Assembly (NCBI GenBank): GCA_027023105.1
Contig: JALVWY010000062.1
Location: 1 to 47,382, forward strand
Length of the DNA stretch: 47,382 nucleotides
Direction: 5' to 3'
Origin: Campylobacterales bacterium
GTDB taxonomy: Bacteria; Campylobacterota; Campylobacteria; Campylobacterales; Nautiliaceae
Positions 1 to 47,382 of the stretch are shown piece after piece. The notes below the pieces were generated by a model. The model saw only the letters and a program-made list of their open reading frames with translations, made no database searches and was not told the DNA's origin. Both the position numbers and the translations under genes were made by a program. Each line of letters opens with the position of its first letter. The stretch's first letter is position 1.

Positions 1-39
1 TTTGTTTTTAAAATTATTTTTGATATAATTCTATTCCAC

Positions 40-126
40 GCGGCGGTGGTGGAATTGGTAGACACGCAAGGTTGAGGGCCTTGTGGGCGTTAGCCCGTGG
101 GGGTTCAAATCCCCCTCGCCGCACCA
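40..126 (+). tRNA. tRNA-Leu (anticodon GAG)
   Basis: GCGGCGG/TCGCCGC acceptor stem, CAAGG-TTGAGGG-CCTTG anticodon arm, variable arm, GGGGG-TTCAAAT-CCCCC T-arm, encoded CCA. Confidence 0.95.
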
Positions 127-127
127 T
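107..127 (+). repeat. attL core AAATCCCCCTCGCCGCACCAT
   Basis: Exact 21-bp match to 26993-27013, inside the tRNA 3' end. Confidence 0.93.
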
Positions 128-248
128 TTAAAACTTTTAAACAATTAAACCTCAAACACTTTAATGTTAAACATCCCATCAATTCGTTATTCTGTTAAAC
201 ATTAAACATTAAAACTCCCTTGAAATCTTTGTTGTTATTTTAAAAAAT

Positions 249-290
249 TTGTCCCCAATCTTGCCCCCAAAATCGCATTGTTTTTGCCCC
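249..290 (+). promoter_or_regulatory. Candidate integrase arm-type sites (TTGTCCCC / TTGCCCCC / TTGCCCC)
   Basis: Direct repeats at 249, 261 and 284; the first two recur with the same 12-bp spacing at 26930/26942. Confidence 0.6.
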
Positions 291-366
291 AAAATTTTTA
301 TACAATTTTTTTGAGGGGTATAAAAGTCTTAAAACCCCCGAAAATACGCAAAAAGGAGTTCAAAAA

Positions 367-1632
367 ATGGGGACAAATCTGGGGACAAAAAAGATTACGG
401 ATAGCGTAATTAAGTCTTTGAAGACTACCGGTAAAGAAAAATGGATTAGAATTGAAGAAGGTTTGTATATCCGCATTAGAAATACGGGTAAAAAATATTT
501 TGTAAGCAGATATTCTTTTAACAATAAAAACAAAAAAATAACGCTTGGAGAATATCCCGCTTTAAAACTTGCACAAGCAAGAAAGATGAATTTAGAAATA
601 AGAGAAAAAATTGCAAACGGTATTGACCCTTTGGAAGAAAAACAACAACAAAAAATAAAAAAAGAACAAGAAGAAAAACTTGCAATAGAAGAAAACCTAA
701 ATAAGCACAAGTTTGAAGATGTTGCATATGAATGGCTTGAATACAAAGAACAAAATATTGCAGATGTTACTTACTTTAAATTATTAAGACGTGTAGAAAA
801 TTATTTATTACCTTTTCTTGGAAATAAATTTATTGAAGACATAACAAAAAAAGATGTAATTGAAACTGTTAAAAAATTTAAAAATATACGAACACAAAAC
901 AATACAAAACAGACAACAAAACATTACACTTACAGAGTGGTTTTTAATACATTGAAAGAAATCCTAAAATATGCGGTACATTTTGATTATATAAATAAAA
1001 ATGTTGCAGAACTTGTTGATATAAACAAGTTAGTTCCAACCCCCGAAAAACAGCATTATAAAGCAATAACAGACGAAAAAGAATTTAAAGAACTTTATAG
1101 ATTAATTAAAGAAGCAACATTTCTTAACGAATACACAAGAAACGCATTATTGTTTTTAGCCCAAACGGCATTAAGACCCGGCAATATTAGAAATGCCCGC
1201 TGGGAGAATTTAGATTTAAACGCCCAAATTCTTTACTTCCCCGCAGCGGACATGAAAATGAAGAGAGATTTTCGTTTACCCCTTACAAAAAATCTCCTGG
1301 ATATTATAGCAAAACAAGAAGAACTTACAGGAAAGCAAACCCCTTACATTTTCCCTTCCCCTGTTAATTCTGCAAGAAAAATGAGTGAAAATACGCTTAA
1401 TTTTGCCCTTAAAAGATTAGGATATGACAATCATCATTCACACGGTTTTAGGAGCTCTTTTTCAACAATTTGTTATGAAAAACAAAGAGAACACGGCTTT
1501 TCTGACGCAGTTATTGAAGCACAATTAGCACATATTATCGGAAATAAAGTTGTTCAGGCATATATGAGAAGTGATTTTTTAGAAGAAAGAAGAGAGCTTT
1601 TAAAATGGTGGTATGAGTTTTTAGAGGCTTAA
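367..1632 (+). CDS. Tyrosine recombinase/integrase (P4-like, arm-binding N-terminus)
   Basis: N-terminal DUF4102-like region (YIRIRNTGKKYFVSRY..TLGEYPALKLAQAR), catalytic region LRPGNIRNARW, HGFRSSFST, AQLAHIIGNKV..AYMRSD. Confidence 0.95.
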   Translation: MGTNLGTKKITDSVIKSLKTTGKEKWIRIEEGLYIRIRNTGKKYFVSRYSFNNKNKKITLGEYPALKLAQARKMNLEIREKIANGIDPLEEKQQQKIKKEQEEKLAIEENLNKHKFEDVAYEWLEYKEQNIADVTYFKLLRRVENYLLPFLGNKFIEDITKKDVIETVKKFKNIRTQNNTKQTTKHYTYRVVFNTLKEILKYAVHFDYINKNVAELVDINKLVPTPEKQHYKAITDEKEFKELYRLIKEATFLNEYTRNALLFLAQTALRPGNIRNARWENLDLNAQILYFPAADMKMKRDFRLPLTKNLLDIIAKQEELTGKQTPYIFPSPVNSARKMSENTLNFALKRLGYDNHHSHGFRSSFSTICYEKQREHGFSDAVIEAQLAHIIGNKVVQAYMRSDFLEERRELLKWWYEFLEA

Positions 1633-1724
1633 TTTTGCCTTTTTTGCTTCTCTTTGATGTTTGACACAAAAAAATAATTAGTTATAATTTTATTTTAAAT
1701 TAAATCACTTAAGAAGGAGAAAAA

Positions 1725-2279
1725 ATGAAAAAGATTCTATCAGTTGCATTACTTGGTGCAGTTTTAGGAACAAATGCATTTGCAGGTGGAATTACATATC
1801 TTGGACAAAAAGAAAATACTCTTTCAATTCAAGTAAAACACGTAGATATTAGCGACAGTGGATTAGACGCAGGAGTTGTTTACGGTTTAAGTTACACAAT
1901 ACACAAAGACATCGGACAAGAAGGTGCATGGGGAATGAAGTATGGTTTTGAATTTAACTACGGAAAAATGGATTTCTCTGATAAATCGGGAGACACAACT
2001 TATACTGAGTTTAGTTGGCAAATAGCACCGACTTATACTTTTAATTGCGGAGCAAGAGCATATGTAGGTGGTAAAGTTGGTTATGTAGGTTTTAGTGACA
2101 GCATTACAAGCAGCAATGATAGTAAAAACGGATATGTACTTGCAGGTATTGTTGGAGCGGAATATCCGGTAACAAAACATATCGTTGTAGGTGCGGAAGC
2201 GGAAGTTGGTAGCACATACATTGATACTGAATCTTATTCAACAACAACATTCGGCGGATACGTTGGATATAGATTCTAA
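1725..2279 (+). CDS. Outer-membrane beta-barrel protein (OprF/Omp-like) with signal peptide
   Basis: MKKILSVALLGAVLGTNAFA leader, amphipathic strands, C-terminal GYVGYRF. Confidence 0.75.
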   Translation: MKKILSVALLGAVLGTNAFAGGITYLGQKENTLSIQVKHVDISDSGLDAGVVYGLSYTIHKDIGQEGAWGMKYGFEFNYGKMDFSDKSGDTTYTEFSWQIAPTYTFNCGARAYVGGKVGYVGFSDSITSSNDSKNGYVLAGIVGAEYPVTKHIVVGAEAEVGSTYIDTESYSTTTFGGYVGYRF

Positions 2280-2323
2280 TTTTTTTTTCTTTTCTTTTAG
2301 ATAAAAAACATAAAAGGCAAAAT

Positions 2324-2911
2324 ATGCATAGCTTACCTTTTAATCTCTCACAAGATTCTTTTAATTTTATTGTATTAATTTTAGGAATTGTTTTAGCATT
2401 TTTAATATTTTTGTTCAAAAAAAATAAAGCTGACACTTACCAGTATACAAAATATGAAAGAGAAACATACAATTATGACTTTGATGATTTCAAAACAAAC
2501 ACTAATAAAAAGAACAGGTATTATTACCATTTTTACCGGGATAATGAGAACAACAAACAAAACAATGAAGAATATCAACATAAATCGTATAATAACGACT
2601 CATATAATAATTCATACAATAACTCTTACAATTCTTACAATTATTCATATGATTACAAAACCAATGATAATAATAACAACAAACAAACACATAAAAGTAA
2701 CTTTGATTCAACCGACCCGTTCGAAATTTTAGGATGTTACAGGGATGATGATTTTCAAACAATTAAGAAACAATATTTTAAGCTTATAAAAGAGTTTCAT
2801 CCCGATAAAATTAGAGCGCTTGGTCTTAATGAAGATTTTGTTGCTTTTGCTACATACAGAACTCAATTAATTAACAGAGCTTTCGAACAAATTAAAAAAT
2901 ATTACAAATAA
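2324..2911 (+). CDS. Membrane-anchored J-domain protein, DjlA-like C-terminus, N/Y-rich linker
   Basis: TM FNFIVLILGIVLAFLIFLF; ~100 aa N/Y/K-rich; C-terminal PFEILGCYRDDDFQTIKKQYFKLIKEFHPDK with HPD. Confidence 0.85.
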   Translation: MHSLPFNLSQDSFNFIVLILGIVLAFLIFLFKKNKADTYQYTKYERETYNYDFDDFKTNTNKKNRYYYHFYRDNENNKQNNEEYQHKSYNNDSYNNSYNNSYNSYNYSYDYKTNDNNNNKQTHKSNFDSTDPFEILGCYRDDDFQTIKKQYFKLIKEFHPDKIRALGLNEDFVAFATYRTQLINRAFEQIKKYYK

Positions 2912-3018
2912 ATAAATTCTACTAAATTTTTTACATTTTCTTCTGCTTATTTATTTTTCTTCTTTTCTTCCTATAACATAGCTCCTACCATACAAAAAAA
3001 ATAAAAAAAGGAGCTATT

Positions 3019-3612
3019 ATGTACACAAAATTACTTTTATTTACGGCTGCAACATTTTTACTTTTTTCTACAGGTTGTAGTACAAAAAATCCTAAACCTT
3101 TACAGGAAATAGAAAAACAAAACAATACGATTGAATGCAAAATTTACGGAGAAACTGCACCTTCTTGGATTTGCAAAACACCTATAAAAAAAGGATATTA
3201 CACAGCTACCGGTTTTGCAAAAAAATCTGCTTGGGGGTTTGGGTTTATGCGAAACAACTCAGTTTTAGACGCAAATACGCAAATCGCAAGACAAATAAAT
3301 GTAAAAATCGCAAACTACATAACAAACTATTTAAGTGAGATTGGTGAAAAAGGTGTGGGAGATAAAGCAATAGAACAATTTACGAAGCAAATTGTTTATA
3401 CGACTACATTAAAAAACAGCAAAATTGAAGATATGTGGTTTGACAATGAAGGCAATATGTATGTGCTTGTAACTGTACCTGGAGAGCAAAATTTAAAGCA
3501 AATAAAACAAAAAATAACAAGCAGCTTTAATGATAAAAAAGCTTTGTGGCAGCAATTTAAAGCACAAGAAGCAGAAAAGAAACTTGATAAAGAAATGAAA
3601 GGAGGTGAATGA
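3019..3612 (+). CDS. LPP20-like lipoprotein
   Basis: Lipobox LLFSTGC; LPP20-like ARQINVKIANYITNYLSE region. Confidence 0.65.
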   Translation: MYTKLLLFTAATFLLFSTGCSTKNPKPLQEIEKQNNTIECKIYGETAPSWICKTPIKKGYYTATGFAKKSAWGFGFMRNNSVLDANTQIARQINVKIANYITNYLSEIGEKGVGDKAIEQFTKQIVYTTTLKNSKIEDMWFDNEGNMYVLVTVPGEQNLKQIKQKITSSFNDKKALWQQFKAQEAEKKLDKEMKGGE

Positions 3613-3842
3613 TGTTTTGTTTAAAAGAGCTTAAAAATTTTGAAAATTTTAAATATATGATTGACTTTTGTGATGAGTTGGATTTAGCGTTATTTAACAA
3701 AGAAAACGACGAAATAGAGGCTAAAATTCTTTTAGATTTAGATAATAATTACGTGTTAGTAGATAAAAAAGAAAGGGAAATTGGGAGATTTGACAACTTA
3801 AGAGAAGCTATGAACAAGTTATGGGAGCTAAAAAATGTTTAA
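3609..3842 (+). CDS. Hypothetical protein
   Basis: 77 aa ORF, overlaps neighbours in an operon, RBS GGAGG upstream. Confidence 0.7.
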   Translation: MMFCLKELKNFENFKYMIDFCDELDLALFNKENDEIEAKILLDLDNNYVLVDKKEREIGRFDNLREAMNKLWELKNV

Positions 3843-4500
3843 TAACACTTACGCAAGAACTACGGTTTATAATCTCCCTATTTTTCCTTACACAAATAAC
3901 ATAACAATAATAGGAGATAACAAAAGAATTTTAGCAGAAGCAGCAACAGACTTTGTTTTTAGCTTTTACAGGTTTATGGAAAATGTTATTGTGTTTGACG
4001 CATACAATTTATTTAAAAATCTTGCAAACAGCAAAAATATTTTTGTGACAAATAATACAGATTTTATGAACTTGTATTTAAAATATTTAATAAAAAACAA
4101 AGCTAAGAGTAATTTTTATTTAGTAATCTTAAATGCACATAAACTAAAACAAGAGCTTATTTTAAAACTCTTAAGACAGAACAACAAATTTGTAAAGCTT
4201 GTTTTATTTTATAACAACTATGTTGAAGAATTGCAAGACATTGTTTTTAACACACAAGAAGTAGTGTTTTTTAAAACGCTTAACAATAATTTTATAGAAC
4301 TAAGTAGCAAACTTTGTCTTGAATGCGATGTCTCAATCCCCTTTTTGTTGGGAAAGATGAAAGGATTTATAGTTTGTGATATGCAAAATAGACTTTGTGA
4401 ATTTTATAAAGCAAATTTAGGTCTTAAATCGCATTTGATTTACAACGAAATTACAGAAGTTTTAGAAATACTGCTAAAAGAAGGAATAAAAAATGGATGA
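3835..4500 (+). CDS. Hypothetical protein
   Basis: 221 aa ORF in operon with overlapping starts and stops. Confidence 0.7.
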   Translation: MFNNTYARTTVYNLPIFPYTNNITIIGDNKRILAEAATDFVFSFYRFMENVIVFDAYNLFKNLANSKNIFVTNNTDFMNLYLKYLIKNKAKSNFYLVILNAHKLKQELILKLLRQNNKFVKLVLFYNNYVEELQDIVFNTQEVVFFKTLNNNFIELSSKLCLECDVSIPFLLGKMKGFIVCDMQNRLCEFYKANLGLKSHLIYNEITEVLEILLKEGIKNG

Positions 4501-4891
4501 AAAGATTATAGGAAAATGTATAAAATGCGGTGGTAATATTATAGAAAAAGAGAAATACTATGTATGTGAAAACAGAAAAGCAATAAAAGATGAAAACGGA
4601 AACTGGCATACGGAAGGTTGTGATTTTATTGTGTTTAAAGACACTTTTAGAAGATTTGGGAAAAATAAATTGACAGTAAAAGAGATGAAAAAGTTTCTAA
4701 AAGAAAAAGAAGTTGTGGTAGAACTTGTTAGCAAAAACGGAAATAATTACAAAAAATATGCAATATTTGATGAAAAGTGGAACATTAAAATTGATTTTGA
4801 TACAAATGTTGAGAATGTAAAAAAAGAAAAACCGGTAAAAGAAGAAAACTTAACGGAAAGTGCGGAAGATACGTTAACTTTTCACATTTAA
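4493..4891 (+). CDS. Topoisomerase-type C-terminal zinc-ribbon protein
   Basis: GKCIKCGGNIIEKEKYYVCEN...GCDFIVFKDTFRRFGKNKLTVKEMKKFLKE resembles stand-alone topo IA C-terminal zinc ribbon. Confidence 0.65.
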   Translation: MDEKIIGKCIKCGGNIIEKEKYYVCENRKAIKDENGNWHTEGCDFIVFKDTFRRFGKNKLTVKEMKKFLKEKEVVVELVSKNGNNYKKYAIFDEKWNIKIDFDTNVENVKKEKPVKEENLTESAEDTLTFHI

Positions 4892-4977
4892 GTAAAAGTT
4901 TTTTCTCTATTTTATTTTTTTTTAAATGTTCCTATAACAAAACGTAAAACAAAAAAAACAAAAAAAAAGGAGATATT

Positions 4978-5661
4978 ATGGAAAACAAAAAACTAACAAT
5001 CAAAGAAGCTTATGAAATGTTTAATTCAAACAACGCTAAAGACTTTAATTTTTACTTGATAGACGAAGAAGATGAAAATAACTGTGGTAAAGTTTACAGT
5101 ATAGACAAATATACTAATTTTGGTGCAATAAATCGCTTATATTTAATAAATAAAGAAAATATAAAAAAAATACTGGAAGCTTTTGTTGAAAAGCTTGAAG
5201 ATGAAAATTTGGTAAAAGAATATGATATTAATATTGATATTGATACTTTGAATGAGGTGATTGATGAAATTAAAAACATTGAATTAGACAATATTGATTA
5301 TAACAAAGTGTATAATCTTATTAGTAAAATTGATGAGCAAATTTCTTACGAAATTGTGAATGATGTATTAGACAACAAAAGTAAAGTGATTGAAGAAGAT
5401 TTGAGAAAAAATGAAAGCAGTTTTGATTGTTTATTTGAATACAATTATATTAAAAAATTGATAGAAAAAGAAAAAAACGGTGAAGTATTAGTAATTGCAG
5501 ATGATGATTATTTAACAAGAATTTCTGAATTTGACGAAATTGATGAAAATATTGTGTATCGCATTTTATATTATAAAGATAATTTTAATTTTAAACTTTT
5601 TTGTGAAGAGAACTGTGATAGCTACAAAATTTTAGTACAAACTAAAGAAGAAATCTCTTAA
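4978..5661 (+). CDS. Hypothetical acidic protein
   Basis: 227 aa ORF behind a CCTATAAC promoter-like motif and GGAG RBS. Confidence 0.7.
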   Translation: MENKKLTIKEAYEMFNSNNAKDFNFYLIDEEDENNCGKVYSIDKYTNFGAINRLYLINKENIKKILEAFVEKLEDENLVKEYDINIDIDTLNEVIDEIKNIELDNIDYNKVYNLISKIDEQISYEIVNDVLDNKSKVIEEDLRKNESSFDCLFEYNYIKKLIEKEKNGEVLVIADDDYLTRISEFDEIDENIVYRILYYKDNFNFKLFCEENCDSYKILVQTKEEIS

Positions 5662-5746
5662 TCTTTTTTTTCTTTTCTTGCTACATACATTCTCTTTTGC
5701 TACAAAATAAAATTCTACACACTGCTAAAAATTTGTAAAGAACAAG

Positions 5747-5972
5747 CCTTCCGCAAAAATTTTTAAAAACTTTTTAATAAAACTTTCTAAAAATTTTTCT
5801 ACAGGTTTCTGCGAAATTCTTGACAAATTTTCTTACGCAGTTTTGTTTGATTTATTTTGTCGCAGCAAAAGAGAAAAAAGTTTTTGATAATTGGAGAGAG
5901 TCTTTTAACTTGCGGAAGGTTATCGTCCTCCCGTTGGTCGGGACTGTAACTCTCTCGGTTATCGAAAGCTTA
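5747..5972 (+). other. Structured non-coding segment (ncRNA, leader or origin candidate)
   Basis: IR CCTTCCGCAA 5747-5756/TTGCGGAAGG 5910-5919; GAGAGAGT 5894-5901/ACTCTCTC 5949-5956; TCCCG 5929-5933/CGGGA 5939-5943; direct repeat GGTTATCG 5918 and 5957. Confidence 0.5.
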
Positions 5973-5994
5973 AAAGAATTAAAGGAGCTTGAAA

Positions 5995-6204
5995 ATGAGA
6001 TTTACAAAAGTTAGTGAATTTATTGAGTATGCAAATGAAATTTTAAGAGAAACAAATGAAGATGTAAAAATTGGAAATCTGACTTATGATGTAGTAAATG
6101 TTTTAAAAAAAGTTGACCCTATTGCTTATAGGCAAATTCTTTTAGATATTGCAGACGCAGAAGGTATTGATTTAGATGAGCTTGAAGACGATGAAGACTT
6201 TTAG
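5995..6204 (+). CDS. Small acidic hypothetical protein
   Basis: AAAGGAG before ATG at 5995; 69 aa; ends in an intrinsic terminator. Confidence 0.7.
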   Translation: MRFTKVSEFIEYANEILRETNEDVKIGNLTYDVVNVLKKVDPIAYRQILLDIADAEGIDLDELEDDEDF

Positions 6205-6217
6205 GTCTTCTTTTTTT
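6193..6217 (+). terminator. Rho-independent terminator
   Basis: GAAGAC..GTCTTC followed by T7, overlaps the stop codon. Confidence 0.8.
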
Positions 6218-6599
6218 AATAATTTATGCTTACTGCATTAATTTTATTTAACAAATTATTTAGTTCTAAATTAGCTTTTGCTTTTTGAATAAAAATATTG
6301 AATAATGCTTGTTTCGTAGCGTTTTTGTCTATGTCGCTTCTTTTTAATACTTTAAAGTTACTAAAATCAAAATTATTGATATTTAATTTAAGTAAGGAAT
6401 TATAACTTTCTAAATTAATTTTTCTGCTAAAATTTTGACAATTTCCTCTATCTCCTTGCCCGGTTTCTTTTAATTCTTTTACACATTTATAAGCTAAAAT
6501 ACTGTCTTGTGTTATTTGTGTATAAGCTTTAAGAAAATCAAAAGTGTTATTAGCAAACAAACCTGTAAAAGCAAAAAAAATTAGAATAATTTTTTTCAT
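6216..6599 (-). CDS. Secreted hypothetical protein
   Basis: MKKIILIFFAFTGLFANN signal peptide, 127 aa. Confidence 0.7.
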   Translation of the reverse strand: MKKIILIFFAFTGLFANNTFDFLKAYTQITQDSILAYKCVKELKETGQGDRGNCQNFSRKINLESYNSLLKLNINNFDFSNFKVLKRSDIDKNATKQALFNIFIQKAKANLELNNLLNKINAVSINY

Positions 6600-6796
6600 A
6601 ATCTTATTCCTCCTTTTTTTAATTCTTTTGTTAATTCAAATATATTTTTACAAGGCATACTTAATACATAATAACTATTATTTTGTGTTTTTTTTAATGC
6701 TTGTAAGCTATTATCATAAAACACTGCTATCTCAATACTTTTATCATATTTTTTTAATTTATTTTGCAAAAATTTTAAACCAATTTTTCTAAGCAA
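6596..6796 (-). CDS. Small hypothetical protein
   Basis: 66 aa, overlaps 6216-6599 start; ends KKGGIRL with RBS-like overlap. Confidence 0.55.
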   Translation of the reverse strand: MLRKIGLKFLQNKLKKYDKSIEIAVFYDNSLQALKKTQNNSYYVLSMPCKNIFELTKELKKGGIRL

Positions 6797-6858
6797 TTCA
6801 TATCCTTTTTTTGTTTTTTTATAAATTTTCCTGTAAAGGAAAAGAAGGAATAAAAAAA

Positions 6859-7737
6859 TTACATACTCATACCTGCATCAATTTCGATAGATTCTACAGC
6901 TTCTTTTGCTTGAGCTTCTGCAAATTCACCTTTATTTTGCTGTTCTTTTTGCCCTTCTTCTTGTGCTTTTTCTTCGATATTTTTATCAGCTTCTTGTTCA
7001 TTTTGTTCATCTTTATCAAAAGCTTCTTCTATCTCCTCTTGCTTTTTTTCTGCTTCTTTTTCTTCTAAATATTCCTCTCTCCACCTGTCGTACATTTCGC
7101 CTGTCGCTGCGTCTAAAATATTTTCAGAATTTTTTAATCCTTCTGTTAGCTCCGAGAAAGCGTCTTCTGCAATGTTTTCAATTAAGCTTTGTTTGTCTTC
7201 TTTTTTGTCTTCTTCATCGGGGTTCTCTTCTATTTTTTCTATTTTTACCTCTTCTACCGGTTTTTCTTCGCTTTTATCAAATTCTTCTACATTTATATCC
7301 TCTAAAGCATTATGTATTTCTTCAACCTCTTCTGTACTGTATTCTTTTGAAGAAGGCTCTATTTCTATTTTATTTAGTTCAAACTCTTCTTTAACTGCTT
7401 TTTCTAAATTAAAATCTAAATATTCAAGCTTTCCTTCTTCTCTTAAATTTTTGTTAAGAATAGTTGTAACCTTTTCAGCTCCGATGTTTTCAAGCTCTCC
7501 GTTTTTCACTTTTTCTGTATATTCGTTTATAGCTCTAAACACGCCATTAACTTCAACTTTTGGGAGATTAAGATTTTCCATGTCGCTGTTGCTGTGATAC
7601 TCTTCCCAATAGATTTCGTGGGCTTCTTGTTTTACTTCTTCAAATTTATTTTTAACTATTTCATCAAATTTATTTTCCGCTTCTGTTTGTATATTACTTT
7701 CGTGCTGCTCTTGTATTTCTTCTAATTTTGTTTTCAT
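6859..7737 (-). CDS. Glu-rich, low-complexity hypothetical protein
   Basis: 292 aa acidic ORF with ATG and RBS upstream. Confidence 0.7.
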   Translation of the reverse strand: MKTKLEEIQEQHESNIQTEAENKFDEIVKNKFEEVKQEAHEIYWEEYHSNSDMENLNLPKVEVNGVFRAINEYTEKVKNGELENIGAEKVTTILNKNLREEGKLEYLDFNLEKAVKEEFELNKIEIEPSSKEYSTEEVEEIHNALEDINVEEFDKSEEKPVEEVKIEKIEENPDEEDKKEDKQSLIENIAEDAFSELTEGLKNSENILDAATGEMYDRWREEYLEEKEAEKKQEEIEEAFDKDEQNEQEADKNIEEKAQEEGQKEQQNKGEFAEAQAKEAVESIEIDAGMSM

Positions 7738-7751
7738 TTTTTATTCCTTTT

Positions 7752-7931
7752 TTACATATTTTTAATATTTTTACACAACTGATAATCTAATTTTTTAAAC
7801 CCTGCTACACTTAATTTTTGTTGTTTTAATAAAGAATAATCAAGCTTTTTAAAGCTAGCTACGCTAATTGTTGCTGCAAACACATTTGTACAAACAAATG
7901 TAAGCAATGTTGCAATTAATGCTTTTCTCAT
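7752..7931 (-). CDS. Small secreted protein with an internal duplication
   Basis: My translation: MRKALIATLLTFVCTNVFAATISVASFKKLDYSLLKQQKLSVAGFKKLDYQLCKNIKNM (59 aa); not in ORF track. Confidence 0.65.
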   Translation of the reverse strand: MRKALIATLLTFVCTNVFAATISVASFKKLDYSLLKQQKLSVAGFKKLDYQLCKNIKNM

Positions 7932-8203
7932 AATTCACCTCCTTGTTTACAGGTATTTTTATTAACATCTACTTTTAAAAAGACTTTATTATTGCTTTTT
8001 TGCACATAATCAACTTCATACTTAACACCTTTATTTAGGGCTTTTAGCAAATGTTTATCTTGACAAAATTCTTTTGTAAGTCTTTTTTGTAACGCTTGTT
8101 TTAACGCATTTACCGCATTTTTATGTTTAAATGTGTAAGTTAAATAGTTATTTACATCATTAACAATTAAAGTTGCTATAACTTTATTGTTTTGTGCTTT
8201 TGT
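7928..8203 (-). pseudogene. 5'-truncated or frameshifted ORF upstream of the small secreted protein
   Basis: Open frame TKAQNNKVIATLIVNDVNNYLTYTF...CKQGGEL, no usable ATG/GTG/TTG near the 5' end; stop overlaps next start (ATGA). Confidence 0.45.
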
Positions 8204-8276
8204 TTAATAAGCAAAGGACATTATGAGGGGAAAAACTGATAAAGCAGGAAAACATGTTGCACCATTTTAAATTTTT

Positions 8277-8303
8277 GTCCTATTATTTTTTTTAGGACTT
8301 TTT
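8277..8303 (+). terminator. Possible intrinsic terminator
   Basis: GTCCTA-N10-TAGGAC then T5. Confidence 0.45.
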
Positions 8304-8360
8304 GTTATAGGAGGATTTAAAAAAAATAAAAAACATTTTATACACCGTTTTAAAGATTGC

Positions 8361-8379
8361 CCTCCCCGGTTAGGGGAGG
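8361..8379. repeat. Perfect 7-bp hairpin CCTCCCC-GGTTA-GGGGAGG between two tandem promoter motifs
   Basis: Direct reading; GC-rich in an AT-rich region. Confidence 0.7.
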
Positions 8380-8515
8380 ATATTAAGTTATAGGAGAATT
8401 TTGAAAAAAATAAAAAAAGTAGAGATATTTTTTATAAATTTTGCTATATATTTGTTGACAAGCAATATTTTTATTATAATTCTTTATGTATTTTTATGTA
8501 AAAAAAGGGGATAGA

Positions 8516-8878
8516 ATGAATAATTACTCACCAAATTATATTCTTAACATGCATCAACATCTTGAAAGCATTTTATTAGCAAAATCTCTTACGTGGGGAA
8601 TTATTTTTCTTATTTTTGCTTTTATAACACCTATATTGATTAATATGCTTGCGAATAAACACGAACAAGAAGTTGATTATAATAACAATAATTATAACAA
8701 TCAACACTCTGAAAATTTTAATAATAGAAGAAATTATGAATATCAAGACCAATATAATGATAATGTTACAAATAATACGTATTACAATAATTTTAATGAA
8801 CAAACTACACCATTTCAATCTAGTCAAGAAAAAATAAATATTAAAATAAACAAAAGAAAAAAAAGAAACAATAAATAA
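8516..8878 (+). CDS. Membrane protein with N/Y-rich tail
   Basis: TM SLTWGIIFLIFAFITPILINML then NNNNYNNQ..YYNNFNEQ; ATG 8516 has RBS GGGG. Confidence 0.65.
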   Translation: MNNYSPNYILNMHQHLESILLAKSLTWGIIFLIFAFITPILINMLANKHEQEVDYNNNNYNNQHSENFNNRRNYEYQDQYNDNVTNNTYYNNFNEQTTPFQSSQEKINIKINKRKKRNNK

Positions 8879-8888
8879 AGGACTAACA

Positions 8889-9215
8889 ATGATGGTTATT
8901 TTAGGAAAACCTGGGAATGGGAAATTAACCCCTTTTAGATTTTTTCTTGTGTTAATTAATTCTATAATTTTGTCTTTCTCTTCTTTTATGTTTTTTCATT
9001 TAATACATATAAATAATAGTTTAAAAAAACTTCAACATTTAAATCATGAATTATCTATCAATAATATTGATAATTCAATAAAATTTTTATCATATATAAT
9101 CCATAATTTGACGTTCATTAATTATTTATATATTGTCATAATGACATGTGTATTTATTATTATTGAATTAAGGTCAACCATATGGGCAGGAGAAGATGAT
9201 AGACTTATTATTTAA
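8889..9215 (+). CDS. Two-TM hypothetical membrane protein
   Basis: Two hydrophobic segments, follows 8516-8878. Confidence 0.6.
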   Translation: MMVILGKPGNGKLTPFRFFLVLINSIILSFSSFMFFHLIHINNSLKKLQHLNHELSINNIDNSIKFLSYIIHNLTFINYLYIVIMTCVFIIIELRSTIWAGEDDRLII

Positions 9216-9233
9216 TGTCCTCCCTCAATTTTT

Positions 9234-12200
9234 TTAACGTGTACTAATAGCATTTTTTTGCTGTTCTTTTATTTGTTTATCTTCGATTTTATCGGTTTTT
9301 TGTTCTTTATCATGGTGTGCATGCACACCGCTTGTATTTTGCAACTGTTGTTTTTGCTCTTGTGTATTTGCAAAAGCTTTTGCTATTTCGTATGCTTTTT
9401 CTTCTTGCGTTTTTGTTAAGTTTTCAAAATCTTTTAGGTCTTCTATCAAAACTTCTTTGTCAAAATCTTCTTGTGTATATTCTAATGTAGAACGTTTTTG
9501 TTGTTCTTTTTGTACTTGCTCTTTTAATTCTTGTTTGTTTGTTGTAAAAACTTGTACATCTTCTTTGTGTCGACTTAAAGCAACATATGCAAGGTTAAAT
9601 GTGTTCATATCTTTGTATTTTGTATCTAGTACGGCAACTACTTTTTTACTTGTTGTTCCTTGTGATTTATGCGCAGTTATTGCATAACCTAAATCAAATT
9701 TATCATATGCTTTCGGATTAAATTCAACCACATCTCCGTTTTCTTTTTCTACCTTTAACATATGTTTTTCTTTATCATATTCTTTTACATACCCTAATTC
9801 TCCGTTAAAAACCCCTAAATCTCGGTTATTTTGCAAGAATACAACTTTGTCGCCTTTTGCAAATTTTTGTGTCTCTTTTGTATATATTTGTAAATCAAGT
9901 GCATTTTCTTTTAGGTCGATTTTTACTTCGTTATTATCTTTGTCTTTTACAATAATTTTATTATTAATTTCGTCAATTTCGCTTATTTCATATTCTTTAA
10001 ATTTTTCAAGTGTTTTTATATTTTTGTTAGGAATAATAACGTCTTTACCAGGTTCGTAATTTCCTGCAACCATTTTCGCAGAAGGAGATAAATTTTTAAT
10101 AACTTTAATGTTAAATGTATTTTCGTCTTCTCTCAAGCCCAGATTTGCTTTAACTTTTTCGTTTATTTTATTTACAATCTCTCTTGTTGCTGCAACTGCA
10201 AGTGTATTTTTAACATCTCGTGCAATTTCTTTTGCTGCAGAAGTTGTCATTTTTTCTAAACTCTCCGCCCTTGCTGCTTCGTATGCTTGCTTATATTCAT
10301 CTATATTTTTAAAATCTTTTGCGTCAACTTCAACTTTAAATTCTTTTACTTTATTCAACTTATCGAGCATATCAAGCCCTTTTGAAACATTTTTTTCTTT
10401 TGCAATTGTGTCTACAATCTCTTTCATTACTTTGTTGTTTCTTTGTCTTACAGACTCATCAACCTTTAATACTTTTGTATTTTGCTTTAAATCTTCAAAA
10501 AAATTACCTGCTCCGATTGATTTTAACTGCTTGCTATCTCCCATAAAAACCACTTTAATATCGTTTTCTTTTGCGTATTTAAGAAGCTTATTTGCTTTTC
10601 TTGCGTCTAACAAGCTTGTTTCGTCTACTATCAATATTTTTTGTGTTTGTTTTTGTTCTTTATCTATTTTTTTGCTTACATTGTTTGCAATATCTTGTAT
10701 TTTTTCTGCTTTTGCTTGTTTTACAGGTGCATAACTATTTAGTTCTGCAATAACTTTTTTATCTTTTTTAACTTGTTCTACTTCTTTTAATAGATTTTGT
10801 TTTTTTAATTTTTCCTGTAAAATGATATCATCCGCTTTTTTTTCTAGTGCTTGTAATTCTTTTTTTGCAGCTTCTTTTTGCAGATTTTTAGAATTTGTAA
10901 CTTTTGCTAAAGCTTTTAAGCCTTTTGCTTCTTTTGTAAGAGTTTCTGCCGCTTTTAAGTCTTTTTCCACCTGGTGTGCATGCACACCGCTTTGTTGTTT
11001 ATAATTTTTAGGAGCTTGGTTTGTATGTTTATTGTTGTTTAAAAAGAATTCTAATTTAGTCTGTTCTTTTTTATGTGCGTCTATCAATTTGCTTGTTACA
11101 ACTGTTCTTGTTTTTTTGTTAAAAATCTCTTCTCTTGTAACTGTCGCAGTAACATATTTATTTTCTTCTAACCGATAAGAAATTTTTGTAGTTTTAAGTC
11201 TTTTATCTAATTCTATTACATTATGTTTAATATCTTTTGCTTTTACCTGCAAGATTTTATCTTGTTTGTTTTTGTAAACATCTTTTGTATAGTTTGTTTT
11301 TACAAGCAAATTTTTAGTTAAGTTTTTAATAAGTCCTGTTTCTTTTGTTTTATCTATTAAATTGTTGCTAATTTCCTTACCTAAAAAGCTTTTTCTTGTA
11401 TGTGTAATATGTTTAAGAACATTGCCTTTTTTATCTGTAATTTTTAAACTTTCTTTTGTAATTTTAAATCCTAAAATATTAAATTCTAACGCTCTTCTTT
11501 TATATTTACCACCCGTTTTTGTTTGTGCAGTTTTACTATTGTAACTTAGACTTAAAATTGCAGCAACACTTAATTTGTATCTGCTTTGTTTTGTATATTT
11601 ATCCTTGTGTGTTTCTTGTTTGTAATTAAGCAATCCTAACACGCTGCCTTTTGCGTTTTTGCTGTACAATCTTTCTTTATCTGCTGTTAAAATATTGTTT
11701 GTGTGTGTCTTGTAACCTAAAATATTACTTAAAGCTATATGTTTTCCTAAAAATTTGAATCTTAAGGGGCTAAACTCTTCAAATTCATATTCGATTTTTG
11801 TTCCGTCCCTAAACTTACTTACACTTTTATAGGTAAATGTATCTCCCTTAAAACTGCGATATTCTGTTCTTTTTACGCCTTTTGCATTATCTTTATAACC
11901 CTTTTTAAAATCTATTTGTCTGTATCCTGTAAAGTTATTGCCTATAAAATCAACATCTTTAAATCTTGTCAAAAACGCAAAAGGTGTTCTGTTTTTAAAG
12001 TCTTCTGCTTTTACATAGTATTTGCTGTCTAAACGTCTAATATTTGTTCTTTTTAAACTAAAATCATCTTTGTTGTAATTTTGTTTTTGCTGTGCAGGTT
12101 GGTGTGCATGCACACCATTTTGTTTTTGTTGCTGTTGTACAATATTATCTTTTGTTTCTTTTTTTGTTGTTTTAGGAGTGGTTGAATTGTGTCTTAAGTC

Positions 12201-13988
12201 TTTTAATTTGTTAATATCTATTTTTACAGGCTCTTCTTTTTTATTTACCGATAAAGAAGAGTTGTTATCATTTTGGTGTGCATGCACACCGCTTTTTTGC
12301 TGTTCAAGCTCTTTTATTTTTTCGTCTATATATTTATTAGTTACATCTACAAATCCGTTTTCGTTTTTTGCTATATATTCGTTTTCTTCTTTTGCTTCTT
12401 TTTCTAAACTTAATAAAAAGCTGTCTATCGTTTTACTTTGTATACCGCTTGCTTTAACTGCTTCAGAAGCCGCTTTTCCGGTAGGAGTTAAAACCTGTAT
12501 ATCAATCTCTTTACCTTCTTTTTCTAAACTTTCTCTTAATGCGTCTAATAACGTTGTTTTACCAACTCCCGCACTCCCTTGTATTGCTATAAATTGTTCA
12601 TTACTTGTTAAAATACCCACCACTGCTTCTCTTTGCTCGTTTGTTAGATTAAAACCTTTTCCTTGTTCGTAATTGTCTATTAATTTTTCTGCTGTATCTT
12701 TGTCTGTTAAATTCTCAAAAGTTTTTTGATGTTTAAGTATTTTTATATTTTCTTTTTCTAAGCCATGCATCTCTTTTGTTGTGAAATTTTTATCGTTAAG
12801 TTTTTTTATTTCATACCCGTGTTTTTGTCCTGTTTTTTTAACTTTGTTTAGTTCTTCTTCTAAATCCTCTATACTGTAATTTCCTAAACCAATTTCTAAT
12901 GCTTGTTGTAAGAGTTCGTCTTTTGTAAACGTAGATTCATTTTGCGTTAAAATTTTTGCAGATAGTTCTAAAACTTCTTTTGTACTATATTTAAACTCTT
13001 CTTGTTTTTCTGCAGCTGCTTGTATGTTTTTTTGTAATTCCTCTAAACTTGTAATACCTTTATACTCATGCTGCGCTTTCCATTCATTTTTTAATTCTTC
13101 TCCTGTAATAAGTTCACTTTTATCACTTTTACTACTATGCTGCGCAATTACGTCTAATTTTTCTTCATTCAAATTTTCAAAATTTACATTACTTTTTAAC
13201 TCTTTTTTCGCCTGTTCTATTTGCATATGTCTTTTACTGAAATTATTTAAAACATCTTCTGTATATCCCGCAATCTCAAATTTTCCGTTCCCTTTCGCTT
13301 CAATTGCGTATCCTAATTCTTTAAGGTTTTTAGCAAGTTCACTTTTATAAATTTTATCTATCTTGCTTTGTTGTTTAAATATTTCTAAAAATTCGACTGC
13401 TTTAAATTTATCTTTATTTTCGTTATAAGTAATATTAAAAATAAGAGCGTGTGTGTGCAAATGCGGGTCTTCCGCTTCTCCCGGTATCGGACGAGCGGTA
13501 CTGTGTTGCACTTTTGCAACAAGCATATTGTTTGTATTTACACGCTCTCTTACATATTTGCCTTCTTCATCTTTTATAAGCTCTCCGTTTTCATTTTTTT
13601 TATATTCTCTCGTTTGAATTGCATTTTCTTCTATGTATTTAAGTGCAGCTTCTACTGCTTTTTGGTGTGCATGCACAACACGTTCATCCCCGAGCACTAG
13701 AGCAGCATGAGATACGCTTTTAGGAGCGGCAAAAGGCATATCAACAACTGCAACTCTTTTATCGTTCCCACCGCTTTGTACAAGTTCTGCTCCCGATAAA
13801 GGGTCTTTACCCTCTAATAGGCGCTCAAATGTTTCTTTATCAACTTTTTGTCCTTCTCTTAGACCTAAAACTTCCGCTAATTTACCGCCATATTCAATAT
13901 TTTTCCCCTCTCCATTCGCATTAAAGATTGGGTCTTTTTCGTAGTAATAGTTTTTCGCTGCTTTTGCTGTTACTTTTAAAGCTTTCAT
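9234..13988 (-). CDS. MOBF (TrwC/TraI-like) relaxase-helicase
   Basis: N-terminal Tyr cluster NYYYEKD; His triad PHLHTHALIFN; Walker A GSAGVGKTT; Walker B ILIVDETSLLDA; C-terminal YAITAHKSQGTT..YVALSR. Confidence 0.95.
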   Translation of the reverse strand: MKALKVTAKAAKNYYYEKDPIFNANGEGKNIEYGGKLAEVLGLREGQKVDKETFERLLEGKDPLSGAELVQSGGNDKRVAVVDMPFAAPKSVSHAALVLGDERVVHAHQKAVEAALKYIEENAIQTREYKKNENGELIKDEEGKYVRERVNTNNMLVAKVQHSTARPIPGEAEDPHLHTHALIFNITYNENKDKFKAVEFLEIFKQQSKIDKIYKSELAKNLKELGYAIEAKGNGKFEIAGYTEDVLNNFSKRHMQIEQAKKELKSNVNFENLNEEKLDVIAQHSSKSDKSELITGEELKNEWKAQHEYKGITSLEELQKNIQAAAEKQEEFKYSTKEVLELSAKILTQNESTFTKDELLQQALEIGLGNYSIEDLEEELNKVKKTGQKHGYEIKKLNDKNFTTKEMHGLEKENIKILKHQKTFENLTDKDTAEKLIDNYEQGKGFNLTNEQREAVVGILTSNEQFIAIQGSAGVGKTTLLDALRESLEKEGKEIDIQVLTPTGKAASEAVKASGIQSKTIDSFLLSLEKEAKEENEYIAKNENGFVDVTNKYIDEKIKELEQQKSGVHAHQNDNNSSLSVNKKEEPVKIDINKLKDLRHNSTTPKTTKKETKDNIVQQQQKQNGVHAHQPAQQKQNYNKDDFSLKRTNIRRLDSKYYVKAEDFKNRTPFAFLTRFKDVDFIGNNFTGYRQIDFKKGYKDNAKGVKRTEYRSFKGDTFTYKSVSKFRDGTKIEYEFEEFSPLRFKFLGKHIALSNILGYKTHTNNILTADKERLYSKNAKGSVLGLLNYKQETHKDKYTKQSRYKLSVAAILSLSYNSKTAQTKTGGKYKRRALEFNILGFKITKESLKITDKKGNVLKHITHTRKSFLGKEISNNLIDKTKETGLIKNLTKNLLVKTNYTKDVYKNKQDKILQVKAKDIKHNVIELDKRLKTTKISYRLEENKYVTATVTREEIFNKKTRTVVTSKLIDAHKKEQTKLEFFLNNNKHTNQAPKNYKQQSGVHAHQVEKDLKAAETLTKEAKGLKALAKVTNSKNLQKEAAKKELQALEKKADDIILQEKLKKQNLLKEVEQVKKDKKVIAELNSYAPVKQAKAEKIQDIANNVSKKIDKEQKQTQKILIVDETSLLDARKANKLLKYAKENDIKVVFMGDSKQLKSIGAGNFFEDLKQNTKVLKVDESVRQRNNKVMKEIVDTIAKEKNVSKGLDMLDKLNKVKEFKVEVDAKDFKNIDEYKQAYEAARAESLEKMTTSAAKEIARDVKNTLAVAATREIVNKINEKVKANLGLREDENTFNIKVIKNLSPSAKMVAGNYEPGKDVIIPNKNIKTLEKFKEYEISEIDEINNKIIVKDKDNNEVKIDLKENALDLQIYTKETQKFAKGDKVVFLQNNRDLGVFNGELGYVKEYDKEKHMLKVEKENGDVVEFNPKAYDKFDLGYAITAHKSQGTTSKKVVAVLDTKYKDMNTFNLAYVALSRHKEDVQVFTTNKQELKEQVQKEQQKRSTLEYTQEDFDKEVLIEDLKDFENLTKTQEEKAYEIAKAFANTQEQKQQLQNTSGVHAHHDKEQKTDKIEDKQIKEQQKNAISTR
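9314..9329. repeat. 16-bp palindrome GGTGTGCATGCACACC
   Basis: Perfect palindrome, exact copy. Confidence 0.95.
10973..10988. repeat. 16-bp palindrome GGTGTGCATGCACACC
   Basis: Perfect palindrome, exact copy. Confidence 0.95.
12101..12116. repeat. 16-bp palindrome GGTGTGCATGCACACC
   Basis: Perfect palindrome, exact copy. Confidence 0.95.
12275..12290. repeat. 16-bp palindrome GGTGTGCATGCACACC
   Basis: Perfect palindrome, exact copy. Confidence 0.95.
13664..13679. repeat. Variant palindrome GGTGTGCATGCACAAC
   Basis: One mismatch to the 16-mer; encodes VVHAHQ in the relaxase domain. Confidence 0.85.
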
Positions 13989-14012
13989 GCATATCCTTTC
14001 ATTTTTTTTATT

Positions 14013-14020
14013 GTTATAGG
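14013..14020 (-). promoter_or_regulatory. CCTATAAC promoter-like motif upstream of the relaxase
   Basis: GTTATAGG on + strand, T-rich upstream on - strand. Confidence 0.6.
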
Positions 14021-14139
14021 AAAAAAGCTGAAAAAATAATTTATCACTTTATTTCCTTCTAAGAAGGAAAACTTTATTTGTTTTAAAGCTAAAATCCTTC
14101 AAAACCCCGAAATTACGGAACTTCTGTCTATTTTTTGTG

Positions 14140-14170
14140 TTTTTTATTTTTTTTTAAACGCTCCTATAAC
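14140..14170 (+). promoter_or_regulatory. T-tract/CCTATAAC promoter-like motif upstream of the helicase-rep operon
   Basis: TTTTTTATTTTTTTTTAAACGCTCCTATAAC. Confidence 0.65.
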
Positions 14171-14233
14171 GTTAAACACTAAAAAGCTCTTTAGTGTGTC
14201 TCTCCCCCTACAGTTCTCCAAAAAAAATTAAAA

Positions 14234-15295
14234 ATGAAAGGAAGAATTATGCAAACAATAATTCCAAACACAAAAATTGACGAAGAATTAAGAAAAGAAA
14301 CATTCGACATTGACAGGTCAATCGATTTATTTGTAGAGCAAAACAACAGGATGACACATCCTTTAAAAACAGAATTCGACTTCTTAAAATGGTTAGATGA
14401 AGGTAGATTAGTAACAGTAGGTGGTGGTAGCGGACTTGGTAAAACAGCTTTCGTTTTACAAATGTTATATGAATTAGTAAGAGACAATCAAGACAGGGAA
14501 GACAGTGTGATTGGTATTTACGCAAGCGCAGAAATGATGATTGAAGAATTAACTATGAGATTAATTGTTAACCAGGAGGTATTAGAAAATGTAAACATGC
14601 TTAATGTAAGAAAAATTTTTAATAAAAAACTTACAAGCCCAAAAAAACTTGAAGAATACAAAAATAAAGCAAAGTTCATTTTAGGCAGCATACCGTTTTA
14701 TTTTTTAAATGCAAGTAAATTTAACTTAAATAGCATAATGCAATTAATCAAAAAAACAAGAAAGAAAAATCCTGATAAAAGAATTTTTGTTGTAATAGAT
14801 TATTTGCAGCTATTATTAGCAGAAGTTGATAGTTTGCCCGAAATGAATAGAGCTATAAAAGCACTTAAAGATTGCGTAATAGAAAACAAAGCAAATGCAA
14901 TTATAATTTCTGCGTTAAACAGAGATGCAATAAAAAATAATTATGTAGATATGAGCGCTTTTATAGGCAGCAGCATGATTGAATATACAAGCGATATAGC
15001 TATATTATTTGCATTTAAAAATGATAAAGGTAAATATACATTAAAAATTGATGAAGAAAAAAGAAATGCTAATGAACTAGAGTTTTATGCTTATTGCGTA
15101 AAAAATCGTATAGGACAATTGTTTAGCAGCAAATTAATTTTTAACAAGTTGCAACAACGATTTACAGTTAATCCGGTAAAAGTTATAACATTAACACAAG
15201 AGGAGTTTGAAAAACAAGAAAAAAGTGCAACAAGTGTAACAGAAAAACACGATAAAGAAAATCTAAAAGATTTGACATTTCTTGACATTATATAA
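14234..15295 (+). CDS. DnaB/RepA-like hexameric helicase
   Basis: GGGSGLGKTAFVLQML Walker A; RIFVVIDYLQLLLAE; IGSSMIEYTSDIAILFAF; VKNRIGQ. Confidence 0.8.
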   Translation: MKGRIMQTIIPNTKIDEELRKETFDIDRSIDLFVEQNNRMTHPLKTEFDFLKWLDEGRLVTVGGGSGLGKTAFVLQMLYELVRDNQDREDSVIGIYASAEMMIEELTMRLIVNQEVLENVNMLNVRKIFNKKLTSPKKLEEYKNKAKFILGSIPFYFLNASKFNLNSIMQLIKKTRKKNPDKRIFVVIDYLQLLLAEVDSLPEMNRAIKALKDCVIENKANAIIISALNRDAIKNNYVDMSAFIGSSMIEYTSDIAILFAFKNDKGKYTLKIDEEKRNANELEFYAYCVKNRIGQLFSSKLIFNKLQQRFTVNPVKVITLTQEEFEKQEKSATSVTEKHDKENLKDLTFLDII

Positions 15296-15312
15296 GCCAA
15301 AAGGAGTAAAAA

Positions 15313-16116
15313 ATGAATGATATTACGAGATTTTCGACCGCCCCAACAAATATTACAGAAATTAAAGCTAATATATTTAGCTATTACACAAAAAACAAGG
15401 TAGAGTTTAAAAAGGATGAAACCCTTATACACGAAGATGATTGTTTCAAAGTTGAATTGAAAGGCTACAAATTAAATCAAATCCATAAGGACATATTAGA
15501 TATTATTTTGTATCATGGTGGTAAAGAATTTGACGGAAAGCTAAAAGATAATAGTTTTGTTAGAACTATTAGTTTATACAAGATTAAACAACATTTAGGT
15601 TACACAAGCAGCAACAACATAAAATGGATAGAGAGCAAAATTGACGAAATGCAACAAACACTAATTCAAGTAGCAAATAAAAAAACAGCAGAAAAATGGA
15701 AATTCGCAATTATACATACAGCAAAACACAGCACAAAGCTCAATACTTATGCAATTGTGATTCACCCACTTTATTATAACTTTTTTCAATCAAACATCAG
15801 CATAAATTACTCTTACTATTTGCAAAATATACTTAGTTTAAAAAATGGAATAACAAAAGCGTGTATTAGGTATTTACTAACGCACAAAACAGGACATCAA
15901 ATCAATATAAACAATCTACTAAAAAAAATAGGGGTGAATGGAACAAAAAGAAATCTAAACAAGCAAAAAGCTAAATTACTAAATGAACTAAAAGAAGTTA
16001 AAGAAACCTTTAACATACAACTTATAAAAACGACAGATGATAGCCGAAAAAACAGCGACATCACAATTAAATACACACGACTTCCTCAAATAAAATTTTA
16101 TTATCAAAAAAAATAG
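15313..16116 (+). CDS. Plasmid-type replication initiator (winged-helix, iteron-binding)
   Basis: Initiator-like ORF; four iterons begin at its stop codon; helicase gene upstream. Confidence 0.75.
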   Translation: MNDITRFSTAPTNITEIKANIFSYYTKNKVEFKKDETLIHEDDCFKVELKGYKLNQIHKDILDIILYHGGKEFDGKLKDNSFVRTISLYKIKQHLGYTSSNNIKWIESKIDEMQQTLIQVANKKTAEKWKFAIIHTAKHSTKLNTYAIVIHPLYYNFFQSNISINYSYYLQNILSLKNGITKACIRYLLTHKTGHQININNLLKKIGVNGTKRNLNKQKAKLLNELKEVKETFNIQLIKTTDDSRKNSDITIKYTRLPQIKFYYQKK

Positions 16117-16203
16117 GGAACCAATTTTGTGATAATTGGGAACTTATTTTGTGACAAAAGGGAACTAATTTTGTGATAAAAGGGAACCAATTTTGTGATA
16201 ATT
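16116..16203 (+). repeat. Four tandem 22-bp iterons, GGGAACYWATTTTGTGAYAAWW
   Basis: Repeat starts at 16116, 16138, 16160, 16182. Confidence 0.95.
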
Positions 16204-16226
16204 TTTGAGTATTTCGTATATATTCT

Positions 16227-16256
16227 TATATATAGCCTGTATAAAGGCTATATATA
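16227..16256. repeat. Inverted repeat TATATATAGCC-N8-GGCTATATATA
   Basis: 11-bp perfect stem, AT-rich. Confidence 0.85.
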
Positions 16257-16290
16257 TACAACCCCCGTTTTAAGTCGGGGGATTGTATAT
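16254..16290. repeat. Inverted repeat with GC clamp, ATATACAACCCCCG-TTTTAAGT-CGGGGG(A)TTGTATAT
   Basis: 14-bp stem with one bulged A. Confidence 0.85.
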
Positions 16291-16328
16291 AGCCAAAAAA
16301 ACAACCCCCTGTACACTTACTCACTCTA

Positions 16329-16508
16329 TACCGGTAAAAAAATAATCGGTACAAGACTTTAAGTTTTTTGTTTTAGACTTAATTAAATTCCGATAAAAAC
16401 AAAAATCTCCTTATACCGGAAAAAAAGAAGAGAAGAGAATACAAGTACAAGACTTTAAGATTATGCTAAAAAACTAAGTAAAGTTATAAAATTCCGATAA
16501 AAAAATCT
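16329..16508 (+). repeat. Imperfect ~100-bp tandem duplication in the origin region
   Basis: ATACCGG, GTACAAGACTTTAAG (16349, 16445) and AATTCCGATAAAAA (16386, 16490) each occur twice, same order. Confidence 0.75.
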
Positions 16509-16518
16509 ATAATCAGTT

Positions 16519-16683
16519 TCAATCTTTTTTTATTCTTTTAAAAACATCTTCTGCTTCTTCTCTTGTTATTGCCCTTAAAAAATCAACAATCTTTCTTCTC
16601 CAATCATTTTTATCCTTTTTTTTAAAAGCATATAATGTTGCGTTGGGTATCCCAAAAAGTTCTTTAATTTCAATATCTCTCAT
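16519..16683 (-). CDS. Small HTH-like DNA-binding protein
   Basis: RBS AAAGGAG before ATG at 16683; MRDIEIKELFGIPNATLYAFKKKDKNDWRRKIVDFLRAI. Confidence 0.55.
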   Translation of the reverse strand: MRDIEIKELFGIPNATLYAFKKKDKNDWRRKIVDFLRAITREEAEDVFKRIKKD

Positions 16684-16718
16684 TTCTATTACTCCTTTTT
16701 TTAAAATTATATCAAAAA

Positions 16719-16807
16719 TATCCAAAATAAAACAAATTTATCTAAAATAAAGACAAAAACGCTTGACTTATATCTCTAATTTAGATATAATATCTTTAAT
16801 AAAGACA
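16719..16807 (+). promoter_or_regulatory. Sigma70-type promoter with repeated operator-like sites
   Basis: TTGACT 16763-16768, 17-bp spacer, TATAAT 16786-16791; TATCTAAAATAAAGACA 16739 and TATCTTTAATAAAGACA 16791; palindrome TATATCTCTAATTTAGATATA in spacer. Confidence 0.75.
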
Positions 16808-16829
16808 TCAACAAAAAAAGGAGAAAAAA

Positions 16830-16946
16830 ATGGCAGCAGCAAATTTGTTTTTCGCAAAAGTTTACACAATGTGCGGAATCGGAGTTAGTGTAGTGTTAGG
16901 TGTAATGCTGTTAGCATTTTTTGTAAGAAAAGCGTTATACGCTTAA
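16830..16946 (+). CDS. 38-aa single-TM protein
   Basis: My translation: MAAANLFFAKVYTMCGIGVSVVLGVMLLAFFVRKALYA; strong RBS and promoter; not in ORF track. Confidence 0.7.
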   Translation: MAAANLFFAKVYTMCGIGVSVVLGVMLLAFFVRKALYA

Positions 16947-16960
16947 AAAAAGGAGAGAAA

Positions 16961-17320
16961 ATGAAACTAAATGAAATTAAATTCATCTATGTTGCAAAAA
17001 CTTATAACAGTTATAAAAGACTTGTAAACGAATATGTTGTAATAGATTTTAAAGATAAAGTTCTTACAAAAATGAATGAAAAACAATTTGAAAAATTTAT
17101 GAACAAAAATTTAGGAAACCTTGTTAAAGCAAAATCTGTTGTAAATGATTTTACAGTAGATGTTTATCTTGTAAAAAATAACATAGTTGAAATAAAAAAA
17201 GAAAACAATACACTTGTAGCATACCTGCAAAAACAAGACGCAGCAGATTTGTTTGATTTTCACAAAATAGAATTAGAAAACATATCAGAATTAGACATAA
17301 TAGAAATAAACAAGGAGTAA
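16961..17320 (+). CDS. Hypothetical protein
   Basis: 119 aa, GGAGAG RBS. Confidence 0.65.
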   Translation: MKLNEIKFIYVAKTYNSYKRLVNEYVVIDFKDKVLTKMNEKQFEKFMNKNLGNLVKAKSVVNDFTVDVYLVKNNIVEIKKENNTLVAYLQKQDAADLFDFHKIELENISELDIIEINKE

Positions 17321-17330
17321 AAAAATAGAA

Positions 17331-17480
17331 ATGATAGCTTTTGTAAAAAACGAAAAAAGAGCAAAAGATTTTGCAATAGAAATTTTAGAAAAAGATTTAA
17401 AACTTAATTCAAAAGATTTTCTAATAAAAATACAAAAAGTTTTTAACAATAAATTCAAAATCACTTTAACAAAAAAATAA
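17331..17480 (+). CDS. 49-aa hypothetical protein
   Basis: MIAFVKNEKRAKDFAIEILEKDLKLNSKDFLIKIQKVFNNKFKITLTKK; between two ORFs of the same operon. Confidence 0.55.
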   Translation: MIAFVKNEKRAKDFAIEILEKDLKLNSKDFLIKIQKVFNNKFKITLTKK

Positions 17481-17494
17481 AAAAGGAGATAGAA

Positions 17495-17938
17495 ATGCTT
17501 TTAACTTTAACATTTAAACCAAAAAAAAACGGAACACTTACTTTACATACAAACAATTGTTTAATAAAAGATTATGCAAGCACGTTAGAAGAAGTTGTTA
17601 ACATTTTTTTTCTAAATAACAAAAAAGATAATAAATTTATAATAGTAAATTACACACACAAATTTGATTTTATCGTTGTTAATATAAAACACAAAACAAA
17701 AAACATTGTAAATTATTTTAAAGAAAAAAAAGCGCAAAATGATTTAGAAAATCTTTTTTGGGAATTTGATGATTGTAATTCAGCTATAAAATATAAAAGA
17801 TACAAAAATAAAGATGAACTTAAAATGCTAAGACAAAAATTAAAAGAAATTGTAAAAGCAGCTAAAAAAATAAAAAATGAATTCCCTAATGCTTATGCAT
17901 ATGTTAAAAAAGATTTAGAAGAACGCTTTGCTATATAA
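17495..17938 (+). CDS. Hypothetical protein
   Basis: 147 aa, AAAGGAGAT RBS. Confidence 0.65.
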   Translation: MLLTLTFKPKKNGTLTLHTNNCLIKDYASTLEEVVNIFFLNNKKDNKFIIVNYTHKFDFIVVNIKHKTKNIVNYFKEKKAQNDLENLFWEFDDCNSAIKYKRYKNKDELKMLRQKLKEIVKAAKKIKNEFPNAYAYVKKDLEERFAI

Positions 17939-18282
17939 ATAACGTTTAACAAAGTCTCTCCCCTGTAAAAAAAACAATCTCCTAAAAAACCTGCAAACAA
18001 ATTTCCTTCAAAAAAAATCTAAACAATGTTTAACACAGCAGTTATTGTTTCAAACAAAAATCAATAATCTTTACTTTATCGGAATAAAAATATAAAAAAA
18101 TTTTTATCCAAATTTTTAATGTTTTACATTTTTTATTTTTTTTTAAAACTTCCTATAACAATCTGTAAAAAAATGGAGCAAAATGAAAAATATTTAAACA
18201 CTACATAAACTTACTATAAAACAAAAATATAAAAAGCAGGAACGTTTAACAATTCAATAAAAAAAATACAAAAGGAGAGAAA

Positions 18283-18405
18283 ATGACTTTAAACGAAGTT
18301 ATATCAATCGTATGTATTATGTGCTATTTAATATTAGTTGTTGATTTTAAATTTAAACAACATCTTCAAAAAATTAGAGAACAAGAAAAACAAAAAGCAT
18401 TCTAA
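18283..18405 (+). CDS. 40-aa single-TM protein
   Basis: MTLNEVISIVCIMCYLILVVDFKFKQHLQKIREQEKQKAF; AAAGGAGAG RBS; CCTATAAC motif at 18152. Confidence 0.6.
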   Translation: MTLNEVISIVCIMCYLILVVDFKFKQHLQKIREQEKQKAF

Positions 18406-18612
18406 CATTTTTTCATTTTCCCTGTTTCTTCTATGTTCCTGCTTTTCAAAAAAAATCCACAATACAACCTGCAATTTGATTTGTGTCTTTTTTTAAATAT
18501 AACACCTAAACCAACAAAGCCGTACAATCTCTTAAAACTTATTTTTCCTGCCGCTCCGCTACCGCTTCGCCTATAACAAAAATAACTTTTCCTTTCCCTA
18601 AAAAAGAGGGGG

Positions 18613-18643
18613 CACGACACGCCCACAAGTGTGCTATCGTGCA
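18613..18643. other. Candidate nic/oriT hairpin GCACGA...TCGTGC
   Basis: GC-rich inverted repeat with inner CACA-AG-TGTG, beside RHH-site array and RHH genes. Confidence 0.45.
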
Positions 18644-18690
18644 AAAATCGGCAAAATCGAAAACTTCCCGAGATTTAGGGGCTTTAGATG

Positions 18691-18832
18691 TGACGTCACA
18701 GTGACGTCAGGTCTGCAAAATGTGACGTCAAAGTGACATCAAACAGTGACATCATTGTGACGTCAGTAATTTTTGTTTTACGCAAAAACCTTGAAATCAA
18801 GGGCGGAAAAACTTGACGTCATTGTGACGTCA
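18691..18832. promoter_or_regulatory. Array of eight TGACRTCA palindromes in four 11-bp-phased pairs
   Basis: 18691/18702, 18723/18734, 18747/18758, 18814/18825. Confidence 0.9.
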
Positions 18833-18937
18833 CCTCATTTCTTTCATTTTTTTCAACTTTTTCAATTACCGGTAAAAAAAGACACAAATGAGGTTGCAAA
18901 ATCTCTATCAAAAAAACAACAAAAAAAGGAGATAGAA

Positions 18938-19129
18938 ATGCCTAAACTTGTAGAAAATAAAGCAAAAAAAGTGGAGATAATAGGAGTAAGAGTGAATGCA
19001 AGTTTCAAAAAAGAACTTGAAGAGTTTGCTAAAAAAATGGGTGTATCTTTAAGCGATTTTATACGTCTAACTATGCAAAACAAACTTCAAAATCTTAAAA
19101 AAGGAGACAAAAATGTATTTATTGATTAA
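18938..19129 (+). CDS. Ribbon-helix-helix (CopG/Arc/TrwA-like) protein
   Basis: VEIIGVRVNASFKKELEEFAKKMGVSLSDFIRLTMQNKL; AAAGGAGAT RBS. Confidence 0.75.
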   Translation: MPKLVENKAKKVEIIGVRVNASFKKELEEFAKKMGVSLSDFIRLTMQNKLQNLKKGDKNVFID

Positions 19130-19301
19130 AGGAAAAGAGCTAAAAATAGAAAAAATGTTGAACGAAAATGGGAAAACAATTGTAGAAATTTTTATAGCAG
19201 ACAGTATTGAATTACAAGCAAACGAAAACGTAAAAATTGAACAAAAAATTGTAGATAACCTGCTTGTTATAGAAGCAAAAAAAGGAGAACAAAATGAATG
19301 A
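19113..19301 (+). CDS. Small hypothetical protein
   Basis: 62 aa, overlapping start and stop with neighbours. Confidence 0.6.
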   Translation: MYLLIKGKELKIEKMLNENGKTIVEIFIADSIELQANENVKIEQKIVDNLLVIEAKKGEQNE

Positions 19302-19917
19302 GATTGCAAGATTAACAGTAAGAATGTCGAACGATTTAAAAAGCAATTTAGAAAAATTTGCGGAACAACACAACACAACTTTGAATGCCTTAATAACAGA
19401 AACCTTACAAGAGAAACTAAAAAATAGTAATCAAAGTGCAAGCAATAAGAATATTAAAAGCGAAAAAGATAACAACGAAAATTTCGAAATACTACAAGAC
19501 AAAGTTGATTTCCTTTTACAACAACAAGAAAAATTAAAAGAAGAAATCAAACAAGAAATGCAAAAAGAAATACTAGAAGACTTTAAAATTTTTGCAAATG
19601 TTTTAGCTAAAAAAATACAAGAAATTTTTGCGAAAAATATAACAAATTATCTAACAATCAAAAGACCTTTAGTGTTTGAAGCTGTAAAAAATTTTGCAGA
19701 ACAAAATAAAAAACCTTTCTTGCAGCAAAACGACTTAATCGCAGCAATAGACTCTTTTCAAGAAACAGCAGAATTAAAAATTTACAAAATTTTAGAAGCA
19801 GAATCCTACAATAATATTAAAGCAGTAAACATAAAAAATGAACAAGAAAAAATAACAATAGACCTTACAAACAAAGTTCATTATTTATCTCTTCTTCAAA
19901 TTTATAGAAAAATTTAA
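19294..19917 (+). CDS. RHH N-terminus plus coiled-coil protein
   Basis: ARLTVRMSNDLKSNLEKFAEQHNTTLNALITETLQEKL then coiled coil. Confidence 0.65.
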   Translation: MNEIARLTVRMSNDLKSNLEKFAEQHNTTLNALITETLQEKLKNSNQSASNKNIKSEKDNNENFEILQDKVDFLLQQQEKLKEEIKQEMQKEILEDFKIFANVLAKKIQEIFAKNITNYLTIKRPLVFEAVKNFAEQNKKPFLQQNDLIAAIDSFQETAELKIYKILEAESYNNIKAVNIKNEQEKITIDLTNKVHYLSLLQIYRKI

Positions 19918-19964
19918 CCCCTAATTTTCTCCACTTTTTCGTTTTTTTATTTTTTTTAAATCCT

Positions 19965-20106
19965 CCTATAACACAAAGTTAAACAAAAGTGAAGCGGTGG
20001 TTTTTATTCGCATAGTTGCAAAAATAAAAAATAAAAGGAGACAGTTATGAGAAAACTAATTTCAAGTTTAGCGATAGTATCAGTTTTAGCAATAAGTGCA
20101 AGTGCA
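19965..20106 (+). repeat. Promoter, 5'UTR and signal-peptide cassette copy 1
   Basis: 19999-20106 identical to 24530-24637 (108 bp); looser similarity back to CCTATAAC at 19965. Confidence 0.9.
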
Positions 20107-20745
20107 GCAACAGTTAGCAATCAAGTTGTAGGTACAACAGCAACATTTGTGGTCGGAGAAATTGCAGGTAATTCAAGTCAGGTAGGTATTAATTTAAAAC
20201 ATTCAGAAATCTTAAAAACAAGCGAGAATTTATTTTTAACAGGTGCATTAGATTTTACAGCAACACAAGATTATCAATCAATTTCAGCACCTCTTACATT
20301 TAATTTTTACGGGGATTTTGCACATAAAAACGCAAACGGATTTTTAGATTTCACAGGTGTTAACGTTTATCCGTTTGTTAGCAGAATTAAAAATGTAGAC
20401 ACTAAAAACAAACAAAATTTTGGCGGAATCGGTTTAAGCACAAATCTTGTTTTACAATACAAAAACGAAAAAATTGCAGATGTGGAAATTGGCGGAGAGA
20501 AAAGTTTGTTTGATAAAAGCACACATAAATACGCAAACCTTTTTGTAAAAATAAATGTGCCTCTACAAGACAATATTACAGCATATTTTCAGGTCGGTAA
20601 AACATTCCTAACAGATAAAATTGCAAAAACTGTAACAACTACAGACAATAACAGTATAGGAGATACTACAACAACTACAACTATAAAAGAGCCTACATCC
20701 ACAACAGAAAACACTTTCTTATTAGGGGTTAGTTATTCATTTTAA
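20047..20745 (+). CDS. Outer-membrane beta-barrel-like protein
   Basis: Signal peptide MRKLISSLAIVSVLAISASA; C-terminal LLGVSYSF. Confidence 0.65.
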   Translation: MRKLISSLAIVSVLAISASAATVSNQVVGTTATFVVGEIAGNSSQVGINLKHSEILKTSENLFLTGALDFTATQDYQSISAPLTFNFYGDFAHKNANGFLDFTGVNVYPFVSRIKNVDTKNKQNFGGIGLSTNLVLQYKNEKIADVEIGGEKSLFDKSTHKYANLFVKINVPLQDNITAYFQVGKTFLTDKIAKTVTTTDNNSIGDTTTTTTIKEPTSTTENTFLLGVSYSF

Positions 20746-20777
20746 TCCCTTTCATTCCATTAAAAAAAGGATAAAAA

Positions 20778-21341
20778 ATGACAGAAAAAAGTTATAACAA
20801 AGATTTACAAGGCGCAAAATCTTTTAGTTTGTGGCTCACAGACTTTACAATTAATCTCAAATTCTACACTTACATTCTAACCTTAAGCGCAATTCTAGGG
20901 CTTGTATTTACATTATTGTTAATTATTTTCAAAGAAGATTGGTTTGTAAAAGCTCACGCTTTAACAATGTTTATTAAAAGCATTTTTGCAGGTAAAACTA
21001 TTTATATACAAGATATAAACGCAAACGTTTCCGCACAAGAAGCAAGAAAATTTTATGAGCATTTACTTTTACAGGAAAAATTCATAGTAGCAAAAATACT
21101 TGCAGCTTATATGTTTAGCTTTTTTGCAACGTTTATTATTTCCTATAAATTGCTTGCAAAAAAAGTTACAAAACATACAAAAGAATTTCAAAAACCTGAA
21201 TTCTTACGAGGTACAAATGTAATAGATGTAGAAAAATATGCAGAGCTTCAAGGTAAAAGAAAAGTTGAAGGTGTTGTTTTAACTAACCTAGAAGCAGAAG
21301 AAGTTAAAAAAGCAATTGAGGAGGTTAAAAATGCTAAGTAA
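20778..21341 (+). CDS. Coupling protein N-terminal membrane subunit (split T4CP)
   Basis: Two TM segments then EFLRGTNVIDVEKYAEL, typical TraD/TrwB N-terminal 'RGt' region; overlaps ATPase ORF. Confidence 0.65.
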   Translation: MTEKSYNKDLQGAKSFSLWLTDFTINLKFYTYILTLSAILGLVFTLLLIIFKEDWFVKAHALTMFIKSIFAGKTIYIQDINANVSAQEARKFYEHLLLQEKFIVAKILAAYMFSFFATFIISYKLLAKKVTKHTKEFQKPEFLRGTNVIDVEKYAELQGKRKVEGVVLTNLEAEEVKKAIEEVKNAK

Positions 21342-22680
21342 AAATAAAAAAATAATGCTAAGCTATAATAGCTTAAATCAGCATACCTTAATAATCGGGC
21401 AGTCAGGGGTTGGTAAATCAGTCTTACTTAAAAGAATTTACACTCAATTAAAAACTCAAAACACAGGTGTCTTCGTAGTTCACGACATTAAGGGCGACTT
21501 CATTCAACAGTTTTACAATCCCGAAACAGATTACATTCTAAATCCGTTAGATTCAAGAAGTATAAACTTAAATATATTTAAGTTAATAAAAACAAAAGCA
21601 GACATAAAAGCAGTTGTAGCTGCACTTATACCGGAAGCAAAAGAAGCAAAAGAACCCATCTGGGTAAATAGCGCAAGAGACATTTTTGAAAGCATTATTT
21701 ATCTTGCAATACACAATTTTAAAACAGGTAAAATTGAAAAATTAGATAATACTGTAATTAAAAATTACATACAGGAAGGTATTGCATTTTTAGTAGAAAA
21801 CTTTAAAGATTTAAAAGAATGCAGCAGAGGTTATGCTCACTTGCAAGCTTACAAAACAAGCTCTCAGCCTGCAAATATTTTTTCAAATTTTCTATCTTAT
21901 ATGACCTTGTTTGACGTTGTTGCAGAAAACAAAAACCCTGAACTTGATTTAAAAGAATTTATACAAAAACAAAACGGAGCAACGATTTTCCTTGCTAACT
22001 ACAACAACATTAAAGATTTTGTAGCGCCTTTATTAAGCCTTTTTGTAAATGCGCTTGTAAGAGAGCTCCTAAGTTTAGAAGAAAACTTAGACAGAAGAAT
22101 GTTTCTCTTCCTGGACGAACTTACAAACCTGCTAAAAATTGACAAAATTTTAGACTTCCTTACACTTGCAAGAAGTAAGGGAGGAGCGGCATTTTTAGGT
22201 TTTCAAGACGTAAAAGCACTTGAAAGAATTTACGACAAAGAAGGTGCAGAAACAATTGTTGCAAACACTGCAAATAAAATAATTTTGAGGGTTGGAGATG
22301 TTTCAACTGCAGAATACTTAAGTAAATTAATAGGCGAACAGGAAGTTAAAATAGTAAACAAATCACACAGCGTATCGCCTTTTGACAGAGACAGCGTAAG
22401 TTACAGTACACAAATCCAGCGCAGACCTGCGGTTTTAGCAAGTCAAATTACAACCTTGCCAACCTTGCATTTTTATTTAAAAACGCTTGAATTGCCGGAA
22501 TGGACATACGTTCCAAATGCTTTTATTCCAAGCCAGGATAAATATCCTTTAACACAACCTAAATTACAGCTAGTAGATACATTTAACATCAATTTCAGTT
22601 CTCAAAAAGCACAATCTTTTGCAGACAATATTTTATTAACAGCTGCACAAGAAGAAGCGGACGAAGAAGAAGTTTTATAA
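21331..22680 (+). CDS. Type IV coupling protein ATPase (TraD/VirD4-like)
   Basis: HTLIIGQSGVGKSVLLKRI; DIKGDFIQQFYNPETDYILNPLDSRS; PIWVNSARDIFE; MFLFLDELTNLLKI; GFQDVKAL. Confidence 0.9.
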   Translation: MLSKNKKIMLSYNSLNQHTLIIGQSGVGKSVLLKRIYTQLKTQNTGVFVVHDIKGDFIQQFYNPETDYILNPLDSRSINLNIFKLIKTKADIKAVVAALIPEAKEAKEPIWVNSARDIFESIIYLAIHNFKTGKIEKLDNTVIKNYIQEGIAFLVENFKDLKECSRGYAHLQAYKTSSQPANIFSNFLSYMTLFDVVAENKNPELDLKEFIQKQNGATIFLANYNNIKDFVAPLLSLFVNALVRELLSLEENLDRRMFLFLDELTNLLKIDKILDFLTLARSKGGAAFLGFQDVKALERIYDKEGAETIVANTANKIILRVGDVSTAEYLSKLIGEQEVKIVNKSHSVSPFDRDSVSYSTQIQRRPAVLASQITTLPTLHFYLKTLELPEWTYVPNAFIPSQDKYPLTQPKLQLVDTFNINFSSQKAQSFADNILLTAAQEEADEEEVL

Positions 22681-22696
22681 AAAAAGGAGGTAAATT

Positions 22697-23122
22697 ATGA
22701 ATCCAAAAGTTATCCAATTTCTTATCGCAACAGGCTTGATTGGAGCGTTTGTCTTATATTTAATTATGCAGCAAAACCAAGAAATTTCGGCAAAACAGGC
22801 AACTTTTAACAATAGCGTAGATATGCAGATTAAGCAAATACAAGCAGATATACATTTAGACAAAGCAAATATGAACGGTTATATGTCTAACAAAGCGACA
22901 GGCAGAGCTTACGGTTTAACTGCTTTACAGGAACAAAAAGAACTTGCGGAAGAAAAGAAAAAGCAAAGAGAGCTCAAAAGAAAACAAGAAGAACAAGAGA
23001 AAAAATCAAAACAGTTATTAAAAAATTACGAAAAAGCCCTTGAAATGCAACAAGAAAAACAACAAAGTCATCCAAACTTCGATAAAGAATTTGACGATTT
23101 CGACAAACAATTCAACTTCTAA
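22697..23122 (+). CDS. Single-TM coiled-coil protein
   Basis: TM VIQFLIATGLIGAFVLYLIM then K/E/Q coiled coil. Confidence 0.65.
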   Translation: MNPKVIQFLIATGLIGAFVLYLIMQQNQEISAKQATFNNSVDMQIKQIQADIHLDKANMNGYMSNKATGRAYGLTALQEQKELAEEKKKQRELKRKQEEQEKKSKQLLKNYEKALEMQQEKQQSHPNFDKEFDDFDKQFNF

Positions 23123-23199
23123 TTCTCTTTTTCTCAACATTTTTCAAACATTCCTATAACACTATGTTCCATTAAAAAAAAACAAATAAAGGAGGTAAT

Positions 23200-23577
23200 A
23201 TGGACGGATTCAATCATCATTTTAACGGCTTTCAAAATACCGAAAACCCGGTAAAAATTGAAAGCGCACATGAAGAAAACACAGGTGGTGTGCATGCACA
23301 ACAGCAGCAACGCACAACACGCAGAAAAAAAAGCAAAAAAGACAAGCTCAAAGAAAAACTTGAAAAAAAACTGCAAGAGCTTCGCAAAATTGAAGAAGAA
23401 AAGAAAAAACTTGCGCAAGAGCTTAAAAAAATAGAAGAACAAGAAAAAATAGAGCAAGACAAAAAACTTGCAAAAGCAGCAAGAGAAGCGTTTATCAAGG
23501 GCTTAACAGAAGAATCATTACATCAATTAAAACAAAAAATCCAAGAAATTTTAGGAGGCGAAAATGAAACTTATTAA
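23200..23577 (+). CDS. Basic coiled-coil protein with GVHA palindrome
   Basis: TTRRKKSKKDKLKEKLEKKLQEL..; CCTATAAC motif at 23153. Confidence 0.65.
   Translation: MDGFNHHFNGFQNTENPVKIESAHEENTGGVHAQQQQRTTRRKKSKKDKLKEKLEKKLQELRKIEEEKKKLAQELKKIEEQEKIEQDKKLAKAAREAFIKGLTEESLHQLKQKIQEILGGENETY
23287..23302. repeat. Variant palindrome GGTGTGCATGCACAAC
   Basis: One mismatch to the 16-mer; encodes GGVHAQQ in ORF 23200-23577. Confidence 0.85.
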
Positions 23578-24475
23578 AATCATCTTAACCGCTTCTCTTC
23601 TTTTTTTTACAGGTATTGCTTTTGCAAACGATTATAGTGCAGGAAGTAGCCAAAATTTAGGAAATTCCGCAGAAAAAAATATTAACGCAAAACAAGGTAC
23701 AGAAAGCAAAGTCAGTAAAAATGTAAGAAAAAGTAAAACTAAAACAAAATCAAAAGAAAAACAAAAAACGGTAGAATTAAGTACATTTGAAGCCGCAAAT
23801 ATTTTGTATAAATTAGAAGATTTAGAAAATGCAAATGTATATCCATTTGATGTTTGTAAAGTATTAACAAATCCAAAACTTCCTGAAAATTTTGGAATTA
23901 CAAGTGAAGAAGCAGACGGTATCTATAATCCAACATACGCAGAACTGCTAAATAAAGCAGCACAAAGCAATGCGCCTTTAAGCGTAATTTTAGACAGACA
24001 AGATATCTACAGACTTAAAGATTATCTCAATTGCCTAGGCTATTACGGCGCTATAACAGCACAGGCTTTAAAAAGCGGTAAATTAAACACAAAAATAACA
24101 GACACCCAAATAAAAAGACAATACAACAGATTTAAACGTAATCTCGCAAGAGCACGTTGCAGATTTGCAGGCAGTACAGATACAATAAACTGCAGAAATA
24201 TTTTTGTAAAATTGTCTTACGACCCCGTCCTAGAAATGAACGGAGTAAAACTTTTTGATACAAATACACATACGTTTTATGCTTATACAAGCACAACACG
24301 TAAAAGTATAACTTACAGCACAAGACTTGCATTAGAAATGCAAAAATCAAAAGAGAAAGGATATACAGACACAACTGCATTAGATACAACTGTTAGCAAA
24401 AAAGCAACAAGCAACACAGAACAAAACAACAAAGCTGAATTTAGTATGCGTGATTGGTTAAAGTTTAACCATTAA
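23564..24475 (+). CDS. Secreted hypothetical protein
   Basis: MKLIKIILTASLLFFTGIAFAND signal peptide. Confidence 0.65.
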   Translation: MKLIKIILTASLLFFTGIAFANDYSAGSSQNLGNSAEKNINAKQGTESKVSKNVRKSKTKTKSKEKQKTVELSTFEAANILYKLEDLENANVYPFDVCKVLTNPKLPENFGITSEEADGIYNPTYAELLNKAAQSNAPLSVILDRQDIYRLKDYLNCLGYYGAITAQALKSGKLNTKITDTQIKRQYNRFKRNLARARCRFAGSTDTINCRNIFVKLSYDPVLEMNGVKLFDTNTHTFYAYTSTTRKSITYSTRLALEMQKSKEKGYTDTTALDTTVSKKATSNTEQNNKAEFSMRDWLKFNH

Positions 24476-24496
24476 TTTTGCTTTTTTCTTTTTCTT

Positions 24497-24637
24497 CCTA
24501 TAACAGGGTTGTTAAACAAGTGTAGCAGAGGTTTTTATTCGCATAGTTGCAAAAATAAAAAATAAAAGGAGACAGTTATGAGAAAACTAATTTCAAGTTT
24601 AGCGATAGTATCAGTTTTAGCAATAAGTGCAAGTGCA
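24497..24637 (+). repeat. Promoter, 5'UTR and signal-peptide cassette copy 2
   Basis: 24530-24637 identical to 19999-20106. Confidence 0.9.
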
Positions 24638-25651
24638 AACAATTTTAACACTACAAATTCTTACGATATAAAAGCACAAGTTAATAATAAAAAACTTGTC
24701 AAAATAGGCGCAATAACGGCGGGAGTGCAACATTATTTGTTTACGTATTTAGGGAAACAAAAAAATTTTTCTGTAATTAGCTATAAACATTTTGTTAATT
24801 TTTATGATACTTTAGTATATCACAAACCAAAACAATTTGGTAAAGAAGGTACTACCGATTTTCTGCCTACAACAATTTTTAATGATTTGCTGCTTTATGA
24901 TGATAACGGCAGTTTTAATAAGTTAAAATACTCTCATTTGTTGCAATATCAATTTATTGATACAAGTATAGAAATTTTGCAAGCAAAAGGTATACCTACT
25001 AATTTAACATATACCGTTCAAAAAATTGTTGGTAAAACAGCAGTAACTATTACTTTAAATATACAACAAATTTTAGCAAAGTATGCAGAATTTCTAATGT
25101 ATTTAAAAAGTTTAAGCAACAACAATCCTCAAAAATTTAACGACATTTTTCAAAGATTTGCAGTATTTCTATTTTATAACGACGGTTTAAGCTACTACAA
25201 ACCATTAGAGAAAGTAATTAATAAAGAAACCGTAAAAGCTATATGCTTAACTGATAGAATTGTTGAAGACCCTTTCTCACCGCTTGATTTTGTCGCCATG
25301 ATATTCGGAGATTATAGGGGATATAGCAGAACTTTTCTATCTGGACGTGGAGAAATAGGAAAATTTGTAAATTATGTATTAGCGGGAGAAAAAGAAAAAG
25401 CAGCAAAACTATTCTTAAATAATAAAAGAATTGAACAAGAAAGAAATTTTTATAGAGATGAATTAGCAGCAGCTGCAAAGCTTGATAGCATTTACATTCC
25501 TCTACCTGATAAGTTTGCAAAAATTATATACAACAAAGCAGATGAAGCATTAGAAAAGCTACCTAATACATACAAACAAGAAGGATTACCAAGAGCAAAA
25601 TATATAGAAGGAATAGTAAAGCTTAGAAATCTTATTGCAGAAGGGAAATAA
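24578..25651 (+). CDS. Secreted hypothetical protein, 357 aa
   Basis: Same signal peptide as 20047 ORF, unrelated mature part. Confidence 0.7.
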   Translation: MRKLISSLAIVSVLAISASANNFNTTNSYDIKAQVNNKKLVKIGAITAGVQHYLFTYLGKQKNFSVISYKHFVNFYDTLVYHKPKQFGKEGTTDFLPTTIFNDLLLYDDNGSFNKLKYSHLLQYQFIDTSIEILQAKGIPTNLTYTVQKIVGKTAVTITLNIQQILAKYAEFLMYLKSLSNNNPQKFNDIFQRFAVFLFYNDGLSYYKPLEKVINKETVKAICLTDRIVEDPFSPLDFVAMIFGDYRGYSRTFLSGRGEIGKFVNYVLAGEKEKAAKLFLNNKRIEQERNFYRDELAAAAKLDSIYIPLPDKFAKIIYNKADEALEKLPNTYKQEGLPRAKYIEGIVKLRNLIAEGK

Positions 25652-25653
25652 AA

Positions 25654-26226
25654 ATGAAACAAATAATATTCCTTCTTTTATTTCTTACCGGTATTTTTGC
25701 AAATACAAATGTAATTGTACCGACTGTACCGAATAATAGCATTATTACAGACCAGCTAATAATTAACTATAAAAGACCCATAAATGTAAAAGATTTGCAT
25801 ACAATAAAATATAGTAAAGATGATTTAGTAAAAGATGTAGAAAATTCTTGTTCTATTCCTACATATAAAAAAGATATTAAAGACAAAACAGTTTTAGATA
25901 TTTTTACAAATAAAGACTTAACACAGCTTGCAATAATTCACTATGTAAGTTGTTCTAATTTAAACAAAAACGATTATATTATCGTTAACAATAACAAAGT
26001 TGAAACCGGTAAAACAATAATAGCTTACTATAAGATAGTTGATAATTTAAAAAGAGAAATAGTAAGTAGCAAACAGATTTTACAAAAAACTTTAAAAAAC
26101 ATATGTAGTAAAAAAAGCTTTAGAAATTTTTTAAATAAAGACAAAAATGTAGCAATAATGATTTATACAAATCAAGATAGAACTGCATTTTCAATCTACT
26201 TATTTAATCATTGTCCTATTCAATAA
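25654..26226 (+). CDS. Secreted hypothetical protein
   Basis: MKQIIFLLLFLTGIFANTN signal peptide. Confidence 0.65.
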   Translation: MKQIIFLLLFLTGIFANTNVIVPTVPNNSIITDQLIINYKRPINVKDLHTIKYSKDDLVKDVENSCSIPTYKKDIKDKTVLDIFTNKDLTQLAIIHYVSCSNLNKNDYIIVNNNKVETGKTIIAYYKIVDNLKREIVSSKQILQKTLKNICSKKSFRNFLNKDKNVAIMIYTNQDRTAFSIYLFNHCPIQ

Positions 26227-26295
26227 TTTTCCCTCTTTTTATTTTTTCTTATTTGTTCTTATAACGTTTAACAAATAAATAAAAAAGGATAAATC

Positions 26296-26787
26296 ATGAG
26301 AGATAAAAAATTAGACGGATTTCAATTTAAGCTAGGTTTAGCTATTTTAGCCTCTATGGGACTTTCTAAATTAAACAACATAACCCCTGAATATTTGCAA
26401 GGAGCAATGCAAAATGCACAAAGCGAACAAATGCAAAATATTGCACATTTTTTCTATAATTTAGCGACAAATCCTTTAACTTCCTTTTTATTCAATACAC
26501 CACATCTTGAAATTTTACCGGAAAACGCCTACGGATTTAAAGTTGCTTTTATGCTTATAAATTTTATAATTACATACACACCTGTTTTTCTTTTGCTTTT
26601 TATATTAATTCCAAAAATTTTCAACAGAAAAAATAAACCTGTAAAAGCGCAAAGTATTGAAGATGAAAGACAATTCCCAAACTATTATGACCCCAAAAGA
26701 GAAAACAATAAAAGCTTTCTCATTCGCTTAAAAATTTTTAAAGAAGGTATTAAATTAAGTTTTAGATTTGCTTTTTTAGAAGATTAG
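26296..26787 (+). CDS. Membrane hypothetical protein
   Basis: Hydrophobic segment FMLINFIITYTPVFLLLFILI. Confidence 0.65.
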   Translation: MRDKKLDGFQFKLGLAILASMGLSKLNNITPEYLQGAMQNAQSEQMQNIAHFFYNLATNPLTSFLFNTPHLEILPENAYGFKVAFMLINFIITYTPVFLLLFILIPKIFNRKNKPVKAQSIEDERQFPNYYDPKRENNKSFLIRLKIFKEGIKLSFRFAFLED

Positions 26788-26788
26788 A

Positions 26789-26819
26789 TGTTTTACATTT
26801 TTTTAAATGTTCCTATAAC
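26789..26819 (+). promoter_or_regulatory. Orphan T-tract/CCTATAAC motif at right end
   Basis: TGTTTTACATTTTTTTAAATGTTCCTATAAC with no element gene downstream. Confidence 0.55.
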
Positions 26820-26914
26820 AAAACCTACAAATATCTCCAATTATCTTCTTTATCTTCTTTCATTTTTCTGCCAAAAAATAATACTCAAAACACACCTTAA
26901 AAACAATACAAAAT

Positions 26915-26950
26915 GTTACCTAATGTAACTTGTCCCCAATTTTGCCCCCA
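26915..26950 (+). promoter_or_regulatory. Candidate right-end arm-type sites plus GTTAC-N5-GTAAC inverted repeat
   Basis: TTGTCCCCAAT at 26930 and TTGCCCCCA at 26942, same spacing as left end; IR 26915-26919/26925-26929. Confidence 0.55.
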
Positions 26951-26992
26951 AATTTTTAATTATCTAAAAGCCCCTGAATTTAGGCATTTTTA

Positions 26993-27013
26993 AAATCCCC
27001 CTCGCCGCACCAT
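26993..27013 (+). repeat. attR core AAATCCCCCTCGCCGCACCAT
   Basis: Exact 21-bp match to 107-127; marks the change to chromosomal genes. Confidence 0.93.
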
Positions 27014-27103
27014 AATTACTCATAAAACTCCCTATAAAATCATAACTTTAAAAATTTAATTTTTGCTTTATTTCAAAAAAATTATACTTAAACTCATAAT
27101 ATT

Positions 27104-27916
27104 TTATAAAATCTCTTTAATACTTCTTAAAGAATCTTTGATAGTGGGATATTTAAACTCAAAACCATTTTCCATTAATTTTTTAGGATACACCCTTTGA
27201 GATGAAAGCAAAACTTCAGCCCCTTCACCATAAACTATTTTAAAGAAGAACGGTGGAATTATAAAAGGAACTTTTTTATTAAATATTTTTGCAAGATTTA
27301 TGCTAAATTCATAGTTTGTAGTAGGATAAGGAGTAGAAACATTAAAAATTCCCGTTATTTTTTTATCTATTAAAAATTTATAAATTCTAACTAAATCCTT
27401 TATATCAATAAAGCTCATATAACCGCAACCTCTGCCTATTGTAGCACCAAAACCGTATTTAAAAGGAAAAAGCATCTGCTTTAAAGCTCCGCCGTTTCCA
27501 ATAACTACGGAAAGTCTAAGAATTGAAGTCGGTTTATTGCATTTCAAAGCCTCTTTTTCCCAGTTCTTAGCCAGATTTGCCAAAAAATTATCGGCAAATT
27601 CACTGTTTTCATCACATATACAATTATTAGGATAAATACCAATAGCGGATGTCGAGATAAAATATTTAACATTGGAATCATTAATGATTTTTACAATATT
27701 TTTTGTTGTTTCTATTCTTGAGGAATAAAGTGATTTTTTATATTTTTCACTCCATTTTTTAAGAATTGTAGCACCTGCAAGATTTATCACAATATCCATA
27801 TCTTTTATTTTATGAAGTTCATTAATATTTTTTGAATCTATAATTAAAGGATTTTTAAACTCTTTTTGCAAAAACGAGCCTATAAAACCGCTCCCTCCTA
27901 TAATTGCCACTTTCAT
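27104..27916 (-). CDS. TIGR01777-type NAD-dependent epimerase
   Basis: MKVAIIGGSGFIGSFL..DIVINLAGATILKKWSEKYKKSLYSSRIETTK. Confidence 0.85.
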   Translation of the reverse strand: MKVAIIGGSGFIGSFLQKEFKNPLIIDSKNINELHKIKDMDIVINLAGATILKKWSEKYKKSLYSSRIETTKNIVKIINDSNVKYFISTSAIGIYPNNCICDENSEFADNFLANLAKNWEKEALKCNKPTSILRLSVVIGNGGALKQMLFPFKYGFGATIGRGCGYMSFIDIKDLVRIYKFLIDKKITGIFNVSTPYPTTNYEFSINLAKIFNKKVPFIIPPFFFKIVYGEGAEVLLSSQRVYPKKLMENGFEFKYPTIKDSLRSIKEIL

Positions 27917-29133
27917 TCATTTACCTTGTATATTTTTTTTCTTTCTCTGCTAGTTGGAATTTCAAGAGCGTCTCTATATTTTGAAATAGTCCTTCTTACC
28001 AGTTTAAGATTATATTTTTCATTTATTATGTTAGTTATTTTATCATCGCTTAACGGTCTTTTTTTGTCTTCGTTTTGAATAATGTTTTTTATTTCTTCTT
28101 TTATCTGGGCAGCCGAAACATCTTCATCAAGAGCCGTTGAAAAGAAACTTTTAAGAGGAACTATCCCTTTATTGCATAAAAGATATTTATTTGCAATTGC
28201 CCTACTTATTGTAGAAGGTGCATATTCAAGCTCATCAGCCAAATCTTTTATTTTCATAGGTTTAATAACTCCATCCATAAAAAATTCATACTGAAATTCA
28301 ACAATCATCAAGGCAATTTTTTTAAGTGTTGATTTTCTAAGCTCCAGGGCATCAACCAAGTTTCTGGCTTCCTTTGTTTTATTTTTGCAAAATTCATCCG
28401 TTAAATCACAATCTTTGATAATAATTTCCGGATAATGCTCATCATTTAATCTTATTTCCAAATTTCCGTTTATATTCAAAATAATAATTTCCGGAATTAT
28501 TTCTTGAGAATTTACATATTCCATAGCCGGCATGACTTTGAGCTGCTTTATAATTTTCACGGCTTTTTTATAATACGCAGAATCATTATATTTATGTATA
28601 TTTTCCAAATCTTCAATCATACTTTTTGCAAGATTAAACACTCCGGATGAAATCTGTAAATTAAAAAGCTGAAAAAGCATACATTCTTTAATATCCTTCG
28701 CCCCTACCCCTGCAGGATTTAAATATATAAATCTTTCCCTTATTTTTTTTACTTTTTGTTCTTCAACTTTTAATTTTTTGGCTATTTGTTTTTCATTTCC
28801 TTCAAAAAAGCCTTCTCTTGAAATATCATTCAAAATTTCATAAGCAATCCGTTTTGATTTTTGTGTCGGAAAAAGATTAGAATTTTCAATCTGTTCAATC
28901 AAATCTTCATATAAAGTCTTTTTTGATGTGCTTAAAACTTCTATTTCATCCGTAATTGCATTTTTTAAATTACTGACGGTTATAAATTTTTTGTTTTTAA
29001 CTTCTATAAAAGGATTTTCTTTTGAAATTTCTTTAATTTCTTCATAAAGCTCATCTACACTTGATTTTAAAATAGGCAAAAAACTTATAAGTTTTGTTGA
29101 AATCTTATTCGTAACTCTTGTTTTTAGCCTCAT
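27913..29133 (-). CDS. rpoN: RNA polymerase sigma-54 factor
   Basis: LNPAGVGAKDIKECMLFQL; APSTISRAIANKYLLCNKGIVPLKSFFS; RRTISKYRDALEIPTSRERKK. Confidence 0.95.
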   Translation of the reverse strand: MRLKTRVTNKISTKLISFLPILKSSVDELYEEIKEISKENPFIEVKNKKFITVSNLKNAITDEIEVLSTSKKTLYEDLIEQIENSNLFPTQKSKRIAYEILNDISREGFFEGNEKQIAKKLKVEEQKVKKIRERFIYLNPAGVGAKDIKECMLFQLFNLQISSGVFNLAKSMIEDLENIHKYNDSAYYKKAVKIIKQLKVMPAMEYVNSQEIIPEIIILNINGNLEIRLNDEHYPEIIIKDCDLTDEFCKNKTKEARNLVDALELRKSTLKKIALMIVEFQYEFFMDGVIKPMKIKDLADELEYAPSTISRAIANKYLLCNKGIVPLKSFFSTALDEDVSAAQIKEEIKNIIQNEDKKRPLSDDKITNIINEKYNLKLVRRTISKYRDALEIPTSRERKKIYKVNE

Positions 29134-29849
29134 AATTTAAAATCTTCCCCTAAATAATATTTTCTAACTTCCGGATGAGTTACGATATGCTCGGCATCCC
29201 CCTGGGTTAAAATTTCTCCCGATTTTAACACATATGCCCTGTTGCATATGGAAAGAGTTTCCCTAACATTATGGTCTGTTATTATAACTCCGATATTGTG
29301 TTTTGAAAGAATCGTAATAAGCTCTTTTATATCATTTACATTCACAGGGTCAACTCCGGCAAAAGGCTCATCCAAAAACAAAAATTTAGGCTTTGGAACA
29401 AGTGCCCTTGCTATCTCAACCCTTCTTCTTTCCCCTCCGCTTAGATTAATACCTTTTCTTTTTCTGATAGGTTCAATATTGAATTTTTCAAGCAATTCTT
29501 CCACAACTTCTTTTTGTGTATCCTTATTATAATATTGCTGAGCCACTATAAAAAGATTATCTTCCACGCTCAAATCCCTAAAAATTGAACTCTCCTGAGG
29601 CAGATACCCTATTCCAAGTCTTGCTTTTTTATGCAAAGGAAGTTTTGTAATATTTTCATTTTCAAGCCTGACTTCTCCATCATCCGGTGTTAAAAGTCCG
29701 CATATCAAATAAAAAGTAGTCGTTTTACCGGCTCCGTTTGGTCCTAAAACTCCCACTACTTCACCTGTTTTTGCACTTATGCTTACACCTTTTATAATTT
29801 CTGTTTTTTTGAAAGATTTTCTAAGATTTTTTGCAATTAATTCAGACAT
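29130..29849 (-). CDS. lptB: LPS export ABC transporter ATPase
   Basis: GVLGPNGAGKTTTFYLICGLLTPDDGEV; LSGGERRRVEIARAL. Confidence 0.93.
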   Translation of the reverse strand: MSELIAKNLRKSFKKTEIIKGVSISAKTGEVVGVLGPNGAGKTTTFYLICGLLTPDDGEVRLENENITKLPLHKKARLGIGYLPQESSIFRDLSVEDNLFIVAQQYYNKDTQKEVVEELLEKFNIEPIRKRKGINLSGGERRRVEIARALVPKPKFLFLDEPFAGVDPVNVNDIKELITILSKHNIGVIITDHNVRETLSICNRAYVLKSGEILTQGDAEHIVTHPEVRKYYLGEDFKL

Positions 29850-30232
29850 TCAATCTCCCTTTTGTTTGCTTTTAGAATAATGTTTATTTTAAGATAATCA
29901 AATCCGAAACTTTTTAAAATATCTTCTATTTCTTCCCCCCACTCTATAAAATGAAACCCTTTCTTTTCAAGCTCTTCTAGCATTCCAAGAGAGATAAATT
30001 CTTCTTTTTTTTGATAAATGTCATAATGATATATATTTTCATACCTGTTTTGAATGGCAAAAGTCGGAGAAGTTACGGTTTCATCAATCCCGCACGATTT
30101 TACAAATTCTTTAACCAAAGTTGTTTTACCACTCCCAAGCGTTCCTTTTAAAAGAACTATTTTTTTGCCTCTGTTTTTTATACATTTTATTACAGGTTTT
30201 AAATCATTTATATTTTTTACTTCAAATTTCAT
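29837..30232 (-). CDS. tsaE: tRNA t6A biosynthesis ATPase
   Basis: LKGTLGSGKTTLVKEF; SPTFAIQNRYENIYHYDIYQ. Confidence 0.93.
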   Translation of the reverse strand: MKFEVKNINDLKPVIKCIKNRGKKIVLLKGTLGSGKTTLVKEFVKSCGIDETVTSPTFAIQNRYENIYHYDIYQKKEEFISLGMLEELEKKGFHFIEWGEEIEDILKSFGFDYLKINIILKANKREIECLN

Positions 30233-30293
30233 TTAACTCCTTATTGATATTTATTATTTCTATTTATTTTTAATAATAGAATTTAACTTAAAG

Positions 30294-30323
30294 CTTAACA
30301 TAATAATCTTACTCTTAATATTT
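30294..30323. repeat. Dispersed ~30-bp repeat, copy A
   Basis: CTTAACATAATAATCTTACTCTTAATATTT. Confidence 0.75.
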
Positions 30324-30683
30324 GGGCTCAAATTTTAAACTTGCCGAATTTATACAATATCTAAGACCGGTAGGCACAGGTCCATCTCCGAAAATATGTC
30401 CAAGATGAGCTTTACAGTTTGCACACATAACTTCCACCCTTTTCATACCGCCTCTAAAATCGGGCTTTTCTAAAATTTCTCCTATAGGAATATAAAAACT
30501 AGGCCATCCTGTGCCGCTGTCAAATTTATGCTCACTGCTAAAAAGCTTCCTATCACAACATTTGCATTTGTAAATTCCGCTTTCTTTATTATCCCAATAT
30601 TCATTTTCAAACGGCTTTTCCGTTCCTTTTTCGCAAATAACATATCTTTCAAAATCATTTAATCTGTTTTTACATTCGCACAT
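30315..30683 (-). CDS. msrB: Peptide methionine-R-sulfoxide reductase
   Basis: [37 protein letters not shown]. Confidence 0.95.
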
Positions 30684-30732
30684 TCATTACCTTTGATATA
30701 ATTTCAAATATTTTATCTAAATTAGGAGAAAA

Positions 30733-31302
30733 ATGAAAGATTTAAAATCCTTAAATCATTTAATAGAAGTTTTAGAAGAGCTTCCAAGTATCGGCAAAAA
30801 AAGTGCCACAAGACTTGCCTTATCTCTTGCAAAAGACAAATTCAAAGCATTGAAACTAGTAAATGCCCTTGAAAATGTAATTTCAAATATAGGGGAATGT
30901 AAAATCTGCGGAAATTTCAGCGAACACGAAATATGCAATATATGTGATGACAGTTTACGGGAAAAAATATTAGCAATAGTAGAAAATCCAAAAGATATTT
31001 TAATTATTGAAGAAAGCGGAAGCTACAAAGGATATTATTTTGTTTTAGCAAGTCTTGATGACGAACATTTACAAAAACTCAAAAATTTGATAAAAGTATA
31101 CGGAATAAAAGAAGTCATTTTTGCTTTTCCTCCAAGTATTGAGAATGAAGCAAAAATTCTTTTATTAGAAGACAGATTAAAAAAGACAAATGTGAAATTT
31201 TCACAAATAGCCCAGGGAGTCCCTACAGGGGTTCATTTTGAAAATGTAGATATAAATTCCCTGGCAACAGCAATAAAACTAAGATTTAAACTAAAGGAGT
31301 AA
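30733..31302 (+). CDS. recR: Recombination protein RecR
   Basis: LEELPSIGKKSATRLA; zinc finger CKICGNFSEHEIC; toprim. Confidence 0.93.
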   Translation: MKDLKSLNHLIEVLEELPSIGKKSATRLALSLAKDKFKALKLVNALENVISNIGECKICGNFSEHEICNICDDSLREKILAIVENPKDILIIEESGSYKGYYFVLASLDDEHLQKLKNLIKVYGIKEVIFAFPPSIENEAKILLLEDRLKKTNVKFSQIAQGVPTGVHFENVDINSLATAIKLRFKLKE

Positions 31303-31304
31303 TT

Positions 31305-31601
31305 ATGGATTATACAAAAATTATAGAAGCTATTGAAAGTGTTCAACATCCGGCTATCAATGCATCTCTTACAACGCTTGGAATTTTACAGGATATTGAT
31401 ATTGAAGACGGGAAAGTAAAAGGCACACTTGTTTGGCCGTTTGATTTAGTTCCTCCTCAAATAAAACAGTTTATAACAAATTCTATTCAAAATGCCCTTA
31501 AACCGTTTAATTTGGATTTTGTTTATGACGAAAGACTTATGAATGATGAAGAAAAAGAAAAATTTTTAGCACTTGAAAAAGCAAACTGGAAAGGATTTTA
31601 A
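31305..31601 (+). CDS. MIP18/DUF59-like Fe-S assembly family protein
   Basis: IIEAIESVQHPAINASLTTLGILQDIDIEDGKVKGTL. Confidence 0.6.
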   Translation: MDYTKIIEAIESVQHPAINASLTTLGILQDIDIEDGKVKGTLVWPFDLVPPQIKQFITNSIQNALKPFNLDFVYDERLMNDEEKEKFLALEKANWKGF

Positions 31602-32008
31602 ACTCCTTTTACATAATACCATTTATCCTCTTTTATAAAGAGGCTTTTTTCTTCCATTACATAATCATCAATATATGCTCTAAACTTCACAAACGCTTTT
31701 TTATCACCATCAATAAACTCTATAATTTCAAGCTTTTTAAATTCACTTTTTGAAAAATCTTTAATGGATTTTATCCATTCTTTTTTATTTTCTTCAAAAT
31801 GAGGAGAATTTTTGTGGGTGGTTTTGATTATATAATTCGCCTCCCCCGCCGCATAGGCTGAAAATCTGCTTTTCATAAGTTCAAGAGCATTTTTAGGATT
31901 ACTTCCTTTATGAAACCTAAAACAACACTCTTTATATTTTTTACCACTCCCGCAGGGACATTTTGAATTTTTAGATATTTTCATTTTCAATCCATTCATA
32001 ATAAGCAT
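31598..32008 (-). CDS. YchJ-like SEC-C motif protein
   Basis: CPCGSGKKYKECCFRFHKG; ELMKSRFSAYAAGEANYII. Confidence 0.8.
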   Translation of the reverse strand: MLIMNGLKMKISKNSKCPCGSGKKYKECCFRFHKGSNPKNALELMKSRFSAYAAGEANYIIKTTHKNSPHFEENKKEWIKSIKDFSKSEFKKLEIIEFIDGDKKAFVKFRAYIDDYVMEEKSLFIKEDKWYYVKGV

Positions 32009-33635
32009 TCTCCCCTTTTGCTTTTAAAAACCTATTTATAATACTCCCGCCTTTTGCATAAATTACATTTTCAGGAATTTCTTCATTAAATTTAACCTTA
32101 TCTATTCCAATATTTTTCTCCACCCAACTTAACATAATAATCTTACTATTAGGATTTATATAGATATTTTCATCTCTTTGAAACTGGGAATTAAGAGCTT
32201 TTGAATGTTTTGCAGTAATTATTTCAAAATCTTTTTCTTTATATTCAAAATCTTCATTTAAAAAATGAAATTTTTTATCTTCATTGTAAAATCCTTTTTC
32301 ATAAGGAATTTTATTAACAGCCGGATTAATTCCAAACTCATCATCAATCCATTCTACATTTTTAGATAATTCATCTAAATATTCATCTTCATTTTTAAGT
32401 CCGTTAAAATCAAATTCATCAAATAAAAATTTTGTAAGCTCATACTCACTTATACATTCTCCATTTTCCATTTTACATTTTACATTTTTTACTACATATT
32501 CGTGAAAATAGCTGCCTCTTATATCTTTTTTTGAATAAAAATCTTTTGTAGGAATAAAAAGATTTGCCTTTTTAGCCGTTTCATCATAATATTTCCCAAA
32601 AACAACAGTTGTTTTTTCTTTTAACTTCTCCCACTCTTTTCTATTTACAAAACTAATAAGAGGATTTGCCCCCTGAATAAAAATCACATCAAAATCATCC
32701 AAATTAACATCAAATAAAGGCACGCTGTTTTTATGCTCTATTTTAAACGGATTATTTAGTCCAAACGAACTGCTTCCAAGAAATGCAACCCCTTGATTTT
32801 TTTTGCCAAACATATCAAGCATAAAAGCCAAACTATCAATAGCCCAGGTAGTTTTCCAGCACTCCTTGCATTTAGCAACTCCAAGCCCTTCAAGAATAAC
32901 ACCGCCTTCAAGAAGTTTTTTGAGTAAAATTTCCGCTTTATCAATATTTACGCCACATTTTTTAATAAGCTCTTTAAATAAATAACTATCCACTATTTTT
33001 TTAAATTTTTTAAATCCTGCTCCGTCGCTTCTTTTAACTAAATTTTTTTCAAATACCAATTTACTTAAAAGAAGTGCTAAAAAATAATCACTGTTTGGTT
33101 TTACCTGAATAAAAAAATCACTGTTTTTAGCTGTTTTCGTCTCTATTACATCTATTGTCAAAATAGATTTATTTCTTATTAAATCAAGCAGATGAATATT
33201 GGTTACATATGGATTTCTACCCCAAATTATAATATTTTTAGCCTTTTTTATTATCCAAGTAGGTAAAATTAATGATTTACCACGAGATTTAACAATACCT
33301 CTCTCCCCCATTCCATCACAAGTAGAACCCACTGCAAAAGTAGCTCCGTATTTTTCAAAAAAGAGTTTTGTTACATTTTGCATAAGCCCCATATTTCCGG
33401 AGCCTTTTACGAAAAGCACTTTTTTCGGGTTGGTTTTTTTTAAAATTTCAGCTAATTTTTCCACCCCTTCAGTTAACATAATATTTTTACTATTAATTTT
33501 AGGAGAAATTTCACGAGGAAATTTGAAGTAGTTATTCAGTTTCCAGCAAAGATAAGGAGAAAAAGCTTCCCCTTTAAATTTATTATTTTTAAGCTCTAAT
33601 TTACAGGCATCCCAGCAATCAAGCGGGCAAAACAT
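31971..33635 (-). CDS. Molybdopterin-dependent oxidoreductase
   Basis: CPLDCWDACKL; FVKGSGNMGLMQN; IIIWGRNPYVTNIHLL; FIQGANPLIS. Confidence 0.8.
   Translation of the reverse strand: MFCPLDCWDACKLELKNNKFKGEAFSPYLCWKLNNYFKFPREISPKINSKNIMLTEGVEKLAEILKKTNPKKVLFVKGSGNMGLMQNVTKLFFEKYGATFAVGSTCDGMGERGIVKSRGKSLILPTWIIKKAKNIIIWGRNPYVTNIHLLDLIRNKSILTIDVIETKTAKNSDFFIQVKPNSDYFLALLLSKLVFEKNLVKRSDGAGFKKFKKIVDSYLFKELIKKCGVNIDKAEILLKKLLEGGVILEGLGVAKCKECWKTTWAIDSLAFMLDMFGKKNQGVAFLGSSSFGLNNPFKIEHKNSVPLFDVNLDDFDVIFIQGANPLISFVNRKEWEKLKEKTTVVFGKYYDETAKKANLFIPTKDFYSKKDIRGSYFHEYVVKNVKCKMENGECISEYELTKFLFDEFDFNGLKNEDEYLDELSKNVEWIDDEFGINPAVNKIPYEKGFYNEDKKFHFLNEDFEYKEKDFEIITAKHSKALNSQFQRDENIYINPNSKIIMLSWVEKNIGIDKVKFNEEIPENVIYAKGGSIINRFLKAKGENAYYEWIENENI
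32128..32157. repeat. Dispersed ~30-bp repeat, copy B
   Basis: CTTAACATAATAATCTTACTATTAGGATTT. Confidence 0.75.
33472..33501. repeat. Dispersed ~30-bp repeat, copy C
   Basis: GTTAACATAATATTTTTACTATTAATTTTA. Confidence 0.7.
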
Positions 33636-34726
33636 TACACATTAAACCTAAAATGCATTACATCACCGTTTTGAACGATGTAATCTTTTCCTTCAAGTCT
33701 CATTTTTCCGGCTTCCTTAGCGCCCTGTTCTCCTTTGTATTTTACAAAATCTTCATAACTAATTACTTCAGCTCTAATGAATCCTTTTTCAAAATCTCCG
33801 TGAATTACACCAGCAGCCTTTGGTGCAGTCCATCCGTTTTTGATAGTCCAGCTTCTAACTTCCACTTTTCCGGCTGTAAAATAGTTGATTAAATCAAGTT
33901 TGGCAAACGCTTTTCTTATAATTTGTTCTAATCCGCTCTCATCGGCTCCAAGGTCTGCTAAAAATTCTCTTTTTTCTTCTTCACTCATATCAATCATATC
34001 TTCTTCAAATTTAGCACAAAGTTTCACAACTTCCCTGTTTTTGGATTTTGCATAATCTTTAAGAACTTTTACAAATTCGTTATCTTCACTTAATCCTTCT
34101 TCATCTACATTTGCGGCATACATAATTTCTTTATCTGTTAAGAAATTCATTTCTCTTTTTAAGTCAATAAAGGCATCACTGTCATCTTCAAAACTGCTTA
34201 CAGGTTCTCCTTCAAGCAAAAACTCATAAAGTCTCTCGGCCACTTCAAGCTGTGCTTTTGCATCTTTATTGTTTCTTGCTTGTTTTTTAAGCCTTTCCAT
34301 TCTTTTTTCAAGTTGTTGAATATCTGCATATAAAAGCTCTTGCTCAATAATTTCAACATCTCTAATAGGGTCAACTGAATTTTCCACATGAATTACATTC
34401 GGGTCTTCAAAACATCTGACCATATGTAAAATCAAATCGGTTTCTCTGATATTTGCCAGAAATTGATTCCCAAGACCTTCACCTTTACTTGCGCCCTTTA
34501 CAAGTCCTGCAATATCAACAAATTCTATGGTAGAATATTGAATTCTGTCCGGATTTACAATTTTTGCCAACGCATCTATTCTTTTATCAGGCACCGGCAC
34601 AATAGCGCTGTTTGGTTCAATTGTGCAAAAGGGGAAATTTTGTGCATTCGCATTTTGAGTTTTTGTAAGCGCATTAAATGTAGTAGATTTTCCGACATTC
34701 GGAAGTCCGACAATTCCAACTTTCAT
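33635..34726 (-). CDS. ychF: Redox-regulated GTPase/ATPase YchF
   Basis: GIVGLPNVGKSTTFNALTK; FVDIAGLVKGASKGEGLGNQFL. Confidence 0.97.
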   Translation of the reverse strand: MKVGIVGLPNVGKSTTFNALTKTQNANAQNFPFCTIEPNSAIVPVPDKRIDALAKIVNPDRIQYSTIEFVDIAGLVKGASKGEGLGNQFLANIRETDLILHMVRCFEDPNVIHVENSVDPIRDVEIIEQELLYADIQQLEKRMERLKKQARNNKDAKAQLEVAERLYEFLLEGEPVSSFEDDSDAFIDLKREMNFLTDKEIMYAANVDEEGLSEDNEFVKVLKDYAKSKNREVVKLCAKFEEDMIDMSEEEKREFLADLGADESGLEQIIRKAFAKLDLINYFTAGKVEVRSWTIKNGWTAPKAAGVIHGDFEKGFIRAEVISYEDFVKYKGEQGAKEAGKMRLEGKDYIVQNGDVMHFRFNV

Positions 34727-34781
34727 TAAATTCCTTTTTTAGTGGAATTATACCTTTAAAAAAAAGAAAAAGGAAATTTAT

Positions 34782-36143
34782 TTATCCTTTCATATAAGTT
34801 AAAACAGTATCAACACCAAATCCGCTTGCACCAAAAGGATTGTATCCCCACTCTTTTTCCACATAAGCAGGACCTGCTATATCAAAATGAGCCCATTTTT
34901 CTTTTTCTTCAACAAATTCACTTAAAAACAGCCCTGCCGTAAGAGCCCCTCCGTATCTGCTTGATGCTATATTGCATATATCGGCAATATTGCTTTTTAA
35001 CAAAGGTTTTAGATATTTATTAAAAGGAAGATATGCAAAATTCTCTCCTGTTTTTTCACTTGTTTTTAAGATTTCATTAATTTCCTCTTTATTAAATCCC
35101 ATAATTCCCGCCGTATATTCTCCAACACCAACTACGCAAGCACCTGTTAAAGTTGCAAAATCAAAAATTTCATCAAAATCTTTTATATTCTCCTGGGCAT
35201 AACATAAACAATCAGCCAATACCAGTCTACCTTCGGCATCTGTATTTCTAACTTCTATTGTTTTGCCATTTTTAGCTTTTAAGACATCATCAGGTTTATA
35301 AGCATTACCCCCTATCATATTCTCAGCAGCTCCTAAAATAGCGTGAATTTCTACATCTAAGCCTATTTCACTGGCAGCTTTTATAATTCCAAGAACTGTA
35401 GCAGCCCCTGATTTGTCACTTTTCATTGTCACCATATAATCAGCCGGTTTAAGACTTAGCCCCCCACTGTCATAACAAAGTCCTTTTCCTACTAAAACAA
35501 TTTTTCTTTCAGGATTTTTCGGTTTATATGCTAAATGAACAAGTCTTGGAGGATTACTACTGGCTTTTCCTACAGAATAAAAAGCGTTATATCCGTTTTC
35601 ATACAGATAATTTTCATCATAAATTTTACATTCAAGAGAGTTTTTTTGTGAAATTTCCTCGGCAATAGCGGCAAGTTTTGCAGGAGTTATTTCATCAGGC
35701 ATAGAATTTATTATATCTCTAACAAAATTTATACTCTCAGCCCTAATTTTAGCTTCTTTTATTATTTCATCAAATTCTCTTTTTGAATTTATGCAAATCT
35801 CTTTAACCGGATGTTTTGCTTTTATTGTTTTATATTTATCAAACTCATAATCTCCTAATATAAATCCTTCAAAAAACGCTACTAACAAATCTTCGTTTTT
35901 TGTATTTGGAGGAGTAATTTCTACACTTTCAAATTTATAATTTTTAAGTGATTTTATTATTTTTACTGTAGCTGTTTTTAAATTTTCGGCATTAATTTCT
36001 TCAATCCCTACGAAAACTCTTTTTTTCTCAACTAAAACCAAAACTTCACCGTCTTTTCCTTCGAATCCATATTCTTCAAATTTTTTAGCTCCGTTAATAA
36101 TAATTTCAGCTTTAACTGAGCCTTTATTTTTAGTAAATTTCAT
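34782..36143 (-). CDS. pepA: Leucyl aminopeptidase
   Basis: VGKGLCYDSGGLSLKPADYMVTMKSDKSGAA; NTDAEGRLVLADCL. Confidence 0.95.
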   Translation of the reverse strand: MKFTKNKGSVKAEIIINGAKKFEEYGFEGKDGEVLVLVEKKRVFVGIEEINAENLKTATVKIIKSLKNYKFESVEITPPNTKNEDLLVAFFEGFILGDYEFDKYKTIKAKHPVKEICINSKREFDEIIKEAKIRAESINFVRDIINSMPDEITPAKLAAIAEEISQKNSLECKIYDENYLYENGYNAFYSVGKASSNPPRLVHLAYKPKNPERKIVLVGKGLCYDSGGLSLKPADYMVTMKSDKSGAATVLGIIKAASEIGLDVEIHAILGAAENMIGGNAYKPDDVLKAKNGKTIEVRNTDAEGRLVLADCLCYAQENIKDFDEIFDFATLTGACVVGVGEYTAGIMGFNKEEINEILKTSEKTGENFAYLPFNKYLKPLLKSNIADICNIASSRYGGALTAGLFLSEFVEEKEKWAHFDIAGPAYVEKEWGYNPFGASGFGVDTVLTYMKG

Positions 36144-36781
36144 TTATCCTCCTTTTTGTTTATATAACTAAATATCAATATTAAAATTATAAATCCGGTA
36201 ATTCCTATATACCAATGGTGCTTTAACCATTTTAAAACTTCTAAAAGTTTATCTCCAAAAAAGTAACTAGGAATTATAGTAACACCAGCCCATACAATAG
36301 CCGAAAAAAAGTTTATTATCGCAAATTTTTTTGCATCATACCCGCTAAGTCCTATCGTCATAGGAATAATAGTCCTCATTCCATAAATAAATCTTTGCAA
36401 AAATATAACCCAGGCACCGAATTTTTTAATTAAAAGCCTGGCTCTTGCAAATTTTCTTTTATGTGTTTTAAATTCTTCCAAAATCCATTTTTTATTTATT
36501 TTACCAAGATAAAAATATATCTGGTCTCCCGTAAATCCTCCAAGAGCTCCTACAAGAATGGAAAATCCCAAATTCATACTCCCGGTATAAGACAAAATCC
36601 CAGCCATTACAAGTCCGGTTTCACCTTCAAATATAGACCATACAAAAAGAATAATATATCCGTATTTTTCAAGTAAATGAATTAGATTATCTTCACTAAA
36701 AAATGATTTTATACTCTCTATTTCAAATCCGTAAAGAAAAGAAAAGCAAAAAAGAATAAAAAACAGATATCTTAATTTCAC
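36140..36781 (-). CDS. DedA family membrane protein
   Basis: [46 protein letters not shown]. Confidence 0.9.
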
Positions 36782-37986
36782 TCTTCTTCTTTCAAATTAA
36801 GAAAATTTCTTGCCTCTATCATATCTTTGTCCCCTCTGCCTGAGAGATTAACAATTACCAATTTACCTTCAATGTCTTTTAGTTTTTTAAGATACGCTAC
36901 CGCATGTGAAGATTCAAATGCAGGAATAATTCCCTCTTTTTGACTTAGCCAAACAAAAGCATCAAGTGCTTCTTTATCGGTAATATAATCATATTTTACT
37001 CTCCCCGCTTCAAAATGAAAAGCGTGTTCAGGTCCTATTCCCGGATAATCAAGCCCGGCGGAAATAGAATAAGCTTCAAGTATCTGCCCGTCGTCATCTT
37101 GAAGTAAATAACTCATCTGTCCGTGTAAAACACCGGGACTTCCGGCATTAAGACTAGCTCCGTGTTTTCCACTCTCAATTCCAAGTCCTCCGGCTTCAAC
37201 CCCTATACACTGAACATTTTCTTCTTCTAAAAAGTGGGAAAATATCCCCATAGCATTACTCCCACCGCCAATACAAGCTATTACGACATCCGGTAGTCTG
37301 TTTTCTTTTACCAAAATCTGCGCTTTTGCCTCATATCCGATTATTGCCTGAAAATCTCTAACAAGCATAGGATAAGGATGAGGTCCCGCAACCGTTCCTA
37401 TCACATAATAAGTATCTCTTGCATTTGTCACCCAATATCTAATAGCGTCATTCATAGCATCTTTAAGCGTTTTGCTTCCGCTTTTTACAGAATGAACCTT
37501 AGCTCCAAGAAGCTCCATTCTAAATACATTAAGGGACTGCCTTTTGACATCTTTTTCTCCCATAAACACTTCACATTCAAGCCCAAGCAAAGCCGCTGCC
37601 GTTGCAGTAGCAACTCCGTGTTGCCCGGCACCCGTTTCTGCTATTACTCTTTTTTTACCCATTTTTTTTGCTAAAAGAACTTGACCTATTGTGTTATTTA
37701 CTTTATGAGCACCTGTATGATTTAAATCTTCTCTTTTAAAATATACTTTTGCACCGAGTTCTTTGCTTATATTAGGAGCAAAATAAAGTCCGCTTGGTCT
37801 TCCGACATACTCTTTATAATAATAATCCATTTCTCTCCAAAATTCTTTGTCAAATCTTAATTTTGAATAAAATTCTTCAAGCTCTTCTAAAACAGGCATT
37901 AAAGTTTCAGGAACAAATTTACCGCCGAATTTATCAAAATGCCCTTTTATATCCGGGTCAAATATAGGCTTTGGTATATACATCAA
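36778..37986 (-). CDS. trpB: Tryptophan synthase beta chain
   Basis: [48 protein letters not shown]. Confidence 0.97.
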
Positions 37987-38087
37987 TTTTCCTTTTTAGT
38001 TTTTTGAAAATAAAAATTGAAATTTTAATCTTTAGAAATAAATCTAAAATTATAATTCTTAATTCTCACTTATAACAAGTCAAACAC

Positions 38088-38117
38088 TTAACATAATATT
38101 TTTACTCTTAATATTTT
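38088..38117. repeat. Dispersed ~30-bp repeat, copy D
   Basis: CTTAACATAATATTTTTACTCTTAATATTT. Confidence 0.75.
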
Positions 38118-38644
38118 ATTAAACTTTCAACCTTTACACCAAGCTCTTCAATTTTCTTAGCTCCATCAAGAAAAGTAAGCTCTATTAAAAATTCAGCCGC
38201 TACTATATTAGCATTAAGTTTTTGCATTAATTTAATAGCAGCCTCTGCTGTCCCTCCGGTTGCAATTAAATCATCTATAAGCAAAACTTTTGGATTTTTA
38301 AAATTTCTAAAAGAGTCAATATGCATTTCAATCTCATCAAATCCGTATTCAAGAGCATATTTTTCACTGACAGTTGTAAAGGGAAGTTTTCCTTTTTTTC
38401 TAATAGGAACAAAACCTTTTTTTATTTTAGCAGCAAGCGCCGCACCAAAAATAAATCCTCTGCTTTCAATTCCGCATACAAAATCCAAATCTTTATATTT
38501 ATCAGCCAAAAAATCAATATATTCACTAAAAACAGGTGTATTTAAAAAAGTTGTAATATCTTTAAAAATTATCCCTTTTTTAGGGAAATCGGGAATATCC
38601 CTAATAAGAGATTTTATTTTTTCAGCTAAATTATTCTTTTTCAT
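38108..38644 (-). CDS. apt: Adenine phosphoribosyltransferase
   Basis: [42 protein letters not shown]. Confidence 0.96.
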
Positions 38645-38645
38645 T

Positions 38646-39209
38646 TTATTTAACTTTTTCTAAATAATCGCCGCTTCTTGTATCTATTTTTAATTTGTCA
38701 CCTTCAACAATATGGCAAGGAACCGTAACCATTGCTCCGGTTTCAAGTTTTGCAGGTTTTCTACAAGCTCCACTTCTGTCTTTATTGCTTACAGGCTGAG
38801 TTTCAACAACTTCAAGCTCAACTGTCATAGGAAGTTCAACTCCGATTACTTTCCCGTTATGAAACAAAATATCAACATTCATACCTTCAAGTAAAAATCC
38901 TTTTGATTCTTCAAATACTTTTAAATCAACAGGTATCATTTCATATGTTTCATTATCCATAAAATAATAAATATCACCCTCATTATAAGAATATTGATAT
39001 TTTCTTCTCTCAAGATTCGGTTCATCCGCCTTATCACCTGCGTGAAATGTTTTATCAATAACTCTTCCGTCAATTAAATTCTTAAGTTTTGTTCTGACAA
39101 ACGCAGCACCTTTTCCGGGTTTTACATGTGCATAATCCACTATTTTATATGGAGTTCCATCAAGTTCAATATTAAGATATTTTTTTAAATCATTCATACT
39201 ATATGCCAT
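38646..39209 (-). CDS. efp: Elongation factor P
   Basis: [28 protein letters not shown]. Confidence 0.97.
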
Positions 39210-39223
39210 TTTTTCTCCTTTAA

Positions 39224-40792
39224 TTATATTTCTGCATATCCGACGCTAAGAGCTGCTTTAAGACCTCTTAGTTCATTTAAAACTTCATCATTTACATCAT
39301 TATCCACAATAATAACAGCCATTGCCTGACCTTCGTGATTTCTTCCAAGTCTAAAATCGGAAATATTTATTTTATGTTTTGCAAGCGTCATACCAACTTC
39401 ACCTATAACTCCCGGAACATCTGTATTTTTAAAGAAAATCATTTTACCTTTAGGTTCAAATTCCAAATCAAACCCTTTAAATTCAATAATTCTAGGATGA
39501 TTTTCAAGCATAGTTCCTGTAATTGAAAACTCTCCGTTTTCCGTTAAAACAATTATATTTACCAAATTTTTATAGGTAGGATTTTTAACTTCTTTACTTT
39601 CCAGTTCAATTCCTTTTTCTTTTGCTAAAAACTCGGCATTTACATAATTTACACTGTCTGTAATGTTTTTGAGAAGTCCTACAATACTAAAAGTCATAAC
39701 GGATTTATCTTCTTTTGAAATATCTCCGCTTAAATTAACTTTTACTTTTTTAATAGGAGATTTTATAATTTGAGATAAAATATAACCCATTTTTTGAGAA
39801 AGTTCCAAATATTTAATAACCCACTCAGGTGTATTTGCCGTATTAATCGGAAGATTAAGAGCATTTGGATAACTGCTGCCTCTAAGTGCTTCAATAATAC
39901 CTTCTGCTGCTTGAATTGCAATTCTTTCTTGAGATTCACGGGTATTTGCACCTATATGAGGCGTTACGGATGTGTTTTCAACCTCAAAAAACGGATGTTC
40001 TTTCATTGGTTCTTTATTAAATACATCTATTCCAAGCCACGCAATTTTACCGCTTTTAAGTGCTTCATATACATCTTCTTCATTATATAATCCGCCTCTT
40101 GCGCAGTTGATTAAAACAACTCCGTCTTTCATTTTCTCTATTTCTTTTTTTGTAATCATATTGATTGTTTCCGGATTTTTCGGAGTATGTATTGTAATAA
40201 AATCACATTTAAGAATTTCCTCAAAATCTGTTGTATATTTACATCCTAAATCAGTCGCTTTACTTGAATCAATATAAGGGTCATACGCAATTACATTCAT
40301 TTCAAGTGCTTTTGCCCTAATTCCTACACGACTACCTATATTTCCAAATCCTATAATTCCTAGTTTTTTACCGGCAAGCTCAATTCCAAGCCACTTTTCC
40401 CTGTTCCATTCGTGCTCTTTTTTTAAATTCCAAACAGCATTTGTAAAGCTTCTTGCAGCCGTTAATAAATGGCACATTGTAAGCTCAACCGCTGCAAGTG
40501 TATTTGCAGTCGGAACATTCATAATAATCACACCTCTTTTACTTGAGGCTTCAATATCAACATTATCAACACCAACACCGGCTCTTACAACCGCTTTTAA
40601 TTTTTTTGCATGAGAGAGAAATTTTTCATCTACAGGAGTCGGACTTCTGGTAATTACTCCATCGGCATCTTCTATAATTTTTAAAAGTTCGTCTTTTGGA
40701 GTTTTACTTGCATCTACAAGTTCAATATCCTTTGCCTTTTTTAGTATTTCAAATCCGGCTTCATGAATAGGGTCACAAACTACTACTTTCAT
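39224..40792 (-). CDS. serA: D-3-phosphoglycerate dehydrogenase
   Basis: VRAGVGVDNVD; LGIIGFGNIGSRVG; ACT domain. Confidence 0.96.
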   Translation of the reverse strand: MKVVVCDPIHEAGFEILKKAKDIELVDASKTPKDELLKIIEDADGVITRSPTPVDEKFLSHAKKLKAVVRAGVGVDNVDIEASSKRGVIIMNVPTANTLAAVELTMCHLLTAARSFTNAVWNLKKEHEWNREKWLGIELAGKKLGIIGFGNIGSRVGIRAKALEMNVIAYDPYIDSSKATDLGCKYTTDFEEILKCDFITIHTPKNPETINMITKKEIEKMKDGVVLINCARGGLYNEEDVYEALKSGKIAWLGIDVFNKEPMKEHPFFEVENTSVTPHIGANTRESQERIAIQAAEGIIEALRGSSYPNALNLPINTANTPEWVIKYLELSQKMGYILSQIIKSPIKKVKVNLSGDISKEDKSVMTFSIVGLLKNITDSVNYVNAEFLAKEKGIELESKEVKNPTYKNLVNIIVLTENGEFSITGTMLENHPRIIEFKGFDLEFEPKGKMIFFKNTDVPGVIGEVGMTLAKHKINISDFRLGRNHEGQAMAVIIVDNDVNDEVLNELRGLKAALSVGYAEI

Positions 40793-41233
40793 TTATATCC
40801 TTTTTTTTATTTTTTTTATTTTAATATTAAAATTATACTCTTTAAATAAGTTTAATATGGTATTTGCCTCTTTTAAACTTCTAAAAAAAATATAAATTTT
40901 CGCTTTTTTTCTTTCTAAAAGCGAATAATGAATATTATAATTATTTAAAAGAGCCATTATATTAAAAAATCCAAACTTGTCAAAGCCTTTTAAAGTCACT
41001 CTATAAATTAAAATATATTTAAATTTTTTAAAATCAATTTTCATATATAAAACCCTTACAGGAAATAAATATGAAAATTTCGGTTTTTTTATGTCAAACG
41101 ACTTAGAAAAATTTATCTCAGGCTGTTTTGTGATTATATTATTTTCATAACTAACCGGTCTTGAAATTTTAATATAAATAAGACTTAATATCACAAAAAT
41201 AGTTACGGATAAAACAGCGACTATATATTTCAT
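40793..41233 (-). CDS. Hypothetical membrane-anchored protein
   Basis: TM IVAVLSVTIFVILSLIYI; overlaps rpsA stop. Confidence 0.75.
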   Translation of the reverse strand: MKYIVAVLSVTIFVILSLIYIKISRPVSYENNIITKQPEINFSKSFDIKKPKFSYLFPVRVLYMKIDFKKFKYILIYRVTLKGFDKFGFFNIMALLNNYNIHYSLLERKKAKIYIFFRSLKEANTILNLFKEYNFNIKIKKIKKRI

Positions 41234-42393
41234 TCACTAAGTTTTATTCTGTCCCCGTTTATTTCCGTAACTCTTCCTCTAAACGAATCACCTATTTCAT
41301 AGTCGTTTTTATAATCATCTTTTCTGACTAGCGCTTCAACATCACCCAAATCTACAAACATTCCAAAATCGGTAATATATTTTACCGTTCCTTCAACTTC
41401 ATCACCAATATTATTGTTTTTTACAAAAACATCATAAGGATTAGGCATTGCATCTTTTCTTGAAACTATAACTTTATTTTCATCTTCATTAATAGTAATT
41501 ACTTTAAATTCAACCTTGTCCCCTATTTCAAACACTTCATTCGTTTTTTCACCTTTTTTAAATGAAACAAATTTGTTAGGAAGCAATACGCTAATTCCGT
41601 CTATTTCAACAAAAGCACCTACATTTATAAATTTCGTAACAATACCTTCTAAAACATCTCCCGCTTTATATTTTTTGGCAAAAATTGAAGCCGGTTTTGT
41701 TAAAAGATTTTTTCTTGTTACTCTTAATTTTTCATCCTCAGGATTAATATCAACAATTTCAACTTCAATCTCCTGACCTAAACTTAAATCGTTAATACCA
41801 TCCCAGTTTATTTCACTGATATGTAAAAATCCTTCTACCCCGTTTCCTATATCAACAAAAGCACCGTAATCGGTAATATGTGAAACAGTGGCTCTTATCT
41901 GGTCACCTATATTCAAACTTTTTACTTCATCCCAAGGGTTTGGAAGCGTTCTTTTAATAGAAAAAACCCTTCTGTCAGGGTCTATTAATATAGCTTCTAT
42001 TTCATCGCCTTCTTCAAAATATTTCCTATGGTCTATTTTTTTGTAAAAAATCTCATCTTTTGGAATAAATCCGCTTATTCCGTCTATATCCACAACCAAA
42101 CCGTTAGGTTTTATTTTTGTCACAACGGCTTTTACAATTTCTCCATCCATTGAAACTATTTTCTCTTTTACATCATTGAGATATGCTTTTCTGTCCACTA
42201 CAATAGAATTTTGTTTAAATTCTTTAACTTTAGCTTTTATTTTTTTGCCTATTACGCTTTCATCTTCTTTAAGTCCGCTTAAACTTTTTGGCAAAAAAAA
42301 TTCAACATCCCCGTTATGACCTACAAATCCACCTTTAATTAATTTTTCTATTTCAAATTCTACAACATCACCAATGTTTAAATTTTCTTTCAT
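41230..42393 (-). CDS. rpsA: 30S ribosomal protein S1
   Basis: Multiple S1 domains: GDQIRATVSHITDYGAFVDIGNGVEGFLHISEI. Confidence 0.93.
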   Translation of the reverse strand: MKENLNIGDVVEFEIEKLIKGGFVGHNGDVEFFLPKSLSGLKEDESVIGKKIKAKVKEFKQNSIVVDRKAYLNDVKEKIVSMDGEIVKAVVTKIKPNGLVVDIDGISGFIPKDEIFYKKIDHRKYFEEGDEIEAILIDPDRRVFSIKRTLPNPWDEVKSLNIGDQIRATVSHITDYGAFVDIGNGVEGFLHISEINWDGINDLSLGQEIEVEIVDINPEDEKLRVTRKNLLTKPASIFAKKYKAGDVLEGIVTKFINVGAFVEIDGISVLLPNKFVSFKKGEKTNEVFEIGDKVEFKVITINEDENKVIVSRKDAMPNPYDVFVKNNNIGDEVEGTVKYITDFGMFVDLGDVEALVRKDDYKNDYEIGDSFRGRVTEINGDRIKLSE

Positions 42394-43226
42394 GTCAATT
42401 CCTTTATCTTAGAGATTATTTTTTCAACCAACCACTCCGGAGTAGATGCGCCTGCACTTATACCGCATAAATTTTTATTTAAAAACCACTCTTTTTTTAA
42501 CTCATCTTCACTTTCAATCAAATAAGCCTCACAATTTGCTTTTGCAATATTAAAAAGCTGTTTTGTATTAGAAGAGTTTTTCCCGCCTACTATAATTACA
42601 ATATCCGCTTCCCTGCTTAGTTCTCTTACAGCTTCTTGATTTTCAAAAGTCGCGTTACATATAGTATTAAAAACTCTTACTTCTTTATATCTTTTAATAA
42701 GATAATCTGTGATTTTTAAATAATCCTCTATTTTTCTTGTAGTTTGGGCAACTATTGCTATTTTTTCTTTTAAATGGATATTTTTTAACTCTTCAACATC
42801 CAAAACCACAAAAACCCTTTTATGAATACTATAACTCATAACCCCTTGAATTTCAGGATGATTTTTATCACCGAAAATCACAATATCATATCCTTGTTTA
42901 CTCATCTCTTCCACAATTTCCTGAGGTTTTTTCACAAAAGGACAAGTTGCGTCAATAACTTCTATATTTTTATCCAAAAGTTTTTTGTATCTTTCTTTTG
43001 AAATACCGTGAGTTCTTACAATTACCCTTTTAATGCGTTCATCAATTTCATCAATGGAATTTACATATTTTACATTATATTCTTTAAGTAACCTATTAAT
43101 TTCCAAAGGATTATGAATCAAGGGTCCTAAAGTTACTGCATTTTTAGAATCTTGGGCAAGCTCAACAGCCCTTTTAACTCCAAAACAAAAGCCGTAACTT
43201 TTAGCTTTTTTAATTTCCATTTTCAA
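42390..43226 (-). CDS. ispH: HMB-PP reductase
   Basis: GFCFGVKRAVELA; IDATCPFVKKPQEIV; GGKNSSNTKQLF. Confidence 0.97.
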   Translation of the reverse strand: MKMEIKKAKSYGFCFGVKRAVELAQDSKNAVTLGPLIHNPLEINRLLKEYNVKYVNSIDEIDERIKRVIVRTHGISKERYKKLLDKNIEVIDATCPFVKKPQEIVEEMSKQGYDIVIFGDKNHPEIQGVMSYSIHKRVFVVLDVEELKNIHLKEKIAIVAQTTRKIEDYLKITDYLIKRYKEVRVFNTICNATFENQEAVRELSREADIVIIVGGKNSSNTKQLFNIAKANCEAYLIESEDELKKEWFLNKNLCGISAGASTPEWLVEKIISKIKELT

Positions 43227-44504
43227 TCCTATATTCGGCTACTTTATTAAAAAGCTCAAAAAATCCCGGAAAAGATGTATGGATAGACTCGGCTTTTTCT
43301 ATTTTCATTCCGTTTATTAGACCAAGAACAGCAAAACTCATAGCAATCCTATGGTCTCCATATGAATTAATATCAGCTTCTTTTACTTTTCCCCCTGTTA
43401 TTTCATATCCGTCTTCAAGTTCTTTTGCTTCAATCCCACATTTTTTAAGATTTTCCACTACCGCTTTTATTCTGTCGGATTCTTTAACTCTAAGCTCTTT
43501 TGCATTTTTCACTATGCTTTTACCTTCAGCTACAGCCATTGCCATAGCAAGAGCCGGCAGTTCATCTATAAGCCATGGAATATTATTTTCAACCGTTATG
43601 GCTTTTAATTTATTTCCGGTTACAATAATATCACCTATCGGCTCATATTTATCTTCTTTTAAAATATATTCAACTTTTGCACCCATTTTTTCAAGCTGTT
43701 TAAAACTTTCGATTCTTGTAGGATTTAAAGTAAGATTTTTTAATACGGCTTTTGAATTGGTAATAGCAGCCGCAACCGCAAAGAAAAAAGCACTGCTTGG
43801 GTCATTCGGAACAGTTATTTTTAAAGGAGATAATTTCTTTTCAAGAGGAGTTATTTCTATTTTGCATTCTCCATTTTCCATTTTCCATTCTTTAATATCT
43901 GCTCCCATACCTTTTAACATTCTTTCCGTATGGTCACGGCTTAAAAATGGCTCTTCGTAAAAAGATGGCTTATCACAATGTAAAGCAGCTAAAATTAAAG
44001 AAGATTTAACCTGAGCCGAAGCTATTGGACTTTTGTAATTAAATGATTTTAGTTTACTTCCTCTAATAGCAATAGGAGCTAAATTTCCGTTTTCCCTGGC
44101 ATCAATTTTTGCCCCTATTTCACTAAGAGGGGCAATAACCCTTTTCATAGGGCGGCGTCTAAGATACTCATCACCCGTTAAAACAAAAAAACCCTCATTT
44201 GAGGCTAAAAGCCCCATAAAAATTCTAATAGTAGTTCCCGAATTACCGCAATAAAGCACATCATCGGGCTCTTTTAATTTAACAGGGGCTTTAATTATTA
44301 TTTCATCATTTTCTTCTTTTACCTCAGCTCCTAGTTTTTTGGCTATTTCAAGTGAATTTAGAGTATCTTCGGCTTTTAGATAATTTTTAATTCTATTTTC
44401 CCCATTTGTTAAAAGAGAGAAAATAGCACATCTGTGTGATATGGATTTATCTGCATCAACTTTAAATTCTTCGTTAAATCTTTTACCTTTTTTAACTTCA
44501 AGTA

Positions 44505-44508
<4 letters not shown>
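43210..44508 (-). CDS. aroA: EPSP synthase
   Basis: DKSISHRCAIFSLL; CGNSGTTIRIFMGLLA; KESDRIKAV; DHRIAMSFAV. Confidence 0.97.

Positions 44509-47382
<2,874 letters not shown>

Follow-up and report, generated by a model that had tools for sequence, protein, structure and literature searches.

What can occupy the helicase of a conjugative relaxase between its two nucleotide-binding motifs, and is an enzyme so interrupted likely to work? The question is raised by one gene in contig JALVWY010000062.1 of a Campylobacterales bacterium (Nautiliaceae), positions 1 to 47,382 of which are called the window here. A preliminary description of these letters placed Walker A near aa 470 and Walker B near aa 1115 of the encoded protein, took the interval 10640 to 12545 between them to be a large insert within the relaxase helicase, and proposed that a domain had been inserted with or between palindromes near its sides. 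The interval is indeed the stretch between Walker A and Walker B; its coordinates and residue numbers are correct, the motifs starting at aa 468 and 1118. The gene and its main parts are as follows.

9234 to 13988, minus strand: MOBF relaxase-helicase, 1,584 aa (PF08751 TrwC, 8.7e-67; AAA_30, 1.3e-39; SH3_13; Viral_helicase1; NF041492 MobF, 4.4e-61)
13053 to 13988, minus strand: trans-esterase (relaxase) domain, about aa 1 to 312, with invariant Y14 and H162/H178/H180
12552 to 12587, minus strand: Walker A AIQGSAGVGKTT, aa 468 to 479
10659 to 12398, minus strand: insertion, aa 531 to 1110 (580 aa), from the alignment with 20 relaxases of the order
10602 to 10637, minus strand: Walker B ILIVDETSLLDA, aa 1118 to 1129

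The protein contains the parts that define a MOBF relaxase, namely a TrwC-type domain with the catalytic Tyr and the HUH His triad and, toward the C terminus, a RecD-like helicase of the SF1B class in which motifs I, Ia, II, III, and VI are present. The NF041492 match is above its cutoff, and the helicase half, of which there is one, also matches AAA_19 and UvrD_C_2. Motif Ia (TPTGKAA) starts at aa 501, GDSKQL (motif III) at aa 1150, and TAHKSQG at aa 1438, and a match of the SH3/2B type (SH3_13) is retained C-terminal to Walker B. The N-terminal HUH trans-esterase (Tyr, His triad) and C-terminal SF1B helicase are shared with TrwC of R388 and TraI of F/R1, and similarity to the TraI structure 5n8o extends over aa 7 to 260, 339 to 529, and 1117 to 1514. 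The residues that are invariant across nine relaxases are all kept, including Y14, H162/H178/H180, K477, D1122/E1123, Q1154, and R1473. Because the catalytic Tyr, the His triad, and the helicase motifs are intact and the reading frame is open, the relaxase is likely to be a working enzyme. The 1,584-aa protein contains no Cys at all; several other relaxases of the order contain none or one, perhaps in connection with the secretion of these proteins.

Relaxases of the same order provided the measure of the insertion. PF08751 was present in 29 of 400 genomes of the order (28 above the family cutoff), and 20 relaxases were extracted for comparison, including one that is cut off by the end of its contig. 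The aligned site at aa 530 to 1110 holds 580 residues here versus 5 to 10 in all 20 other MOBF relaxases, including a paralog from the same genome (G000:C47), which gives a net excess of about 575 aa. The insertion begins past the helix T-I-D-S-F-L, which follows motif Ia, and stops right before the Walker B strand. The spacing from Walker A to Walker B is 647 aa, versus 60 to 90 aa in the 20 relatives, in agreement with the earlier expectation that these motifs normally lie within roughly 100 aa of each other; the usual spacing, which does not define the MOBF family, is thus not found here. A Walker B misread in place of an earlier motif II is excluded, as D1122/E1123 align with a DE pair that is invariant in eight further relaxases, ILIVDET matches the DEA/DES motif in all 20, and no motif II was missed. 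No homologous insert occurred among the MOBF relaxases examined. Compared with TrwC and TraI, the present protein differs in having 580 aa from motif Ia to Walker B. F TraI, which spans 4.3 kb, owes its length not to an insert at this site but to a vestigial helicase between the trans-esterase and the active helicase and to 2B-like domains inside 2A. The best plasmid MOBF matches were also shorter, with a Nostoc relaxase covering query residues 1 to 1482 within 2.5 kb, and none of the best 5,000 plasmid records covered 80% of the relaxase query. The insertion is real and exactly placed, and by these comparisons it is unique within the sets searched.

Several other origins can be weighed against these data. 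The relaxase and the element that carries it come from a single draft genome (1.29 Mb in 179 contigs, 89.75% completeness), and an assembly chimera fusing two genes might be suspected in such a draft; however, the frame is continuous, third-position GC in the insert core (0.20) is similar to that of the surrounding parts (0.11 to 0.23), and the repeats present are merely 16 to 18 bp, which makes a chimera highly improbable. Neutral or decaying insertion into a relaxase that no longer works is consistent with the single occurrence and with the lack of MOBF relaxases in the other seven genomes sampled from the genus. It appears very unlikely, as all of the invariant catalytic residues are kept and the stretch is genuinely coding: given its base composition, 580 codons free of stops would arise by chance with a probability of about 4e-24, and its third-position GC resembles that of the flanks. 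The position of an in-frame insertion next to a nucleotide-binding motif recalls an intein or other protein-splicing element, but the features of an intein were not found: Pfam gives no intein match, the full-length protein has no Cys, and the site is a variable loop rather than a conserved motif, so that this origin has next to no probability.

The insert itself includes the following parts, delimited by composition and by AlphaFold2 prediction.

12291 to 12413, minus strand: predicted helical arm 1, aa 526 to 566, ending at the first palindrome within the insert (single-sequence AlphaFold2, pLDDT about 50 to 65)
11034 to 12071, minus strand: orphan basic domain, about aa 640 to 985, delimited by composition, with no family or homolog (AlphaFold2 pLDDT 35.5)
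10644 to 10970, minus strand: predicted helical arm 2, aa 1007 to 1115, running into Walker B (single-sequence AlphaFold2, pLDDT about 50 to 70)

Between the first arm and the basic domain, aa 567 to 630 form a Q/N/K-rich linker that carries two palindrome copies. The core had been described as basic, strand-like, and of unknown family, and this agrees with the analysis: aa 631 to 1000 have a net charge of +45 (83 K/R, 38 D/E), the core is partly beta-rich, and no relative was found. AlphaFold2 without an alignment gave a pLDDT of 35.5 for the core and 42.9 for the whole insert; above noise in these models were only a predicted beta meander at aa 677 to 740 of the basic domain and the helical arms, whose predicted helices (aa 526 to 566 and 1035 to 1115) reach both edges of the insertion directly. 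At a pLDDT of 35 to 43, the basic domain could be given no fold, and the models were too poor for a structure-based search. A multiple alignment with viral-contig relatives, intended for better prediction, was discarded, as Walker A fell inside the insert.

Searches for homologs of the insert revealed no recognizable relative. Pfam gave no family match for the basic domain, PHROGs yielded no homolog (one weak match, E of 0.2), and no relative was found in the PDB or among phages and viral contigs. Against plasmids, the insert alone gave no match even at an E of 1. No homolog was present in 60 related genomes, 400 genomes of the order, or 299 of the phylum, about 500 related genomes being covered overall. 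Matches at E values of about 0.002 to 0.01 over 55 to 120 residues were judged to be due to chance or unconfirmable as relatives; the recurring weak matches sit in orthologous 183-aa frames of one genus.

In SF1B helicases the pin is normally a tiny hairpin, and in UPF1-like SF1 helicases large 1B/1C accessory domains are carried on stalk helices that arise from domain 1A. The present arrangement may be likened to that of these eukaryotic RNA helicases, to which no sequence similarity was found. The insertion lies where domain 1B lies, within domain 1A and between motif Ia and Walker B, and its site coincides with the pin/wedge domain 1B of RecD2 and Pif1, just before Walker B. In a pairwise comparison of RecD2 (3e1s) with the paralog, the hairpin region between TVHRLL and LIVDE falls at the insertion site. 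In human PIF1, domain 1B comprises residues 280 to 300, between the Walker A Lys (K234) and the Walker B Glu (E307) (PMC6451128); it is thus about 20 residues there, versus 580 with an orphan domain here. The RecD2 pin is located in 1B, and its loss leaves ATP hydrolysis in place but abolishes unwinding (PMC8469786). The active helicase of F TraI lacks the RecD2 pin loop, which may be supplied by the vestigial helicase, and strand splitting at the vestigial helicase is merely suggested in the structure paper (PMC5422253). As the present relaxase has a single helicase, so large a module where the pin would lie makes a notable arrangement.

On these grounds, we consider the protein to be probably a functional MOBF relaxase-helicase with an accessory module of about 575 aa at the 1B site, for which binding of DNA at the fork or of the displaced strand is the likeliest role (probability of about 0.5). 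The models suggest an arm- or stalk-shaped insert in which two helical arms and flexible Q/N/K-rich linkers would hold the basic domain out from domain 1A, so that it would stand beside the duplex-splitting or DNA entry site. There, as its charge and position suggest, it would bind fork DNA or the strand being displaced and might thereby aid unwinding or processivity; such an effect is likewise proposed as part of the likeliest role. A domain this basic might just as well attach to the coupling protein, RNA, or a membrane.

The gene is carried on an integrative element of 26.9 kb, some features of which bear on these possibilities.

107 to 27013: integrative element with direct repeats at both ends, at tRNA-Leu
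367 to 1632: tyrosine integrase
21316 to 22680: coupling protein, TraD type

The 21-bp direct repeats (AAATCCCCCTCGCCGCACCAT) are found at 107 to 127, where tRNA-Leu(gag) (40 to 126) has its 3' end, and at 26993 to 27013. Integrase, att direct repeats at a tRNA, and relaxase, all of them present here, are together the features that define an integrative mobilizable element. The element is probably mobilizable rather than self-transmissible because a VirB4-type gene of its own was not recognized among the element open reading frames scanned, a scan in which divergent small components would be missed. Also encoded are a DnaB-like protein, ribbon-helix-helix proteins, and several envelope proteins. 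The DnaB-like helicase (14234 to 15295) is short, at 353 aa, and lies beside a 267-aa family-less protein with which it could form a replication module. Two adjacent ribbon-helix-helix-like proteins (18773 to 19129 and 19294 to 19917), with weak RelB/MobA/DDP1 matches, are candidate relaxosome accessory proteins. Two otherwise different putative secreted proteins (20047 to 20745 and 24578 to 25651) have identical first 20 residues (MRKLISSLAIVSVLAISASA), and an outer membrane beta-barrel protein (1725 to 2279) is encoded close to the integrase. An LPP20-type lipoprotein and the gene order pheST-aroA-ispH-rpsA would fit a campylobacterotal host.

With a TraD-type coupling protein of its own in the element, the insert might instead serve type IV secretion, either as a recruitment domain that docks the relaxase to the coupling protein or as a passenger that travels into the recipient. 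F TraI has 2B-like domains inside 2A (PMC5422253), and the translocation signal TSA of F/R1 TraI lies in such a 2B-like domain inserted within the helicase fold, likewise nested in a relaxase helicase with a new role (PMC3912908). However, TSA is nested in 2A/2B, whereas the present insert is at 1A/1B; similarity to TSA was not detected, and the usual SH3/2B-type match is still present after Walker B. A secretion role is accordingly unlikely, and an accessory module at the 1B site remains the preferred reading.

The second peculiarity of the gene is a 16-letter palindrome, GGTGTGCATGCACACC, that occurs six times, four times exactly and twice with one mismatch, always within the element. Five copies are in the relaxase gene and one is in the open reading frame at 23200 to 23577.

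12275 to 12290: exact, codes for GVHAH(Q) at aa 567
12101 to 12116: exact, codes for GVHAH(Q) at aa 625
10973 to 10988: exact, codes for GVHAH(Q) at aa 1001
9314 to 9329: exact, codes for GVHAH(H) at aa 1554, in the C-terminal tail
13664 to 13679: one mismatch, codes for VVHAH(Q) at aa 103 (103 to 108), in the relaxase domain
23287 to 23302: one mismatch, codes for GVHAQ in the plus-strand open reading frame 23200 to 23577

A search allowing up to three mismatches found these six sites in the 1.29-Mb genome, and the reversed-letter control found none; the chance expectation in the window with up to two mismatches is 0.01 matches. The copies at 13664 and 23287 are an identical plus-strand 16-mer (GGTGTGCATGCACAAC), with 18 nt shared, although their genes lie on opposite strands. 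The occurrence of one plus-strand 16-mer in oppositely oriented genes points to copying or constraint at the DNA level, and GVHAH as a peptide motif was rejected as the main reading. All six copies are read in the frame giving GVHA(H/Q) or VVHAH; the two alternative frames each encode Cys, which the relaxase lacks altogether, and this can account for the shared frame. At aa 103, the copy falls within a helix that is conserved in the relaxase domain, where other relaxases have R-x-AH-x-x-A, and is therefore not an inserted sequence. A widespread genomic repeat was rejected, as exact copies were absent from the remaining 399 genomes sampled in the order. A 17-mer form occurred in 23 stretches, as single sites, over 85,462 species, and one GC-rich viral contig matched the palindrome. 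Literature searches with the palindrome letters returned nothing, and GVHAH gave only unrelated titles.

Do the palindromes explain how the domain arrived? The claim that they lie near the sides of the insert stands in part, as the copies at 12101 and 10973 bracket the orphan domain; those at 12275, 12101, and 10973 are, however, inside the insertion and not at its outer edges. Insertion of a domain with or between the repeats is not supported, in view of the copies at aa 103 to 108, at aa 1554, and in the gene at 23287, and of an insertion that outruns the palindromes on both sides (aa 531 to 566 and 1007 to 1110). In a narrower form, the orphan domain would have been captured as a cassette through recombination between two copies acting as domain-exchange joints. 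Copies at aa 625 and 1001 do bracket the basic domain, and the palindrome is absent elsewhere in the genome. Yet the insertion reaches about 100 aa beyond on each side, further copies lie at aa 103, 567, and 1554 and in another gene that has no insertion at its copy, 16 bp is little for homologous recombination, and DNA inserted in frame survives in linkers whatever its source. A sister element lacking the domain was not found for comparison, because the closest coupling proteins in 150 genomes of the order were only 34% identical and the open reading frame at 23564 to 24475 had no relative in 100 genomes. We regard cassette capture as quite unlikely, and the link between palindromes and insertion is weak: two copies bracket the orphan domain, but the four others are off its edges. 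The palindromes are best explained as a separate DNA-level repeat of the element that is tolerated mostly in linkers.

As to their function, our best guess is that they are candidate binding sites for an element-encoded dimeric protein, for which the ribbon-helix-helix proteins are candidates, or a minute mobile repeat. With respect to a parS-like centromere, no ParB domain was found among the element open reading frames scanned, and ribbon-helix-helix proteins are present. Small intragenic mobile repeats are covered in PMC2229807. Rickettsia palindromic elements and other small mobile sequences in coding genes likewise consist of short palindromes that recur in frame within coding regions, whereas the repeat here is only 16 to 18 bp, with six copies confined to one mobile element. 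The palindromes thus provide a clean case of a very short DNA repeat limited to one mobile element and lying within its coding sequence. A bolder proposal, that they are joints (or factor sites) for domain capture or exchange and that the basic domain is a recent capture re-engineering strand separation, is very unlikely; if true, it would mean that domain capture alters strand separation in a conjugative helicase.

The best reading of the relaxase is that of a new form of MOBF enzyme with an enlarged domain 1B accessory domain. How strands are split by conjugative helicases without an obvious pin is an unsettled matter, and a relaxase whose only helicase bears so large a basic module where the pin would lie is a direct natural test of the capacity of that site.

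Follow-up and report, generated by a model that had tools for sequence, protein, structure and literature searches.

The window, a stretch of 47,382 nt from a Campylobacterales bacterium, harbors an element of 26.9 kb that is integrated in tRNA-Leu(GAG) and bounded by a 21-bp direct repeat of the tRNA 3' end. An integrase gene and direct att repeats at the tRNA gene are both present, and beyond attR the chromosome resumes with sigma-54, TsaE, a SelR-domain protein and others. A relaxase, a coupling ATPase and a DnaB-like helicase are encoded in the element. The coupling gene is flanked by two copies of a 108-nt leader, each at the start of a gene for a predicted exported protein (P1 and P2). 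The features referred to below are:

107-127, + strand: attL, the 3' end of tRNA-Leu(GAG), AAATCCCCCTCGCCGCACCAT
367-1632, + strand: tyrosine integrase (Pfam PF00589, PF13356)
9234-13988, - strand: TrwC (MOBF-type) relaxase-helicase, 1584 aa (Pfam PF08751, 8.7e-67)
19964-19972, + strand: TCCTATAAC, promoter-like motif of P1
19987-19998, + strand: 5' extension of the similarity, matching 24518-24529 at 10/12 bases
19999-20106, + strand: leader copy 1, exact 108-nt repeat with 48 nt of 5'UTR, Shine-Dalgarno AAAAGGAGACAG and signal peptide MRKLISSLAIVSVLAISASA
20047-20745, + strand: P1 gene, 232-aa beta-rich predicted exported protein with C-terminus ...GVSYSF, outer-membrane-barrel-like; orphan
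21331-22680, + strand: TrwB-type coupling ATPase (Pfam PF10412, 2.8e-74), flanked by both leader copies
22697-23122, + strand: 141-aa TM protein ending FDKEFDDFDKQFNF; counterparts by eye at L045 7120-7368 and L046 3611-3865
23564-24475, + strand: 303-aa predicted exported protein, marker family of the transfer module; homologues on contigs of related coupling genes
24496-24504, + strand: TCCTATAAC, promoter-like motif of P2, its own copy, with a T-tract unlike that of P1
24530-24637, + strand: leader copy 2, same sequence as copy 1
24578-25651, + strand: P2 gene, 357-aa predicted exported protein, mostly helical; orphan
26993-27013, + strand: attR, 21-bp repeat of the tRNA-Leu 3' end and right end of the element

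Transfer functions and promoter motif of the element

PF03135, the sole model used for a VirB4-type ATPase, matched nothing in the genome, which is 90% complete, and the element is therefore probably mobilizable rather than self-transmissible. A second small beta-barrel protein (Pfam OMP_b-brl), unrelated, is encoded near the integrase (1725-2279). The 16-bp perfect palindrome GGTGTGCATGCACACC lies at 9314, 10973, 12101, 12275 and 13664 in the relaxase gene and at 23287 in a 125-aa gene; these sites (two have a single mismatch and four none, against 0.01 expected by chance) are all in coding sequence of the element, and a role in uptake, methylation or protein binding is a candidate. A cluster of TGACGTCA-type repeats occupies a non-coding part of the element (18680-18840), which may contain binding sites or the oriT region.

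The 26.9-kb element has 11 occurrences of the motif TCCTATAAC, and the remaining 1.27 Mb of the 1.29-Mb genome has 22. The number expected in the element is 0.47 (Poisson P ~4e-12), an enrichment of about 24-fold over the remaining genome. Most copies stand 3' of a T-tract, and 7 of the 11 are located 32-82 nt upstream of a start codon. The use of TATAAC in place of TATAAT suggests an element-wide regulon across 107-27013. Both leader genes have their own TCCTATAAC, 81-82 nt 5' of the ATG, within promoters of dissimilar sequence. Since these promoters differ and each is of the element type, the copied part is the transcribed leader only. Related elements have repeated promoter motifs of their own, for example ATGTATATAGGTAAGAAGATATAAATCTTC in L046.

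The 108-nt leader and the two proteins that carry it

The leader copies are identical at 108/108 nt, in direct orientation and 4531 bp apart. This is the longest exact repeat of the window; the runner-up, of 31 nt, is a promoter motif. Chance is impossible as a cause of identity at such a length. The repeat consists of 48 nt of 5'UTR and exactly 20 codons, as the initial annotation had recognized in describing an identity that covers 5'UTR, ribosome-binding site and signal peptide and stops where the signal peptide ends. The last common codons are ...GCAAGTGCA, followed by GCA in one copy and AAC in the other, so that the match breaks right after codon 20, at the predicted AxA signal-peptidase boundary. 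Identity in the 150 nt 3' of the repeat end is about 31%. There are zero substitutions in the 108 nt, and the synonymous comparison that had been proposed gave 0 changes across the 20 codons; divergence is at most 2.7% (95% upper bound).

On the 5' side the similarity fades over a short distance. The 12 bases of the 5' extension are followed by a 2-nt indel and then by a common GTTAAACAA, positioned at the predicted transcription start. Similarity had been described as continuing up to the upstream motif, and this holds for the 10/12 bases and for GTTAAACAA; however, CCTATAAC is the element-wide promoter motif and is outside the copied block, with the indel between.

The further copies for which a search had been advised did not turn up in the genomes of the order: the 108-nt leader was found nowhere else in its own genome, in 298 order genomes or in 21 family genomes, nor in phage or plasmid collections, nor by exact-pattern scans of IMG/VR and GTDB contigs. 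Weak leader-like matches in three genomes (G254, G277 and G004) were A/T-rich UTR or generic signal peptides of other genes.

P1 lies just 5' of the small membrane neighbour of the coupling gene, and P2 lies 3' of the gene for the 303-aa exported protein. After the common signal peptide, which is followed by A or N and has no lipobox cysteine, the mature proteins have 212 aa (P1, OMP-like) and 337 aa (P2, orphan). The ...GVSYSF end of P1 resembles the C-termini of outer-membrane barrels. Single-sequence AF2 models are all-beta for P1 (pLDDT 32) and mostly helical for P2 (pLDDT 41), both too poor for a fold search. No relatives of P1 or P2 were found in Pfam, NCBIfam, plasmids or the 297 other order genomes, nor of P2 in IMG/VR. 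The mature parts had been said to look unrelated, with homology between them named as the finding that would contradict this; none was detected (BLASTP E = 0.89, hhalign probability 0.2%). A second, vestigial hydrophobic signal peptide downstream of the common one is absent in both P1 and P2.

Transfer modules and leader pairs in other elements of the order

The coupling protein and the 303 family are markers of a module that few order genomes have: relatives of the coupling protein (26-36% identity) were found in 11 of the 298 order genomes and the 303 family in 8-9 of 298-398 genomes. Wherever both genes are present they share a contig, except in G222, a fragmented assembly. A small predicted exported protein with an outer-membrane-type C-terminus is encoded near the coupling or relaxase gene in L046, L047, L049 and L051, and these modules have additional predicted exported proteins next to the 303 family, among them one with a family of its own (A2). 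P1 and P2 resemble such module counterparts in position, with no sequence homology: comparison of P2 with its positional counterparts (the A2 family and proteins of 648 aa in L047 and 620 aa in L049) gave nothing significant, and matches of P1 to the OMPs of other modules were confined to the signal peptide. The scans of IMG/VR and GTDB gave no relative of any query tried. The plasmid pSULKU01 has a 303-family gene and no leader repeat, and no close relative of the window element with a single leader copy is present in the data.

The 303 family comprises undescribed predicted exported proteins of about 300-350 aa that go with TrwB-type coupling genes in elements of Campylobacterota, where OMP-like proteins are encoded close by. 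Its members were found in the window (23564-24475, without a Pfam or NCBIfam match) and in L045, L046, L047, L049, L050, L051 and L067.

A distant element from this order, in G211, also has a duplicated leader. A search with its OMP leader revealed a perfect second copy 2254 bp away, on a contig of 298 kb in an assembly of roughly 10 contigs. This repeat has 103 exact nt, that is 43 nt of 5'UTR and exactly 20 codons (MKKSMVAAAAAMVLASGAAA), and ends at the signal-peptide boundary. One of the two genes is the OMP gene adjoining the coupling gene; the other is a 44-aa ORF with its stop directly 5' of a topoisomerase gene (PF01131). At its 5' end the repeat takes in the final codons of the coupling gene and its stop, and therefore the coupling-OMP junction is likely the donor side. 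The same element has a second copied stretch, 29 nt of the coupling gene reproduced without change in the 5' region of the gene for the 648-aa exported protein (L047 9098-9126 and 14688-14716). Between the signal peptide of this protein and the OMP leader 38/60 nt agree, a likeness that is no more than suggestive, the signal peptides being too few for a null distribution.

Two more pairs, of 61-72 nt, reach the Shine-Dalgarno. There are 61 identical nt 5' of an OMP gene and of a ParA gene in G044, and 72 identical nt 5' of two genes in G023, some kilobases away from the module. The signal peptide is thus included in only 2 of the 4 cases, while the other two tracts end at the Shine-Dalgarno and may instead represent promoter or operator sharing. 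The leader sequences of different elements are mutually unrelated, and therefore what recurs would be a process and not a sequence.

Under a strict criterion (a perfect direct repeat of 50 nt or longer, a start codon and Shine-Dalgarno in both copies, the repeat end near the start and unrelated sequence downstream), 4 leader pairs were counted in element-bearing contigs totalling 427,688 bases, against 0 in control chromosome of this order totalling 1,580,003 bases. With random placement the probability that all four fall in the element set is 0.002, or 0.007 without the window, in a count that is post hoc, since the 50-nt threshold was picked once the cases were known, and in which the 'element' regions include flanks of uncertain extent.

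Origin of the duplicated leader and comparison with known systems

We consider, with a probability of about 0.6, that an export leader was recently copied as a short tract between two unrelated genes of one mobilizable element, with the boundary kept by selection. The transcribed leader of one gene, P1 or P2, with some of the 5'UTR, the Shine-Dalgarno and all of the signal peptide, would have been copied recently to the other, probably by template switching or by ectopic gene conversion over a short tract. In the recipient gene it would have replaced or provided the 5' end, exactly to the signal-peptide boundary, a position set by selection on signal-peptide function. The copy may have been retained for the ready translation initiation and Sec export that it would provide in the host. 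The recent duplication, gene conversion or swapped leader proposed in the initial annotation finds support in the 0/108 substitutions, in mature parts without homology and in the lack of a vestigial second signal peptide. The swapped unit had been thought to serve both expression and export; 5'UTR and signal peptide do belong to it, but the promoter is not part of it.

An unlikely alternative is that one sRNA or RNA-binding protein acts on both leaders, the identity being held by selection or repeated conversion. Such shared post-transcriptional control would agree with a copied unit that is the transcribed leader and not the promoter, and with an element promoter motif before both genes, which may be co-expressed. 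However, the structure of the leader RNA is neither conserved nor unusually stable (z-scores against shuffles of 1.25, -0.36, 0.19 and -0.42), Rfam has no match to it, and the identity at synonymous sites is easier to explain by recency. Ordinary paralogy, in which a whole gene was duplicated and its mature part diverged past recognition under diversifying selection, seems highly improbable, although P1 and P2 are both orphan, exported and encoded by neighbouring genes. The mature parts are unlike in length and predicted secondary-structure class and share no alignable similarity, whereas the leader has no synonymous change; the promoters are unlike too, and therefore neither gene is a whole-gene duplicate of the other.

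We also give little credence to the leaders as a recombination cassette, in which leader-by-leader recombination would remove P1, the coupling gene and the intervening genes (4.5 kb) and place P2 behind the P1 promoter. Direct repeats of 108 nt are capable of recombining, and the Vsp/Vpma switching families likewise have a common 5'UTR and signal peptide (PMC5634654). Yet each copy has its own promoter motif, so that silence of either gene is unnecessary, there is no adjoining recombinase gene, and the deletion would cost the element its coupling protein. Nor do we expect an assembly chimaera, a repeat-induced misjoin in this metagenome-assembled genome. It is a draft of 179 contigs (G000), and the repeat is near the length at which short-read assemblers fail; but a single contig holds both copies with different flanks, and a flank swap would merely circularise the intervening 4.5 kb. 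Moreover, relatives keep their coupling genes beside the 303-family gene, and the like repeat of G211 is in a contig of 298 kb.

Together with the like copy in the distant element, the window pair suggests that such elements use export leaders over again as prefabricated modules. It is possible, though doubtful, that Campylobacterota elements with TrwC/TrwB modules undergo repeated 'leader propagation', typically from the OMP gene and precisely to the Shine-Dalgarno or the signal-peptide end, building a co-expressed or co-exported transfer set. The gain of export by a newly arrived gene of a mobile element is rarely caught happening; in the window both leaders are still identical with a precise junction, and the event is repeated, with another sequence, in a distant element. 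If confirmed in more elements, this would mean that signal peptides and translation signals move independently of promoters and mature domains, and would offer a testable route by which orphan proteins enter the envelope.

Several known systems are similar in part. In Borrelia burgdorferi, the 'upstream homology box' of the erp genes (ospE/ospF/elp) on cp32 prophages places a conserved leader peptide and upstream region on mature proteins of many independent origins (PMC10016077). Here, too, a mobile element carries an identical leader peptide on unrelated mature proteins. However, the block shared by erp genes contains promoter and operators, whereas identity in the window starts within the 5'UTR (19999/24530); erp products are surface lipoproteins, whereas the signal peptide described here has no lipobox cysteine; and the window pair sits on a conjugation-type element. 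The Vsp proteins of Mycoplasma bovis and the Vpma proteins of M. agalactiae form switching families with a shared 5'UTR and signal peptide (PMC5634654), as in our pair. Those families switch by site-specific recombination with a single active promoter, whereas in the window each copy has a promoter motif of its own and fronts a mature part unrelated to the other. The 'promoter propagation' in prokaryotes of Matus-Garcia et al. (2012) reportedly copies short regulatory leaders ahead of unrelated genes. In contrast, the copied tract of the window excludes the promoter and, having passed the start codon, stops precisely where the signal peptide ends.
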